A DNA stretch of 64,000 bases from Rhodothermales bacterium (GTDB lineage: Bacteria; Bacteroidota; Rhodothermia; Rhodothermales; JANQRZ01): positions 1-64,000 of the forward strand of contig JBDUXZ010000005.1 of the NCBI GenBank assembly GCA_039944855.1. Reading direction: 5' to 3'. Both the position numbers and the translations under genes were made by a program. The notes below the pieces were generated by a model that saw only the letters and a program-made list of their open reading frames with translations, was not told the origin of the DNA and searched no databases. Every line of letters starts with the position of its first letter. The stretch's first letter is position 1. Positions 1 through 64,000 of this stretch are shown here, one piece after another.

Positions 1-429
1 GAAGAGCCACAGCGCGAGGGTGTAGTCCCCGGCCGCGACGTCGAGGTCCTGCTCGATCCCCGTGTTGAGCGGGCCGTTCCCGGAGCCGAGCACGACGTAC
101 CAGTCGCCGGTGCGGGCGAAGTCGGGGCCGCCGGCGGGGGGTCCGAAGATGGGGTTGCCGCCGAGGTAGGCGCCGTTGGTCGGGGTCCAGAACGTCGTGA
201 CGCGGCCGCCCTCGAACGAGGGATCGGCGACGATACCGCCGCCGCGTTGGTCGTCCGCCGTACCGTTGTCATCGACCGAAGTGATGGTCAGCGACTGGAA
301 ATCCAAGAGCTGGCCTGCTTGGCGCGCGGACTGAGCCGATGCCGGGCTCGATGCGAGCAGCAACGTGGCGAGCAGGGCGAGCGTGGTGATGGGGGTGAGG
401 GTGTAACGCAGTAACAATCGTATGCGCAT
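1..429 (-). CDS. Secreted protein, N-terminal part (runs off the left edge)
   Basis: An open frame reads leftward from an ATG at 429 and stays open to base 1, giving 143 residues. The first ~35 residues form a clear signal peptide: a short Arg-rich n-region (MRIRLLLRY), a Leu/Thr/Ala hydrophobic core and an ASA-Q type cleavage site. The mature part is rich in Gly, Asp, Thr and aromatics (for example GDWYVVLGSGNG and AAGDYTLALWLF), which reads like a beta-sandwich or carbohydrate-binding-like extracellular domain. I do not recognise a family. The C-terminus is outside the window, so a type IX sorting domain, which two other secreted proteins here carry, cannot be checked. It is the only gene on this strand left of psd. 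Confidence 0.75.
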   Translation of the reverse strand, partial: MRIRLLLRYTLTPITTLALLATLLLASSPASAQSARQAGQLLDFQSLTITSVDDNGTADDQRGGGIVADPSFEGGRVTTFWTPTNGAYLGGNPIFGPPAGGPDFARTGDWYVVLGSGNGPLNTGIEQDLDVAAGDYTLALWLF

Positions 430-639
430 GGTAGGGGCTGGGATAGGTTGATGTGGGGGGCCGGGGTCTGGTGCTGCCGCAGCCCGAAGGGTAAGGCGAG
501 GGGCCAAAATAAACGACTCCTCATTACCGTAGGGCTCTAATGTACATCGGCCCTGCCGGCAAGTTGCCGGCAAAGCTGATTTGCGCGTAGGTCCCGTGAA
601 TCCGCCCTCGGTGGTGTCCCCGGACGTTCCCTTCAGCAC

Positions 640-1464
640 CTAGACGCCCGCGCCGATGGGCCTGCCCATGCGCACCGTCGTGCCGGGAGCTAGCCCCGCG
701 TCGAGCCGCACGCGGTCCTTCTCGAACGCGAGTACGACGCTGCTCCCGAGCAGGAAACGCCCAATCTCCGCCCCCTTCTCGAATGTGAGGTCGTGCTTCG
801 TGATCAGCTGCTCCCGATAGGGTGAGCGGGGGCCGGCCCAAACCGTCTCGATGCTCGCCACGACGAGGGCCCCCACCATCACGACGAGCATGGTGCCGAA
901 GGCCGTCTCGAACTCCATCACCAGTCGCTCGTTGACGGCGAACAGCCCCTCGACCCCGGCCTCCGTCGCGGCGTTGACCGAGAACAGCTTGCCGGGGATG
1001 GCGACGGTCCGCGTCAGCCGCCCAGCGAGCGGGAGGTGGACCCGGTGGTAATCGCTCGGCGAGAGGTAGATGGTCGCAAACGCGCCGCCTTCGAACTCCG
1101 GCCCGGCGCAGGTGTCAGCGAGTGCCTGGAACGAGTAGCGGACGCCTTTGGCCTGGAGCAGTTCACCGCGCTCGATGGTCCCGGTCTGGCTGACGACGCC
1201 GTCGGCCGGGCTCACGACCGAGTGCGGAGCGGCGTCGATGGGCCGGGCGTCTGGAGCGAGGGAGCGGGTAAAGAAATCGTTGAAGGAGCGGTAGCTCGCG
1301 AGGTTGGGCCGTTCGGCCTCGGCCATGTTCACTCCGTAGGCTCGGGCAAAGGCGCGGATCAGTGGCCCGCGAAGCCAGCGGGCCTCGGACGAGGCGAGCG
1401 CGCCGGCGGCACGGGAAATCAGATGCTGAGGGAGTACGTGTTGGAGCCGGACAAAAGTGCTCAT
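640..1464 (-). CDS. psd: Phosphatidylserine decarboxylase proenzyme
   Basis: This 274-residue protein decarboxylates phosphatidylserine to phosphatidylethanolamine at the cytoplasmic membrane. The open frame extends 55 residues further upstream, but that stretch is low-complexity Arg-rich sequence. I chose the ATG giving MSTFVRLQHVLPQH, where family similarity begins. The active-site Asp lies in SPADGVVS, the His in PSDYHRVHLP, and the self-cleavage site is LGSS near residues 239-242. The family motif is LGST; the Ser that becomes the pyruvoyl group follows the Gly and is present. Length and motif order fit the bacterial class of about 280-320 residues. It stands alone, with no pssA beside it in the window. 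Confidence 0.93.
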   Translation of the reverse strand: MSTFVRLQHVLPQHLISRAAGALASSEARWLRGPLIRAFARAYGVNMAEAERPNLASYRSFNDFFTRSLAPDARPIDAAPHSVVSPADGVVSQTGTIERGELLQAKGVRYSFQALADTCAGPEFEGGAFATIYLSPSDYHRVHLPLAGRLTRTVAIPGKLFSVNAATEAGVEGLFAVNERLVMEFETAFGTMLVVMVGALVVASIETVWAGPRSPYREQLITKHDLTFEKGAEIGRFLLGSSVVLAFEKDRVRLDAGLAPGTTVRMGRPIGAGV

Positions 1465-1612
1465 GGGGTCGGGACGAGTTACCGAGGCTGCGAGGCGGGC
1501 GAAGTGGAAGTGCGTGAGGTGGATGAGAGCTACGGTGGGGAATGCCGTCGGTTCTCGAATACGTCGGGTCCCGCGCCTGAGCCCGAGGGATCTTCGTGGG
1601 CAGGACGAAGAT

Positions 1613-1648
1613 GAACGCCTCGCCGGCAAGGAAGCTGGCGAGGCGTTC
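1613..1648 (-). terminator. Hairpin downstream of the aldehyde dehydrogenase
   Basis: Two perfectly complementary 12-base arms (GAACGCCTCGCC and GGCGAGGCGTTC) are separated by a 12-base loop. The hairpin starts 34 bases after the stop of the minus-strand aldehyde dehydrogenase and lies before psd. There is no long T-run after it on the minus strand, so it could be a terminator or an mRNA-stabilising end. The arms and placement are seen directly; the function is inferred. Confidence 0.6.
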
Positions 1649-1682
1649 TACTGTCTCGATCGGGCTAGGTTGGCCAGAAACG

Positions 1683-3209
1683 TCAGTCCTGCACGTTGTC
1701 GATCTGCGCCTTCTGCAGCGTGCCGGAGTAGTCGACGTAGACGGTCTTCGTCTCGGTGTAGAAATCGAAGACCTCCCAGCCGCCCTCGCGGTGCCCGTTG
1801 CCCGTCGCCTTCACGCCTCCGAAGGGCATGTGGGCCTCGGCGCCGATCGTCGGTCCGTTGATGTAGGTGATGCCGGCTTCGATGTCGCGCATCGCGCGGA
1901 AGGCCCGCGCCACGTCCTTGGTGTACACCGCCGACGAGAGGCCGTACGGCGTGTTGTTGGCGACGGCGATGGCCTCGTCGAACGACTGGACTTTGAGCAC
2001 GACGAGGAACGGGCCGAAGACCTCCTCCTTCGCCACGCGCATCTCGGGCGTCACGTCCGTGAAGATCGTGGGCTGGAAGAAGTGGCCGTCGCCGAGCCCC
2101 TCGCCCGAGGCGCGCTCGCCGCCGAGCACGAGCGTCGCGCCTTCCTTCTTGGCGATCTCGACGTAGCGCTCGACTTTAGCGATGGCGTCGGCGTTGATCA
2201 TCGGGCCCATCTCGGTGTCGTCGTCGTTGCCGTAGCCGAGCTTGAGCTCCGACGCGCGCACCTTCAGCTTCTCGACGACCGCGTCGTGGACGTCGGCGTG
2301 GGCGATCAGACGACTCGTGGCCGTGCAGCGCTGACCCGTCGTGCCGAAGGCGCCCCAGAGCAGGCCCTCCACGGCGAGGTCGAGGTCGGCGTCTTCCATC
2401 ACGATGCAGGGGTTCTTGCCACCCATCTCGAAGGAGAATCGCTTGTGCATCCGCCCGCACACGGCGCCGATGTGGGAGCCGGTCTCGGTCGAGCCGGTGA
2501 ACGTAATCGCGTCCACGTCCTCGTGCTCCACGATCGCCTGGCCGACCGGCCCGGCACCCTGCACGAGGTTCACGACGCCCTCGGGGAAGCCGGCGTCGAT
2601 CATCGCCTGCACGAGGAGCATCCCGCTGTGCGGGGCGTCCTCGCTCGGCTTGAAGACGACGGTGTTGCCCGCGAGCACGGCCGGGAACATCTTCCACGTC
2701 GGGACCGCCACGGGGAAGTTCCACGCGGTGATCACGCCGACGACGCCGATGGGCAGGCGGATCGACATGTTGAACTTGTTCGAGAGCTCGCTCGGGACGG
2801 TGTGGCCGAAGAGGCGGCGGCCCTCGGTGGCGGCGTAGTAGGCCGTATCGATGGCCTCCTGCACGTCGCCCTTCGTCTCGAAGAACGGCTTGCCCATCTC
2901 GCGCGTCATCGCATGCGCGAACTCGCTCTTGCGCTCGGTGAGGATGTCGCCGAGGTTGCGGAGGATGTCGCCGCGCTGGGGGGCGGGCATCAGCCGCCAT
3001 TTCTCGAACGCCGCACGGGCCGCTTCGACGGCCGCGTTGACATCGTCGGCGCTGGATTTCGGGAAGCGGCCGATGAGGTCGCTGTTGCGGGCGGGGTTGC
3101 GGTCCTCGAACGTCTCACCGGAGGCGGCGTCGCGCCACGTGCCGCCGATGTAGTTCTGGAAGGTTTGGACGTCGGTGGACGTGCCGTTGGCTGTCATCGT
3201 CTCTGCCAT
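1683..3209 (-). CDS. NAD(P)-dependent aldehyde dehydrogenase
   Basis: This 508-residue protein belongs to the aldehyde dehydrogenase superfamily, which oxidises an aldehyde to the acid through a cysteine thioester. The catalytic Cys is about residue 295 (GTTGQRCTA) and the general-base Glu about residue 261 (FEMGGKNP). The cofactor-binding region includes ITAWNFPVAVP and FTGSTETG. The phrases KGDVQEAIDTAYY and PIGVVGVITAWNFP recall the semialdehyde dehydrogenase branches (2,5-dioxovalerate or aminoadipate-semialdehyde type), but the substrate cannot be fixed from sequence alone. It is a separate paralogue of the pruA gene at 52717. The upstream ATG is used because residues from about 15 onward already match the family and only a short flexible leader precedes them. 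Confidence 0.92.
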   Translation of the reverse strand: MAETMTANGTSTDVQTFQNYIGGTWRDAASGETFEDRNPARNSDLIGRFPKSSADDVNAAVEAARAAFEKWRLMPAPQRGDILRNLGDILTERKSEFAHAMTREMGKPFFETKGDVQEAIDTAYYAATEGRRLFGHTVPSELSNKFNMSIRLPIGVVGVITAWNFPVAVPTWKMFPAVLAGNTVVFKPSEDAPHSGMLLVQAMIDAGFPEGVVNLVQGAGPVGQAIVEHEDVDAITFTGSTETGSHIGAVCGRMHKRFSFEMGGKNPCIVMEDADLDLAVEGLLWGAFGTTGQRCTATSRLIAHADVHDAVVEKLKVRASELKLGYGNDDDTEMGPMINADAIAKVERYVEIAKKEGATLVLGGERASGEGLGDGHFFQPTIFTDVTPEMRVAKEEVFGPFLVVLKVQSFDEAIAVANNTPYGLSSAVYTKDVARAFRAMRDIEAGITYINGPTIGAEAHMPFGGVKATGNGHREGGWEVFDFYTETKTVYVDYSGTLQKAQIDNVQD

Positions 3210-3347
3210 GTCACATGAAGGGTTTTGCGGGGGATATAAGAGCGTCGCGCGGGGCGGGTGCGTAACTTACCGCGCCGCCGCCGCCGGGTCCATCCGCTTT
3301 CCGTGGATTCCCGTGCTCTAAACCCTCTAACAGCTCCCGTGGACACT

Positions 3348-3638
3348 ATGAGTCGTCGCTTCGTTATGGCTGCTGTCGTTGTCCTGGGACTCCTCTTCCT
3401 CACGGTGGTTTGGCCTACTGCCTTCCGCTATGAAAGAGTAGAGTTGAACAGGCAAGAGCGTCTAGTTCGTATCAACCGATTCTCTGGAGAAGCGGCATAC
3501 CTCACGTCTACGGGCTGGGCACCTGCATCGTCTTTCCGGTACTCAACTGCTCCTACTCAGCCGGAGGACGAGCGAGACCCTCTGGAGCGTATTCGTAAAG
3601 CCACCGAAGCAGCGCGAGACACGCTCGATAAACAATAG
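3348..3638 (+). CDS. Small membrane-anchored protein of unknown function
   Basis: The 96-residue product starts MSRRFVMAAVVVLGL, with one hydrophobic segment at about residues 5-23. A short outside domain follows (RYERVELNRQERLVRINR, then FSGEAAYLTSTGWAP) and then a charged C-terminal helix rich in Arg, Glu and Asp. The frame is open 30 residues further upstream, but that stretch is Arg/Pro-rich and lies in the divergent promoter gap with the aldehyde dehydrogenase, so I chose the internal ATG. It ends 11 bases before the aminotransferase and is probably co-transcribed with it. No family is recognised. The RLVRINRFSGEA pattern resembles small bacterial proteins annotated only as hypothetical. 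Confidence 0.6.
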   Translation: MSRRFVMAAVVVLGLLFLTVVWPTAFRYERVELNRQERLVRINRFSGEAAYLTSTGWAPASSFRYSTAPTQPEDERDPLERIRKATEAARDTLDKQ

Positions 3639-3649
3639 CCAACACGCCG

Positions 3650-4846
3650 ATGCAGACTCCGACCCTCGACCTCGAATCCCGCCTCTCCGAGCGCGTCCGC
3701 TCCGTCCCGCCCTCCGGCATCCGCCGCTTCTTCGAGATTGCCGCGACGATGGACGACGTGATCTCGCTCGGCATCGGCGAGCCCGACTTCGTCTCGCCGC
3801 AGCCGATCATCGACGCGGCGAAGGCGTCGCTCGACGCGGGCAAGACGGGGTACACGGCAAACGCCGGGCTGATGGAACTCCGCGAGGCGATTTCCGACGA
3901 CCTGGACCGGCTCTACGGCGTGCGGTACGATCCGAAGACGGAGATCCTCGTCTCCGTCGGTGTGAGCGAGGCGATGCAGCTCACGATGCTCTCGCTCCTC
4001 GGCCCCGGCGATGAGATCCTCATCCCCGAGCCGTGCTTCGTCTCGTACGGCCCGACCGCGAAGTTCGCCGGCGCCGACGTGGTCTACGTCCCCACGAGCG
4101 TCGAGCACGACTTTCAAGTGACGGCCGCCGACATCGAAGCGAAGATCACGTCGCGCTCGAAGGTGCTCTTCCTCGGCTACCCCAACAACCCGACGGGCGC
4201 CGTGCTCCGCCGCGAAACGCTGGAGGAAATCGCCGAGGTCGTCGTGAAGCACGACCTCCTCGTGATATCGGACGAGATCTACGACCGGCTCGTCTACGGC
4301 GAATCGCACGCGCTCGGCCACACGTGCCTGCCGTCGATCCCGTCGCTGCGCGACCGGACGGTGCTGCTCGGCGGGTTCTCGAAGGGCTACGCGATGACGG
4401 GCTGGCGGATCGGCTACTGCTGCGCGCCGCCGGAGATTCTGAAAGCGATTTACAAGTGCCACCAGTACGTCGTGATGAGCGCGCCGACGATGGGACAGAT
4501 CGGGGCCGTCGCCGCGATCAAGGAGTGCCAGCCGCACGTCGAGGAGATGCGGCAGGCGTACGACGCCCGCCGCCGCGCGCTCGTCGACGGCCTCAACGCC
4601 GCCGGGCTGCCGACGTTCGAGCCGGAGGGCGCGTTCTACGCCTTCCCCGACATCACCTCGACGGGGCTCTCGTCCGAAGAGTTCGCGCAGCGTTTGCTCC
4701 GCGAGGAGCACGTCGCCGTCGTGCCCGGCGATGCGTTCGGGCCGAGCGGGGCGGGCTACGTCCGCTGCTCATACGCGACCTCGCTGGAGAACGTCGAAGA
4801 AGCCGTCCGCCGCATCACCGCCTTCGCAGAGCGCGTGCGGTCGTAG
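3650..4846 (+). CDS. PLP-dependent aminotransferase, class I/II (aspartate aminotransferase-like)
   Basis: This 398-residue fold-type I aminotransferase should transfer an amino group between an amino acid and a 2-oxoacid in the cytoplasm. The pyridoxal-phosphate lysine is about K245 in GGFSKGYAMTGWRIGY. The NPTG loop (GYPNNPTG), the cofactor Asp in VISDEIYDRLVY and the C-terminal carboxylate-binding Arg in YVRCSYA are all present. Length matches the family. The substrate is probably aspartate or another common amino acid, but paralogues of this group vary, so I give no gene symbol. Its 3' end has been duplicated: a decayed copy of the last ~170 bases lies at 5562, after the first outer-membrane protein gene. 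Confidence 0.92.
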   Translation: MQTPTLDLESRLSERVRSVPPSGIRRFFEIAATMDDVISLGIGEPDFVSPQPIIDAAKASLDAGKTGYTANAGLMELREAISDDLDRLYGVRYDPKTEILVSVGVSEAMQLTMLSLLGPGDEILIPEPCFVSYGPTAKFAGADVVYVPTSVEHDFQVTAADIEAKITSRSKVLFLGYPNNPTGAVLRRETLEEIAEVVVKHDLLVISDEIYDRLVYGESHALGHTCLPSIPSLRDRTVLLGGFSKGYAMTGWRIGYCCAPPEILKAIYKCHQYVVMSAPTMGQIGAVAAIKECQPHVEEMRQAYDARRRALVDGLNAAGLPTFEPEGAFYAFPDITSTGLSSEEFAQRLLREEHVAVVPGDAFGPSGAGYVRCSYATSLENVEEAVRRITAFAERVRS

Positions 4847-4877
4847 CGCACCCTGCCCTCATCGAGTACGCTGTTCT

Positions 4878-5525
4878 ATGCACCGAACCTCCATCCTGCT
4901 CGCTGTCTTGCTTGTGGCGAGTGCCTGTTCTCCAGTCAAGGCGCAAACTGAGTTTTTCTCCGAAGGGCTCGTGTACTCGCTGAGCGGTTTTTCACAGCGC
5001 TTCTCCATAGACGATGAGGAGTATCGTGCCCTGGGAGTAGAAATCGCGGGCATGCCGGTCCCCGAGTTTGGGTTCTCCTTCGGGTTCGGACAGACGACCG
5101 TATCGCAGGAGTTCGAAGAAGATGAGACCGTTACCTCGATCAGCCTCGGGGCCAGCTTCATCGCCAACCAGGCACGGACTGCGTCGCCGCTAAGCGCGGA
5201 GGTGGGGGTCGGGCTCGGATACGGCATCGGGAACGAAGGAAGGAGCGGGGCCACCGTTGGGCTGATAGGGGTGAGGCTGTCGCTCGCGATGGACCCGGAG
5301 CAACCGATATTAGTAGCGCCCTCCGTCCAGGCGGCCGTCACGTTTCCTATCGGCACATCGAGCGCCGAGCAGACGTTTTCTTTCGCTCCTGGAATCGGGA
5401 TCGGATTGCGGCTCGCACGGGGGTTCGTAGTGTATGCTCGGCCGAATTACACGTTCGTGTCGGGCGGCGAGGAGGAATCGTACCAAGCGTTCGGCGTCGC
5501 CCTGGGTATCACCCTTCTGCAGTAA
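4878..5525 (+). CDS. Outer-membrane beta-barrel-like protein, copy 1
   Basis: The 215-residue product begins with a signal peptide (MHRTSILLAVLLVASACSPV) that could be cut after KA before QTEFF. The ASAC stretch could also serve as a weak lipobox. The mature chain alternates hydrophobic and polar residues in Gly-rich strands (FGFSFGFGQTTV, VGVGLGYGIG, FSFAPGIGIGLRL) and ends in a hydrophobic strand, as expected of a small outer-membrane barrel. No named family is recognised. The gene at 5733 shares the signal-peptide region (LLAVLLV...AQTE.F.EG) and overall style, so the two are diverged tandem copies. I start at the ATG just before the signal peptide; the longer frame upstream overlaps the aminotransferase and is not credible. 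Confidence 0.75.
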   Translation: MHRTSILLAVLLVASACSPVKAQTEFFSEGLVYSLSGFSQRFSIDDEEYRALGVEIAGMPVPEFGFSFGFGQTTVSQEFEEDETVTSISLGASFIANQARTASPLSAEVGVGLGYGIGNEGRSGATVGLIGVRLSLAMDPEQPILVAPSVQAAVTFPIGTSSAEQTFSFAPGIGIGLRLARGFVVYARPNYTFVSGGEEESYQAFGVALGITLLQ

Positions 5526-5561
5526 TGCGTGTCCAAAGCCGTTTCACTGCGCAGTGCGCAT

Positions 5562-5694
5562 CGGAAGACTGCGCGCAGCGGTTGCTCTACGAAGAGCACG
5601 TCGCCGTCGTGCCCGATGATGCGTTCGGGCCGAGCCGGACCGTCGAAGAGGCCGCCCGCCGCATCACCGCCTTGCGCCCAGCGTGTGCGAGCGT
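5562..5694 (+). pseudogene. Decayed duplicate of the aminotransferase 3' end
   Basis: Translated in one frame this stretch reads EDCAQRLLYEEHVAVVPDDAFGPS and then VEEAARRITAL. The aminotransferase at 3650 ends EEFAQRLLREEHVAVVPGDAFGPS and, after about 15 more residues, VEEAVRRITAF. The copy has lost roughly 45 bases that encode the substrate-binding YVRCSYA segment, and it carries no start or catalytic half, so it cannot make an enzyme. It sits between the two related outer-membrane protein genes in the same order as the parent, so one duplication probably carried both the aminotransferase tail and the barrel gene. The similarity is seen directly; the event is inferred. Confidence 0.85.
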
Positions 5695-5732
5695 AGGCGC
5701 CATCTCCATCCACCGACCTCCTCCGACGCTAT

Positions 5733-6416
5733 ATGCGCTCCATCCTACGTCTGCTCGCCGTGTTGCTCGTCACGAGCGTCTTCTCGCCCGCCGAGGCGCA
5801 AACGGAATACTTCACCGAAGGCGAACGCCTCATATCAGGAAGCACGTTCGTCCAACAGGGTGAGGATCTCCGCGGCGTAGGATTCGAAGTCGAGATCGCT
5901 CCCTCTTCGCGGGTCGCGTTCACCTTTGGCTACGGGGGAGCGGACGCTGAAATGGTGGCCGGCTCTGACGGCATCCGAGAGGACGGCGAGATCGTGACGT
6001 GGAGTGGAGCGATTACTGGGTACCCGCTACGTCAGGGCGAAGGGGGGGCATTTACGCTCGGCGTAGGGGTTGGGGTAGGGCACACGCGCAGCACCGTCAC
6101 CCTCCGGTTTCAGGAGTTCGTAGAGCGATTCGACAACAGCGCCATCACCCTCACGGCCAACCTGCTCGCGGCAGGTGTCGTGACGAAGGCGGAGAGCCCC
6201 ATTCGGGGCGTCCTCCAAGTGCAGGCCGGTGCGGCTATGCTGCTAGGGGAGTCAGATGTCGCCTATGCACAGCTGATAGGCGCTGGTTTCGGAGCCGGCT
6301 TCGCCGTCAGTCCCCGCGTGCTCGTCGTCGTGGAGCCGGCGGCCTTGGTAACGATAAGCAGTGGCGCGACGACCATTACGCTGGTGGGATCGCTTGGGCT
6401 GGCCTATGCTTTCTGA
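5733..6416 (+). CDS. Outer-membrane beta-barrel-like protein, copy 2
   Basis: The 227-residue protein has a signal peptide (MRSILRLLAVLLVTSVFSPA) with probable cleavage at AEA before QTEYF. Gly/Val-rich amphipathic strands follow (AFTFGYGGAD, AFTLGVGVGVGHT, VGSLGLAYAF), and the chain ends in Phe, typical of barrels inserted by the BAM machinery. It is a diverged paralogue of the gene at 4878: signal peptides and the first mature residues align well, the barrels only loosely. The ATG follows directly on the aminotransferase remnant. Function is unknown. Confidence 0.75.
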   Translation: MRSILRLLAVLLVTSVFSPAEAQTEYFTEGERLISGSTFVQQGEDLRGVGFEVEIAPSSRVAFTFGYGGADAEMVAGSDGIREDGEIVTWSGAITGYPLRQGEGGAFTLGVGVGVGHTRSTVTLRFQEFVERFDNSAITLTANLLAAGVVTKAESPIRGVLQVQAGAAMLLGESDVAYAQLIGAGFGAGFAVSPRVLVVVEPAALVTISSGATTITLVGSLGLAYAF

Positions 6417-6535
6417 CCTCGCCGTGTGCGTACCGAAACGCTTTTGGGTAATTCACCGTGCCACGCTCCGTGACAGGCAATAGCACGCCGCCTCGTCTGT
6501 TTGATCTGCGACTCCCTCGAACCCTCCTGCTTTCC

Positions 6536-9160
6536 ATGCCCCGTTTCCTGTTCGCTGCCGTTATTGCAATATCCTTTGCCGTCGCCGGCTGCTCCTCCAC
6601 CCAAGAGGTCTACGAGATCACCGAGGTTGACCGCCCCGCCGAATACGCCAGCGACTCGCTGACGTTCGAGGCCCAGCGCGCCCGCGTCGACTACATCCAG
6701 CCCGCCCGCGTGACGCCGGACGTGGCCCCGGACCGCGACTACGACCTGCTCACGACGGCGCTCGACGTGTCGTTCGACTTCGCGGACGAGGCCGTCGTCG
6801 GGACGGCGCGGCACACGCTCTCGCCGCTGCGCAACGGGCTCGCCCGGTTCTACTTCCACGCCGAGGCGATGGAGATCCAGTCCGTCCGGCAGGTCGTGGA
6901 TGGGGAGGATGTCGGCGTCGGGTTCGAATATGACTCGACGCGGCTGACGATCGTGCCACGGGAGCCGCTGGCTCTCGACTCGGCGTACACGTTCGTCGTC
7001 GATTACGTCGCGCACCCGACGCGCGGGGCGGGACAGGGAAGCCTCGGCGATGGCGGGAAAGGGCTCTACTTCATCGATCCGATGGGTACCGACCCGTACC
7101 GGCCGACGCAGATCTGGACGCAGGGGCAGGCCGAAAGCAACCGCCGCTGGTTCCCGACGTGGGATTACCCGAACGACCGGATGGCGTTCGAGATCACGAT
7201 GACCGTCCCGGATTCGCTTGTCACCGCCTCGAACGGCGCGCTCGTCGAGCAGACGCCGATGCCGAACGGGCTCCGCCGCGACCGCTGGGCGCTCTCCGGC
7301 GATCAGCCCGCGTACCTCGCCGCCGTCGCGGCGGGCGCCTTCGCCGTCGTGCGCGACTCCGTCGTGAGCACGGACGGTCGGACGATCCCCGTCGAGTACT
7401 TCGTCGAGCCCGCCTTCGCCGAGGCCGCCGGGCGCATCTTCGGCGAGACGCCTGCGATGATCCGGTATTTCGAAGAGAAGATCGGCGTGCCGTACCCGTG
7501 GCAAAACTACAAGCAGATGCCGGTGCGCGACTTCACCGCCGGCGGGATGGAGAACACGACGATCACCAAGCTCTACGAATGGATCCAGACCGACGAGCGC
7601 GCCTACCTCGACGTGACCGGCCGCGACCTCATCGTCCACGAACTCGCGCACCAGTGGTTCGGCGACCTGCTGACGGCCGAGGACTGGGCCAATCTCGCCC
7701 TCAACGAGAGCTTCGCGTCATATCTGGAAGAGGTCTACATCGAAGACACGGAGGGCCGCGCCGACGCGCAGGCGCATGGGATCGAAGACCGCCTCGCGTA
7801 CTTCGAGCAGGCCGAGACGCTGCGCCGCCCGATCGTGTGGTACGGCTACGACACGCCGACGGCGATGTTCGACCGGCACACGTACCAGAAGGGCGGGCAG
7901 GTGTTGAACCAGCTCCGCTTCGAGCTCGGCGACGAGGCGTTCTGGCGCGGGATCAACCGCTACGTCGAGCAGAACCGCTATCGCACGGTCGAGCTCGACG
8001 ACCTCCGCCAGGCGTTCGAGGAGGTGACGGGCCGGAGCCTGCGCCGCTTTTTCGACCAGTGGTTCCGCGAGCCCGGCCACCCCGTCCTCGACGTGGAGCA
8101 GGCGTACTTCGCGGGCAGCACGCTCTACACGGTGCAGGTCGTGCAGCGGCAAGACCTGAAAGAATCGCCCGTGTTCGCTTTCGACGTGAACGTGGAGCTG
8201 AACTACCCGACCCGCCCGACGGAAGTCCGCCGCGTGCGGATCGCCGCGGCCGATACGACGCTGCGGTTCAAGGTCCCCGAGAAGCCGTCGTTCGTCCGTT
8301 TCAACGAAGGCAACTGGGCGTTCGTTGAGGCAACGATCGAGCAGCCGCTCAGCGAGACGCTCGTGCAGGCGGTGTCCGACGATGAGATGGCGGGCCGCTA
8401 CGCCGCTATCGTTTCGCTGTCGAAGCAGGAGTTGAATCCGCAGGTTCGCGCTGCGCTTGTCCAGACAGCGACGGAAGACGAGCACGCCTTCGTCCGCGAG
8501 CGCGCCGCCGAGGCGCTGGAGCGCTACGCGCAGATCGCCGAGGTCCGCAGCGTCCTCGCCGGGCTCGCCCAGCGCGACGACGCGCCGTCTGTGCGCCGCG
8601 CCGCGCTCACGAGCATCGCAGGGCCCTCGGCGCAGGCGAAGCCCGTGCTGCAAGCGGCGCTCGCCGATCCGTCGTACCTCACGCAGGCCACGGCCGTCCG
8701 CCTCTTCGCCGAGCACTTCCGCAGCGAGGCGTTCGACGCCTTCCGGCCGCTCTTCGACCTCGCCTCGTGGCGGGGGACCGTAGAGGAAGCGCTCATCGAG
8801 ACGATCACGAAGTACCGCCTCGGCGAGATGGAAGGTGTCGGCGTGCTGACGGCGAAGACGGGCGTGATGAATCCCGACAACGTTCGGCTCGCCGCCATCA
8901 ATGGCCTCCTCGTCTGGGCGCGTCGGGATGAAGACGTGCGGCCCGTCGCGGCGTCCGCACTCGCCCGGCTCGTCGGCGACGAGCGGCCCGGCGTCCGCCA
9001 GGCCGTCGCCTCGGCGCTCGCCGAGATCGGCGACGAGGCGTCGATCGCCGCGCTCGAAGCGCAGGTCGAGGTCGAGCGCGACCCCGTCGTAGAGGCGGCG
9101 CTGCGCGGGGCGGTCGAGCAGATCAAAAAGGGCTCGACGCAGGTGCGGGCCGGTGAGTAA
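6536..9160 (+). CDS. M1-family metallo-aminopeptidase lipoprotein with C-terminal HEAT-like repeats
   Basis: This 874-residue zinc aminopeptidase removes N-terminal residues from peptides. It is exported: residues 1-20 form a signal peptide ending in a VAGC lipobox, which predicts a lipid-anchored envelope enzyme. The exopeptidase motif GGMEN is at residues 336-340, and the zinc site HELAH is at 368-372 with the third ligand E391 (HExxH-x18-E). After the catalytic region, about residues 630-860 form Ala/Arg/Leu-rich helical repeats (for example VRAALVQTATEDEHAFVRER and VRQAVASALAEIGDEASIAAL) of HEAT/PBS type. The frame is open 26 residues upstream, but the ATG used here starts the signal peptide. 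One copy of the GTTATTGCA motif lies in the signal-peptide codons. Confidence 0.93.
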   Translation: MPRFLFAAVIAISFAVAGCSSTQEVYEITEVDRPAEYASDSLTFEAQRARVDYIQPARVTPDVAPDRDYDLLTTALDVSFDFADEAVVGTARHTLSPLRNGLARFYFHAEAMEIQSVRQVVDGEDVGVGFEYDSTRLTIVPREPLALDSAYTFVVDYVAHPTRGAGQGSLGDGGKGLYFIDPMGTDPYRPTQIWTQGQAESNRRWFPTWDYPNDRMAFEITMTVPDSLVTASNGALVEQTPMPNGLRRDRWALSGDQPAYLAAVAAGAFAVVRDSVVSTDGRTIPVEYFVEPAFAEAAGRIFGETPAMIRYFEEKIGVPYPWQNYKQMPVRDFTAGGMENTTITKLYEWIQTDERAYLDVTGRDLIVHELAHQWFGDLLTAEDWANLALNESFASYLEEVYIEDTEGRADAQAHGIEDRLAYFEQAETLRRPIVWYGYDTPTAMFDRHTYQKGGQVLNQLRFELGDEAFWRGINRYVEQNRYRTVELDDLRQAFEEVTGRSLRRFFDQWFREPGHPVLDVEQAYFAGSTLYTVQVVQRQDLKESPVFAFDVNVELNYPTRPTEVRRVRIAAADTTLRFKVPEKPSFVRFNEGNWAFVEATIEQPLSETLVQAVSDDEMAGRYAAIVSLSKQELNPQVRAALVQTATEDEHAFVRERAAEALERYAQIAEVRSVLAGLAQRDDAPSVRRAALTSIAGPSAQAKPVLQAALADPSYLTQATAVRLFAEHFRSEAFDAFRPLFDLASWRGTVEEALIETITKYRLGEMEGVGVLTAKTGVMNPDNVRLAAINGLLVWARRDEDVRPVAASALARLVGDERPGVRQAVASALAEIGDEASIAALEAQVEVERDPVVEAALRGAVEQIKKGSTQVRAGE

Positions 9161-9264
9161 AGCGTGAAGCGTAAAACGTAAGGGTGCCAGCACGCATACG
9201 TTTGCGCGTACACTCCCACACCTCCACACTCTCAAACCCCTACACTTCCAATTCCCAACGCACC

Positions 9265-10372
9265 ATGGACCCCCAACTGTTAGAGCGCATCCACGCGCTC
9301 GGAGGCTATCTTTGACGTCGCTCATCGACGGGACAAGCTGGCCGAACTCCAGCAAAAGCGCCTCGACCCGACGTTCTGGGACGACCCCTACTCGGCGCAG
9401 CAAGTAGAGCAGGACATCGCGGCCGAGAAGGAGTGGGTGGACGCCTACGACGCGCTCGTGCAGCGGCAGGAAGACATCGAGACCCTCGCCGAGATGCAGG
9501 CCGAGGCCGACGACGCCGACCTCTCCGACGAGATCGAGCGGGAGTCCGAGGCGCTGCGGCAGGCGCTCGACGCGCTCGAACTGCGCGGCATGCTCGCCGG
9601 GCCGGACGACCACCGCAACGCGATCCTCACGATCCACCCCGGCGCGGGCGGCACCGAAGCCCAGGACTGGGGCGAGATGCTGCTGCGGATGTACACCCGC
9701 TGGGCCGATACGCAGGGCTATAAGACCGAGATGCTGGAATACCAGCCGGGAGAAGGCGCGGGCATCAAGAGCGCCTCGCTCCGCATCGAGGGTCGCTTCG
9801 CCTACGGCTACCTCAAGGCCGAGAACGGCGTCCACCGCCTCGTCCGCATCTCGCCGTTCGACTCGTCGGGCCGCCGCCACACCTCGTTCACGAGCGTGTT
9901 CGTCTATCCCGAAGTCGACGACTCGATCCAGGTCGACGTCAAGCCGGCGGATCTGGAGCTTCAGAAGTTCCACTCCGGCGGGAAGGGCGGGCAGAACGTG
10001 AACAAGGTCGAGACCGGCGTCCGCTACATCTGGACCGGCCAGCTCTCGAATGGAGAAGACGCCCGCGTCGTGGCCGAGTGCACCGAGGAGCGGAGCCAGC
10101 TTCAGAACCGCGAGCGCGCGCTGACGATGCTCAAGAGCCGGATCTACCAGCTCGAACAAGACATCAAAGAGGCGGCGAAGAACGAACAGGAGGCGTCGAA
10201 GAAGAAGATCGAGTGGGGCAGCCAGATCCGCTCGTACGTCTTCCAGCCCTACACGATGGTCAACGACCACCGCACCGAGACGAAGGTGACGGACGTGCAG
10301 AGCGTGATGGACGGCGACCTCGAACCGTTCATCAAAGCCTTCCTTTTGCAGGAGGGACTCAGTCAGGATTGA
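9265..10372 (+). CDS. prfB: Peptide chain release factor 2, made by programmed +1 frameshift
   Basis: RF2 recognises UGA and UAA stop codons and triggers release of the finished peptide. The first frame runs from ATG 9265 for 16 codons to CTT, then meets TGA at 9313-9315. Skipping one base (T at 9313) continues as GAC GTC GCT and opens 352 more codons, giving 368 residues, normal for RF2. The SPF stop-recognition motif is at about residues 196-198 (RISPFDSSGRR) and the catalytic GGQ at about 241-243 (SGGKGGQNVNK). Without the frameshift only a 16-residue peptide is made. The gene follows the M1 peptidase after ~100 bases of low-complexity DNA and ends 3 bases before the small lipoprotein gene. 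Confidence 0.96.
9301..9316 (+). promoter_or_regulatory. RF2 programmed +1 frameshift site
   Basis: The sequence GGAGGCTATCTTTGAC holds the slippery CTT codon followed by the in-frame TGA and a C, the poor-termination context known from prfB genes. A Shine-Dalgarno-like GGAGG lies just upstream and would push the ribosome forward. When RF2 is scarce the UGA is read slowly and the shift occurs, so RF2 controls its own synthesis. The arrangement is seen directly; the mechanism is established for this family. Confidence 0.95.
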
Positions 10373-10375
10373 GCG

Positions 10376-10903
10376 ATGCGACTTCTAGCGATACGTGAGG
10401 GGACGGTAGGGGCGCAGCATGCTGTGCCCCTACGATGGCTCGTGCCGATCTCCTTGCTGCTGTCTTTCGCTGCGTGTAGCGCACGATCAACGGGTCCCAG
10501 ACCTGACGCGGCCGGAGACGATCCGAATCCGTCCCGCATGTTGGATCTCGAACAGGAGGTGTGGAGAATGGCAGGCCGATTGGAGGCGGGGTCGGAAGAC
10601 GAATGCCGTGTTCTCGAAGTAGGAATAGAGCCTGGCGGGGAAGTGTGTGCTTACTTGTCTTTTGCACCGGGCTCTATCAGCGCAGACTCACTCGTCCATA
10701 TGGTCATGCAGTACAATGAGAGCTATCTGGAGTATCGAGATTTGGTCGATGGCTATCTGCTAGCTGACCCTTCGCTTTACGATCCATGCTTCGGAGTAAC
10801 GCCTCCGAAGCGCCCCGAGGTGCGTATCGAAAATCAGCGATGTACGACTGACCCGCCCCAGTCTCCGCCTTTCCTACAATGGCTTCGTCAGAACAATGGC
10901 TGA
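10376..10903 (+). CDS. Small lipoprotein of unknown function
   Basis: The 175-residue frame contains a hydrophobic segment and a lipobox-like site (WLVPISLLLSFAACSARS), so it is likely a lipid-anchored envelope protein. The mature part has several Cys residues (DECRVLEVG, GGEVCAYLS, DPCFGV, QRCTTDP) that could form disulphides in the periplasm, and aromatic-rich stretches. The start is uncertain. The first ATG follows prfB by 3 bases, but codons ~11-20 are read from a dispersed palindromic repeat (10406-10433). A GTG at codon 17 would give a shorter, more usual signal peptide. The last codons overlap the nadB start (ATGGCTGA). No family is recognised. Confidence 0.6.
   Translation: MRLLAIREGTVGAQHAVPLRWLVPISLLLSFAACSARSTGPRPDAAGDDPNPSRMLDLEQEVWRMAGRLEAGSEDECRVLEVGIEPGGEVCAYLSFAPGSISADSLVHMVMQYNESYLEYRDLVDGYLLADPSLYDPCFGVTPPKRPEVRIENQRCTTDPPQSPPFLQWLRQNNG
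10406..10433. repeat. Dispersed palindrome with GCATGC centre, copy 1
   Basis: This 28-base near-perfect palindrome has left arm GTAGGGGCGCA, centre GCATGC and right arm TGTGCCCCTAC, with one mismatch. A sister copy at 25870 has the same centre and outer bases but GTAGAGACGCA arms. This copy begins 33 bases after the prfB stop, the other 34 bases after the M16 protease stop. Here it also runs through the first codons of the lipoprotein frame. Confidence 0.85.
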
Positions 10904-12530
10904 ACGGTACGATTTCCTCGTCATCGGCAGTGGGGTGGCTGGACTGTCGTTCGCCCTCCGCGCGGCCGAGCACGGCACCGTCGCCGTCGTCACGAAAAAG
11001 GCGTCGGCGGAGTCGAACACGAACTACGCGCAGGGTGGGATCGCGGCGGTGATGGACCCGGCGGACTCCGTCGAGGACCACGTCAGCGACACGCTCATCG
11101 CCGGGGCGGGGCTGTGCGACGAGGAGGTCGTGCGGATCGTCGTGACGGAGGGGCCGGAGCGGGTGCGCGAGCTGATGGCGCTCGGGGCAGACTTTGACCA
11201 GGAAGGCGAGGCGCCGGACGCGCCGCTCCACCTCGGCCGCGAGGGCGGGCACTCGGCGCACCGGATTGTCCATGCCGCCGACATGACGGGCCGGGAGGTC
11301 GAGCGGACGCTGCTCGCAAAAGTCCGTGACCACGCGAACATCGACCTGCTCGAATACCACTTCGCCGTCGATCTCATCACGGAGCACCACCTCGGCATCG
11401 ACGTCGGCGCGATCTGGCCTGATCTCCACTGCTTCGGGGCCTACGTGCTCAACGAGGAGACGGGGCAGGTGATGACCGTGCTCGCGAAGGCGACGCTCCT
11501 CGCGGCCGGCGGCGCGGGGCAGGTCTACCTCCACACCACAAACCCGTCGGTGGCGACCGGCGACGGCGTGGCGATGGCGTACCGGGCGAAGGCGCGGATC
11601 GCGAATATGGAGTTCATCCAGTTCCATCCGACGAGCCTCTACGGCTCGGCCGACCAGTTCGGCGGTCGGAGCTTCCTCATCACCGAGGCGGTGCGCGGCG
11701 ACGGCGGCATCCTCCGCAACCAGGCCGGCGAGCGGTTCATGCCCGGCTACGACGAGCGCGCCGAGCTCGCCCCGCGCGACATCGTCGCCCGCGCCATCGA
11801 CGACCAGCTCAAGCGGCGCGGCGAGCCGTTCGTCTGGCTCGACATCTCGCACAAACCGAAGGACGAGATCCTTCGCCACTTCCCGAATATCGCCGAGACG
11901 CTCGACGAGCGGTTCGGAATCGATATGACGAAGGAGCCGATCCCGATCGTGCCGGCGGCGCACTACCTCTGCGGCGGCGTCGTCGTGGACACGAAAGCGC
12001 GGACGAGCATCGCGGGGCTCTTCGCGTGCGGCGAAGTGACGTGCTCGGGGCTCCACGGCGCGAACCGGCTCGCGTCGAACTCCCTCCTCGAAGCGCTCGT
12101 CTACGCCGAACGCGCGCTCGAACCCGCCGTGGCCTACGCCGCCGAAAACGCCATCAACGACGCCGTCCCCGAGTGGGACCAGAGCGGGACGGCGAACCCG
12201 CAGGAGTGGGTGCTCGTGGCGCAGAACCAGCTCGAAGTCCGCCAGGTGATGAGCAACTACGTCGGCATCGTCCGCTCGATGCTGCGGCTCGACCGGGCGC
12301 GGCGGCGCGTCGAACTGCTCCACGAGGAGACCGAGGATTTCTACAAGCGGACGACGGTGTCGAGCGGGCTCTGCGAACTGCGCAACCTCGTCGCCGTGGC
12401 GCACCTCATCGTGCTCTCCGCGATGCAGCGGACCGAAAGCCGTGGGCTCCATTACATGACCGACTTCCCCGAGCCCGACCCGGCGCAGCGGTTCGACACC
12501 GTCCTCAGCTACACGTTCGAAGAAGCGTAG
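10896..12530 (+). CDS. nadB: L-aspartate oxidase
   Basis: This 544-residue flavoprotein oxidises L-aspartate to iminoaspartate, the first step of de novo NAD synthesis. The N-terminal FAD-binding motif is in FLVIGSGVAGLSFALRAAEHG, followed by the family motif SNTNYAQGGIAAV. The second FAD contact CGEVTCSGLHGANRLASNSL and the HYLCGGVVVD stretch are typical of aspartate oxidases and fumarate-reductase flavoproteins. The helical C-terminal domain (RQVMSNYVGIVRS) favours NadB over succinate dehydrogenase A. Length matches E. coli NadB (540). Translation is coupled to the lipoprotein upstream by an 8-base overlap. nadA and nadC are not in the window. Confidence 0.95.
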   Translation: MAERYDFLVIGSGVAGLSFALRAAEHGTVAVVTKKASAESNTNYAQGGIAAVMDPADSVEDHVSDTLIAGAGLCDEEVVRIVVTEGPERVRELMALGADFDQEGEAPDAPLHLGREGGHSAHRIVHAADMTGREVERTLLAKVRDHANIDLLEYHFAVDLITEHHLGIDVGAIWPDLHCFGAYVLNEETGQVMTVLAKATLLAAGGAGQVYLHTTNPSVATGDGVAMAYRAKARIANMEFIQFHPTSLYGSADQFGGRSFLITEAVRGDGGILRNQAGERFMPGYDERAELAPRDIVARAIDDQLKRRGEPFVWLDISHKPKDEILRHFPNIAETLDERFGIDMTKEPIPIVPAAHYLCGGVVVDTKARTSIAGLFACGEVTCSGLHGANRLASNSLLEALVYAERALEPAVAYAAENAINDAVPEWDQSGTANPQEWVLVAQNQLEVRQVMSNYVGIVRSMLRLDRARRRVELLHEETEDFYKRTTVSSGLCELRNLVAVAHLIVLSAMQRTESRGLHYMTDFPEPDPAQRFDTVLSYTFEEA

Positions 12531-12563
12531 TCCGACGCCATCTCGTCGAGGGTCGGCGCGAGT

Positions 12564-12606
12564 CCCTTGACGGAGCAGGGAGCCGAGAGTGCCGTACCGT
12601 CAAGGG
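12564..12606 (+). terminator. Hairpin after nadB
   Basis: The arms CCCTTGACGG and CCGTCAAGGG are perfectly complementary over 10 bases with a 23-base loop, starting 33 bases after the nadB stop. GGCTGCCGG follows instead of a T-run, so intrinsic termination is uncertain. The hairpin itself is plain. Confidence 0.5.
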
Positions 12607-12824
12607 GCTGCCGGCGCGTCATCCGTTCCATGAGGAGCCTGCCCTTCACTCGTAACGCACGGAGAAGCCGAAACCCGCTCTGCGGTTTCATGTTGACTTG
12701 GCAGGATGTGCGTTTGGAGGCCGCCGGGCTCTGACCGTATATTCCGACTGCCTTCCACACGCCCGTGTGTGGGGTGGAGGAGGGGGCCACGTGCCGCCTC
12801 TCTTTGTTTACGACACTCTCGTAG

Positions 12825-12848
12825 ACGCCTGTTCGCTAGAACGGGCGT
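12825..12848 (+). promoter_or_regulatory. Leader hairpin just before rimP
   Basis: The arms ACGCCTGTTC and GAACGGGCGT pair over 10 bases with one G-U pair and a 4-base loop, followed by TTT and, after a few bases, the rimP ATG. It is too close to the start codon to be a simple upstream terminator, so a role in translation or attenuation of the ribosome-maturation operon is possible. This is inference from placement only. Confidence 0.4.
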
Positions 12849-12859
12849 TTCGCGTATAG

Positions 12860-13363
12860 ATGCCTCAGCAACCCTCAGAAAAGCCCCACGTCGCCGCCGC
12901 CCGGGCGGAGAACGTCGACCTCCGGTCGCGCATCCACGCCCTCGCCGACGAGGTCGCCACGGATAGCGACGCCTACGTCGTGGACGTGCAGGTTCGCGGC
13001 CAGAAGGGCTCACGGATCGTCGAAGTGTTCCTCGACGCCGACGAGGGCGTGGGCTCCGACGACCTCGCGCGCCTCTCGCGCAGCCTCGCGTTCTTGCTCG
13101 AAACCGAAGAAGTCGTTAAAGGGAAGTATTACCTCAACGTGTCCTCGCCGGGCGCCGAGCGGCCCCTCGTCCTGCCCCGGCAGTACCGCAAGCACGTCGG
13201 CCGAACGTTCCAGGTAACGACAGGCGCGGGCGACGAAGAGGCAGTACGGACAGGTACACTCGCCGCCGTCCGCGACGACGCATTCGATCTCGACGTCGAC
13301 GGCGAGACCGAAACGATTGCTTTCGCCGATGTGACCGACGCCCGCATCCAGTTGCCCTGGTGA
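12860..13363 (+). CDS. rimP: Ribosome maturation factor RimP
   Basis: The 167-residue product matches RimP (YhbC), which helps mature the 30S subunit. The N-terminal alpha/beta domain contains AYVVDVQVRGQKGSRIVEVF and a DLARLSRSLAFLLE helix. The signature YYLNVSSPGAERPL is followed by the KHVGRTFQV strand and the C-terminal Sm-like barrel ending ADVTDARIQLPW. Length is usual (about 150-170). It is the first gene of the conserved rimP-nusA-infB-rbfA-truB-ribF block and lies 33 bases before nusA. Confidence 0.95.
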   Translation: MPQQPSEKPHVAAARAENVDLRSRIHALADEVATDSDAYVVDVQVRGQKGSRIVEVFLDADEGVGSDDLARLSRSLAFLLETEEVVKGKYYLNVSSPGAERPLVLPRQYRKHVGRTFQVTTGAGDEEAVRTGTLAAVRDDAFDLDVDGETETIAFADVTDARIQLPW

Positions 13364-13396
13364 CCCCCGAATTCCGACCGCTGATTTCCGACTGAT

Positions 13397-14866
13397 ATGC
13401 AAAGCACCCAGCTAGTCTCCGCCTTCGCCGAGATCGCGCGCGAGAAGGACGTCGACCGCGACACGCTCCAACTCATCTTGGAAGACGTGTTTCGCGCCAT
13501 GATCCGCAAGCGCTACGGCGCCGACGACTCCTTCGAGATCATCTTCAACCCCGACAACGGCGACATCCAGATCCTCCACATCCAAGAGGTCGTGGACAAC
13601 ATGGACGTGGAGGACCCGGTCACGCAGATCGAGGAGCGGGACGCGCTCCAGATCGAAGACGATTACGAAGTCGGCGACGAAGTGGCTTCGAACATTCAGA
13701 TCGAGGACTTCGGGCGGCGCACGATTCAGATGGCGCTCCAGACGTTCCGGCAGCGGATCCGCGACATCGAGAAGGAGAACATCTACAAGGAGTATTCCGA
13801 GCTCGTCGGCGAGATCGTCGTCGGCGAGGTGTACCAGATGCGGCGGCGCGAAGTCCTCGTGCTCCACAACAAGACGGAGCTGCTGCTGCCGCGCAACGAA
13901 CAGATTTACAAGGACCGCTATCGCAAGGGCGACATGCTCCGCGCGATTGTCCACGAGGTCCACCGCGAGACGGGCAACTCGCCCCAGGTCATCATCAGCC
14001 GGACGGCGCCGATCTTCATCGAGCGGCTGTTCGAGCTCGAAGTGCCGGAGATCTACGACGGCATCGTCGAAATCAAGAAGATCGAGCGCGAGCCCGGCGA
14101 CCGGGCGAAGGTGGCCGTCGTGAGCTACGACGACCGCGTGGACCCCGTCGGCGCGTGCGTCGGCGTGAAGGGCTCGCGCATCCACGCCGTCGTCCGCGAG
14201 CTCTCGAACGAGAACATCGACGTGATCCCGTGGACCGACGACAAGATCGAGTTCATCAAGCGCTCGCTCGCGCCCGCTAAGCCCGTCGCCGTCGAGTTGA
14301 ATGACGACCTCGACCCGCCGCGCGCCCGCGTCACCGTGCCCTCCGAAGAGGTCTCGCTCGCGATCGGTCGTGGCGGGCAGAACATTCGCCTCGCGTCGCG
14401 CATCACCGGCTACGAGATCGACGTCTACCGCGACATCAAGGAGGACGAGGAGGACGTGGAGATCGACGAGTTCTCCGACGTGATGCCTGCCGACGTCATC
14501 CGCCGCCTCAAAGACATCGGTTGCGATACAGCGAAAGCCGTCCTCGAACTGTCGGAGGACGAGCTCGCCCGCCGCTCCGGCCTCGAGAAAGAGACGACCG
14601 AGAAAATCCTCCTCCTCATGCGCGCCGAGTTCGCTCAGGAGCCGGAGGAGATCGAAGAGATCGTCGAAGAGGTCGCCGACCTCCGCGCCCCGACCTCCGA
14701 CGCGACCGCCGCCCCCGAGGTCGATGCAGACGGGGAGGCCGACGCCGTCGCTGAGGCCGACACCGATGCCGAGGCCGAAGAGACGGCGGAACCCGTTGCC
14801 GAAGACGCGGCCGAGCTGGAGGCCGATGCGGAAGCAGACGACAAACCAACCACGGAAGGAGCATAA
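13397..14866 (+). CDS. nusA: Transcription termination/antitermination factor NusA
   Basis: NusA binds RNA polymerase and RNA and modulates pausing, termination and antitermination. The 489 residues hold the N-terminal polymerase-binding domain (about 1-125), an S1 domain (about 135-200, GEIVVGEVYQMRRREVLVL), and two KH domains (about 210-345) with VDPVGACVGVKGSRIHAVVRE and AIGRGGQNIRLASRITGYEID. A helix-hairpin-helix region follows (VIRRLKDIGCDTAKAVLELS). The last ~70 residues are an acidic Glu/Asp/Ala tail, a common extension in halotolerant or marine relatives. It is preceded by rimP and followed by a 126-base gap to infB. Confidence 0.96.
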   Translation: MQSTQLVSAFAEIAREKDVDRDTLQLILEDVFRAMIRKRYGADDSFEIIFNPDNGDIQILHIQEVVDNMDVEDPVTQIEERDALQIEDDYEVGDEVASNIQIEDFGRRTIQMALQTFRQRIRDIEKENIYKEYSELVGEIVVGEVYQMRRREVLVLHNKTELLLPRNEQIYKDRYRKGDMLRAIVHEVHRETGNSPQVIISRTAPIFIERLFELEVPEIYDGIVEIKKIEREPGDRAKVAVVSYDDRVDPVGACVGVKGSRIHAVVRELSNENIDVIPWTDDKIEFIKRSLAPAKPVAVELNDDLDPPRARVTVPSEEVSLAIGRGGQNIRLASRITGYEIDVYRDIKEDEEDVEIDEFSDVMPADVIRRLKDIGCDTAKAVLELSEDELARRSGLEKETTEKILLLMRAEFAQEPEEIEEIVEEVADLRAPTSDATAAPEVDADGEADAVAEADTDAEAEETAEPVAEDAAELEADAEADDKPTTEGA

Positions 14867-14992
14867 GCCGGAGTCGCTCGTTCCTTACCTTCTTCTCGGA
14901 GGGTCCCCGACGGGGTGGGAACTTGACCGCCCCCGCTGCAGATTTACATAGACTCATGCGGCAGCGAGCCGCACCACACGATTACCCCCTGT

Positions 14993-17803
14993 ATGCCCGA
15001 TAATTCGACCAAGGCGACGAAGCCTGTCCGCCTCTTTAAAGCACTGCGCGAGCTGAATGTGTCCGTCGACACGCTCGTCGATACGCTGAAAGAGAGCGGG
15101 TTCGAGCTGGACAAGAAGCTCGAGCAAGGCGACATCAACGCGAAGCTCCCCCCGGAGATGTACGACGCGTTGCGGTCCGTCTTCGCCGAGGACATGGATG
15201 CCCGCGCCCGCGTCTCCGCGCTCCGCTCCCGCCGTCGGCAGGAGGAGCAGGCGGACGCGCCCGCGCCGCCTCCCGCTCCCGTGGCCACCGGGGACTCCGC
15301 GCCGAGCGTGGAGCCGCCCGAGGTGGAGCCTGCGCCGGAGCCCGTCGCCGAGGAGCCCGAGCCGGAGGTGGAGATCGTCGAGGAGCCCGTTGCAGAAGCG
15401 GAGCCCGTCATCGAACTCCCCGAAGAAGAGGAAGAGCCGGTCGCCGAGGCTGAGCCCGTCATCAAGGCGAAGGCCAAGCCGGAGCCGGTCGAAGCTGAAG
15501 AGTCCGAGGCCGAAGAGGAAGCGCCCGTCGCCAAGTCGGCAGCGAAAGCGAAGCCTGCGCCCACGCCGGAGCCTGAGGACGAACCCGAAGATGTCGAGGC
15601 GCCCGCCGCCGAGTCTGCTGAGCCGGTCGCCGAAGAAGAAACGCCGGCCGAAGCCGAGGACGTTGAAGAGCTCGTCGCCGAAGCCGACGACGACGAAGAC
15701 GACGAGGCGAGTACGCTCCGTGCCGATCGGTACGAACTGACGGGGACGAAAGTCATTGGCAAAATCGACCTCTCCGGCATCGAGTCCGGCCGCCGCCGCA
15801 AGCGTAAGCGGAAGACGGAGGAGCCCGTCAGCGACGACGATACCGATTCGTCGTCTCGCAGCAAGCGCGGCAAGCGCACGAAGAAGAAGGGCAAGGTCGA
15901 TAAGGCTGAGGCCGCGTCGACCGTGCAGGAGACGCTGCAGAAGCTTGCGCAGGGCTCCGGCCGTGGTCGCCAGAAGCGCCGCCGCGACCGCCGCGAAGAG
16001 CGCGCCGAGCAGCGCGAGCGCGAGATGGAGGAGTTGCGCGAGCAGGAGAGCCAGCTCCGCGTCATGGAGTTCATCTCGACCGGCGAGCTCGCCACGATGA
16101 TGGACGTGCCCGCCACCGATGTCATCCAGACCGGGTTCGGTCTCGGCATGATGGTCTCCATCAACCAGCGTCTCGACGCCGACGCCATCACGCTCATCGC
16201 CGACGAGTACGGCTTCGATGTCGAGTTCGTGACGGACGTCGGGATGGAAGACATCGAGGTGGACGAGGACGATCCCGAGGATCTCGTCTCCCGCCCGCCC
16301 GTCGTCACGATCATGGGCCACGTCGACCACGGCAAGACGTCGCTGCTCGACTACATCCGCGAAGCGAGCGTAGCCTCCGGCGAAGCCGGCGGTATCACCC
16401 AGCACATCGGCGCCTACACCGTCGAAACGAAGGACGGCCGCCCGATCACCTTCCTCGACACGCCGGGTCACGAGGCGTTCACGGCCATGCGTGCCCGTGG
16501 CGCCCAGGTCACCGACCTCGTCATCCTCGTCGTCGCCGCCGACGACCAGGTGATGCCGCAGACGAAGGAGGCCATCAACCACTCGAAGGCCGCCGGCGTC
16601 CCGATCGTCGTCGCCATCAACAAGATGGACCGCGAGGAGGCCAACCCCGACCGCATCATGCAGCAGCTCTCCGAGGAGAACGTGCTCGTGGAGCAGTACG
16701 GCGGGCAGGTCCAGAGCGAGTTCGTCTCGGCGAAGACGGGCATGGGCATCCCCGAACTCCTCGAGAAAGTCCTGATCGAAGCTGAGCTCCTCGAGCTCGA
16801 AGCGAACCCGGACCGCTACGCCGTCGGGTCCGTGATCGAGAGCCGGCTCGATAAGGGCCGCGGCGTCGTCGCGACGATCCTTGTGGAGAACGGGACGCTC
16901 GAAGTCGGCGATGCGTTCGTCGCCGGGACGCACTCGGGCCGCGTCCGCGCGATGTTCAACGAGCGCGACGAACGGGTCGAAGAGGCCGGGCCCAGTCGCC
17001 CCGTGCAGATCCTCGGCTTCAGTGGGGCGCCCCAGGTCGGCGACCGCTTCGTCGTGCTCGAGGACGAGCGCGAGGCGCGCGAGATCGCGCAGAAGCGCCA
17101 GCAGATCCAGCGCGAGCAGACCATGCGCAAGCGCAAGCACGTCTCGCTCGACGACATCAGCCGCCGCATGGCCCTCGGCGAGCTCACCTACCTCAACCTC
17201 ATCATCAAGGGTGACGTGGCCGGCTCCGTCGAGGCCATCTCCGACGCCCTCCTGAAGATCTCGAACGACGAGGTCGCCGTCGACATCGTGCACAGCGGGG
17301 TCGGCGCGATCACCGAGACGGACGTGATGCTCGCCGCGGCGAGCGACGCGATCATCTTCGGTTTCCAGGTTCGCCCGATGGCGGGCGTCCGCCAGATCGC
17401 CGAGCGCGAAGAGATCGACATCCGCCTCTACTCGGTCATCTACGACGCCATCGAAGACGTCCGCGACGCGCTCGAAGGCCTCCTCGCGCCCGAGGAGAAG
17501 GAGAAGACGCTTGGGATGCTCGAAGTCCGCGAGACGTTCAAGATCCCGAAGGTGGGCACCGTCGCCGGTTGCTACGTGCTCGAAGGCAAGATCCGCCGCA
17601 ACGATCAGGTCCGCCTCGTCCGCGAAGGCGTCGTGGTCTACGAGGGCCTGCTCTCCTCGCTCAAGCGCTTCAAGGACGATGTCCGCGAGGTGACGAACGG
17701 GTACGAGTGCGGCCTCTCGATCCAGAACTTCAACGACATCAAGGTCAGCGATCAGATCGAGGCTTACGAAGTCGTCGAGGAGCAGCGGAAACTGCAAGTT
17801 TGA
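14993..17803 (+). CDS. infB: Translation initiation factor IF-2
   Basis: IF-2 is the GTPase that places initiator tRNA on the 30S subunit and promotes subunit joining. The 936-residue protein has a long N-terminal region: an IF2N-like start (about 1-60), then roughly 250 residues of Glu/Pro/Ala-rich and Lys/Arg-rich low-complexity sequence, then a second IF2N module near 350-420. The GTP site begins GHVDHGKT at 442-449, followed by [10 protein letters not shown] and the NKMD specificity motif. Domains II-IV follow, including [12 protein letters not shown] and [14 protein letters not shown]. The N-terminal extension is long, as in many GC-rich bacteria. Confidence 0.97.
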
Positions 17804-17863
17804 GGTTTTGGGTTTTGGGTTTGGAGTCTTCTACCCATAACCCCGAACCCACAACCCCAGACC
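17804..17863 (+). repeat. Low-complexity imperfect inverted repeat between infB and rbfA
   Basis: A G/T-rich arm (17804-17824, words GGTTTTGGG and GGGTTTGG) faces an A/C-rich arm (17843-17863, words CCGAACCC and CAACCCCAGACC). They pair at 17 of 21 positions, or 19 with G-U pairs. The arm starts right after the infB stop and ends one base before the rbfA ATG, so the whole spacer is the hairpin. Similar structures of different sequence precede scpA and the gene at 54471. Confidence 0.7.
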
Positions 17864-17864
17864 C

Positions 17865-18299
17865 ATGAGCATCCGTACCGAGCGGCTTTCCCGACTCGTC
17901 CAGCGCGAGGTCGCCGAGCTTCTCAATAACGAGTTCTTCGAGGCCTCCCAGTCGATGGTGACGGTGACGAACGTCCGCGTGACGAAGGACCTCGGCATCG
18001 CCTACATCAACGTCAGCATCCTCGGCGAGGAGCCGGCGCGGCGGCAGATCGCGTTCCGCAGGCTCGAAGACATCGCGCCGCAGGTTCGGCAGGCGCTCGC
18101 GCAACGCATCCGGCACCAGGTCCGCCGGATTCCCGAACTGAAGTTCTTCCTCGACGAGTCGCAGCAGATGGTGGCTCGGATGGAAGAGCTCTTCGACCAG
18201 ATCCGCGAAGAGCGGAGCGACCGCGACGACGAGCAGCCGGAAGCCGACGCACCGGGCGTCGACGAGTCAGCGAGCGGCGAGCAGGAGCGGGATGCCTGA
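17865..18299 (+). CDS. rbfA: Ribosome-binding factor A
   Basis: RbfA binds the 30S subunit and assists 16S 5'-end maturation and cold adaptation. The 144-residue protein shows the KH-like core: MSIRTERLSRLVQREVAELL, VTVTNVRVTKDLGIAYINVS and the C-terminal VRRIPELKFFLDES signature. The last ~35 residues are an acidic tail beyond the conserved domain. Its stop overlaps the truB start by 8 bases, indicating coupled translation. The start codon follows the inverted repeat after infB. Confidence 0.95.
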   Translation: MSIRTERLSRLVQREVAELLNNEFFEASQSMVTVTNVRVTKDLGIAYINVSILGEEPARRQIAFRRLEDIAPQVRQALAQRIRHQVRRIPELKFFLDESQQMVARMEELFDQIREERSDRDDEQPEADAPGVDESASGEQERDA

Positions 18300-19020
18300 G
18301 GGATCGCTGTCCGACGCTACGCCGCCCATCGTCACCCGCACGGATCAGCCTCCGATCGGTGGGGGTCCGGCGGTGCTGCTCATGGACAAGCCCGGCGGTC
18401 TCTCCTCGTTCGACGTGATCCGGCGGCTTCGTCCCCTGCTCGGCACGAAGAAGATCGGGCACGCGGGCACGCTCGACCCGATGGCAACGGGGCTGCTGAT
18501 CTGCCTCGTCGGGCGCCAGGCGACCCGGTTGCAGGACCAGTTCATGGGCCTGCCGAAGACGTATACCGGCACGCTTCGGCTCGGGGAAGTCACGCCGTCG
18601 TACGACGCTGAGAGCGAGGTCATCGAGCGCGTCGACGCGAGCCACGTCACGGACGAGCAGCTCGACGCCGTGCGGCAGCCGCTCCTCGGCGAGATCGAGC
18701 AGCAGCCCCCGATGTACTCCGCCGTGAAGGTGGGAGGGGAGCGGCTCTATAAAAAGGCCCGGCGCGGCGAGACCATCGAGCGCGTCGCGAGGCCCGTCTC
18801 GGTCTACCGATTCGATCTCACGGCGCGGCGCGGAGCCGACGTGGACTTCCTGATCGAGTGCTCGAAGGGGACCTACGTCCGCACGCTCGCGCACGACCTC
18901 GGGCAGGCGCTCGGCGTCGGGGCGCACCTCACGGCGCTGCGGCGGGCGGCCATCGGGCCGTTCGGCGTGGACGAGGCGTGGGGGCTGGAGGCACTGCGCG
19001 ACGCCATCGCGCCCGCATAG
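18292..19020 (+). CDS. truB: tRNA pseudouridine(55) synthase TruB
   Basis: TruB converts U55 in the T-loop of tRNAs to pseudouridine. The 242-residue protein contains the catalytic motif GHAGTLDPMATGLL with the nucleophile Asp at about residue 62. It also has the TYTGTLRLGEVTPSYDAE strand and SKGTYVRTLAHDLG near the C-terminus. About 20 residues precede the family start, so initiation could be a little downstream, but the overlap with rbfA supports the first ATG. The C-terminal PUA domain of longer TruB forms is short or absent. Confidence 0.95.
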   Translation: MPEGSLSDATPPIVTRTDQPPIGGGPAVLLMDKPGGLSSFDVIRRLRPLLGTKKIGHAGTLDPMATGLLICLVGRQATRLQDQFMGLPKTYTGTLRLGEVTPSYDAESEVIERVDASHVTDEQLDAVRQPLLGEIEQQPPMYSAVKVGGERLYKKARRGETIERVARPVSVYRFDLTARRGADVDFLIECSKGTYVRTLAHDLGQALGVGAHLTALRRAAIGPFGVDEAWGLEALRDAIAPA

Positions 19021-19023
19021 ATT

Positions 19024-19036
19024 CCGTTATTGCAAT
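19024..19036 (+). repeat. CCGTTATTGCAAT motif overlapping the ribF start
   Basis: The 13-base motif ends with the first two bases of the ribF ATG. It fills most of the 14-base gap between the truB stop and ribF. The same motif with the same relation to the start codon is found at guaB and pta. Confidence 0.8.
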
Positions 19037-19973
19037 GAAGCGACAATTCGGTTTCGACGAGATCACCCGCGACGCGTGCTCCGTGCTCACCGTCGGCACG
19101 TTCGACGGCGTACACCTCGGGCACCAGGCCATCCTCCGCTACCTCAACGAGCGGGCGGCGAAGGTGGACGGGTGCAGCGTCGTCGTCTCCTTCGACCCGC
19201 ACCCGCGCGAGGTCGTCCTCGGCGTCCACGTCCCGCTTCTCACGACGCTCGACGAGCGCGCCGACCTGCTCGAAGCGTTCGGCATCGACCGGTTCGTCGT
19301 GCTCCCGTTCACGCGCGACCTGTCGAACCTGGAGCCCGAGGACTACGTCGAGCGCATCCTCATCGACACGATCGGGCTGCGCGAAGTCGTGATCGGGTAC
19401 GACCACCGGTTCGGCCGGAACCGCGCCGGGAGCCGCGAGACGCTCGAAGCGATGGGGGCGGAGCGCGGCTTCAGCGTCGACGTGATCCCCGAGCAGATCG
19501 TCCACGAAGTCACCGTCTCGTCGTCGGAGATCCGCCGGTTGCTCTCCGAGCACGGCGACGTGGCGGAGGCGGCGGAGATGCTCGGCCGGCCGTATGCGCT
19601 CACCGGCACCGTCGTCCGCGGCGATCAGCGCGGGCGGACGATCGGCTACCCGACGGCGAACCTCCGCGTCCACGGCGACCGCAAACTCGTCCCGAAGCCC
19701 GGCGTCTACGCCGTCCGCGTAACGCACGGCATCGACGAGTTCGGCGGAATGATGAACGTCGGCCGCCGTCCGACCTTCGAGACCGACAGCGCGCTCAGCG
19801 TCGAAGTCCACCTATTCGACTTCGACCGCGAGATTTACGGCGAATCGCTCCGCGTGTCATTCGTCGAGCGGCTCCGCGACGAGGTCAAGTTCTCCGGCCC
19901 CGACGCACTCGTCGCCCAACTCCGCGACGACGAGCAGCAGAGCCGGGCACTGCTTTCTGACCGGCACGGTTGA
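19035..19973 (+). CDS. ribF: Bifunctional riboflavin kinase / FAD synthetase
   Basis: RibF phosphorylates riboflavin to FMN and adenylates FMN to FAD. The N-terminal nucleotidyltransferase domain contains TVGTFDGVHLGHQAIL (HIGH-like) and YDHRFGRNRAG. The C-terminal kinase domain has GRPYALTGTVVRGDQRGRTI followed by GYPTANL, the PTAN motif. At 312 residues it is of normal length. I start at the ATG inside the CCGTTATTGCAATG motif (MKRQFGFDEIT); a longer frame upstream only overlaps truB. It ends the rimP-to-ribF block. Confidence 0.95.
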   Translation: MKRQFGFDEITRDACSVLTVGTFDGVHLGHQAILRYLNERAAKVDGCSVVVSFDPHPREVVLGVHVPLLTTLDERADLLEAFGIDRFVVLPFTRDLSNLEPEDYVERILIDTIGLREVVIGYDHRFGRNRAGSRETLEAMGAERGFSVDVIPEQIVHEVTVSSSEIRRLLSEHGDVAEAAEMLGRPYALTGTVVRGDQRGRTIGYPTANLRVHGDRKLVPKPGVYAVRVTHGIDEFGGMMNVGRRPTFETDSALSVEVHLFDFDREIYGESLRVSFVERLRDEVKFSGPDALVAQLRDDEQQSRALLSDRHG

Positions 19974-20051
19974 TCCGCACTACGTTACTTGTGCCAGTCC
20001 GGTCTACCCGAAGCCGGGACGGCTGCTTTGTGAACGAGATATCTCCCGACT

Positions 20052-21461
20052 ATGCGGATCCGAATTACCTGTGTCGCGGCGGTCCTACTTCTCTGTGCAC
20101 AGACGCACGCCCAGGTCTGCGAAGGGGATTTAATGCTGAGCACGCAGGCAGAAGTCGATGCGTTCGGCTGCACAGAGGTAGTGGGTGACATCCTCTTGGG
20201 TAGTACTGAGAGCGACATCAGCGACCTCTCGGCATTCTCGGGTTTAACGAGGATCAGCGGAGAACTCGTCATTGCGAATAACGATCTGCTCCAGTCTCTG
20301 GCTGGTTTGGAGAACCTCGCCTTCCTCGGGGGAAACCTTGACATCGCGAGCAACGATGCACTGACCTCAATGGCGGCCCTCCAAGGGCTAGATGCGGTAG
20401 GGGGATGGCTTCTTCTTGAAAACAACGACATCCTCCCATCATTGCACGGGCTCGAAGCCATCACTTCGGTAGGCAGCAGCGTGGGGATTTTCGACAACGA
20501 TGTGCTCCTGTCGCTAGATGGATTGAGCGGGTTGGTAGACATCGGAGGCGGTCTGGTCGTGGAGCGAAATCTCACGCTGACGTCACTCGAGGGATTGGAG
20601 CAGGTCACCGTCATCCCATTGGGCATCGAGATCGATGCGAATGCGGCCCTGACGTCGCTCGATGGCCTCGACCAAGTGACATCCAGCGGAGGGAGCGTCC
20701 GGATTACAAGCAACAATGCACTCGAGTCTCTTGCGGGGTTGGGAAGTCTCCTCACTATCGATGGAGACCTTCGGATTGCTGATAATAGAGTTCTTGAGAC
20801 GCTGGAAGGGCTGGTAGATCTTCAGTCGATTGAGGGCGATCTAGTCATTAGCAACAACGACGCACTCGAGACATTGCCCGAGATCGGAGGGCTCGTCTCG
20901 ATTGGGGGAACTCTCGGCATATTCAGCAATGACGTACTTGTATCGCTGGATGGTTTAGAGGGAATCACATCCGTGGGAGAGGAGCTGTACGTCGGGTTTA
21001 ACAGCGCGCTGGCTTCTTGTTCGTGCGGGCTGAGTGGACTCGTCTCGGGCGATCCACCTACGTTCGTGGGTGTTGGAAGCGAGATTACCGTCGAGTTCAA
21101 CAACCCCATTGGCACGTGTACCTCGCCTGAGGTCGTGCTCGCCAATCCCTGCGAGCCGGTGTCGAACGAGGACGGTAGCATGACGCCACAAGCGTTTCGG
21201 CTGGAGGTTTTCCCGAACCCTGCAGCCGGGGCCGTCACGCTGCACTACGCGCTGTCCGAGGCGGCTCCGGTACGAGTGGCGGTGTACGACCTGCTCGGTC
21301 GAGCGGTAGTTGTACTCCCGGACGCGGTGCAATCGCCTGACACGCACGAGGTGACATTCGCGTCGGACGGCCTAGCCTCGGGCGTCTACATCGTGAGGAT
21401 GGAGGTGGGCGATAGCCCATCGTCGCAAGTGCTCACGCGGCGCGTGACTGTGCTGAATTGA
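20052..21461 (+). CDS. Secreted repeat protein with type IX sorting domain
   Basis: The 469-residue protein has a signal peptide (MRIRITCVAAVLLLCAQTHA, cleaved before QVCEG). About residues 45-330 form some 11-12 degenerate repeats of ~24-26 residues built on a pattern like GDLVISNNDALETL and SLDGLEGITSVG. This is the leucine-rich/receptor-L-domain style of solenoid found in Bacteroidota surface proteins. The last ~85 residues (VFPNPAAGAV, then VAVYDLLGRAVVVL and ASGVYIVRME) are a type IX secretion sorting domain, so the protein should cross the outer membrane and be attached or released there. Base composition looks less GC-rich than the flanking housekeeping genes. The ligand is unknown. 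Confidence 0.85.
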   Translation: MRIRITCVAAVLLLCAQTHAQVCEGDLMLSTQAEVDAFGCTEVVGDILLGSTESDISDLSAFSGLTRISGELVIANNDLLQSLAGLENLAFLGGNLDIASNDALTSMAALQGLDAVGGWLLLENNDILPSLHGLEAITSVGSSVGIFDNDVLLSLDGLSGLVDIGGGLVVERNLTLTSLEGLEQVTVIPLGIEIDANAALTSLDGLDQVTSSGGSVRITSNNALESLAGLGSLLTIDGDLRIADNRVLETLEGLVDLQSIEGDLVISNNDALETLPEIGGLVSIGGTLGIFSNDVLVSLDGLEGITSVGEELYVGFNSALASCSCGLSGLVSGDPPTFVGVGSEITVEFNNPIGTCTSPEVVLANPCEPVSNEDGSMTPQAFRLEVFPNPAAGAVTLHYALSEAAPVRVAVYDLLGRAVVVLPDAVQSPDTHEVTFASDGLASGVYIVRMEVGDSPSSQVLTRRVTVLN

Positions 21462-21622
21462 CGGAGCCGATAGGGCGTTAACGATGCAGCGGACTCCACC
21501 GTCGTTTGCATGCGGTGACTTTTAGCCCAGACTTCGAATGAGCCTCGCCCGCTCGCGCGTAATATCTCTTTCTCTAGCTTGCGCTCCTCACAGAACCCGC
21601 CCCGCGGGACGAGCGTCCGCTC

Positions 21623-21644
21623 CTTTAGCATGGAATATCTAAAG
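21623..21644 (+). promoter_or_regulatory. rpsO leader hairpin over a Shine-Dalgarno-like sequence
   Basis: The arms CTTTAG and CTAAAG pair with a 10-base loop. The right arm overlaps AAAGAGG, a plausible ribosome binding site 8-9 bases before the rpsO ATG. Ribosomal protein S15 regulates its own translation through structured leaders in several phyla. The structure is seen; the regulatory role here is inferred. Confidence 0.4.
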
Positions 21645-21655
21645 AGGCACCCTGC

Positions 21656-21922
21656 ATGATCACGAAGGAACAGAAGCAGCAGCTCATCACCGAGCACGGA
21701 AACGGTGACGCCGATACCGGCACCTCCGAAGTCCAGATCGCCATTTTCAGCCAGCGCATCAACGAGCTGACCGAGCACCTCAAGACGCACACGAAGGACC
21801 ATGCGTCGCGCCGAGGCCTCCTCCGCCTCGTCGGCAAGCGCCGCCGGCTGCTCGACTACCTCGCAGACGTAGACATCGAGCGCTACCGCGCGATCATCGC
21901 CAAGCTTGGGATCCGTAAGTAA
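21656..21922 (+). CDS. rpsO: 30S ribosomal protein S15
   Basis: The 88-residue protein is uS15, which binds the central domain of 16S rRNA and contacts 23S rRNA at an intersubunit bridge. Conserved stretches are visible: [40 protein letters not shown] and KRRRLLDYL, ending with the usual Ile-Arg-Lys. Length is exactly typical. It precedes pnp, the arrangement found in most bacteria. Confidence 0.98.
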
Positions 21923-21932
21923 GCGGTCCCGC

Positions 21933-21965
21933 CGGCAGCGGCATCCCTCCCGGGTGCCGCTGCCG
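21933..21965 (+). terminator. Hairpin between rpsO and pnp
   Basis: The arms CGGCAGCGGCA and TGCCGCTGCCG are perfectly complementary (11 bases) with an 11-base loop, starting 10 bases after the rpsO stop. In E. coli the same junction carries a terminator and an RNase III site that controls pnp. Here it is followed by GTAAACGGG without a T-run, so partial termination or processing is equally likely. Confidence 0.65.
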
Positions 21966-22183
21966 CTGTAAACGGGCGGCGCCCCCAGCGGTGCGGCCCA
22001 CCCTCCGCCTGTCGCTCCACGGTCCGACGCATCACGCGCCCGCCCAGCGGTCAGTCTTCAGCAGCCAGCCCCGCCTGCCGTTCGGCTCCCGGCGCTGGCC
22101 CCTGAAAGCTGATTTCTGGTACCCCGGCTTCGACCGGGAAGCGGGGCCGATCGGGCGACGGCACACCTCCAACCCCCATCCCC

Positions 22184-24466
22184 ATGCAAGCCATTACCCA
22201 GACCATCGACATCGGCCAGGGCAAGCAGATCGTGCTCGAAACGGGCAAGCTCGCCAAGCAGGCGCACGGCGCCGTCGTCGTCAGCCAAGGCGACACGATG
22301 GTGCTCTGCACTGCCGTCATCGACAGCGGCGTGCGCGAAGGCCAGAGCTTCTTCCCGCTCACGGTCGACTACCGCGAGAAGTACAGCGCCGCCGGCAAAT
22401 TCCCCGGCGGGTTCATGAAGCGCGAAGGCCGGCCCACCGACAAGGAGACGCTCTCCTCGCGCCTCGTCGACCGCACGATCCGCCCGCTCTTCCCCGACGG
22501 CTTCCGCAACGAAGTCCAGGTGCTCCTCAGCGTGATGTCGGCCGACCAGCAGATCGATGCCGACGTGCTCGGCGGCCTCGGCGGTTCGGCCGCGCTCTAC
22601 CTCACCGGCGCCCCGTTCGACGGCCCGACGGCCCACGTCCGCGTCGGCCGCGTCGACGGCGAGTTCATCATCAACCCGACCGTGGCGGAAGCCGCCGAGG
22701 GTGACTTCGACCTCATCGTCGCCGGGAAGGAAGACGCGATCGTGATGGTCGAGGGCGAGATGAAAGAAGTGAGCGAGGACGACATGATCGCCGCGCTCGA
22801 CTTCGCCCACGAGGTCATCAAGAAGCTCTGCCGCGCCCAGGTCGAGCTCCGCCAGAAGGTCGAGGCCGCGAAGGGCACGATCGAGCCGATGCAGTACGAC
22901 CTCAAAGTCGCCGACGACTCGCTCGTCGAGAAGGTTCGGAAGATTGCCAGCGACCGGATCGCGGCGCACCTCCGCCAGCCTTACGACAAGAAGAGCCTCT
23001 ACGGCGGGCTCAGCGACATGAAGAAGGAGGTCGTCGCCGAGGTGCAGGGCGGCGTCGTCGAGAACGCGCTCGAAGCGGTCGGTGCCAAGACCGAGCCCTC
23101 CGAGGGCGACATCAAAGATGCGTTCTCGTCGGTCCAGAGCGAGGTCATGCGCGAGATGATCCTCAGCGAAGGCGTCCGCATCGACGGGCGGAAGCTCGAC
23201 GAAGTCCGCCAGATCTGGTCTGAGATCGACTATCTCCCGCGCGTCCACGGCTCGGCGCTCTTCACGCGCGGCGAGACGCAGGTGCTCGCGCAGATGACGC
23301 TCGGCACCGGGCGCGACGTGCAGGGCGTGGACCAGCTCTTCAACCAGACCGACAAGCGGTTCTACCTCCACTACAACTTCCCTCCGTTCTCCGTCGGCGA
23401 GGCACGGTTCCTCCGTGGCCCCGGCCGTCGTGAGATCGGGCACGGCATGCTCGCCGAGCGCGCCCTCTCGCCGATGCTCCCGAGCGCGGACGAGTTCCCC
23501 TACACGATCCGCATCATCGCCGACGTGCTCGAGTCCAACGGCTCCTCGTCGATGGCGAGCGTCTGCTCCGGCTCGATGGCGATGATGGCCGGCGGCGTCC
23601 CGCTCAAGAAGCCGGTCGCGGGCATTGCGATGGGTCTCATCAAGACGGACGACCGCGTCGCGATCCTCTCCGACATCCTCGGCACTGAAGACCACCTCGG
23701 TGACATGGACTTCAAGCTGACGGGCACGCGCGACGGCATCACCGCCTGCCAGATGGACATCAAGGTGTCCGGGCTCGCGAAGGAGACGATGAAGCAGGCG
23801 CTCGACCAGGCCCGCGCCGGCCGCCAGCACATCCTCGACGAGATGGCGAAGACGATCGCCGAGCCGCGCGAGGAAGTCGCCGCCACGGCGCCGCGCCTCT
23901 TCCAGCTCGTGATTGACTCCGAGTTCATCGGCGCCATCATCGGGCCGGGCGGCAAGAACATCAAGGCGCTCCAGGCCGAGACGAACACGCAGGTGAACGT
24001 CGACGAGGAGGACGGCAAGGGCTACGTGACGATCTCCGCCACGAACCAGGAAGATGCCGAGGCCGCCATCGAGATCATCCGCGGCATCGTGACCGTCCCC
24101 GAGGTCGGGGAGGAGTACGAGGGCACCGTCCGCAAGATGCTCCCGTTCGGCGCGATCCTCGAGATCCTGCCGGGCAAGGAGGGGATGCTCCACGTCTCCG
24201 AGATGGCCCACGGCTACGTCGAGAACCCCGAAGACGAGATGCAGGTCGGTGACAAGGTGAAGGTCCAGCTCATCGAGGTCCGCGACGACGGGAAGCTCCG
24301 GTTCAGCCGGAAGCCGTACCTGCCCGAGCCGACCGAGGAGGAGAAGGAGGCGTCGCGCCAGCGCCGCAGCAGCAGCAACGGCGACGGCGGCAGCCGTGGC
24401 GGTGACCGTGGCGGGCGCAGCGGCGGCGGTCGCGGCGGCAACCGCGGCGGCGGGCGGAACCGCTAG
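22184..24466 (+). CDS. pnp: Polyribonucleotide nucleotidyltransferase (PNPase)
   Basis: PNPase degrades RNA 3' to 5' with phosphate and is a core part of RNA turnover. The 760 residues carry two RNase PH domains: the first starts IVLETGKLAKQAHGAVVVS, the second contains SALFTRGETQVLAQMTLGTG and the GDMDFKLTGTRDGITACQMD active-site region. A KH domain (about 571-630, IIGPGGKNIKALQ) and an S1 domain (about 645-715, VGEEYEGTVRKMLPFGAILE) follow. The last ~45 residues are an Arg/Gly/Ser-rich tail (RGGDRGGRSGGG), beyond the usual core, which may bind RNA. It is preceded by rpsO and ended by a strong terminator. Confidence 0.97.
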   Translation: MQAITQTIDIGQGKQIVLETGKLAKQAHGAVVVSQGDTMVLCTAVIDSGVREGQSFFPLTVDYREKYSAAGKFPGGFMKREGRPTDKETLSSRLVDRTIRPLFPDGFRNEVQVLLSVMSADQQIDADVLGGLGGSAALYLTGAPFDGPTAHVRVGRVDGEFIINPTVAEAAEGDFDLIVAGKEDAIVMVEGEMKEVSEDDMIAALDFAHEVIKKLCRAQVELRQKVEAAKGTIEPMQYDLKVADDSLVEKVRKIASDRIAAHLRQPYDKKSLYGGLSDMKKEVVAEVQGGVVENALEAVGAKTEPSEGDIKDAFSSVQSEVMREMILSEGVRIDGRKLDEVRQIWSEIDYLPRVHGSALFTRGETQVLAQMTLGTGRDVQGVDQLFNQTDKRFYLHYNFPPFSVGEARFLRGPGRREIGHGMLAERALSPMLPSADEFPYTIRIIADVLESNGSSSMASVCSGSMAMMAGGVPLKKPVAGIAMGLIKTDDRVAILSDILGTEDHLGDMDFKLTGTRDGITACQMDIKVSGLAKETMKQALDQARAGRQHILDEMAKTIAEPREEVAATAPRLFQLVIDSEFIGAIIGPGGKNIKALQAETNTQVNVDEEDGKGYVTISATNQEDAEAAIEIIRGIVTVPEVGEEYEGTVRKMLPFGAILEILPGKEGMLHVSEMAHGYVENPEDEMQVGDKVKVQLIEVRDDGKLRFSRKPYLPEPTEEEKEASRQRRSSSNGDGGSRGGDRGGRSGGGRGGNRGGGRNR

Positions 24467-24509
24467 CCGTTCGTACCGTAGGGGCGCCCACCCGGTCGCT
24501 CCCGAGTCT

Positions 24510-24551
24510 GCGCGAGGGCGGGGTTTCGACCCCGCCCTCGCGCTATATTTT
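24510..24551 (+). terminator. Strong intrinsic terminator after pnp
   Basis: A perfect 15-base stem (left arm GCGCGAGGGCGGGGT) closes on a TTCG tetraloop and is followed by TATATTTT. It starts 43 bases after the pnp stop. This is the clearest Rho-independent terminator in the window. Confidence 0.88.
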
Positions 24552-24587
24552 CGCCCCCCTCGCAACGCCCTCGCGTTTCTCGTTTTC

Positions 24588-25835
24588 ATGCCCGACGCTT
24601 CGTACCCGATCTTCCACCGCACCACGCTCCCCAACGGCATCCGCGTCGTGAGCGAGCGCATCCCGTCCGTCCGCTCGATCGCCGTCGGCGCGTGGCTCGC
24701 CGCCGGCAGCCGCGACGAGGCCCCGCAGGACAACGGGATCTCGCATTTCATCGAGCACATGGTGTTCAAGGGGACGCAGCGGCGGCGGACTCACCACATC
24801 GCGCAGCGGATGGAGGCCGTCGGCGGCTACCTCAACGCGTTCACGTCGAAGGAGTACACCTGCTACTACGCCCGCGCCCTCGACGAGCACCTCGAACGCG
24901 CGCTCGACGTCGTGCTCGACCTCGTCGTCAGCCCGACGCTGCCGGAGCGGGAGGTAGAGAAGGAGAAGGAGGTCGTCGTCGAGGAGATGAAGATGTACGA
25001 GGATGCTCCCGAGGACCTCATCTTCGACAAGTTCGAGGCCGTGCTCTACCCGCACCACGCGCTCGGCCGGCCCGTCCTCGGCGTGCCCGAGACTGTCCGC
25101 TCGTTCACGCGCGAGCGGCTGTTCGACTACATCGACGACCACTATGCCCCGAACCGGCTCGTCGTCGCCGTGGCGGGGAATGTGGACCACGAGACCGTCG
25201 TGCGCTACGTCCGTCGGATGACGGCGGACCTCGAGCGCGAGCCGCAGCCCGTCGAGCGCTCGTCCGCCAATGGCTACGACGCCGAAGAGCTGTTCGAGCA
25301 CCGGCCGATCCAGCAGGCGCACCTCGTCATGGGCACGCGGTCGCCCGGCCTGAACGACGAGCGCCGGACCGTGCTCACGACGCTTAACACCCTCCTCGGC
25401 GGCGGGATGTCGAGCCGGCTCAGCCAGAACATCCGCGAGAAGTACGGCTACTGCTACAACATTTACTCGTTCACGAACATGCTCGCCGACACCGGCGATT
25501 TCGGCGTCTACATGGGCACCGACGCCAGCAAGGTCGAGCGCTCGCGGAAGCTGATCGGGCGGGAGTTGGACAAGCTCGTGCAGAAGCCGGTCAGCCCGCG
25601 CGCGCTGAACCAGGCGAAGAACCAGCTCAAGGGCTCGCTGATGCTCGGGCTCGAGAGCATGAGCAACCGGATGATGCGGCTCGGCCGCATCGAGCTCGCC
25701 TTTGGCCGGTACTTTACGCTCGACGAAGTCATCGCCTCCATCGACGAGGTGACGGCCGAGGAAGTGCAGGACCTCGCCGCCGAACTCTTCGACCCCGCGC
25801 GACTCTCGACCGTCGCCATCCTCCCCGAAGCGTAG
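24588..25835 (+). CDS. M16-family zinc peptidase (processing-peptidase type)
   Basis: The 415-residue protein is a pitrilysin/M16B peptidase. The inverted zinc motif HFIEH (HxxEH) is at residues 53-57, with the downstream Glu near 132-133 in VVVEEMKMYED. The second half has the conserved GGGMSSRLSQNIREKYGYCY segment of M16 C-terminal domains. There is no signal peptide from the chosen ATG (MPDASYPIFHRTTLPNGIRV), so it probably acts in the cytoplasm, as do PqqL/YmxG-type relatives that often follow pnp. The frame is open far upstream, but that region overlaps the pnp tail and terminator. Confidence 0.92.
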   Translation: MPDASYPIFHRTTLPNGIRVVSERIPSVRSIAVGAWLAAGSRDEAPQDNGISHFIEHMVFKGTQRRRTHHIAQRMEAVGGYLNAFTSKEYTCYYARALDEHLERALDVVLDLVVSPTLPEREVEKEKEVVVEEMKMYEDAPEDLIFDKFEAVLYPHHALGRPVLGVPETVRSFTRERLFDYIDDHYAPNRLVVAVAGNVDHETVVRYVRRMTADLEREPQPVERSSANGYDAEELFEHRPIQQAHLVMGTRSPGLNDERRTVLTTLNTLLGGGMSSRLSQNIREKYGYCYNIYSFTNMLADTGDFGVYMGTDASKVERSRKLIGRELDKLVQKPVSPRALNQAKNQLKGSLMLGLESMSNRMMRLGRIELAFGRYFTLDEVIASIDEVTAEEVQDLAAELFDPARLSTVAILPEA

Positions 25836-25869
25836 GACGTGACATATCGCATGAACGCAGCGCCAGCGC

Positions 25870-25897
25870 GTAGAGACGCAGCATGCTGCGTCTCTAC
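25870..25897. repeat. Dispersed palindrome with GCATGC centre, copy 2
   Basis: This is a perfect 28-base palindrome with left arm GTAGAGACGCA, centre GCATGC and right arm TGCGTCTCTAC, followed by CTTT. It starts 34 bases after the M16 peptidase stop and lies upstream of the epimerase gene. The sister copy is at 10406. Such short palindromes are known as mobile-looking repeats in many phyla; here they may also serve as transcript ends. Confidence 0.9.
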
Positions 25898-25963
25898 CTT
25901 TGCATCGGGAATGACGCCTTATTCAGACGCCCCGGCGGGGCATCTCTACTCAACCATCGATCC

Positions 25964-26914
25964 ATGAAAGTTCTCGTTACCGGCGGTGCCGGATTCATCG
26001 GCTCCCACGTCGCCGACGCCCTCGTCGCACGCGGCTACGACGTTCACGTGATGGACGACCTCTCGGGAGGGCGCCGCGCAAACGTGCCCGACACCGCGAC
26101 CTTCCACGAACTCGACATCCGCTCCGCCGGAGCCGCTGACCTCATTCGAAAGGAGAAGTTCGATGCGCTGCTGCACCTCGCGGCGCAGATGGACGTGCGG
26201 AAGTCCGTGGCCGACCCCCGCTTCGACGCGGACGTGAACGTGATCGGCGCGCTGAACCTATTGGAAGCGGGGCGGGAGAGCGAATTAAAAAAGGTCGTGT
26301 TCGCCTCGACCGGCGGCGCGATCTACGGCGAGCCGGACCCGGCGGTAAACGATGCGGGGCCGCAGCCGGAGCACCATCCGCAGCGGCCACTTTCGCCCTA
26401 CGGTATCACCAAGCTCGCCCTCGAGAAGTACCTCTATTTCTACGAGCAGACCCACGGCATCCCGTACGTCGCGCTCCGCTTCGGGAATGTCTACGGCCCG
26501 CGCCAGAACCCGCACGGAGAGGCTGGCGTCGTCGCGATCTTCGCCGAGCGCCTGCTCGACGGGCAGCAGCCGGTGATCTACGGCCACGGCGAGCAGACCC
26601 GCGACTACGTCTACGTCGGTGATGTCGTCCGCGCGATCCTCGCCGGGCTCGACCACGAGGGCTCCGAGATCGTCAACGTCGGGACCGGGCAGGAGACGAG
26701 CGTCAACCGGCTGTTCCACGTCATCAACGACCTCACCGGCGGGCACGCCGACGAAGTCCACGCCGACGCGAAACCGGGCGAGCAGCAGCGCAGCGTGCTC
26801 GACGTGTCGCACGCCGCAGACGTGTTCGGCTGGCAGCCCCAGGTGGAGCTCGAAACCGGCCTCAGCCGCACCGTCGACTGGTTTGCTCAGCGACGAGCGA
26901 TGAGTGACGAGTGA
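25964..26914 (+). CDS. NAD-dependent sugar epimerase (UDP-glucose 4-epimerase-like)
   Basis: The 316-residue protein is an extended short-chain dehydrogenase/reductase acting on nucleotide sugars. The NAD motif TGGAGFIG is at residues 6-13. The catalytic Tyr and Lys are Y146 and K150 (SPYGITK), and the Ser/Thr site is in FASTGGAIYG. RFGNVYGPRQNPHGEAGVVA and QTRDYVYVGDVV are typical of GalE/WbpP-like enzymes, so the substrate is probably UDP-glucose or UDP-GlcNAc for envelope polysaccharide. The ATG giving MKVLVTGG is the natural start. The last codons lie in an inverted repeat that continues to scpA. Confidence 0.9.
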   Translation: MKVLVTGGAGFIGSHVADALVARGYDVHVMDDLSGGRRANVPDTATFHELDIRSAGAADLIRKEKFDALLHLAAQMDVRKSVADPRFDADVNVIGALNLLEAGRESELKKVVFASTGGAIYGEPDPAVNDAGPQPEHHPQRPLSPYGITKLALEKYLYFYEQTHGIPYVALRFGNVYGPRQNPHGEAGVVAIFAERLLDGQQPVIYGHGEQTRDYVYVGDVVRAILAGLDHEGSEIVNVGTGQETSVNRLFHVINDLTGGHADEVHADAKPGEQQRSVLDVSHAADVFGWQPQVELETGLSRTVDWFAQRRAMSDE

Positions 26915-26957
26915 CGAATGTCCCCACTCAACGTTCGTTACTCGTAATTCGTCACTC
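26902..26957 (+). repeat. Low-complexity imperfect inverted repeat before scpA
   Basis: GAGTGACGA at 26902 is complementary to TCGTCACTC at 26949. The overlapping CGAGTGACGAA at 26908 pairs with TTCGTTACTCG at 26934 at 10 of 11 positions. The words GAGTGACGA and GACGAATG repeat within the left arm. The structure covers the end of the epimerase frame and stops 3 bases before the scpA ATG. Confidence 0.7.
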
Positions 26958-26960
26958 GAT

Positions 26961-27734
26961 ATGTACCGCGTCCAGCTACAGAACTTCGAGGGGCCGCTCG
27001 ACTTGCTCCTGTTCTTCATCCGCCGCGATGAGCTGGACATCCACGACATCCCCGTCGCCCGCATCACCGACGAGTACCTCGCCTACGTGCGCGTGCTCGA
27101 AGAGGTGGACCTCGACGGCGTCGCCGACTTCATCTACATGGCCGCAATCCTGATCGGGATCAAGGCCAAGATGCTGCTGCCCCGGCCCGAGCTCGACGAC
27201 GAAGGCGAGCCGGTCGACCCGCGCGCCGAACTCGTCCGGCGGTTGCTCGAATACATGCGCTATAAAGAGGCGGCGTCTCACCTCGAACAGCGTTTCGAGC
27301 AACGCGGTGAGCAGTACGTGCGTGGGGCCGCGTCGGACGTCCGAACCGAACTGAGCGACACGGTCGAGACGAGCTACCGCGTGTCCGTTTTCGATCTGAT
27401 CTCCGTGCTCAAACGGGTGCTCGCCGAGGCCCCGGCCGAAGCCTACGTGCATCCTGTCCAGCGCTACGACTACACCGTCGAGGAGCAGCAGGCGTACGTG
27501 CTACGCCGCGTCCGGGACGGGCGCACATCGTTCGTGTCCCTCGTGGCACAGCACCCGAAGCCATTTGTCATCACGACGTTTTTAGCGATCCTCGAACTCG
27601 TGCAGCGGCACGAAATCCGGATCGTCGACGGGGTTTCGAGCGAAGATTTCTGGCTCGCAGCAGGGGAGAGGCCGCCCGTGCACGAATCGCTCGGCGCGGC
27701 TGTCCACGCCTTGAAGGAGTTACACGATGGATAG
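26961..27734 (+). CDS. scpA: Segregation and condensation protein A
   Basis: ScpA is the kleisin that joins SMC and ScpB in the bacterial condensin and helps separate chromosomes. The 257-residue protein starts MYRVQLQNFEGPLDLLLFFI, the classic N-terminal motif (FEGPLDLLL). It continues with RRDELDIHDIPVARITDEYL and FIYMAAILIGIKAKMLLP, and ends with the winged-helix region FVSLVAQHPKPFVITTFLAI. The frame is open 19 residues upstream, but that part is repeat sequence. It overlaps scpB by 8 bases. Confidence 0.95.
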   Translation: MYRVQLQNFEGPLDLLLFFIRRDELDIHDIPVARITDEYLAYVRVLEEVDLDGVADFIYMAAILIGIKAKMLLPRPELDDEGEPVDPRAELVRRLLEYMRYKEAASHLEQRFEQRGEQYVRGAASDVRTELSDTVETSYRVSVFDLISVLKRVLAEAPAEAYVHPVQRYDYTVEEQQAYVLRRVRDGRTSFVSLVAQHPKPFVITTFLAILELVQRHEIRIVDGVSSEDFWLAAGERPPVHESLGAAVHALKELHDG

Positions 27735-28348
27735 CGCCACCCTCGAACGTGTCGCCGAAGCGCTGATCTTCGCTGCCGATGAGCCGGTGAGCGCGGCGAC
27801 GGTCGCGGCCGTGTATGCCGAGGTCACGGGGAGTGAGGAGGCCGATGCCGCATCCGTCGAAGCTGCGGTCGAAGCCCTCAACCACTCATACCGCGAGACG
27901 GGGCGCGCATTCCGCATCGAGTCGTGGGCCGGGGGCTTCCGGATGGCGACGGTGCGCGAGGTCGCGCCCTTCGTGCGCGCGTTCGTCGCGTCCGAGGACG
28001 AGCGGCGGCTGAGCCGGTCCCTCCTGGAAACGTTGGCCGTTATTGCATATAAACAACCCGTCACCAAGCCCGAGGTCGACTTCGTGCGCGGCGTCGACGC
28101 CGACTACGCGCTGAAGAAGCTGCTCGAGCAGCGCTTCGTCACCGTCGTCGGCCGGAGTGAAGCCGTTGGGCGGCCCCTCCTCTACGGCACGACCGACTTC
28201 TTCCTCGAACAATTCGGTCTTGCCGCGCTCGACGAACTGCCGCGCCCGCGCGAGATCGAGCAGCTTCTTAACGATCCTGCCTTTACCCACGAGCGTACTG
28301 AACTCCTCATCAACCTCGATCCCGACCAGCGCGAGGCGCTGACCCCCC

Positions 28349-28371
<23 letters not shown>
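27727..28371 (+). CDS. scpB: Segregation and condensation protein B
   Basis: ScpB dimerises and binds the middle of ScpA in the SMC complex. The 214-residue product has two winged-helix domains with the conserved pieces LERVAEALIFAADEPVSAAT, ALNHSYRETGRAFRIE and LLETLAVIAYKQPVTKPEVD, then LLEQRFVTVVGRSEAVGRPL and YGTTDFFLEQFGL. One copy of the GTTATTGCA 9-mer falls in the codons for AVIAY, where the protein motif itself constrains the sequence. It overlaps scpA by 8 bases and rluB by 23 bases, so all three are one operon. Confidence 0.95.
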
Positions 28372-30690
<2,319 letters not shown>

Positions 30691-30706
30691 TCCCTCGCCG
30701 CCCGCT

Positions 30707-31780
30707 ATGTCTGACTCTTCGCGCCTCTCCACAATTCGACGCCTCGTCCGCGATCGTGGGGCGGACGCGGCGCTCGTCACGTTCTTGCCGGACATCCGGT
30801 GGGCGGTGGGCTTCTCCGGCTCGAACGGCCTGCTCGTCGTTGCGGAGGAAGCGGCACATTTCGTTACGGACGGCCGCTATTCGGTGCAGGCGCGGTCGGA
30901 AGTGGAGCACGCGACGGTGCACGTTCCGGGCTACAACCTCCTCGAACACGTCGAGCGCGAAGGGCTCTTCGGGACGGCTCGGACGGTCGCCGTGCAGGCC
31001 GATCACGTCACGGTCTCCGAGTTCGACCGGCTACGCGATCGGTTTCCTGGCGTCGCATTCGAGCCAGTCTCCGGCTTCCTACAGGAGCTCGTCGCATCGA
31101 AAACAGAGGAGGAAATCCACGCGATCCGGCGTGCGCAGGCGGTGACGGAAGACGTGTTCGACGCGCTGCTGCCCCAGATCGGGCCGGGCGTATCCGAGCA
31201 AGACCTCGCGGCGGAGATCGTGTACCAGCACCTCCGGCGCGGCGCGTCGGCGATGTCGTTCGATCCCATCGTGGCGTCGGGGCTGCGGGGCGCACTGCCG
31301 CACGCCCGCGCGTCGAGCAAAACGCTACGGCCGGGCGAGTTCGTCGTGATCGACATGGGCTGCGTGCTCGAGGGCTATGCGTCCGACATGACACGCACGG
31401 TCGCTATCGGTGAGCCCGATGCAGCGATGCAGCGGGCGTATGCCGTTGTGCTCGATGCGCAGCGGCAAGCCGTCGCATCGGTCCGCGCCGGTGCTTCGTG
31501 CCGAGCGGTTGATGCCGTCGCGCGCGATGTGATCGCCAACGCTGGGCTCGGAGACTACTTCTCCCACGGGCTCGGTCACGGCGTCGGGTTGCAAGTGCAC
31601 GAGTGGCCTCGGCTCTCCCATAATTCGGACGACGTGCTGCCCACAAATGCCGTTGTCACTGTCGAGCCGGGCGTTTACCTCCCGGAGCGGTTCGGAATTC
31701 GGATCGAAGACATGGTCGTGGCGCGAGCAGACGGACCGGAAGTGCTCACGCAAACGCCCAAAGATTTGCTCATACTCTAG
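30707..31780 (+). CDS. Xaa-Pro aminopeptidase / M24 metallopeptidase
   Basis: This 357-residue cytoplasmic protease should remove an N-terminal residue next to proline, or cleave X-Pro dipeptides. The creatinase-type N-terminal domain (about 1-125) contains RWAVGFSGSNGLLVV. The catalytic pita-bread domain carries the five metal ligands: Asp in VVIDMGCV, Asp in YASDMTRT, His in SHGLGHGVGLQVHEWPRLS, Glu in VVTVEPGVYLP and Glu in GIRIEDMVV. The pattern fits YqhT/PepP-type enzymes from Gram-positives and Bacteroidota. It follows guaB closely and is followed after one base by the GT2 gene. Confidence 0.92.
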   Translation: MSDSSRLSTIRRLVRDRGADAALVTFLPDIRWAVGFSGSNGLLVVAEEAAHFVTDGRYSVQARSEVEHATVHVPGYNLLEHVEREGLFGTARTVAVQADHVTVSEFDRLRDRFPGVAFEPVSGFLQELVASKTEEEIHAIRRAQAVTEDVFDALLPQIGPGVSEQDLAAEIVYQHLRRGASAMSFDPIVASGLRGALPHARASSKTLRPGEFVVIDMGCVLEGYASDMTRTVAIGEPDAAMQRAYAVVLDAQRQAVASVRAGASCRAVDAVARDVIANAGLGDYFSHGLGHGVGLQVHEWPRLSHNSDDVLPTNAVVTVEPGVYLPERFGIRIEDMVVARADGPEVLTQTPKDLLIL

Positions 31781-31781
31781 C

Positions 31782-32732
31782 GTGACTATTCGTCCGCCCG
31801 TGCCGAGCGACCGAGAACTCCCCAGCGTCTCTGTTATCGTCCCGATCTATAACGCGTCCGGGGTGCTTCAAACGACGCTGCCTTCGTGGCTCAGCCAGGA
31901 CACCTCTGCAGAGTGGCTGCTCGTCGACGACGGGTCGTCGGACGACACGGCCGAGTTGCTCTCTTCGATGGCGGGGGCGACCATGCAGGTGCTGCGTCAC
32001 TCCCGAAACCGCGGGCGTGCTGCGGCGCGCAACACGGGAATCGCTGCGGCAACGGGCGAGGTGCTCTTGTTTCTCGATGCGGACATGCGACCTGAGCCGG
32101 ACTTCGTGCGGCAGCATGCCATCGCCCACAGCGATCCTGACGTGATTGGCGTCGTGTCGAATCCTATCCTGGAAGACCTCGACTTGGCCAATCCGTATCA
32201 CCGCTACCTCCGATCACGTCGTGGGGCAGCGGGCGTGGGGCCGGGGAAGCCATTGCCGTTCCGCTACTTCATCATCGGCTATACGTCGGTCAAAGCGGCG
32301 GCCGTCGCTGCCGTCGGAGGCTTCGATGAGCAGTTTTCGTACGGAGAAGATCTGGACTTCGCATATCGCCTTGCCCAGCGCTACCCCGATGCGCTCCGTT
32401 TCTCCGACCGGCCGGTCGTCCATCACTACGACCACGGCGATCTCGATGGACGCCTGCGTAAGCTCCGGGAGTTCGGGCGCGACAACCTGCCGGCCCTCCT
32501 TGCAAAGCATCCCGGCCTCGCTGCGGCAGCAAAGGTCGATTTCGTAGATTCACCGAGCCAGCCCCGCTCCTGGGAGGCCTCGCTAAAGCGGTGGGCGTTG
32601 AAGCCGGGCCTCGTTGCACCCCTCCGCCGCCTCCTCCCGTACGCGCCACCTCCAATGAGCGACGTGGTTATTCGCTACGTGCTCGCCGCCTCGATTGCCG
32701 AGGCGTTCCGCAACTCGGTCTCACCTTCCTGA
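31782..32732 (+). CDS. Family 2 glycosyltransferase
   Basis: The 316-residue protein transfers a sugar from a nucleotide-sugar donor, probably to a membrane or envelope acceptor. The GT-A fold starts with PSVSVIVPIYNASGVLQTTL. The nucleotide-binding DDGSSDDT is near residues 48-56, and the metal-binding DxD-like FLDADMRPEPDF near 97-108. VGGFDEQFSYGEDLDFAYRL is the usual acceptor-side ED motif. I start at GTG 31782, one base after the pepP stop (VTIRPPVPSDRELP). The frame is open further upstream only because it overlaps pepP. There is a weak hydrophobic C-terminal segment and no clear membrane helix pair. Confidence 0.88.
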   Translation: MTIRPPVPSDRELPSVSVIVPIYNASGVLQTTLPSWLSQDTSAEWLLVDDGSSDDTAELLSSMAGATMQVLRHSRNRGRAAARNTGIAAATGEVLLFLDADMRPEPDFVRQHAIAHSDPDVIGVVSNPILEDLDLANPYHRYLRSRRGAAGVGPGKPLPFRYFIIGYTSVKAAAVAAVGGFDEQFSYGEDLDFAYRLAQRYPDALRFSDRPVVHHYDHGDLDGRLRKLREFGRDNLPALLAKHPGLAAAAKVDFVDSPSQPRSWEASLKRWALKPGLVAPLRRLLPYAPPPMSDVVIRYVLAASIAEAFRNSVSPS

Positions 32733-32736
32733 CACG

Positions 32737-33156
32737 ATGGACGTACGAGTACAGGTTTTCCCCAGCACGCGGGACGCCGCCGCCGATGCCTCTGCTTTCG
32801 TCATGAGCACGGCGGAGCAATTCGGCCTTTCGGACTCGATCCGGGAAGCACTGCTCCTCGTCGTCGGCGAAGCGGTAGCGAACGCCGCCGGTCACGGAAA
32901 CCGACTCGATCCGAAAAAACAGGTCGTCGTCGAGTGCGCGAAAGGAGACGGTGAGGTGCGACTGTGTGTGGAGGACGAAGGTCCCGGGGTGCCCGTCGAG
33001 CGTCTTGAGCACGCCCAGCTCCCGAATGATCCGTTTGACACGAGTGGCCGCGGGCTTTTCATCATGAAATCCCTTGCAGATCGCGTGTGGTTAGAGTCTT
33101 CGGGACGTCGCCTGTGCATGATGTGGCGCGAAGTCGATGATGCTCCGTCGTCATGA
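32737..33156 (+). CDS. Anti-sigma-factor-like serine kinase (RsbW/SpoIIAB-type HATPase)
   Basis: The 139-residue protein is a stand-alone GHKL ATPase domain. The N-box is at residues 45-55 (EAVANAAGHGN), the G1 box at about 80-86 (DEGPGVP) and the G2 box at about 102-109 (TSGRGLFI). This form phosphorylates or binds STAS anti-anti-sigma proteins in partner-switching systems. No STAS protein, PP2C phosphatase or sigma factor lies in the window. It sits 4 bases after the GT2 gene, and its stop overlaps the next start as ATGA, so all three are translationally coupled. That context suggests a regulatory link to surface-glycan synthesis, but this is inference. Confidence 0.88.
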   Translation: MDVRVQVFPSTRDAAADASAFVMSTAEQFGLSDSIREALLLVVGEAVANAAGHGNRLDPKKQVVVECAKGDGEVRLCVEDEGPGVPVERLEHAQLPNDPFDTSGRGLFIMKSLADRVWLESSGRRLCMMWREVDDAPSS

Positions 33157-35036
33157 CGTCCCGCTGGTGGGGTAAGCCCCGGGAGAGGACCTGGTGGCTT
33201 CACCGCGCGCTGCTCGTCGCGTCCGTGGTCGTCTTCGTCGTGAGCGCAGCCGAACCGAGCGGAGATTCGTCGGCTCGGTGGACATTCGTAGGATCTGGAC
33301 TCTTGGTGGCGGTGCTGATCGGCTACGCCTGGAAACGCGACGATGTGACGACGGGCGAGGTGCTGTTCTTCGCAGCCCTGTTCCGCCTCGCAGCCTTTCC
33401 GCTCCTCCCCACGTTGTCCGATGACGGCTTCCGCTACGTGTGGGATGGTTGGCTTCAGCTTATGGGTCTCAACCCCTACCTGACCATCCCCGCCGAGGTC
33501 TCTTCGCGCGTGATGGATGCCCCCGGGTTGTTGGGTCGCCTGAATTCGACGCCCTATTACTCCGTTTACCCACCGTCTTCCCAACTCGTCTTTCTGCTCG
33601 GCAGCTTCGTCGGTGGAAGCAGTTGGCAAAGTTCGTGGTTCGCGATCAAAGGGATATTCGTAGTCATCGAGTGCACTGGCATCTGGGCACTGAGCCGGAT
33701 GGTAACGGCCCGCTCCCTGTTGCTTTACGCTTGGCACCCGCTCGTACTTATCGAGATTGCGGGGCAAGCACACACCGAGGGCGGGATGGTCGGCTTCATG
33801 CTCCTCGCCCTCTACTTCTATCGTTTCGGACGCCCTGCCTCAGCAGTTGCAGCACTCACGGCGGCAGGGTGGTTCAAGCTGTATCCACTTCTGCTCTTGC
33901 CTTTCCTGCTTCGCCGTGCGGGGTGGCGTCACGTGTGGGCCGCAGGTGCTGTCACGGTCGCACTGTGCTTCCCATACGCCGCCCCATCGGTCCTCTCTAA
34001 CGTAGCGCAGTCCCTCGATTTATACGTTCGGTTATTCGAGTTCAATGCAGGCCCTTATTTCACATTGAAGACGATAGGATTAGCCGGGGCTGGCGCAGAC
34101 TGGAGTAAGGCGCTTGGTCCTTTACTGCGTTACGTATTTATACTCGGTACCATTTGCATCTTCGTAGTAGATCGGCGCTCGCGGCGGCCGATCGCTTGGG
34201 CGTGGCTAGCCGCGGTCGGTCTCTTGTGGCTCACTGCGACGACGGTGCACCCGTGGTACTTGTTGAGTGTGCTCGCGCTTATCCCGCTCGCGATTGAGAA
34301 GGGCACAGGGCCGACCGCTTCGTTTGTTGCGGCAGGCTGGCTCTGGCTCTCCGTGGCTTCCCTCGGGACCTATCTCTTGTATACTGCCGGCGATCGTCCG
34401 TATTGGATGTCGGTTGTGATCGGGTGGGGAGGAGCGGCAGCGCTGTGGGGTGTCGCGCTTTCGCTTCTTTTGCTGCCTGTCATCATGCGATATCGGGCTC
34501 GGAGGAAGTGGCGTCGCATACGCCCACACCTCCAGTCTCCAGCGCGGATACTTGATCTCGGGGCGGGGGAGGGGTACGTAGGGGAAGGGGCCGCGGAAGA
34601 TCCGGGCAACGTAGTCACGCTAACGGACGTGGTCGATTTCAATCGAACCTCGATGCCGCTGACGCTCTATGACGGTCACCGACTGCCCTTCGAGCCGGAT
34701 GCGTTCGATGTGACGCTGCTCGTATTCGTGCTGCATCACGCGGAAGAGCCGGGGGAGGTGCTCCGTGAGGTGAGACGGGTCACGAAAGTGGGTGGACGCG
34801 TCGCTGTGCTCGAGTCTGTGGCTGAAAACAGCTTCGATGAACGGTGGCTACCCTTCGCGGATCGGTTGGCGAATCGCTTGCGATCGGGGGGGCGGATGAG
34901 TCAGCAAGAGGAGCACCTCCACTTCAAATCCAGTGCGGCGTGGAGAAGAGCGTTTGCGGACGCGGGTTTCGAAGTCAACTTTGAATCGAGGCGCGGGCGG
35001 CTGTTGCACAAGCAGGTCCTTTTTGTGCTCGCCTGA
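33153..35036 (+). CDS. Polytopic glycosyltransferase fused to a SAM methyltransferase
   Basis: About residues 1-450 form ~11-12 membrane helices of the mannosyltransferase/DUF2029 (GT87-like) type. The loop motif LSDDGFRYVWDGWLQLMGLN carries the acidic pair expected of a lipid-linked-sugar transferase, and YYSVYPPSSQLVFLL is also typical. Residues ~465-627 form a class I methyltransferase: motif I ILDLGAGEG, then YDGHRLPFEPDAFDVTLLVF, HHAEEPGEVLREVRRV and KVGGRVAVLES (methyltransferase 11 family). Both domains look intact and lie in one uninterrupted frame. One protein may thus transfer a sugar and then methylate it or the lipid. It is the last gene of this run and faces miaA. Confidence 0.88.
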   Translation: MTSRWWGKPRERTWWLHRALLVASVVVFVVSAAEPSGDSSARWTFVGSGLLVAVLIGYAWKRDDVTTGEVLFFAALFRLAAFPLLPTLSDDGFRYVWDGWLQLMGLNPYLTIPAEVSSRVMDAPGLLGRLNSTPYYSVYPPSSQLVFLLGSFVGGSSWQSSWFAIKGIFVVIECTGIWALSRMVTARSLLLYAWHPLVLIEIAGQAHTEGGMVGFMLLALYFYRFGRPASAVAALTAAGWFKLYPLLLLPFLLRRAGWRHVWAAGAVTVALCFPYAAPSVLSNVAQSLDLYVRLFEFNAGPYFTLKTIGLAGAGADWSKALGPLLRYVFILGTICIFVVDRRSRRPIAWAWLAAVGLLWLTATTVHPWYLLSVLALIPLAIEKGTGPTASFVAAGWLWLSVASLGTYLLYTAGDRPYWMSVVIGWGGAAALWGVALSLLLLPVIMRYRARRKWRRIRPHLQSPARILDLGAGEGYVGEGAAEDPGNVVTLTDVVDFNRTSMPLTLYDGHRLPFEPDAFDVTLLVFVLHHAEEPGEVLREVRRVTKVGGRVAVLESVAENSFDERWLPFADRLANRLRSGGRMSQQEEHLHFKSSAAWRRAFADAGFEVNFESRRGRLLHKQVLFVLA

Positions 35037-35038
35037 AT

Positions 35039-35051
35039 CTGTTATTGCAAT
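35039..35051 (+). repeat. CTGTTATTGCAAT motif between convergent genes
   Basis: This variant of the dispersed motif (T in place of the second C) starts two bases after the stop of the glycosyltransferase-methyltransferase gene. It contains, on the other strand, the miaA stop codon. No gene starts here. Confidence 0.7.
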
Positions 35052-36001
35052 GTCTCAGCACTAATATCATCCATTGCATTCCCCTGCGAAATATCGAACC
35101 ACACATACTCGCCGTGGCGACGGAACCACGTCAGTTGTCGCTTCGCATACCTCCGAGAGTTGCGCTTGATGAGCCGCACCATCTCCTCGAATCCGATCTC
35201 GCCTCGGAGATAGGCGAGGGGCTCCCGGTAGCCGATCGTTCTCAGGGGGTTTGGCGTCCGCTCGTTTACATACGGTTGCAGGCTGCGATTCTCTTCGACC
35301 AACCCGCGATCGAGCATCTCATCCACGCGCCGATTAATCCGGTCGTAGAGTTCCACCCGGGGGCGCGTTAGAACGCGCGGGGCAAAGCGGTGCCGGGATA
35401 CCGTCTTCTCTTCGTGATACGAAGAGAGCGGCTGCCCCGTATCGATGTAGACCTCTAGTGCGCGAACGACCCGCTGCGTTTTCGTCGCGTCCATCATGGC
35501 CGCGCTGTCCGGGTCGACCGCCTGCAGTTCTTGAAAAAGGATGTCCTCACCTTCACGATCGAGTCGATCCATCAAGGCCGTCCTTGTGGCAGTCGTCGTA
35601 GGTGGGATCTCAGCTAGGCCATGCAGCAGCGCTTCGATGTAAAGTGTCGAACCACCTACGACGATGGGGATTTTGCCGCGCTTCAGTATCTGATCTATCC
35701 GCTCAGTAGCGGCCTGTGCGAAGCGACCCGCAGAGAATGGCTCTGAGATATCCAACTCGTCGATGAAATGATGAGGGACCCGCTGGAGGTGTTTATGGTC
35801 AGGCTTCGCCGTTCCTATAGATAGTTGCCTATAAATTTGCCGACTGTCGGCCGAGACAATCTCTCCGTCCATTCGCTCTGCAAGACCTATGCTGAGCTCT
35901 GTTTTCCCGACGGCCGTAGGCCCGATGAGGGCAGGTATGACTGGTGCAGATTTTGACATTATTGGATCAGTAGATCGTAGTCTCCGAACGTACTGGGGCA
36001 C
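35042..36001 (-). CDS. miaA: tRNA dimethylallyltransferase
   Basis: MiaA adds an isopentenyl group to A37 of tRNAs that read UNN codons. The P-loop is in LIGPTAVGKTELSIGLA. The catalytic Asp region is VSADSRQIYRQLSIGTAKP, and QLTWFRRHGEYVWFD is the C-terminal tRNA-binding signature. The frame opens at 36001 (MPQYVRRLRST), but an ATG 14 codons later (MSKSAPVIPALIGPTAVGK, from 35959) fits family starts better. Composition is visibly lower in GC than neighbouring loci. It follows the FAD oxidoreductase after 28 bases or more on the same strand. Confidence 0.93.
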   Translation of the reverse strand: MPQYVRRLRSTDPIMSKSAPVIPALIGPTAVGKTELSIGLAERMDGEIVSADSRQIYRQLSIGTAKPDHKHLQRVPHHFIDELDISEPFSAGRFAQAATERIDQILKRGKIPIVVGGSTLYIEALLHGLAEIPPTTTATRTALMDRLDREGEDILFQELQAVDPDSAAMMDATKTQRVVRALEVYIDTGQPLSSYHEEKTVSRHRFAPRVLTRPRVELYDRINRRVDEMLDRGLVEENRSLQPYVNERTPNPLRTIGYREPLAYLRGEIGFEEMVRLIKRNSRRYAKRQLTWFRRHGEYVWFDISQGNAMDDISAETLQ

Positions 36002-36029
36002 CCGTTCTTAGTCTCGGCCAGGCTCTCGA

Positions 36030-37580
36030 TCAATACAGCGTCGGCTGCAAGTCCTGCATGATGACACGAGCGGCGTTACGACCTGAGGCGCCCATAATTC
36101 CCCCGCCGGGATGCGTGCTCGCGCCGGTCAGGTAGAGGCCGTCTAAATGGCTACGATATCCACTCATTTCCACGCTGGGTCGCATCATGAACATCTGGTC
36201 GAGCCCCATCTCTAAGTGCATCACGTTTCCCCGGAAGAGACCGAGCTCACGTTCCAGCCAGAGCGGGTGCTGGAAGAGCTGCCCGACGACTTTGTCTCGC
36301 GTGCCTGGGGCGTACTTCTCGAACGAAGTCAAGATGTCATCGGCTACGCGATCCCCGATTGTGTCCCAAGACTGTCCGTCTGCCAGTTCGTACGGGAAGT
36401 ACTGAGCCCACAGCCAGAGCACTTCGCCGCCCGGCGGAGCCAAGGAGTCGTCAACAGCACTGAAACTCATGCTGACGATAGGCGGGTCGGTGGCGGGATA
36501 CCCCTTTAAGTAATCCGCGTATGCGTTCTGGATATGTTGTCGGTCCCTGCAGATCAACTGCATCGCAACGCGGGCGTCGTCGCCTGGATGCGACGAATAT
36601 CTGATGGGCTCCGAGAGCGCCAGGCGCAATACCGCACCAAACCCATTACCTACACGGTACTCGTGCTTCGGCTGAGGGCGGAGCGACTCCGGCATGAGTC
36701 GCTCGATAGTCTCCAGAATGTGCGTTCCGGACAGGACGGCCTTAGAGGTGTACGCTTCGCCGTGTACTCGAACCCCCTTGGCCGTTCGCCCACTGAACAG
36801 GATCTCTTCCACCGGTGATGAGAGGAATACGTCGCCCCCGTGTGCCTCAATGTGGCGTTGGAGCGCTTGTGTCAGCATCCCCGATCCGCCGCGGGGCCGC
36901 GCCATGCCACCTTCGTGGTACAGCGGATGCCACAGCAGGAATGGTGCGGTCATAGGCTCCGTGGGCGGCGGCCCGGACTGCGCTGCCATCCACGTCAAGG
37001 GTGCTTTGATTTTCTCTTCTTTGAAGTATTGGTCGACGACGCTCCCGTAGGGCTGCAGGATCATGCTCAGTTGCTGCTGCCAAGCCATGTTTCCGCTCGG
37101 GCTAGCTATCATTTTATGCCCTAATTGTAAGGGGCCAGGAACTGCCAAAAACACATCCCGCACGGTGCGGGCAAAGGGTAGCCAATCGCTGACGAAGCGC
37201 CGATAAGCCTCACCTTCCCCTGGAAATTTCTCCTCAAGATGATGTGCCGTGCGATCCGCATCCCTGTAGAAGAAGACGCCGTCTTCATCTAAAAAAGGAG
37301 CATAAAACAATGGGTCTATATCGATATATTCTAGCCCGTAATTATTAAGTTTTAATTCTTCAACGATAGGCGTAAGCCTGATGAGGATGTGGGCACTGCC
37401 TCCTAGATCAAACTGGTAACCAGGAACAATCTCTTTAGTAGAAACAGCTCCTCCTGCGATATCCCTGCGTTCGAAGACGGCCACCTTGTGGCCGGTTTGT
37501 GCCAAATAGGCTGCTGAAATCAGCGCATTATGACCTGCCCCAATGATGATGACATCGTAATCCGTCGACTCGCTAGTCAT
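36030..37580 (-). CDS. CrtO/CrtI-like FAD-dependent oxidoreductase (possible carotenoid ketolase or desaturase)
   Basis: The 516-residue flavoprotein has an N-terminal dinucleotide fold ([20 protein letters not shown], then [20 protein letters not shown]). Its C-terminal FAD contact, [20 protein letters not shown], is characteristic of the phytoene-desaturase superfamily. The middle section with [20 protein letters not shown] fits the CrtO/PYROXD2 branch. CrtO makes 4-keto carotenoids, and Salinibacter-type relatives make ketocarotenoid glycosides, so a pigment role is plausible. No other carotenoid gene is nearby. The 5' half is markedly AT-richer than the rest of the window (the 37261-37400 stretch is well below 50% GC), which suggests transfer. 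It starts 14 bases after the recombinase stop. Confidence 0.82.
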
Positions 37581-37594
37581 TTAACACGTTCGTT

Positions 37595-38551
37595 TCAAGA
37601 GAGTTTAATGTAGTCGGCAGCGCTGTCGCGCAGCTTGTCGCGCTGGTGGATGTAACCCATCGTCGTTTCGAGTCGCTTATGGCGTGCGTGCGTCTGCACC
37701 TGTTGCAGCGTGGCGCCCGCCTCGATAGCCAGGGTGCAGCCCGTATGTCGAAGTGTGTGGGCCCCGACGGTCGCATCGAGGCCGGCGCGGCTTGCCGTCC
37801 GGCGTACGACGCCATAAATACCATCGGGGGAGAGGCGGTTTCCTCGGCTGTCGTTTCGGCTCAACGACCGCCACAGCGGTCCCGATTCGATACCGTAATG
37901 CGCTCGCATGTCCTCAATGGCCTCGACGACGTGAGCTGGAATTTTTACGTATTCATCCGATCCGCCTTTGGTCCTCGGCAGGTCGAGCACCCAGTACGGG
38001 CCTGTCGTGTGCACGTGGCGCACATCCATCGCGGAGGCTTCCGAGCGGCGCAGCGCGCAGTGTATCATGACGAGGAGTAGCGTCCTATCTCGAACGGCAG
38101 CTTGTCCGTTCTCTGCCGTGGCTTCGATGAGGCGAGTGGCTTGCTCTTGTGTCAGAACCGTGATGGTTGTATTTGACTTCGCATTTCTATCGATCCGGCG
38201 CACGAGTTGCTTGTTCGCCGGATTGGCGTCTACGAGTCCGAGTGCTTCAAGCCAACTATAAAAACCCCTGATCGCTGATACCTTTCTCTGGAGTGTACTC
38301 GGTCGCAAGCCCGACTCTTGCAAATGCTGGAGGAAGGCGTTGAGGTGAACGAACGTTATAGCCCGTGCCATTCGCAGGGTGACAAACTCTGCATCGAACA
38401 ACTGCAACAGGTCGTTGCGGTATGCGCGCCGCGTCTGCTCGCGATCGAAACGAAGCAGGTAGACCGGCAGCAGGTCAGCGTCGAGTGCGGGGTCGTGCGG
38501 GGCGATGTCACCGCCGGAGGCGACGAGGCTCGTGATGGCGTGGTCTGTCAT
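37595..38551 (-). CDS. Tyrosine recombinase (XerC/XerD-like integrase)
   Basis: The 318-residue protein cuts and rejoins DNA through a phosphotyrosine link. An N-terminal SAM-like core-binding domain (about 25-110, YRNDLLQLFDAEFVTLRMAR) precedes the catalytic domain. All active residues are visible: Arg in CALRRSEASAMDVRH, Lys in RTKGGSDEYVKIP, His-x-x-Arg in HTLRHTGCTLAIEAGA, the second His in HARHKRLETTMGYIH and the nucleophile Tyr in the same stretch. The size is that of Xer proteins rather than large phage integrases. I start at the ATG giving MTDHAITSL, and a dif-like palindrome lies 24-51 bases before it. The next genes on the strand are the low-GC oxidoreductase and miaA. Confidence 0.9.
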   Translation of the reverse strand: MTDHAITSLVASGGDIAPHDPALDADLLPVYLLRFDREQTRRAYRNDLLQLFDAEFVTLRMARAITFVHLNAFLQHLQESGLRPSTLQRKVSAIRGFYSWLEALGLVDANPANKQLVRRIDRNAKSNTTITVLTQEQATRLIEATAENGQAAVRDRTLLLVMIHCALRRSEASAMDVRHVHTTGPYWVLDLPRTKGGSDEYVKIPAHVVEAIEDMRAHYGIESGPLWRSLSRNDSRGNRLSPDGIYGVVRRTASRAGLDATVGAHTLRHTGCTLAIEAGATLQQVQTHARHKRLETTMGYIHQRDKLRDSAADYIKLS

Positions 38552-38574
38552 GGCAGGATGAGGGTTGGAAGTTA

Positions 38575-38602
38575 AGGTGTGATAATAAGGGTTATCACGG
38601 GT
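38575..38602. other. dif-like palindrome next to the recombinase gene
   Basis: Perfect arms GTGATAA (38579-38585) and TTATCAC (38592-38598) flank a 6-base spacer. Taken as 11-base half-sites around the spacer, this gives the 28-base plan of Xer dif sites, with the inner ATAA and TTAT shared with E. coli dif. Outer bases match poorly. It could equally be an operator controlling the recombinase or the divergent membrane gene. Confidence 0.5.
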
Positions 38603-38698
38603 ACAAGGCAATATGCTGTTTTTTCCTACCCCTGGGCCTCGTCGCCTCGAAACCATTCGGTGAGCCGTGCTTTAGGCTTCACTCCTCGGCTTCCCCGT

Positions 38699-40090
38699 GT
38701 GCCTGTGTATCTACGCTTTCTCGAACTCCTCCGCCGCGTCCGTGCGAGCTACTGGTTCATTCCGTCGCTGATGGCCGTAGCAGCTTTCACGCTCTCCATC
38801 ATTCTGGTCAGCATCGACATCCGACTCGGACGGGGTTGGATCGACGACATCCCCTGGCTTTACGCGAACGAGCCTGAAGGGGCCCGCGCGATGCTGTCTA
38901 CGATCGCGGGCTCGGTGATCTCCGTCGCCGGCGTGACGTTCTCCATTACGATCGCGGCGCTCAGCCTCGCGTCCTCGCAATACGGACCCCGGCTCATCGC
39001 GGGGTTCATGCGGGACCGCGGCAATCAGTTCGTGCTCGGCACGTACACCTCGACCTTTCTATACTGCCTGCTCATCCTGCGGACTATCCGCGGTTCGGAG
39101 TCGGCTTCGTTTGTCCCGCACCTCGCGATTATCGTCGGACTCGTCCTCGCGATCCTTTCGGTCGGCGTGCTGATCTACTTCATTCACCACGTGTCGCAGA
39201 CGATCCGCGTCTCGTACGTCATCCATCAGGTGAGCCAGACGCTCAACCACCGGATTGACTCGCTGCAATCGTCGGCCGCGCAGCCCGCTTATGCCGTGGA
39301 CGGCGGCAAATGGCGGGATCTCCCTGAGGATTTCAGCGACCGCGCCGTGACGATCCGCTCGCGACGGGCCGGGTACGTCCAGGTGGTCAACGACGCCCGC
39401 CTTGTAGCACTCGCGGCAAAGCACGACCTGCTCATCCGCGTCCAGTCGCGGCCGGGGGATTTCGTCGTTGACGATGGCGAACTCCTCCGCGTGCTCGGCC
39501 GTGCGGCTGACGACGCCCACGTCGCTAAGCAGCTCGTCGGCACCTTCTTGCTTGGCATGCGGAGGACGGATTCGCAAGACGTCATCTCGCTGGTCCAGCA
39601 ACTCGTCGAAGTGGCTGCGCGCGCGATATCGCCCGGCATCAACGACCCGTTTACGGCGATCACCTGCATCGATTGGCTGACGGCCGCGTTTAGCCGACTG
39701 GCTGCGGAGGATGTGCCCTCAGCGTATCGTTACGATGATGGCGGCACGTTGCGACTCGTGTTCCAACCCGCGACGTTCGAGGAGTTTATGGATGCGGCGT
39801 TCGACCCACTGCGCGAATACGGTCGCGGGATGGTAGAAATCGTCGTCCGCCTGCTACAGAGCATCGAGTCGGTCGGCCAGCGCGTGACGATCCCACAGAA
39901 TCGCGACACGCTGAGCCGCCACGCGCACGCGATCTATACTGACGCACTCCATCACCTCACGCACGAGAGCGACCTGACTCGAGTCGAAACCCAGTTCCGT
40001 ATCACGATGGCCACCGTTTGGGGGAATACCGACGACGACAGCGCCTCGCTGCAACGCGTCCCGAACCTCCCCCAAGACTTCGCAGGCTGA
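38699..40090 (+). CDS. DUF2254 membrane protein
   Basis: The protein of ~463 residues has four N-terminal membrane helices (SYWFIPSLMAVAAFTLSIIL, MLSTIAGSVISVAGVTFSIT, a third around YTSTFLYCLLIL, a fourth around IIVGLVLAILSVGVLIYFI) and a soluble C-terminal half. The SSQYGPRLI and PGINDPFTAITCIDWL signatures mark the DUF2254 family, whose function is unknown. A longer frame begins at GTG 38579, but that lies inside the palindrome. I prefer GTG 38699 (VPVYLRFLELLRRVRASYWF), just before the family homology. Divergent from the recombinase. Confidence 0.85.
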   Translation: MPVYLRFLELLRRVRASYWFIPSLMAVAAFTLSIILVSIDIRLGRGWIDDIPWLYANEPEGARAMLSTIAGSVISVAGVTFSITIAALSLASSQYGPRLIAGFMRDRGNQFVLGTYTSTFLYCLLILRTIRGSESASFVPHLAIIVGLVLAILSVGVLIYFIHHVSQTIRVSYVIHQVSQTLNHRIDSLQSSAAQPAYAVDGGKWRDLPEDFSDRAVTIRSRRAGYVQVVNDARLVALAAKHDLLIRVQSRPGDFVVDDGELLRVLGRAADDAHVAKQLVGTFLLGMRRTDSQDVISLVQQLVEVAARAISPGINDPFTAITCIDWLTAAFSRLAAEDVPSAYRYDDGGTLRLVFQPATFEEFMDAAFDPLREYGRGMVEIVVRLLQSIESVGQRVTIPQNRDTLSRHAHAIYTDALHHLTHESDLTRVETQFRITMATVWGNTDDDSASLQRVPNLPQDFAG

Positions 40091-40139
40091 CGTGCTGTGC
40101 CTTCAGTGGCACTTTGCTACCAGTTTAATTCTTGGTTAG

Positions 40140-40150
40140 TGCAATAACAG
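40140..40150 (-). repeat. CTGTTATTGCA motif (minus strand) before the ThiD-like gene
   Basis: This is the 11-base CTG variant of the dispersed motif, read on the minus strand, in the 129-base gap between the DUF2254 and ThiD-like genes. With the copy at 35039 it forms an inverted pair around the miaA-oxidoreductase-recombinase-DUF2254 segment. A weak GTGCC/GGCAC hairpin followed by TTT lies just upstream of it at 40097-40112. Confidence 0.65.
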
Positions 40151-40219
40151 CAATACCGCATCGACTCCACTCCCGGCCGGTAACACGCTATCTTCTTTCG
40201 CTTTCCCGATCCTCTGCTC

Positions 40220-41098
40220 ATGCTTCCTGCCTCGAACCACCCGAACCCCTCCGCTGCTTCTCGGTCGTTCCGCCCGATTGCTGTTGGCGCGCTCTATCCC
40301 AGTGTCGAGCGCGGACTGGCCGCCGACCTCGCTGCCGCCCGCTCGCTCGGCGGCGTGGCGTACCCTGTCTGCACCCTCCTCCTCATGGCTGGCCACGGCA
40401 CGACGACTGATGCCACGGATGTCCCCGAAGACACGGTCCGCGCTCAACTCGAGCACCTCGCCGCGACGGTCCGGCCAAGCGCGCTGAAGATCGGTGTGCT
40501 GTCGTCCCACGGCTCGGCCGATGCGGTGTTGACCTTCGCAGAAGCATTCGACGGGCCTGTGCTCCTCGACCTCCAACTCAGCGGGCGGCACGGCGAGACC
40601 GTGCTCACGAGCCGCGGTATCGACGTCGTGATGGATCGCCTCGCGGTGCCGGACCTTGTGGTCATCAGCCGGTCGGACGCCGAGCCGTTGAGCGGCGGGG
40701 AGATTGCGTCACTCGACGACGCTCAGGTCGCCGCGCAACGGCTGGTCCGTCAGGGCGCACGGGCCGTCGTCATAAAATGCGGCCCCCTCCCTGCCCGGTT
40801 CTTCGAGACGGAACAGGGTCTCCCCTCTTCCGATCCCGAGGCGCCATTCAACGCCGACCTCTATTTTGACGGGGAGTCGTTCGCACTCTTCGAAGCGCCG
40901 CACCTCACCGACGGGCCGTGCGAGGCGGCTTCCAGCGCGTTCGCAATTGCGGCGCTCCGGGGGATGACGGACGGCAAGACGACGGAAGAAGCGCTCCAGG
41001 AAGCTAAACGGTTCGTAACGGAGGGCATACGGAACGGCACGAAAGAAGGAGAGACCGTTTTCTTTAATTTCGACTGGTCCAGGCAAGAGACTCATTAA
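40220..41098 (+). CDS. Divergent ThiD-like hydroxymethylpyrimidine kinase family protein
   Basis: The 292-residue product has the overall ThiD/PfkB-like ribokinase fold: AVGALYPSVERGLAADLAAA, SALKIGVLSSHGSADAVLTF and VLLDLQLSGRHGETVL are recognisable. The DGPCEAASSAFAIAALRGMT stretch takes the place of the GTGC anion hole and active-site Asp region. The substrate-side N-terminal motif of true ThiD (GSDSSGGAGIQAD type) is replaced by GALYPSVERGLAAD, and the GTGC element by DGPC. HMP-phosphate kinase activity is therefore doubtful. No thiC, thiE or TPP riboswitch is near. It may be a kinase for another alcohol or a regulator. A LacI-type regulator follows after 43 bases on the same strand. Confidence 0.65.
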   Translation: MLPASNHPNPSAASRSFRPIAVGALYPSVERGLAADLAAARSLGGVAYPVCTLLLMAGHGTTTDATDVPEDTVRAQLEHLAATVRPSALKIGVLSSHGSADAVLTFAEAFDGPVLLDLQLSGRHGETVLTSRGIDVVMDRLAVPDLVVISRSDAEPLSGGEIASLDDAQVAAQRLVRQGARAVVIKCGPLPARFFETEQGLPSSDPEAPFNADLYFDGESFALFEAPHLTDGPCEAASSAFAIAALRGMTDGKTTEEALQEAKRFVTEGIRNGTKEGETVFFNFDWSRQETH

Positions 41099-41141
41099 TT
41101 AGTTTAAGCCCGCCACCCTCCTTACCTCACCCTCGAAACTC

Positions 41142-42152
41142 ATGAAGCGAACGATCTACGACGTAGCCAGCGAAGCCGGCGTGGCGATCTCCACGGTCTC
41201 CCGTGTGCTCAACGGGTCGAGCGAGGTGTCGGAGGCGACCCGAGAGAAGGTGGAAGCGGCCATCGAAAAGCTGAAGTTCCGGCCGCAGCGGACCGCCCGA
41301 ACCCTCGCGCAGCAGCAGACGCACTCGCTCGCCGTCGCGATGCCTTCGTTCACGTCGCTGTTCTTCGTCGAGGTGCTGAAGGGGATCAAGGATGAGCTAC
41401 GGATGCACGACATCGACCTCCTCCTCTGCAATCTTGGCTCGACCGCACCGTACCACACCCTCGGGCGCTTCCTCCAACGCGGCGCCGTCGATGCCCTCAT
41501 GGTGATCTCGCTGCCCGTCGACGACGAGCTCGAAAGCGAGCTCTCGAAGCTCCACGCGCCGATCGTGCTCGTCGGCTCCCGCCGCGATGCGTTCGACTCC
41601 TATTTCTGGGACGAGGTGGCGGGCTCGGAGCGTGCCCTCGCGCATCTCACCGCGCAGGGGCACGAGCGCATTGGGTTCATCGCCGCGCACCCGTGGGATC
41701 ACAACGTCGAGAGCCGGGTCCACGGGTACCGGCGCGGGCTCGAAGCAGCCGGGCTCCCCTTCGACCCCGACCTCGTCGTGACCGGTGACACCACCAAGCA
41801 CGCGGGGTTCAGTGAGGAGGCAGGCTCCGAAGCGATTCACAAGCTGATGGAGCTTGCCGACCCGCCCACCGCGATCTGCGCCTCGTCGGACGTGCAGGCG
41901 TTTGGCGCGTGGGCGGCCCTCCGAGACATGGGGAAACGGGTCCCGCAGGACGTTGCCCTCATCGGGTACGACAACCTCAAGCTCAGCCGCTTCCTCGGGC
42001 TCTCCACCGTCGATCAGAAGATGTACGATGTTGGGCACCGCGCTACGAAACGGCTTCTCCACCGCATGGAGGCGACCACGGAGGAGCGGATTTCGGAATC
42101 GATCGAGCCCGAGTTGATCGTCCGTAGCAGCAGCGCGCCCGAGCTGTCGTAA
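41142..42152 (+). CDS. LacI/GalR-family transcriptional regulator
   Basis: The 336-residue protein begins with the LacI helix-turn-helix (TIYDVASEAGVAISTVSRVL, then NGSSEVSEATREKVEAAIEK). The hinge helix RPQRTARTLAQQQTHSLAVA and a periplasmic-binding-protein-like effector domain follow (FVEVLKGIKDELRMHDIDLL, GHERIGFIAAHP, AICASSDVQAFGAWAALRDM). It most likely represses or activates sugar-use genes in response to a small ligand. No sugar operon adjoins it: upstream is the ThiD-like gene and downstream purC, so its targets may be elsewhere. Confidence 0.93.
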   Translation: MKRTIYDVASEAGVAISTVSRVLNGSSEVSEATREKVEAAIEKLKFRPQRTARTLAQQQTHSLAVAMPSFTSLFFVEVLKGIKDELRMHDIDLLLCNLGSTAPYHTLGRFLQRGAVDALMVISLPVDDELESELSKLHAPIVLVGSRRDAFDSYFWDEVAGSERALAHLTAQGHERIGFIAAHPWDHNVESRVHGYRRGLEAAGLPFDPDLVVTGDTTKHAGFSEEAGSEAIHKLMELADPPTAICASSDVQAFGAWAALRDMGKRVPQDVALIGYDNLKLSRFLGLSTVDQKMYDVGHRATKRLLHRMEATTEERISESIEPELIVRSSSAPELS

Positions 42153-42196
42153 CAGGGTCCGGCGGTATCTTACAGCCCCGCCGACCAGCCACCCCG

Positions 42197-43192
42197 ATGA
42201 TGCCGTCCCGCTCCATTGATTCGCTCGACACGCTCCTCCGAAACCAGCTCGATCACTGCCTCGTCGAGACCGAACTCGGCACGCTCGGCAAGCGCTATCG
42301 GGGCAAAGTCCGCGACACGTACCGCACCGGAGACGGCCGGCTCGTGCTCGTCACAACGGACCGGATCTCGGCCTTCGACCACATCCTGCCGCGCCCGATC
42401 CCGTTCAAAGGGCAGGTGCTGAACCAGCTCGCCGCGCACTTCTTCCGCGCCACGCACGACATCGTCCCGAACCACGTGCTTTCGGTGCCGGATCCGAACG
42501 TGACCGTGGCCCTCGCCTGCGAGCCGATCCCGATCGAGTTCGTCGTGCGCGGCTACCTCGCCGGTCACGCCTGGCGGGTCTACCGCGATGGCGGCCGAAC
42601 GCTGTGCGGCGTCACGCTGCCCGACGGGCTCCGACAGAACAGCCGCTTCACCCGACCGATCCTCACGCCAGCCACCAAAGCGGCCGAAGGCCACGACGAG
42701 GACATCTCCCGCGAAGCGATTATTGAGCGCGGACTGATGGATGCCACTGTTTTCGACCGGATCGCGTCCTTCGCGCTGCGGCTCTTCAAACGGGGAAGCG
42801 AACTCGCGGCCGAACGCGGCCTCATCCTCGTCGACACGAAGTACGAGTTCGGGTTCGATGCGCAGGGTGATGTCGTGCTGATCGACGAGGTGCACACGCC
42901 CGATTCGTCTCGCTATTTCTACGCGGAGGGTTACGAGGAGCGCCTCGCCCGAGACGAGCCGCAGCGCCAGCTCTCGAAGGAATTCGTGCGCGAGTGGCTG
43001 ATGGAGCAGGGATTCCAGGGCAAGGACGGCCAGACCATGCCCGACCTTCCCGACGACTTCCGCGTGCTCGCCGCCAAGCGATACATCGAGCTCTTTGAGA
43101 CCGTGACGGGAGAGCCGTTCGAGCCCGATTCGCACTCCGATCCCGAGTCGCGGATTCGGGAGGCGCTCGCCGGTGTCGTACCCGGCGTGTGA
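42197..43192 (+). CDS. purC: Phosphoribosylaminoimidazole-succinocarboxamide synthase
   Basis: PurC joins CAIR and aspartate to SAICAR, using ATP, in purine synthesis. The 331-residue enzyme shows RGKVRDTYRTGDGRLVLVTT, DRISAFDHILPRPIPFKGQV, LACEPIPIEFVVRGYLAGHA and the SAICAR-synthetase signatures LILVDTKYEFGFD and LIDEVHTPDSSRYFY. Length fits the longer (yeast-like) form. It stands 44 bases after the LacI regulator and is followed by the toxin-antitoxin operators. Confidence 0.96.
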   Translation: MMPSRSIDSLDTLLRNQLDHCLVETELGTLGKRYRGKVRDTYRTGDGRLVLVTTDRISAFDHILPRPIPFKGQVLNQLAAHFFRATHDIVPNHVLSVPDPNVTVALACEPIPIEFVVRGYLAGHAWRVYRDGGRTLCGVTLPDGLRQNSRFTRPILTPATKAAEGHDEDISREAIIERGLMDATVFDRIASFALRLFKRGSELAAERGLILVDTKYEFGFDAQGDVVLIDEVHTPDSSRYFYAEGYEERLARDEPQRQLSKEFVREWLMEQGFQGKDGQTMPDLPDDFRVLAAKRYIELFETVTGEPFEPDSHSDPESRIREALAGVVPGV

Positions 43193-43228
43193 CGCGGCGG
43201 AACCGCCGTACCCATCATGCGTCAAATG

Positions 43229-43263
43229 TGCCACGTGTCACCCTTGATTATGCCACGTGTCAC
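43229..43263 (+). promoter_or_regulatory. Paired direct-repeat operator upstream of the Xre-RES genes
   Basis: TGCCACGTGTCAC occurs twice, at 43229-43241 and 43251-43263, in exact copies 22 bases apart, about two helical turns, with the CACGTG palindrome in each. The second copy ends 15 bases before the antitoxin ATG. Tandem sites of this kind are how Xre/MbcA antitoxins repress their own operons. Repeats are seen; binding is inferred. Confidence 0.75.
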
Positions 43264-43278
43264 TCACCGGACGACGCC

Positions 43279-43683
43279 ATGCACGGAACCTCCATCGGCC
43301 TCGAGGCCCGCTCGACCGACGACCTCATCGAGCGGCTGAAGCGCGGGCTCCCGCCGAGTGCCTTCGAGCGGCTCCGCGAGCACCTCGACCTCGCCTCCGA
43401 CGCCCTCGCCCACCTCACCGGCGTCTCGACGCGGACGCTCGCCCGCCGTAAGAAACAGGATGCGCCGCTCGCGCCCGACACGAGCGAGCGCTTGCTCCGG
43501 ATCGCTCGGCTCTACGAGATCGCCACTGACGTGCTGATGGGCGAGGCCGAGGCCCGGCGATGGCTGAAGGCCCCGAACACTGCGCTCGGCGGCCAGAGCC
43601 CGCTCGATTACGCCGACACCGAGCCCGGCGCACGGGAGGTGGAAGACCTGCTCGGTCGCCTCGCGCACGGCGTTTTCGTGTAA
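43279..43683 (+). CDS. Antitoxin of a RES-Xre toxin-antitoxin pair
   Basis: The 134-residue protein has an Xre-like N-terminal DNA-binding part (GLPPSAFERLREHLDLASDA, then LTGVSTRTLARRKKQ). The C-terminal toxin-binding MbcA/ParS domain (DUF2384) has the hallmark WLKAPNTALGGQSPLDYADT and GAREVEDLLGRLAHGVFV. It should block the RES toxin encoded 6 bases downstream and repress the operon through the direct repeats. The open frame extends 30 residues upstream, but across those operators, so the internal ATG is chosen. Confidence 0.92.
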   Translation: MHGTSIGLEARSTDDLIERLKRGLPPSAFERLREHLDLASDALAHLTGVSTRTLARRKKQDAPLAPDTSERLLRIARLYEIATDVLMGEAEARRWLKAPNTALGGQSPLDYADTEPGAREVEDLLGRLAHGVFV

Positions 43684-43689
43684 GCCCGC

Positions 43690-44187
43690 ATGCCGGACCC
43701 AATTACGGCATGGCGCATCACGCAGGCCCGCTACGCCGATGACCGCGCAGCCGGTGGCGGGGCGTTCAGTGGCGAAGGCGCGCGGCGCTACGGCGGGCGG
43801 TGGAACAGCCGGGGTACGGCAGTGGCGTACACGGCAGGGTCGCGTTCCCTCGCCCTGCTCGAAATCCTCGTCCACGCGGAATCGACGCGGCTGCTCGGCC
43901 ACTACGTCCTCATCCCCGTCACGTTCGACGTGCGATTCGTCGAGACACTCAGCGAGGACCGGCTGCCGGAGGGTTGGCAGGCGCACCCGGCCCCATCCTC
44001 CACCCAGGAAATCGGCGATGCGTGGGCACGCGGGGAGCGCTCAGCCATACTGCGCGTGCCGAGCGTGATCCTGCCCGCCGAGCCGAACTTCCTGCTCAAC
44101 CCCGCGCATCCCGACTTCGCCGAGCTGACGATCGGTCAGCCCGAACGACTCGACGTAGACCGCCGCTTCCTCGACGCAGCGGGGTAA
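43690..44187 (+). CDS. RES-domain toxin
   Basis: The 165-residue protein is a RES-domain toxin, a family shown to break down NAD+ or ADP-ribosylate targets. The conserved Arg is in GGRWNSRGTAVAYT, followed by SRSLALLEILVHAES with the Ser and Glu positions. The late motif SAILRVPSVILPAEPNFLLN, ending NPAHPDF, is diagnostic. The antitoxin gene precedes it in the usual order. The last 52 bases overlap the 3' end of the minus-strand membrane glycosyltransferase gene in antisense, which is uncommon for such modules. Confidence 0.93.
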   Translation: MPDPITAWRITQARYADDRAAGGGAFSGEGARRYGGRWNSRGTAVAYTAGSRSLALLEILVHAESTRLLGHYVLIPVTFDVRFVETLSEDRLPEGWQAHPAPSSTQEIGDAWARGERSAILRVPSVILPAEPNFLLNPAHPDFAELTIGQPERLDVDRRFLDAAG

Positions 44188-45608
44188 GGGACGGGGATCG
44201 GTCGCCGGCCCGCGAGGCGTGGGTCGCTTCCGCTCGGGGGCTCGACGCCTGGGAGTACGTAGAGGGGCCACCGGGACGTGGGCTCGGTAGAGGGCCAACG
44301 CAGGGAGAGTGGATCGGCCGCACGCTCCTCCCAGAGCCAGTCGAGCGAAGGCACGATGACGAGGCCTTCGGCGTCATCGCCGAGCGTTACATCGAGTTTC
44401 GCCGAAAGCCCGTCGGCGAGCACGATGGCGGGACGAGGCAAGCCACGAAGCGCGTCGGCGAGCCCTCGCAGGCTATCCGTCTCGTGCTGGACACGGGCCC
44501 GCTCGGTGAACACGGGGCCGAGGGCGAGCAAACGCATTTCACCTGAGCCGATATGGAGGGGGAATGCCGGCTCCATCGCCACGGGCGGAAGCGAGCTATC
44601 CGCTTCGAGGTCGAGCAGGAAAGGAGAAAGAAGTAGTGCGATGCAAAGCGCGCCGAAGCCTCGGTCCGGAAGCCGGAGCCCGAGCCACGCCAGCCCGAGC
44701 GGGACGACAGGCATGAGGTATCCCGACTCGAGAGGAAGCCGGACGAAGGCCATCGCATACAGCCCGATTCCACCGAGCAGCGCCCACTCGACATGCCGCC
44801 GGGGCGCTGCGAGCGGTCGGGGGCGAACGAGCGCCCACAGCACCGCCGCCCCGACCGCGGCGAATCCAATCTCGCCCCACACGTCGAGCGTCGCGCGATG
44901 CACGGCGATTCGGAGCGGGAGGGCACCATCGTAAAATCGGAGGAAGTCGGGGCCATACACGAGCAGAGGCGGAAGGTAGCAGAGGCCCGCCACGACTGAC
45001 GCGACAAAAGCAAAGTGGAGTACGTTTCGCCCCGCGGTCCGGTCCTCCCGCGGCCTCCCTCCCATCGCGAGCAGCCATACGAGTGGGATCACCATCGCAC
45101 CCGCCGTGAGGCGAGTGCCGATGGCAAGCCCCAACCCCACACCTGCGATCCCAGGCTGCTCGCGTAACGCGAAGTACAGACTGCCGAGCACGATGGCCAG
45201 GCTCCACACGTAGTCCATCGCGAACAGACTGTTGATGTAGACCACCGGCACGAACGCGAACGCGAGTCCGCCGAGCAGATAGCCTTTTACTTCAAGTCGT
45301 CGCAGAATCAGCCCGAAGAATCCTGCTGCGATGCCCGAGAACAGGATCGTCAGCCCATTCAGGCCGCCGAGCCCGCCCAGCGCCCACCCGAGTGCACTCC
45401 CAATTTCATGCACGGGGTACGACGGGAACCGTGAGGCGAGATACTCCCCCGTCGTCGCGAGGTGACGGGCGGCGAGGGCGATCCGCCACGCGTCAGGGTC
45501 CAGGCCTGCGCTCGCCGTGCTCAGGAAAGGCAGCCGCGAGACCACGATGGCCGCACACAGCCCGGCAAAAATGGCGCGGTCTGCGACCGGGCGTGGTGGG
45601 GAAGGCAT
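44136..45608 (-). CDS. Polytopic membrane protein, probable glycosyltransferase
   Basis: The ~490-residue protein has about 10-11 hydrophobic helices. An early luminal loop with LDPDAWRIALAARHLATTGE resembles the acidic-residue loop of dolichol/undecaprenyl-sugar transferases (PMT/ArnT/GT83 type). A soluble C-terminal part of ~130 residues follows. I start at MPSPPRPVADRAIF; an ATG nine codons upstream (45635, MLSVIASSF) is also possible and would place the CCGTTATTGCA motif inside the gene. The last 18 codons overlap the RES toxin gene antisense, and the true C-terminus there is Arg/Ser-rich. Confidence 0.72.
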   Translation of the reverse strand: MPSPPRPVADRAIFAGLCAAIVVSRLPFLSTASAGLDPDAWRIALAARHLATTGEYLASRFPSYPVHEIGSALGWALGGLGGLNGLTILFSGIAAGFFGLILRRLEVKGYLLGGLAFAFVPVVYINSLFAMDYVWSLAIVLGSLYFALREQPGIAGVGLGLAIGTRLTAGAMVIPLVWLLAMGGRPREDRTAGRNVLHFAFVASVVAGLCYLPPLLVYGPDFLRFYDGALPLRIAVHRATLDVWGEIGFAAVGAAVLWALVRPRPLAAPRRHVEWALLGGIGLYAMAFVRLPLESGYLMPVVPLGLAWLGLRLPDRGFGALCIALLLSPFLLDLEADSSLPPVAMEPAFPLHIGSGEMRLLALGPVFTERARVQHETDSLRGLADALRGLPRPAIVLADGLSAKLDVTLGDDAEGLVIVPSLDWLWEERAADPLSLRWPSTEPTSRWPLYVLPGVEPPSGSDPRLAGRRPIPVPYPAASRKRRSTSSRSG

Positions 45609-45617
45609 AAAAGATGA

Positions 45618-45628
45618 TGCAATAACGG
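45618..45628 (-). repeat. CCGTTATTGCA motif upstream of the membrane glycosyltransferase
   Basis: Read on the gene strand, the 11-base motif lies 9 bases before the ATG at 45608 and overlaps the codons after the alternative ATG at 45635. The next bases differ from the consensus (TC in place of AT). Confidence 0.7.
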
Positions 45629-45684
45629 ACAACATTACTTCGGAGGCCGCAGCCCTCCAGCGTCGGCATATACACTCGGAGCGG

Positions 45685-47040
45685 TCACGCGGACTCGCTC
45701 GGTGGCGACCCCGTGCCGTCTCGGCCAACGGGCCAGCGAGTGATCGTCCCGTCGGCCTCCACGAGTTGGAGCTGCTGACGCGGGTACACCGTCAGGATTT
45801 TGTCCGCGTGCTCGGGCCGGCCGAACTCCTCGACGAGCAGCGCGACAAGCTCGCTCTTCCACTTCCGCCGCTCCCGCGCCCCGACGAGGTAGCGCACGGT
45901 GAGGTTGATGCTCCAATCCGTCATCGAGAAATAGAGCGTCGGGTCCTCCGCCACGCTGTCGGGTAACCCGGCGCGCTGGAGGATTTCACGGTAACGCGCA
46001 GCCGGGGCCACCATGTAGTCGTGCAGCAGCCCGTGCGCCACGCGCTCGGCGACGCCGGCGGCGTAGCGCACGTCGGACTCTGGCGCGATCGAGATCGACA
46101 ACTCGTCCCACACGAAGTCGAAGTCGCGCGTGTAGTTCACGATGCTGCCCGTCAGCACCTCGTTATTCGGGAACGTAATGAGCCGCCCCGTCGCCTGTTC
46201 GGCCTGAATGAAGCTGGGCGGGCGGTCCGGGCCGCCGTATTCCCACACCGTCGTCGTGAGGAAGTCGATCCGGTACACGTCGCCGAACACTTCCCCCACT
46301 GCGATCCGGTCGCCAACGCGGTAGTAGCCCTGAAACGAGTTGAGCAGCCAGCCGGTGAAGCTCTCGATCGGGGTCTGCAGCGCCCACGACAGTGCGAGGC
46401 CGACGAGCCCGAGAGAGCCGAGAAGCGCCCGGAAGTCGCCCGCGATTACCCCGACCGCGATGCTCACCGCGATGAGCCACACGGCAATCCCGAAGAGCGC
46501 TGTCACCGCCGCCGCCTTCTCCCAGCGCCCGAGCACGCGGCGGACGAGCGGCCGGATAAGCCGCACGATCAGCCACGCCAGAAACAGGATCAGAAACGCG
46601 ACGATCAGCTTCGGCAGGCTGCGGACGAGGACGTACCAGATGTCGGTGAAGGCCTGCCGCGCGCGCGTCGTCGTCTCGCGCGCGAGCGAATCGGCGCGGA
46701 ACTCCGGCGCGACGACGGCGGAATCCGCCATCGCTGGCGTGGCGGCCATGGTGCCCGTCCCGACGCTGTCAACGACAAGCGTATCGAGCGTGGCATCGGG
46801 CTGCTGTGGGGTCGCGCCTTCACCGGCGTCGGGAACGAAGAAGACGAGCAGGCTCGTGATCGCCACGGCGAGGACCGTCGCCTGCCGGAAGCCACGCAGG
46901 CTTCGCTCGGCCCCGGCCTTCGCCGACCCCACGGTGCGGAGCCGCCGCGCCCGGCCGCTTACGGCGGAGCGGATCCGCCGACGGCTTCGGCGACCCGACT
47001 GCTGCGTCGTGCGGCGTGTGGTGGTGCGGCGGGAAGGCAT
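45685..47040 (-). CDS. Mechanosensitive ion channel of the MscS family
   Basis: The 451-residue protein should release solutes on hypo-osmotic shock. After an Arg-rich start (~50 residues) there is a hydrophobic segment (VLAVAITSLLVFFVP), a periplasmic stretch and the MscS core. The pore helix is GLVGLALSWALQTPIESFTG, followed by GYYRVGDRIAVGEVFGDVYR and ITFPNNEVLTGSIVNYTRD, the beta-domain signature. The cytoplasmic domain extends to about residue 420. The ATG is two bases after the pta stop, so the two genes are co-transcribed. It is longer than E. coli MscS (286) because of the N-terminal part. Confidence 0.92.
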   Translation of the reverse strand: MPSRRTTTRRTTQQSGRRSRRRIRSAVSGRARRLRTVGSAKAGAERSLRGFRQATVLAVAITSLLVFFVPDAGEGATPQQPDATLDTLVVDSVGTGTMAATPAMADSAVVAPEFRADSLARETTTRARQAFTDIWYVLVRSLPKLIVAFLILFLAWLIVRLIRPLVRRVLGRWEKAAAVTALFGIAVWLIAVSIAVGVIAGDFRALLGSLGLVGLALSWALQTPIESFTGWLLNSFQGYYRVGDRIAVGEVFGDVYRIDFLTTTVWEYGGPDRPPSFIQAEQATGRLITFPNNEVLTGSIVNYTRDFDFVWDELSISIAPESDVRYAAGVAERVAHGLLHDYMVAPAARYREILQRAGLPDSVAEDPTLYFSMTDWSINLTVRYLVGARERRKWKSELVALLVEEFGRPEHADKILTVYPRQQLQLVEADGTITRWPVGRDGTGSPPSESA

Positions 47041-47042
47041 CG

Positions 47043-48023
47043 TCAGTCCTCTTGCCCGGCGAGAATCGCCGTGATCGCTACGACGTTGACGATGTCCTCG
47101 GCATCGGCGCCGCGGGAGAGGTCGTTGGCGGGCTTCTTCAGGCCTTGCAGAATCGGCCCGAACGCCTCAGCGCCGCCGACGCGCTGGGCGATTTTGTACC
47201 CGATGTTGCCCGCGTCGAGCGTCGGAAAGACGAACACGTTTGCGTGCCCGGCCACATCCGAGCCCGGCGCTTTCCGCTCGCCGACCGACGGCACGAACGC
47301 CGCGTCGAACTGCAGCTCGCCGTCGATCGCGAGATCGGGACGGCGAGCCTGCGCTTTCGCCGTCGCCTGCTGCACGTGCGTCACCGCCTCGTCGTCGGCG
47401 CTGCCCTTCGTTGAGAACGAGAGGAACGCGACACGGGGCTCCTCGCCCGTGAGCAGCTTGTGCGACCGCGCCGCGTCGATGCCAATCGAGGCGAGTTGAT
47501 CGACGTCGGGCGTCGGCACGACGCCGCAGTCGGCGAACGTGACGGGCCGTCCGTCGGGCAGGATCATGAGGAAGAAACTCGACACGAGCGCCGAGTGCTC
47601 GTCGACGCCGATGCAGTGGATCGCGGCGCGGAGCACGTCCGGCGTCGGGTGCGCCGCGCCGGCGACGCAGCCGTCGGCCTCGCCCCGACGCACCATGAGA
47701 TCGCCGAAGTAGAGCACGTCCTGCGCGGTTTCGCGCGCCTGCTCGTACGTCATCCCTTTATGCTTGCGGAGTTGAAACAGCTCCTGCGCGTACTCCGTCG
47801 CCCGCTCCGTCCGAGACGGGTCGATGATCGGGACGGTGTGCGGGAGCGTCACGCCGATCTCGGCGGACGTGGCGCGGATGCGCTCTTCGTTGCCGAGGAG
47901 CACGGGCCGAGCGATCCCCTGCTCAACGATCGTGTGGGCGGCGCGGATCGTGCGGGGGTCCTCGCCTTCGGGAAGGACGATGCGCTTGTTCAGCTTCTTG
48001 GCGCGAGAGAGGAGGTCGATCAT
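47043..48023 (-). CDS. pta: Phosphate acetyltransferase
   Basis: Pta interconverts acetyl-CoA and acetyl phosphate. The 326-residue protein matches the short catalytic form: KRIVLPEGEDPRTIRAAH, GDLMVRRGEADGCVAGAAH, FADCGVVPTPDVDQLASIGI and FVFPTLDAGNIGYKIAQRVG. The PTA_PTB segment ends AEDIVNVVAITA. The ATG is supplied by the motif CCGTTATTGCAATG. The open frame extends much further upstream but only as a shadow of moaE. An ackA gene is not in the window. Confidence 0.95.
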   Translation of the reverse strand: MIDLLSRAKKLNKRIVLPEGEDPRTIRAAHTIVEQGIARPVLLGNEERIRATSAEIGVTLPHTVPIIDPSRTERATEYAQELFQLRKHKGMTYEQARETAQDVLYFGDLMVRRGEADGCVAGAAHPTPDVLRAAIHCIGVDEHSALVSSFFLMILPDGRPVTFADCGVVPTPDVDQLASIGIDAARSHKLLTGEEPRVAFLSFSTKGSADDEAVTHVQQATAKAQARRPDLAIDGELQFDAAFVPSVGERKAPGSDVAGHANVFVFPTLDAGNIGYKIAQRVGGAEAFGPILQGLKKPANDLSRGADAEDIVNVVAITAILAGQED

Positions 48024-48034
48024 TGCAATAACGG
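48022..48034 (-). repeat. CCGTTATTGCAAT motif overlapping the pta start
   Basis: On the gene strand the last two bases of the motif are the first two of the pta ATG, exactly as at guaB and ribF. It lies in the 35-base gap after moaE. Confidence 0.8.
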
Positions 48035-48058
48035 ATAATTTAGTTAAGGGCAGCAGCG

Positions 48059-48538
48059 CTACCCGTGCGGGCGGACCCACGCCTCGGAGCCGTCGGCGAA
48101 CGTCTCGCGCTTCCAGATCGGCACGCGCTCTTTCAAGGTATCGATGAGCCACCGGCACGCGGCGAACGCCTCCGCCCGGTGCGGCGTCGCCACACCGACG
48201 ACGACGCTCGACTCGGCGACCGGCACCTCGCCGAGCCGGTGGAGCAGGCAACACCGCGCGACGGGCCACCGCTCGGCCGCTTCGTCGGCGAGATGGCCGA
48301 GTTCGGCGAGCGCCATGGGCTCGTACGCTTCGTACCACAGCCGCACCGTCTCCCGCTCCCCCGTCCACTGCCGCGTCGTCCCGACGAACAGGCTGAGGCC
48401 GCCCGCTTCGGGCGCAGCGAGGAAAGCGGACACCTCCCCCACCGGCAGCGGGCCGGTACGAAGCGCGCACCACCGCTGCGCGTCGCGGCGCTCGGCGGAA
48501 GCGTTCTTACTTTGTTGAGAAGCCCTCTCTTGTGTCAT
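48059..48538 (-). CDS. moaE: Molybdopterin synthase catalytic subunit
   Basis: MoaE works with MoaD thiocarboxylate to insert the dithiolene sulphurs into molybdopterin. The 159-residue protein has LSLFVGTTRQWTGERETVRL, WYEAYEPMALAELGHLADEA, the HRLGEVPVAESSVVVGVATP strand and RWLIDTLKERVPIWKRETF with the conserved KxxxPIWKrE residues. The first ~25 residues are not conserved, and the ATG lies inside the dispersed inverted repeat at 48532, so the real start may be a little downstream. moaD is 155 bases upstream, across that repeat. Confidence 0.92.
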   Translation of the reverse strand: MTQERASQQSKNASAERRDAQRWCALRTGPLPVGEVSAFLAAPEAGGLSLFVGTTRQWTGERETVRLWYEAYEPMALAELGHLADEAAERWPVARCCLLHRLGEVPVAESSVVVGVATPHRAEAFAACRWLIDTLKERVPIWKRETFADGSEAWVRPHG

Positions 48539-48638
48539 CCTGAGCTTGCCGAAGGATCTGTGACGAGCAACGTCGTGCCGAGGAGAGATGGGCTTCGCCG
48601 AGCCCTCCGGGGTTCCTCGACTGCGCTCGGGATGACAC
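48532..48638. repeat. Inverted repeat of the GTCATCCTGAG type
   Basis: The arms GTGTCATCCTGAGC (48532) and GCTCGGGATGACAC (48625-48638) are inverted copies with one difference, and the inner parts (GAAGGA and TCCTCGA) also match. A second small hairpin GGGCT/AGCCC lies between. The element fills most of the moaD-moaE gap. Repeats starting GTCATCCTGAG are very widespread in bacterial genomes. Confidence 0.85.
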
Positions 48639-48693
48639 GTTAGAAGGTATCACGGTACTGCTCAGCTGAGGCTTCGCAATACAGCAGGCGCTG

Positions 48694-48972
48694 TCAGCCA
48701 CCACTCGTCGGGGTGAGGAGCGCGACTTCGTCCCCGTCGTGCAAAGCTGTTTCGCCAGCAACGTACTGTTGGTTCACGGCGAGGCGGACGACGGGGCGGA
48801 AGTCAGCGAGCGCGGGGTAGCGTTCGATCAGCCGGTCCAGCAACACATTGCCTGTCGCGGGCGCGGGCAGCGACACCGCCACCGCGCCCGCCCCGACGCG
48901 CTCGCGGAGCACGCTGAAGAACAACACATGCACGCCGATCTGTTCGGCCGCGTCGGCCTCGCCGTGGGACAT
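48694..48972 (-). CDS. moaD: Molybdopterin synthase sulphur-carrier subunit
   Basis: The 92-residue ubiquitin-like protein ends in Gly-Gly (LLTPTSGG), the C-terminus that becomes the thiocarboxylate donor for molybdopterin. IGVHVLFFSVLRERVGAGAV and the VVRLAVNQQYVAGETALHDG strand with DEVALLTP are typical of MoaD. The first ~12 residues are extra. It starts 2 bases after the peroxiredoxin stop, so it is probably read with that gene, and is separated from moaE by a repeat. Confidence 0.9.
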   Translation of the reverse strand: MSHGEADAAEQIGVHVLFFSVLRERVGAGAVAVSLPAPATGNVLLDRLIERYPALADFRPVVRLAVNQQYVAGETALHDGDEVALLTPTSGG

Positions 48973-48974
48973 GG

Positions 48975-49454
48975 CTACTGGAGATCGCGAAGTGCCTGCT
49001 GGATCGCTTCGAAATCGGGCTGCTTGCCTGCGTTCTCCAGTACCTCGGCGTACTTCACCTCGCCGTCGGCGTCGATCACGAATGCGGACCGCTTCGAGAT
49101 CCGGTCGAGCTTCATGTCGGTGAAGTCGTTGTGGTACTTCGCGCCGTACTGCTCGCTGACCTGGGCGTTGTGGTCGCTGAGGAGCGGGAAGCCGAGGTCA
49201 TAGCGCTTTTTGAACTCGCTCAGCACGAACGGCGAGTCCGTCGAGATGCCAACGACCTGGGCATCGAGGTCCTGATAGCGTGAGAGGTCGTCGTTAACGG
49301 AGCACATCTCGGCGGTGCAGACGCCGGTGAACGCGCCGGGGAAGAACAGGAGCACCGTGCTCTTGCCGTCGCGCATCTCGGAGAGCGTGAACGCCTCGTT
49401 CTTGTCGGTGTAGAGGGTGAAGTCGGGGGCTTGCTGCCCGGTTTCGATAGCCAT
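48975..49454 (-). CDS. Peroxiredoxin (AhpE/Bcp type)
   Basis: The 159-residue thiol peroxidase reduces H2O2 or organic hydroperoxides. The peroxidatic Cys is C46 in FFPGAFTGVCTAEMCSVND (P39, T43, C46), and C51 may act as a resolving or extra cysteine. QQAPDFTLYTDKN and DAQVVGISTDSPFVLSEFKK are family stretches. The ATG giving MAIETGQQAPDF is clear; a longer frame upstream is a shadow of the permease gene. It heads a short minus-strand run with moaD. Confidence 0.93.
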   Translation of the reverse strand: MAIETGQQAPDFTLYTDKNEAFTLSEMRDGKSTVLLFFPGAFTGVCTAEMCSVNDDLSRYQDLDAQVVGISTDSPFVLSEFKKRYDLGFPLLSDHNAQVSEQYGAKYHNDFTDMKLDRISKRSAFVIDADGEVKYAEVLENAGKQPDFEAIQQALRDLQ

Positions 49455-49492
49455 GTTCGGGGAGTGGAGATGGGTGAGAGGGAAGGGTGGAG

Positions 49493-50782
49493 TCACTGCG
49501 CGAAGCGGATCGACCGAACGGGATCGACGCGGGAGGCGACGCGGGCCGGGAGGTACGCCGACAGCGTGCACAGCGCGAGCGACACGACGGCTACCAGTAC
49601 GAAGTCGAACGCGCTGAGTTCTACCGGCGCCGTGTCGATGTAGTACGCCTCTTGCGGGAGCGGGATCAGCCCGAACTCCAGTTGCAGGAGGGCGAGCACG
49701 AGCGCCAGCCCCATCCCCAGCCCCGTCCCGACGACACCGATGAGGAAGCCGAGCCACACGAACAGTCGCTTCACGCCGTCTGCCGGGCACCCCATCGAGA
49801 GGATGATCCCGATCTCGCGCGTCTTCTCGAGTGTCACCATCAGCAGGGTTCCGATGATGTTGAACGCCGCCACGAGCACGATCACGCCGATCACGAGCGG
49901 GACGACGCTCTGCTGGAGGTTCACCCACGCGAACAGGTTCTGCTGCACCTGGAAGATGGACCGGGCGTAGACCGGCACGCCGTACGCCTCGTTGATGGCC
50001 TCGGCCGTGGCGTCGGCGCGGTCGAGGTCGTCGAGTTGGAGGTCGAACCGGGTGACCTGATCGTCGGCGTAGCCGAAGAGCGCGCGGGCAGCTTCGAGGT
50101 CAGTGTAGGCAAACACCTCGTCGAAGTCGGCGAGGCCGGTTTCGTAGATGCCGGCGACGTGGAAGGCGCGGACGCGCGGCCGGGCGAAGGTCGCCGCGCC
50201 TACCTCCCGCATCGAAAACGCCGTGAGCTGGCCGCCGACCTCGACGGCGAGCAGGTCGGCGAGCGCTCGGCCGATCACCACGCCGGGCCGACCCGCCGAG
50301 TCGGGCGCAAACGTGAACGTGCCCTCCTGCACCTGCTCGGCGAGGAAGTCCTGCCGCCCCTCGACCGTCCCCGTCACGACAGCCCCGTCGATCCCCGACT
50401 TCGAGCGGAGCAGGGCGAACTCGTCCACGACGGGCGTGACGCGCGCGACGCCAGGCAGCCGGGCGAGGCTCGTCGCGAGCGTGTCGTCGGTGAGCGGCTG
50501 GTCGACGTAGCTCTCGACGCGTACGTGCGCGCCGAACCCGACGATCTTCTCCTCGATCTCGCGGCTGAACCCGCGCACGATCATCAGCGAGAGCAGGAGC
50601 GCCGCCACGCCGAGCGCCACGCCGCCAATCGCGGCGTACGTGACGAAACGGAGGAAGCGCCGCCCCTCATCGCGGCCCTGCGCCCCGCGCAGGTAGCGGA
50701 GCGCGACGAAGCGCTGGAAGGAGGCAGAGGAGCGAGCGGCCATGCGGAGCGGTCGGCGAAGGAGGCCCGAAAGGTACCGCAT
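49493..50782 (-). CDS. ABC transporter permease, LolC/LolE-like
   Basis: The 429-residue inner-membrane protein has one N-terminal helix (AIGGVALGVAALLLSLMIV), a ~220-residue periplasmic domain and three C-terminal helices around VVPLVIGVIVLVAAFNIIGT, FLIGVVGTGLGMGLALVLAL and FVLVAVVSLALCTLSAYLPA. This is the FtsX/MacB-type plan. SFQRFVALRYLRGAQGRDEG and VTLEKTREIGIILSMG are LolC/E signatures, so it probably helps release lipoproteins for transport to the outer membrane. The partner ATPase (LolD) is not in the window. It is followed by peroxiredoxin and preceded by an inverted repeat. Confidence 0.88.
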   Translation of the reverse strand: MRYLSGLLRRPLRMAARSSASFQRFVALRYLRGAQGRDEGRRFLRFVTYAAIGGVALGVAALLLSLMIVRGFSREIEEKIVGFGAHVRVESYVDQPLTDDTLATSLARLPGVARVTPVVDEFALLRSKSGIDGAVVTGTVEGRQDFLAEQVQEGTFTFAPDSAGRPGVVIGRALADLLAVEVGGQLTAFSMREVGAATFARPRVRAFHVAGIYETGLADFDEVFAYTDLEAARALFGYADDQVTRFDLQLDDLDRADATAEAINEAYGVPVYARSIFQVQQNLFAWVNLQQSVVPLVIGVIVLVAAFNIIGTLLMVTLEKTREIGIILSMGCPADGVKRLFVWLGFLIGVVGTGLGMGLALVLALLQLEFGLIPLPQEAYYIDTAPVELSAFDFVLVAVVSLALCTLSAYLPARVASRVDPVRSIRFAQ

Positions 50783-50821
50783 CCGCCGAGCCGCTGAGGG
50801 CTGCGTCTCCCCATTCCTTCC

Positions 50822-50944
50822 CTGTCATTGCGAGGAGGCCGAAGGCTGACGCGGCAATCTCCCTGCATCAGCAGAAGGGCCACAAGCGACCGCCGTCGTA
50901 GCCTGAAGAAGATTGCCGCGTCGCTACGCTCCTCGCAATGACAG
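50822..50944. repeat. Inverted repeat of the GTCATTGCGAG type
   Basis: The outer arms CTGTCATTGCGAGGAG (50822) and CTCCTCGCAATGACAG (ending 50944) are exact inverse complements, and the inner arms GACGCGGCAATCT and AGATTGCCGCGTC match as well. Short variable parts differ between the arms. It fills the gap between the permease start and the T9SS gene end. The GTCATTGCGAG family is common across phyla, and this copy could also act as a bidirectional transcript end. Confidence 0.88.
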
Positions 50945-50949
50945 TATAG

Positions 50950-52545
50950 CTACCGCAGCAGCGTCAGCCGATGCGTGAGCGCGAGCCCGTCGCCGACGAC
51001 GCGGACGACGTACACCCCTACCGGCAGCCCGCGCCCGTCGAGCATCAGTTCGTGCGTCCCCGCGCCGAGCGCTCCATCGGCGAGCATCGCCACCGCCCGT
51101 CCGAGCACGTCGTAGACCACGACCCGCGCGTTGGCTGCCGCGTCAAGCGTGAGCGCCACCGTTGCCGAAGCACGCGCCGGATTCGGGTACACCGACAGGC
51201 TCGACACCGCAGGTTCGGCTCCCGCGTCCTCGGCACCCGTCCCCTGCGTCACCGTCAGCGAGAGCGGTACCTCGACGGCTTCACCCGTCGCCGCAACGAA
51301 CGCCTGCAGCGCCGAGGTGTAGTCGCCCACGGCACGCGCTCCTGCTCGGAACGTCAGCGCGATCTCGCGGCTCGCGCCCGGCGCCAGCGTCCCGTCCCAC
51401 GCCCCCTCCGACCCCGCGTCCGAGTTTACCACAAGCCACGACGGCGGGAGCGGGTGCGGACGGACGCCGACGATACCTCTGTGGTTGAAGTTGTTGAACG
51501 TCATGTACATCATGCCGTTGGGGTCGATACGACTACGGAGCGGGTTCCCCCGCGGACCGGCGCCGCCCGCCTCCAAGAGCACCGGCGGCACCGGCGTCTC
51601 CAGCTCCTCGCCTTCGTCGTTGCCCCACCGATCCACGACCGCAATCCGGCTGAAGCCAAGCGCTCCCGGCGGGTACACCCCGTACTCGATCCGCACGCCG
51701 TCGGGGCCACCTTCTGCGCCCCCATGGGCGTCAATGATGTTGAAGATGCCATCGGGATAAGGCTCTGGGCGAACGGGGTAGCCCTCGGGCACGGTACCGT
51801 CGCGGTCCACGGCCCAGAATTGCCAGTTGTCGCGGTTCTCGCCGTCGCCGAGCACCGCCGAGAAGAGGAAGTGATCGGTGCTGGGGTCGTAGGCAAGACC
51901 GCCAGGACTGAAGTCGTCAATGGGGTCATCGGGCGGGGCAATCTCGATGCGGCGGCCGGTGAGGTCGCCTTCGAGGAGCAGCACGCGGCGCGTGCGGCTT
52001 CCGCTCCCATTCTCACGTTCGAGGTTCATCCACCAGAGCGTGCCGCTCTCGGTGTCATAGCCTATCCCTATCGTGCCAGCGAACGGCGTGAGTTCTGCGA
52101 CAGTGGGGTTCTCGAATGAGCGGACGAGAGTAAGGTCGGGGGTGAACTCGAACGTCCGATGGAGAGCACTCAATTCAGTAGTAAAGAGACGACCTTCGGG
52201 CGTCATCACGACGCCGGAAGGTCCCCACCCACTCCCGAGATCGTCCTCGTCGAAGTAGTAGAGCACCTCGCCGTAGGTCCCGCAGGGTAATTCGCCCGTC
52301 GCCTGTTCACTAAGTCGTAGCACCGGACTCCGCCGCTGCAATGGCCGGTCGAAGGTGACGCAGAAGGTGAGCGGTTCCTCCCCCGCGTTGGTGAGCGTGA
52401 CGCTACGCGTCGCCGTCGTCTCTTGCTCCACGGCCACATTGAGATCCAACGGCTCAACCATGAGTTGCGCGTGCACGGTTGTGCTGCCGAGCGCGAGGCA
52501 CAGCCCAAGCACGAGGGATACGATATGCAGTCTGCGAGGCATCAT
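50950..52545 (-). CDS. Secreted protein with type IX sorting domain
   Basis: The 531-residue protein begins with a signal peptide (MMPRRLHIVSLVLGLCLALG, cleaved near VHA before QLMVE). An immunoglobulin-like N-terminal strand region follows (LDLNVAVEQETTATRSVTLT). The middle is a beta-propeller-like section: GVVMTPEGRLFTTELSAL, IGIGYDTESGTLWWMNLE, GGLAYDPSTDHFLFSAVLGD. A further Ig-like unit and the C-terminal sorting domain (VYPNPARASATVALTL, VVVYDVLGRAVAML, GVYVVRVVGD) end the protein. It is exported by the type IX system. The open frame continues ~640 codons upstream only as an antisense shadow of pruA. Confidence 0.85.
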   Translation of the reverse strand: MMPRRLHIVSLVLGLCLALGSTTVHAQLMVEPLDLNVAVEQETTATRSVTLTNAGEEPLTFCVTFDRPLQRRSPVLRLSEQATGELPCGTYGEVLYYFDEDDLGSGWGPSGVVMTPEGRLFTTELSALHRTFEFTPDLTLVRSFENPTVAELTPFAGTIGIGYDTESGTLWWMNLERENGSGSRTRRVLLLEGDLTGRRIEIAPPDDPIDDFSPGGLAYDPSTDHFLFSAVLGDGENRDNWQFWAVDRDGTVPEGYPVRPEPYPDGIFNIIDAHGGAEGGPDGVRIEYGVYPPGALGFSRIAVVDRWGNDEGEELETPVPPVLLEAGGAGPRGNPLRSRIDPNGMMYMTFNNFNHRGIVGVRPHPLPPSWLVVNSDAGSEGAWDGTLAPGASREIALTFRAGARAVGDYTSALQAFVAATGEAVEVPLSLTVTQGTGAEDAGAEPAVSSLSVYPNPARASATVALTLDAAANARVVVYDVLGRAVAMLADGALGAGTHELMLDGRGLPVGVYVVRVVGDGLALTHRLTLLR

Positions 52546-52716
52546 CGACACGGTCGAAAGCGGAACGTCGCAACATACAGCCTGCCGGAGGTTTTCGCGT
52601 GGGTTGAAGCGCCGATGGATCTCCCGCCCGGTGCCGCGCGTCGTCGGTGGAAGCGCTTCGCCGCCCGTATCTTGAGCGCCTCCTCTCCCGTGTTTTCCGA
52701 CGACGCCGACCCCGCC

Positions 52717-54390
52717 ATGACGAACGCCATCCTCTCCCCGCCCATCCCCGTCAACGAGCCCGTCCGCTCCTACGCCCCCGGCAGCCCCGAGCGCGCCTCG
52801 CTCCGCGCCCGCCTCCTGGAGATGCGCGAGGAGACGGTCAACATCCCCGCCGTGATCGGCGGCGAGCGCGTCGAGACCGGGCGCACGGCGGAGGTCGTCG
52901 CGCCGCACGAGCACAGCCGCGTCCTCGGGATCGAACACAAGTGCGGCGAGGCCGAGGTCAATCGCGCGATCGAGGCCGCCGTCGAGGCCCGGCACGACTG
53001 GATGCGGATGGACTGGAACGACCGCGCCGCCATCTTCCTCCGCGCCGCCGACCTCCTCGAAGGCCCGTGGCGCGACACGCTCAACGCGTCGACCATGCTC
53101 GGCCAGAGCAAGAACCCGTACCAGGCCGAGATCGACGCCGCCTGCGAGCTGATCGACTTCTTCCGCTACAACGTCCACTTCATGCGGCAGATCTACGAGG
53201 ACCAGCCGTTCTCGCCGCCCGGCCAATGGAACCAGGTCGAGTACCGTCCACTCGAAGGGTTCGTCTTCGCCGTCACGCCCTTCAACTTCACGAGCATCGC
53301 CGGCAACCTCCCGACGGCGCCTGCGCTGATGGGCAACACGGTCCTGTGGAAGCCGGCGACGACGGCGCTCCTCTCGGCCCACTACATCATGGAACTGCTG
53401 GAGGCGGCCGGCCTCCCGCCCGGCGTCATCAACATGGTCCCCGGCAGCGGCCCCGACGTCGGCGACCCGGTGATCGCGTCGGAGCACTTCACCGGGCTCC
53501 ACTTCACGGGTTCGACGGGCACGTTCAACCACCTCTGGCGCGAGATCGCGAACAACCTCGGCCACTACCGGACGTACCCGCGCATCGTCGGCGAGACGGG
53601 CGGGAAGGACTTCATCGTCGCCCACGAGTCGGCCGAGCCCGAGGCCGTCGCCACGGCGATCGTGCGCGGCGCGTTCGAGTACCAGGGGCAGAAGTGCTCG
53701 GCGGCGTCGCGCGTTTACATCCCCGAAGCGCTCTGGCCCGCCGTCGAGGAGTCGCTCATGAGCCAGCTCGACGAGCTGAAGATGGGGCCGGTCGAGGACT
53801 TTTCGAACTTCGTCAACGCCGTCATCGACCGGAAGTCGTTCGACAACATCACGAGCTACATCGACCGGGCGAAGCAGGACGGCGGCGTCCGCATCGCCCA
53901 CGGCGGCGGCTCCGACGACAGCGAGGGGTTCTACATCGAGCCGACCGTGCTCGTCGCCGACGACCCGAAGTACGAGACGATGTGCGACGAGTTGTTCGGC
54001 CCCGTCGCCTCGCTCTACGTCGCGCCCAAGTCGCAGCGCTTCAGCGAGACGCTCCGGCTCGTCGACCGGACGAGCCCGTACGCCCTCACCGGCGCCGTCT
54101 TCGCGCGGGACCGCGCCGCCGTCGCCGAGGCGCGCGACACGCTCGCCGAGGCCGCCGGCAACTTCTACATCAACGACAAGCCGACCGGGGCCGTCGTCGG
54201 GCAGCAGCCGTTCGGCGGGGCGCGCGGCTCGGGCACGAACGACAAGGCCGGCTCGCGCGTCAACCTCCTCCGGTGGACCAGCCTCCGCGCTATCAAAGAG
54301 ACGTTCGACCCGCCTACGCACTACGCCTATCCCTTCCTCGGCGCTGACGAACCGGCCGCGAACGGGCAGGAGAAGCACACTGACGTATGA
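52717..54390 (+). CDS. pruA: L-glutamate gamma-semialdehyde dehydrogenase
   Basis: This enzyme (1-pyrroline-5-carboxylate dehydrogenase, ALDH4 type) oxidises glutamate semialdehyde to glutamate in proline and arginine breakdown. The 557-residue protein has the catalytic Cys at about 327 (FEYQGQKCSAASRVYIPE), the Glu at about 293 (RIVGETGGKDFIVAHESA), and VEYRPLEGFVFAVTPFNFTS. TGAVVGQQPFGGARGSGTND is diagnostic for the P5C branch. The start is the ATG giving MTNAILSPPIPVNEP. proline dehydrogenase (putA/prodh) is not adjacent. A strong inverted repeat follows directly. Confidence 0.94.
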   Translation: MTNAILSPPIPVNEPVRSYAPGSPERASLRARLLEMREETVNIPAVIGGERVETGRTAEVVAPHEHSRVLGIEHKCGEAEVNRAIEAAVEARHDWMRMDWNDRAAIFLRAADLLEGPWRDTLNASTMLGQSKNPYQAEIDAACELIDFFRYNVHFMRQIYEDQPFSPPGQWNQVEYRPLEGFVFAVTPFNFTSIAGNLPTAPALMGNTVLWKPATTALLSAHYIMELLEAAGLPPGVINMVPGSGPDVGDPVIASEHFTGLHFTGSTGTFNHLWREIANNLGHYRTYPRIVGETGGKDFIVAHESAEPEAVATAIVRGAFEYQGQKCSAASRVYIPEALWPAVEESLMSQLDELKMGPVEDFSNFVNAVIDRKSFDNITSYIDRAKQDGGVRIAHGGGSDDSEGFYIEPTVLVADDPKYETMCDELFGPVASLYVAPKSQRFSETLRLVDRTSPYALTGAVFARDRAAVAEARDTLAEAAGNFYINDKPTGAVVGQQPFGGARGSGTNDKAGSRVNLLRWTSLRAIKETFDPPTHYAYPFLGADEPAANGQEKHTDV

Positions 54391-54392
54391 GC

Positions 54393-54455
54393 GTGTGGGC
54401 GGTTGGAGGTGTGGACGTGACTGCTCTCTACCTCCACACATCCAACCGCCCACAC
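54393..54455 (+). repeat. Long inverted repeat between pruA and the next gene
   Basis: A 23-base G-rich arm (54393-54415, starting GTGTGGGCGGTTGGA) and its C-rich partner (54433-54455, ending CCAACCGCCCACAC) match at 22 of 23 positions with a 17-base loop. It starts 2 bases after the pruA stop and is followed by a C-rich run up to the next ATG at 54471. It could end the pruA transcript or shape the leader of the next gene. Confidence 0.85.
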
Positions 54456-54470
54456 CCCCCCACCCGACCC

Positions 54471-54947
54471 ATGACCGTCTTCCGCAGCCGACATCACCCG
54501 GGCGATGCGTCCACGGCGCTCGTCTACGCCCGCGCGCTCACCGGCCCGCTCGCGTGGAGCATGACGGGCGTGATGATCGCCGCCGCCGTCTCGATGCTCG
54601 AAGGGCAGGACCCGCTGCCGTGGGTGGTGTGGGTCGTCCCGCTCGTCTACGCGCTCAGCACGGCGTGGACGGTCCACGACCTCCGCCGGACCCCGGCCGA
54701 GCTCGTGCTCGACGGCTCGCGGGGCGGCGTCCGCTCGGTGTGGGACGCGGCCGGCCGCGCGAACGCCCTCCCGCTGCACTCCGTCTACTCCCCGCGCCGG
54801 ACGATGGAGGGCGTCGACGTACCGATCGGCCGCACGCTGCACTCCTTCGCGCCCGGCGACTGGCCGGGGTTCGAGCGGCTCGAAGCGGCCGTCTTCGCTG
54901 CGGCGAATGCGTCGGAGCAGGAGCGCCGCACCCGCGCTGCGATCTGA
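54471..54947 (+). CDS. Small inner-membrane protein of unknown function
   Basis: The 158-residue product has two hydrophobic helices ([17 protein letters not shown] and [20 protein letters not shown]) and a cytoplasmic or periplasmic C-terminal half with [20 protein letters not shown] and [20 protein letters not shown]. The C-terminal part has the look of a small PH-like beta domain, but I recognise no family. I start at the ATG after the inverted repeat; the frame is open through the repeat, but that would be repeat-coded. It is 13 bases before the zinc-ribbon gene. Confidence 0.65.
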
Positions 54948-54960
54948 CCGACTCCGCCCG

Positions 54961-55176
54961 ATGACGCCTTCGTCCCGGCAATACGACCTCTTCGACGGCG
55001 CTCCGCCCCGGGCAACGCCGGCAGAAAACGCCGAGCGTCCGGCGAAGCGCGAAGCCCCGCCGGACGCGTGCTACTGGGACTACTGCCCGAACTGCGGCTC
55101 GCGGCTGCACAACCACGGCTGCAAGTACCGCTGCCCGAGTTGCTTCTATTTCATGAGCTGCTCGGACTTCGACTGA
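54961..55176 (+). CDS. Small zinc-ribbon protein
   Basis: The 71-residue protein ends in a four-Cys cluster ([20 protein letters not shown], then [11 protein letters not shown]) that should bind zinc; further Cys residues are near (DACYWDY, SCSDF). The first ~35 residues are flexible. The pattern CPNCG...C..C is seen in small Bacteroidota proteins of unknown role. The start is inferred from the ATG before [13 protein letters not shown]; 13 bases separate it from the gene upstream. Confidence 0.7.
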
Positions 55177-55183
55177 GTCCCGC

Positions 55184-55825
55184 TCACGAATGGACGGCCT
55201 GGATGTCGAGGAGGATCGTCACGTCGTGGCCGACGATCACGCCACCGGCCTCGGTGAGTCGGTTCCACGTCAGCCCGAAGTCGCGCCGGTCGATCGTCGT
55301 GCGGGCCTCGATGCCGACGCGCTGCTTGCCCATCGGCCCCGTTGCCACGCCGATCAGCTCGCCGTCGAGTACGACGGACTTCGTGACGCCGCGGATCGTG
55401 AGGTCGCCTGCGAGCTTGAACATGTTGCCGTCGATGTCGGTCACTCCCGTGCTCTGGAAGCGGATCTGTGGATGCTGGGCGGCATCGAAGAAGTTGTCCG
55501 AGCGGAGGTCGGCGTCGCGGCGTTCGTTGCCGGTGTCGACGCTCGCGACGTTGATCCGCGCAGCGACGGACATCGACGAGAGGTCGGTCGGGTCGAGTTC
55601 TACGCGGGCCATGTAGTCGGAGAACGTGCCGGTGACGTTCGAGAGCCCGAGGTGGCGGACTTTGAACCCGACCATGCTGTGCGCTTTGTCGATCTCGAAC
55701 ACGGCGCGTTCGGACGTGGGCGGCTTCGTCGGCCGGTCGGGTGCCTCGGTGCGGTGTGCCGCGAAACCGGTGAGCAGGATGCCGACGAGCAGCGTGGGGA
55801 CGATGCGGAAGAGGGTGCGTCGCAT
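55184..55825 (-). CDS. YceI-family periplasmic lipid-binding protein
   Basis: The 213-residue protein has a signal peptide (MRRTLFRIVPTLLVGILLTG) and then the YceI lipocalin-like barrel: FEIDKAHSMVGFKVRHLGLS, NVTGTFSDYMARVELDPTDL, HPQIRFQSTGVTDIDGNMFK and LAGDLTIRGVTKSVVLDGEL. The family binds isoprenoid or long-chain lipids in the periplasm. The ATG is at the signal peptide; the frame upstream is shadow of the GntR gene. It ends 7 bases from the zinc-ribbon gene in convergent orientation. Confidence 0.92.
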   Translation of the reverse strand: MRRTLFRIVPTLLVGILLTGFAAHRTEAPDRPTKPPTSERAVFEIDKAHSMVGFKVRHLGLSNVTGTFSDYMARVELDPTDLSSMSVAARINVASVDTGNERRDADLRSDNFFDAAQHPQIRFQSTGVTDIDGNMFKLAGDLTIRGVTKSVVLDGELIGVATGPMGKQRVGIEARTTIDRRDFGLTWNRLTEAGGVIVGHDVTILLDIQAVHS

Positions 55826-55966
55826 GGGGACCTCCGATACGAGTAGTTTGGGCACCGCCGCCCGGCCGTGACGTGGGGAGGGCGGCGGCTCGATTTGTCC
55901 CGGCGTATCCGAAGAAGCACGCCGCAAAGTTGCGCGTGGCGCTCCCGTTAATCGCTCGATAACCTG

Positions 55967-56884
55967 ATGATCCAACTCGACCGCGACGCCAGCACGCCGA
56001 TCGTGGAGCAGCTCGCCGAGCAGCTCCGGTTCCACCTCGCCACCGGGCGCTTCCGGCCCGGCGAGCGGCTGCCGTCGACGCGGGCGTTCGGCGAGCAGCT
56101 CGGCGTGTCGTTTCACACGGTGCGGAAGGCGTACCAGCAGCTCGAAACCGAGGGGCTCCTGCAGGCGCGGCAGGGCAGCGGCTACACCGCCGTCGAGCGC
56201 GCGCCGGCCCCGGCGGAGGACCGGATGGAACGCGGCGCGGGCGTCGTGCAGGAAGCGATCCAGAAGCTGATCGGGCTCGGCCTGGACGAGGGCGAGGTCG
56301 AATACCTCTTTCAGGAGCAGCTCGCCTTCCTCGACGACCCCGGCTCGCGCCCCAACATCGTTTTCGCCGCGTCGTACCGCGAGCTCGCCGAGGCGTGCGC
56401 CGAGCAGGTCAGCGCCGCCGTGCAAGAGCGCGTCGACGCCGTCGCCCTCGCCGACCTCGACCGCCACGCCGACGCCGACCTCGTCGTGACGCCGCACCCG
56501 AGCCTGCGGGCCGCGGCCGGGGCCGTCCCCCTCGCCGAAGCCGTCGGCGTGCTCGTCCACCCGCCGCCGGACACGCTCCACCTCGTCGCCCGCCTCGCCC
56601 CCACCGCGACGCTCGGCCTCGTCACACGCTACAGCGACGCCGTCGGCCCCATCCTCGACGAGCTCCGCCACCTCACCGGCTTCCCCGGCCCCGCCCTCGC
56701 CCTCCAATCCGACGCCGACCGCGAGCGCCTCGCCGACTTCATCACGGACGTGGACCTCCTGCTCTTCACACCCCAAGCCCGCCGCAAACTCCGCCCCCTC
56801 CTCGACGACGTGGCGCACGCCCCGCTCAACCCTATCGTCGATCCGGCCTCGCTGGACACGGTGCGGGAGGCGATGCGTCGCTAG
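55967..56884 (+). CDS. GntR-family transcriptional regulator with a C-terminal sensing domain
   Basis: The 305-residue protein opens with a GntR winged helix of the YtrA type (STPIVEQLAEQLRFHLATGR, LPSTRAFGEQLGVSFHTVRK and AYQQLETEGLLQARQGSGYT). About 220 residues follow that resemble a two-lobed ligand-binding region (VVTPHPSLRAAAGAVPLAEA, LLFTPQARRKLRPLL), longer than YtrA itself and without an aminotransferase domain. It lies divergent from the YceI gene, which it may control. Its stop overlaps the PgpH-type gene by 4 bases in convergent orientation. Confidence 0.88.
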   Translation: MIQLDRDASTPIVEQLAEQLRFHLATGRFRPGERLPSTRAFGEQLGVSFHTVRKAYQQLETEGLLQARQGSGYTAVERAPAPAEDRMERGAGVVQEAIQKLIGLGLDEGEVEYLFQEQLAFLDDPGSRPNIVFAASYRELAEACAEQVSAAVQERVDAVALADLDRHADADLVVTPHPSLRAAAGAVPLAEAVGVLVHPPPDTLHLVARLAPTATLGLVTRYSDAVGPILDELRHLTGFPGPALALQSDADRERLADFITDVDLLLFTPQARRKLRPLLDDVAHAPLNPIVDPASLDTVREAMRR

Positions 56885-59466
56885 CCCAGCGACGCGCGTT
56901 CCTCGCTCGACGGTCCCGGCTTCCGGCCGTTCGGACGGCCCGCACCGCCGTCCTTCGGCGGCTCCTTCTCCGCCGGCACGTCCTGCGCCGTGGGCGGAAC
57001 GTCGTCGGGCGTATCATCGCTCGCAACAGCGTCGGACGCGGGCTGCACGGGAGGCGATTCGGGCTCGGGCGTTGGGGGTTCCGGCTCCGGTGCCGGCTCG
57101 GGAGGCGTGCTCTCCTCGCCCGTGGTCTTATCCTGATCCGGGTACTTGACGCGGAAGTGGTAGATGCCGCCGAGGATCGAGAGGAACGTCTCCTTGATGT
57201 GGTTCAGGTCGGCGAACGTCAGGGCGCAGCCGTCGAGCTGGCCGTCCTCGGTGCGGGCGCGGAAGATGGCGTCGACGAGCCCTTCGAGCCGCTTCGGCGT
57301 GGGCTTGTCGAGGCTGCGGCTGGCAGCCTCGACGGAGTCGGCGAGCATCACGATGCCCTGCTCGTTGGTCTGCGGGCGCGGGCCGGGGTAGCGGAACTCC
57401 ATCTCGTCCACGGGCGGGTCCTCGGGGCCGCGCAGCTCCTTCGCCTTCCGGTAGAAGAACTCCATCAGCGTCGAGCCGTGGTGCGTCGGGATGAAGTTGA
57501 GGACGACCTCGGGGAGGTTGTACTCGCGGCCGAGTTCGAGCCCGTCCTTCACGTGGCTGGCGATGATGAGCGCGCTCATGTACGGCGTGACGCGGTCGTG
57601 CGGGTTGTCGCCGGGCTGCTGGTTCTCGATGTAATACTCCGGCTTCAGCATCTTGCCGATGTCGTGGTAGAGCGCGCCGATGCGGGCCTGCAGCGCGTTC
57701 GCCCCAATCGCGTCGGCGGCAGCCTCGGCGAGATTCGCGACCTGCAGCACGTGGTTGAACGTGCCCGGCGCGCGGAGCGATAGCTCCTTGAGGAGCGGCC
57801 GGTTCGTGTCCGAGAGCTCGAGCAGGGTGAGGTCCGTCGTCACGCCGAAGGTCCGCTCGAAAATCCAGAGGAGCGGGTAGGCGAGGAGCAGCAGCACGCT
57901 GTTGATCCCGATGAGCGCGATGTCGGAGAGGTAGTCGTCCATCTCCCCGGCGTTGAGCAAGAGGTACGCGCTCGCCATCACGACGTACGAGCCGAACACG
58001 AGGCCCGCCGAGAGGATGATCTGGCTCCGGTTCTTGATGTCGCGCACGCTGAAGACGGCGAGCATCCCGGCGAAGATCGTCGCGAATGTGAACTCGAAGT
58101 CGTAGCCGAAGACGAGCCCGCCGATGCAGGCGAGCGTGATCGTCCCGAACATCCCGACGCGGGAGTCGAAGATCACCGTCAGCAGGATCGACGCGAGGCT
58201 GACGGGCACGGCGAGCGCCGCCGCCTCGGGCAGCCGGACCGCCACGCCGAAGAACACGATGATGACGGCGAACAGCAGCCCGATCAGCATGAGGTAGCGG
58301 GTCTCGAAGAAGACCTGCCGCCGCATGAGGTAGAGGTAGAGGAAGAAGATGAGGAACGCGGCGACGGAGAGGAGCACCTCGCCGAGCAGGATCCGCAGCG
58401 GGCCGACGTTCCCCTGCTGCTCAGCGCGGATGCGCGAGAGCGAATAGAGCTGGCGCTGGACCTCTTCGGTCACGCTGTCGCCGCGGCGGACGATCGCCTG
58501 GCCCTGCTGCACCACGCCCGTCGTCCGCGAGATGCTCTCCTCCTCCTCCTCCCACCGCGCGAGCGACTCCTCCTCCAAAAATCGCAGCGACGGCTTGAGC
58601 ACGTTCTGGAACATCGCGACCCCGATTGCGACCGTGTCCGGCCGGTTCGGGAACCGGACGTTGAGCTCGTTCCGGGCGACCGTGATCGCGTCGTTGATCC
58701 CGTAGAGGTCTTGTTTCGGGATGAGCACTTCCGTCCGCTCGTCGCGATTCACGACGGTGATCTGCGGCGTGAGCACGCTGTCCTTCGCCACGTCGAGGAC
58801 GCCGAAGGGGAGGATCCGGTTAGCGACGCGGCGGACCTCGCGCAGCAGGACATCGTCGAGCGGAGGTCCGGAGGGCGCCGAGCGCGTGGGCGTGGCGAGG
58901 CCGGATGGCGCGGCGTAGGAGGCGAGCAGCTTCTCCGTCTGCGTGCCGGAGAGGTCGAACGGCAGCGCATCCAGCCGTTGGAGATACGTTGCGGAGTCGC
59001 GGGCGGCGTCCGCGCTGGCCCCGGCGCTCCGGTTTTGCTGCCAGGCCACGTAGGCTTCAAAGACCCCGGCGAACTGCTGCGCGAGACTGTCAGCGGCCGT
59101 CTCCGTCTGCGCGACGGCGTCGGGGACGCGGGCGAAGATCGGCGGCTCGTAGTACCGGATCGAGTCGCGTTCGGCAGCGACCTGCTCGTCGCTTTTGTAG
59201 ACAGGGAAGCGGAAGGGGGCGATCACGTCCTGCCGCTGCCACACGTCGCCCGGCTTCACCTGCGAGCCGTAGTCGTAGAGCTCGAGGTTCGGGAACATCA
59301 GGATCGTCAGAACGAGGAGCGCTCCGAAGATCCCGACGCGCGCGAGGATCTCGTCGCGCGTCATCCGGCGCCCCTGCTTCGGCTTCTTCTTCGCGATCTG
59401 AAGCCCGACGCGGCGTGGGCGGCGGCCTTGCTTACGATTAAGGCCTAGTCGCTCCAGGAGGCCCAT
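56881..59466 (-). CDS. 7TM HD-domain phosphodiesterase (PgpH/YqfF type)
   Basis: The 861-residue membrane protein belongs to the 7TMR-HD family, whose PgpH members hydrolyse cyclic di-AMP. After an N-terminal helix (FGALLVLTILMFPNLELYDY) come a ~280-residue extracellular 7TMR-HDED region and seven helices (about 340-530). The HD domain carries IGALYHDIGKMLKPEYYIEN near 601, then IIASHVKDGLELGREYNLPE and FIPTHHGSTLMEFFYRKAKE. The C-terminal ~100 residues are Pro/Glu-rich. It is last in a minus-strand run with the gene at 59663, ligA and the RodZ-like gene, after a 196-base gap. Confidence 0.93.
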   Translation of the reverse strand: MGLLERLGLNRKQGRRPRRVGLQIAKKKPKQGRRMTRDEILARVGIFGALLVLTILMFPNLELYDYGSQVKPGDVWQRQDVIAPFRFPVYKSDEQVAAERDSIRYYEPPIFARVPDAVAQTETAADSLAQQFAGVFEAYVAWQQNRSAGASADAARDSATYLQRLDALPFDLSGTQTEKLLASYAAPSGLATPTRSAPSGPPLDDVLLREVRRVANRILPFGVLDVAKDSVLTPQITVVNRDERTEVLIPKQDLYGINDAITVARNELNVRFPNRPDTVAIGVAMFQNVLKPSLRFLEEESLARWEEEEESISRTTGVVQQGQAIVRRGDSVTEEVQRQLYSLSRIRAEQQGNVGPLRILLGEVLLSVAAFLIFFLYLYLMRRQVFFETRYLMLIGLLFAVIIVFFGVAVRLPEAAALAVPVSLASILLTVIFDSRVGMFGTITLACIGGLVFGYDFEFTFATIFAGMLAVFSVRDIKNRSQIILSAGLVFGSYVVMASAYLLLNAGEMDDYLSDIALIGINSVLLLLAYPLLWIFERTFGVTTDLTLLELSDTNRPLLKELSLRAPGTFNHVLQVANLAEAAADAIGANALQARIGALYHDIGKMLKPEYYIENQQPGDNPHDRVTPYMSALIIASHVKDGLELGREYNLPEVVLNFIPTHHGSTLMEFFYRKAKELRGPEDPPVDEMEFRYPGPRPQTNEQGIVMLADSVEAASRSLDKPTPKRLEGLVDAIFRARTEDGQLDGCALTFADLNHIKETFLSILGGIYHFRVKYPDQDKTTGEESTPPEPAPEPEPPTPEPESPPVQPASDAVASDDTPDDVPPTAQDVPAEKEPPKDGGAGRPNGRKPGPSSEERASLG

Positions 59467-59615
59467 GCGGCTCGGGGGTGGGTGGTACGGCGTCGGGGTG
59501 AAGAGCGGTGAACTTACGACAGGCCGCCCGGTTGCTCGGACAGGAAATAGCGAACCCCGGGGGTTGCGATCGGGCTCGTTCGGCTGACAGCGGCGGAAGG
59601 GCAGCAGGAAATCTC

Positions 59616-59628
59616 ATTGCAATAACGG
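59616..59628 (-). repeat. CCGTTATTGCAAT motif upstream of the PgpH-type gene
   Basis: On the gene strand the motif lies 149 bases before the PgpH-type start and is followed by ATG, which opens only a ~59-codon frame of no recognisable character. The rest of this 196-base gap shows nothing else that I can name. Confidence 0.7.
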
Positions 59629-59662
59629 CTTGCGACCGGGCTTCACGCCGCTCCTCGCTCGC

Positions 59663-60226
59663 TCAATTCGCCTCTCCGCCGAGCGACCCGAGGGCCAACG
59701 CTGGCGGGTCCATTCGCCGGAGCGTGTCGCGCAGCGAGGCGAAGGCTGACGCGAACGACGCGCCGGGGGCGATCATCAGGTCGAAGAACGGCTCCGCCTC
59801 CTCGCTGTAGAGCCCGACTCGAAGCTGAGCCGGGGATGCACCGACGAGGTACGCCGCCCCCAGGTCGAACTCCGGGACGAGGCAGAAGGCGACGCCGGGG
59901 TGCTCGCCCCACACCTTCTCGGCGAACTCCGCTCTCGGCAGACCGAGCTTGCCTACGTCCTCCCCATCGAGCCGCTGCAGGAACCGCACGTATTCGGCCG
60001 GCACGTACGTCACCTCGCCCGAAAGCACAACGGGGGTGACCTGCTTCGGGGGCAGCCCGAGCGACTTCACGAAGCGCCACGCCTCCCGCGCTGCCTCCTC
60101 CCCCACCGGCATCACCACGAGCACGTGCCGGGCGACGGGGCTCGGGCTCCACGGCCGCACCGTCCGCGCCCGCACTCGCTTGAGCGCACGCCGACGAGCG
60201 AGCCGGTATTTGAGCGCGTCGAACAT
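59663..60226 (-). CDS. Unknown cytoplasmic protein (DUF6913-like)
   Basis: The 187-residue protein has a basic N-terminus (MFDALKYRLARRRALKRVRA) and a compact alpha/beta domain. It includes HVLVVMPVGEEAAREAWRFV, PKQVTPVVLSGEVTYVPAEY and VAFCLVPEFDLGAAYLVGAS, ending FDLMIAPGASFASAFASLRD. The pattern recalls a small Bacteroidota family of unknown function. It starts 4 bases after the ligA stop and is surely co-transcribed with ligA. An overlapping frame in the same stretch (59643) is Ala/Arg-rich and is not a gene. Confidence 0.7.
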   Translation of the reverse strand: MFDALKYRLARRRALKRVRARTVRPWSPSPVARHVLVVMPVGEEAAREAWRFVKSLGLPPKQVTPVVLSGEVTYVPAEYVRFLQRLDGEDVGKLGLPRAEFAEKVWGEHPGVAFCLVPEFDLGAAYLVGASPAQLRVGLYSEEAEPFFDLMIAPGASFASAFASLRDTLRRMDPPALALGSLGGEAN

Positions 60227-60230
60227 GGCG

Positions 60231-63510
<3,280 letters not shown>

Positions 63511-63591
63511 AACGGAAGCTTAGGGGGCAGATGGGAGCTTCAAAGTACGAACGGTAGCGCAACCCTGCGAACAGGAAAGGCCCCGAACGGA

Positions 63592-63624
63592 AGAAGCCCG
63601 GCCTCGTGTGGAGACCGGGCTTCT
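63592..63624 (-). terminator. Hairpin after tRNA-Pro
   Basis: The arms AGAAGCCCGG and CCGGGCTTCT pair over 10 bases with a 13-base loop, starting 2 bases beyond the tRNA 3' end on the minus strand. It is followed by TTCCGTTCGG. This is the expected site for a tRNA terminator or processing signal. Confidence 0.7.
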
Positions 63625-63626
63625 AG

Positions 63627-63700
63627 TCGGGAAGACAGGATTCGAACCTGCGACCGCTCGACCCCCAGCCGAGTGCTCTACCGGACTGAGCTACTTCCCG
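63627..63700 (-). tRNA. tRNA-Pro (anticodon GGG)
   Basis: The minus strand gives a complete cloverleaf: acceptor CGGGAAG/CTTCCCG with discriminator A, D-arm GCTC...GAGC, anticodon stem CTCGG/TCGAG around the loop CTGGGGG with anticodon GGG, and T-arm with GGTTCGAATCC. It reads CCC and CCU proline codons. No CCA is encoded at the 3' end. Confidence 0.95.
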
Positions 63701-63727
63701 AGGGGGGACGCCAATATAGCCCGTCGC

Positions 63728-64000
63728 TCAGAGCGAGTGCAATAGCTTCTCTAGGAATGCACGGAGCTCCTGGAGCGTCTCCCGCGAAGGAGTGCCCCCC
63801 TCGTCCCGCTCGCGTGCGAGGACCTGCCGCGCGCCCTCGATCGTGAACTTGTCGTCGCGCAGGAGGTGGCGGATCCGCATCACGGTGGCGATGTCGCGCT
63901 CGGTGTAGACGCGGTTGCCGGCCCGGTTTTTCTTCGGGTGGAGTTCCTCGAACTCCGTCTCCCAGTAGCGGAGGACGTGCGGTTCGAGCTCGGCGAGGGC
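63728..64000 (-). CDS. MerR-family transcriptional regulator (C-terminal part; continues off the right edge)
   Basis: Ninety residues are visible, read leftward from the window edge. ALAELEPHVLRYWETEFEEL and HPKKNRAGNRVYTERDIATV match the second half of the MerR winged helix of the HspR/CueR-like kind that uses HVLRYWE. A short helix RIRHLLRDDKFTIEGARQVL and a coiled C-terminus (LQELRAFLEKLLHSL) follow. The helix-turn-helix proper is outside the window. MerR proteins of this PxxLRYWE kind often lie near ribosomal or tRNA loci in Bacteroidota. Confidence 0.88.
   Translation of the reverse strand, partial: ALAELEPHVLRYWETEFEELHPKKNRAGNRVYTERDIATVMRIRHLLRDDKFTIEGARQVLARERDEGGTPSRETLQELRAFLEKLLHSL

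Follow-up and report, generated by a model that had tools for sequence, protein, structure and literature searches.

Resolution of chromosome dimers by a single recombinase is documented in streptococci and lactococci, some epsilonproteobacteria, Legionellales and archaea. In a 64-kb stretch of Rhodothermales DNA (the window), we find a 28-bp palindrome beside the gene of an Xer-type recombinase, called type A here; this palindrome very probably serves as the chromosomal dif of an Xer system that works with one recombinase, the neighbouring enzyme (Table 1). The best reading of the sequence comparisons is that the system is specific to the Rhodothermales, with its own recombinase clade and its own site sequence, and is comparable to XerS/difSL, XerH/difH and XerL/dif. 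It would add an order of the Bacteroidota/Rhodothermota branch to the single-recombinase systems.

The likeness to each described system is partial. XerH/difH of Campylobacter and Helicobacter also combines a single Xer with a palindromic near-terminus site that sometimes lies beside the gene (PMC2731167), but the XerH chain has 363 aa, as against ~318 aa for type A, and the type-A profile scores 51.7 bits with XerH, below the 73.5 bits of XerD, preferring XerD/XerA to XerH, a protein with no curated model. XerS of streptococci and lactococci is genetically linked to its terminus site, difSL, as here; type A reaches 43.7 bits with the XerS model, whose cut-off is 267. XerL/dif of the Legionellales, compared by its description, is likewise a single recombinase of one order with long uninterrupted inverted-repeat arms, but its dif is more than 400 kb from xerL (PMC9765430). 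Archaeal XerA also pairs a single Xer with a dif-like site (PMC2958812), and type A scores 109.7 bits with the XerA model (cut-off 220). The XerC/XerD-dif system of most bacteria shares with this one a 28-bp, 11-6-11 terminus site, FtsK-gamma and the inner ATAA/TTAT bases, the resemblance to E. coli dif that a sequence-only reading of the locus had pointed out; it differs in having two active enzymes, where there is apparently one here, and in its canonical dif. None of the searched papers on Xer systems with one or two recombinases mentions Salinibacter or Rhodothermus in its main text. Kono et al. report predicted dif for 19 Bacteroidetes (PMC3025954), and it is possible that some member of the Rhodothermales has an earlier computed dif prediction.

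Table 1. Features of the recombinase locus and its palindromic site (positions in the window)
Feature	Position	Strand	Basis or remark
miaA (tRNA dimethylallyltransferase)	35042..36001	-	Syntenic neighbour of type-A and many type-C xer loci
FAD-dependent oxidoreductase/phytoene-desaturase-like gene, between recombinase and miaA	36030..37580	-	Name read from translation alone
Type-A Xer-type tyrosine recombinase, ~318 aa, all catalytic residues intact	37595..38551	-	PF00589 + PF02899, active-site alignment
Putative dif-like recombination site, 28 bp, 11-6-11: AGGTGTGATAA TAAGGG TTATCACGGGT	38575..38602	.	Conserved beside orthologs, unique in genome, covarying arms
Arm 1, AGGTGTGATAA	38575..38585	+	GATAA core common to all type-A sites
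Central region TAAGGG, 6 bp, asymmetric	38586..38591	+	6-bp spacing invariant, letters vary among relatives
Arm 2, TTATCACGGGT	38592..38602	+	Arm comparison among relatives
Divergent DUF2254 membrane-protein gene	38579..40090	+	PF10011
Promoter-like hexamers for recombinase, -10 TATTAT within site	38582..38611	-	Consensus match only

The structure of the site agrees with the sequence-only reading, which had described GTGATAA and TTATCAC around a 6-base spacer, 24-51 bases upstream of a recombinase with all its catalytic residues. The 7-bp arms are perfect (38579-38598), 8/11 arm pairs agree over the full 11-bp arms, the start codon at 38551 on the minus strand places the site 24-51 bp upstream, and the alignment shows R, K, H, R, H and Y, the six catalytic residues, all kept. 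The listed GTG start of the divergent DUF2254 gene falls within the site, so its true start is probably downstream. The G+C content of the site is 43%, against 66% for the whole window. The palindrome by itself is little proof, because inverted repeats of the 7+6+7 plan, of any sequence, number seven in the window, and arm length alone was dropped as a criterion. Its sequence is another matter: GTGATAA-N6-TTATCAC at up to 2 mismatches has 1 match against 0.03 expected, and the core GATAA-N6-TTATC occurs once in the whole 4.6-Mb draft genome. The sequence of the palindrome is not due to chance. By analogy with Xer/dif systems, the asymmetric centre is presumed to be the crossover, or overlap, region that confers polarity on the site.

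The recombinase forms a clade of its own among the Xer-sized proteins, apart from E. coli XerC/XerD, and scores far under both the XerC and the XerD cut-offs. Its AlphaFold model has moderate confidence (pLDDT 75.6), and in Foldseek the model matches Cre as well as XerA and XerH bound to difH, the latter two among the top hits. Most of 60 relatives have a type-A ortholog, at 42-75% identity; the named ortholog records come from Rhodothermales or unclassified Bacteroidetes MAGs, and the remaining matches of the scan are generic (21-37% identity). Synteny with miaA, and often also with purC, is conserved, and the FAD-dependent oxidoreductase-like gene is a kept neighbour in some relatives.

The site is conserved together with the gene. 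Comparison of the palindrome beside orthologous recombinases, a check that the sequence-only reading had proposed, found an 11-6-11 site with the GATAA-N6-TTATC core 23-649 bp upstream in 20/30 ortholog loci. There are ~19 other matches to that core in ~87 Mb (22 genomes searched), or about one per 4.6 Mb, and this low background puts the chance of a core within 0.7 kb at ~1e-4 per genome. Elsewhere the site is farther from the gene: ~4 kb (G036, L220), 4.8 kb (G018), 24 kb (G028) and 74 kb (G004). A search at the orthologs of G020, G037, G043 and G051 found no site. The arms differ between genera yet vary together (ACTTCCGATAA/TTATCGGAAGT, ATGTTTGATAA/TTATCAAACAT, ATGTATGATAA/TTATCGTACAT), and in some relatives they agree at 11/11 positions, as in ACTTCCGATAA CAGTTC TTATCGGAAGT. 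Outer-arm symmetry is 91/150, against 65 +/- 5 in shuffles, a comparison that does not control for the relatedness of the genomes. Such covariation is the pattern expected from one protein that binds both arms. Matched enzyme-site pairs of this kind should help in decoding arm recognition.

Covariation bears directly on the idea that the site is a two-recombinase dif at which type A and a second Xer would take one arm each, as XerC and XerD do. Neither XerC nor XerD was found above its curated cut-off, the XerD model finding no such protein in the genome studied or in the 60 relatives, and that genome has no canonical dif (a TTATGTTAAAT-like XerD arm, with at most 1 mismatch). Both results answer a check for xerC/xerD and another dif that had been suggested from the sequence alone. 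Enzyme and site escape recognition by XerC/XerD models and by the canonical dif. The cut-offs are strict (only 4/14 control genomes pass for XerD), so the case against two active recombinases leans also on the state of a candidate partner, type B. Three clades stand out among the Xer-sized proteins, A, B and C, and type B is the only other Xer-sized gene conserved throughout the order (G000:C11:26329-27180 in the genome studied). It keeps a conserved chromosomal position, 0.13-0.15 of the replicon from dnaA in six of the eight genomes placed below, and this, with arms that are imperfect in the genome studied and agree at only 6/11 positions in family f12 (G032, G039 and G046), speaks for a second enzyme. 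In 14/14 type-B members checked (L130-L138, L307, L309, L311, L315 and L316), however, both catalytic arginines are replaced (R148 to S, R247 to T), which rules type B out as an active partner; from its sequence it almost certainly does not exchange strands, yet it is well conserved, and it is probably a non-catalytic DNA-binding or regulatory protein. Type B also occurs in type-A and type-C genomes alike, and the sites of these two kinds of genome have no more of a half-site in common than ATAA/TTAT; there is no dif-like site near type-B genes; and the type-A arms are identical in several genomes as well as covarying. We consider a two-recombinase dif improbable. The earlier description of the recombinase as "solo" needs qualifying: the genome encodes 10 PF00589 proteins, but all fall below the XerD cut-off, and the other conserved Xer-sized gene is catalytically dead. 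The ten include the gene at G000:C5:74647-75249 and eight further ones, and most resemble mobile-element integrases.

In relatives, the position of the site on the chromosome is that of the terminus. In eight of them, whose assemblies have dnaA on the same contig, 0.46-0.61 of the replicon separates it from dnaA, the fractions being approximate for G013 and G032, which are not closed, and G025 and G034 carrying a second dnaA-like gene. The mean offset from the dnaA antipode in these genomes is 0.043 of the replicon (P ~1e-5, or 2.5e-5 counted by genus). The distance between the site and the peak of cumulative GC skew, sought within stretches of ~200-250 kb, is 15 bp for G012, 77 bp for G004, 5.3 kb for G009 and 20.7 kb for G013; G025 and G034, where the local peak is ~54 kb off, count against the reading. 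For published dif sites the median distance is 7,277 bp, with values from 146 to 199,612 bp (PMC2731167). G004 amounts to a near-blind test: it has no site near the gene, and its skew peak pointed to the copy 74 kb away, a motif already in the genome-wide pattern list. In relatives, the skew test put forward in the sequence-only reading favours the terminus. In the genome studied, neither the window nor its contig, C5, yields a usable GC-skew signal; the assembly is a 41-contig draft, so the terminal location is inferred from relatives. The site may serve as a terminus marker for Rhodothermales genomes.

These positions also bear on the possibility, raised at the outset, that the palindrome is just an operator through which the recombinase represses itself while the true dif is elsewhere. 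The site is just upstream of the recombinase, the promoter-like -10 TATTAT is inside it, and in family f13 catalytically dead homologs retain upstream GATAA palindromes, all of which would suit an operator. An operator alone would fit poorly with a site that is kept at distances from 23 bp to 74 kb with intervening sequence, that lies near the terminus in eight genomes and that falls within 100 bp of the GC-skew peak in G004 and G012, and we regard this as very unlikely to be its sole role. A secondary role is possible: with the predicted -10 inside the site, binding could auto-repress the gene, and the overlap suggests that occupancy may damp recombinase expression.

The sequence-only reading had also offered an integration site, and the pair could belong to a mobile element, the enzyme as its integrase and the palindrome as its attachment site. 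There are several other integrases in the genome, and capture of Xer enzymes by elements is frequent (PMC8138268). The evidence nevertheless favours the chromosome-dimer site: type A has one best copy in most relatives, its synteny with miaA and often purC is conserved, the site is at the terminus, the genome studied has no second copy of it, and no element genes were seen in the neighbourhood. An element origin is thus the least credible of the alternatives and extremely improbable. Three features expected of a single-recombinase Xer/dif system are found here, namely an intact and conserved Xer, a single-copy cognate palindrome and, in relatives, a terminus position with a skew switch. It is gene conservation, terminus position, skew switch, arm covariation and the lack of canonical XerCD/dif that favour the dimer site, the first of the roles proposed from the sequence alone. 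The outcome named there as refuting, a canonical dif with XerC/XerD elsewhere and an unconserved palindrome, is the opposite of what was observed.

These observations are consistent with a mechanism of the following kind. Homologous recombination between sister chromosomes would produce a dimer, and FtsK, found with its gamma domain in 39/40, would presumably bring the two dif copies together at the septum. Each of the near-identical 11-bp arms would be bound by one subunit of a tetramer built from the one recombinase, which would then cut at the edges of the central 6 bp and exchange strands to yield two chromosome monomers. We infer catalysis on the site, activation by FtsK, the homotetramer and dimer resolution in vivo from these comparisons.

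Relatives that lack type A mostly carry type C, a different intact Xer that is nearer to XerD (~157-193 bits) and has a different 28-bp palindrome. That palindrome is directly upstream of the gene in most loci (L140-L149) and has TTATGTTRCAT arms, as in ATGTAACATAA TTATCC TTATGTTACAT; among genomes that carry a C gene there are C sites, exact or with 1 mismatch, beside it. The A and C sites have no common half-site beyond ATAA/TTAT, and several type-C genes adjoin miaA, as type A does. Two loci, L226 and L228 (= L142, G052), have both enzymes but only the C-type site, and are possible intermediates of module replacement. Family f13 (L204, L206, L207, L312-L314, L317, L320, L321, L323 and L330) has a degenerate type-A homolog, which has lost the catalytic H, H and usually Y, with GATAA palindromes upstream, and after it comes a C-like recombinase that is active; the dead copy may now be a regulator. 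Neither A nor C was found in ~11/60 genomes, several of them incomplete. The sequences suggest that one single-recombinase module, whether A or C, has replaced the other in place, often at the miaA locus. A broader scheme is possible, though we stop short of calling it probable: the Rhodothermales would have at least two modules, A and C, often at the same miaA locus, in each of which a single recombinase resolves dimers at a palindromic dif of its own, the genomes with both enzymes and family f13 would be intermediates of in-place turnover, and the dead type B would be a structural or regulatory partner. If so, turnover affects an otherwise near-invariant system, and the suggested swap within one order bears on the joint replacement of an enzyme and its sole chromosomal target.

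A further observation concerns G018, which has a second dif-like copy (L298, G018:C2:114641) on a smaller contig, besides the one near its gene (L302, G018:C1:1558774). The flanks of L298 are closer than those of L302 to the chromosomal dif of G004, and the smaller contig may be a plasmid or element that uses the host dif.
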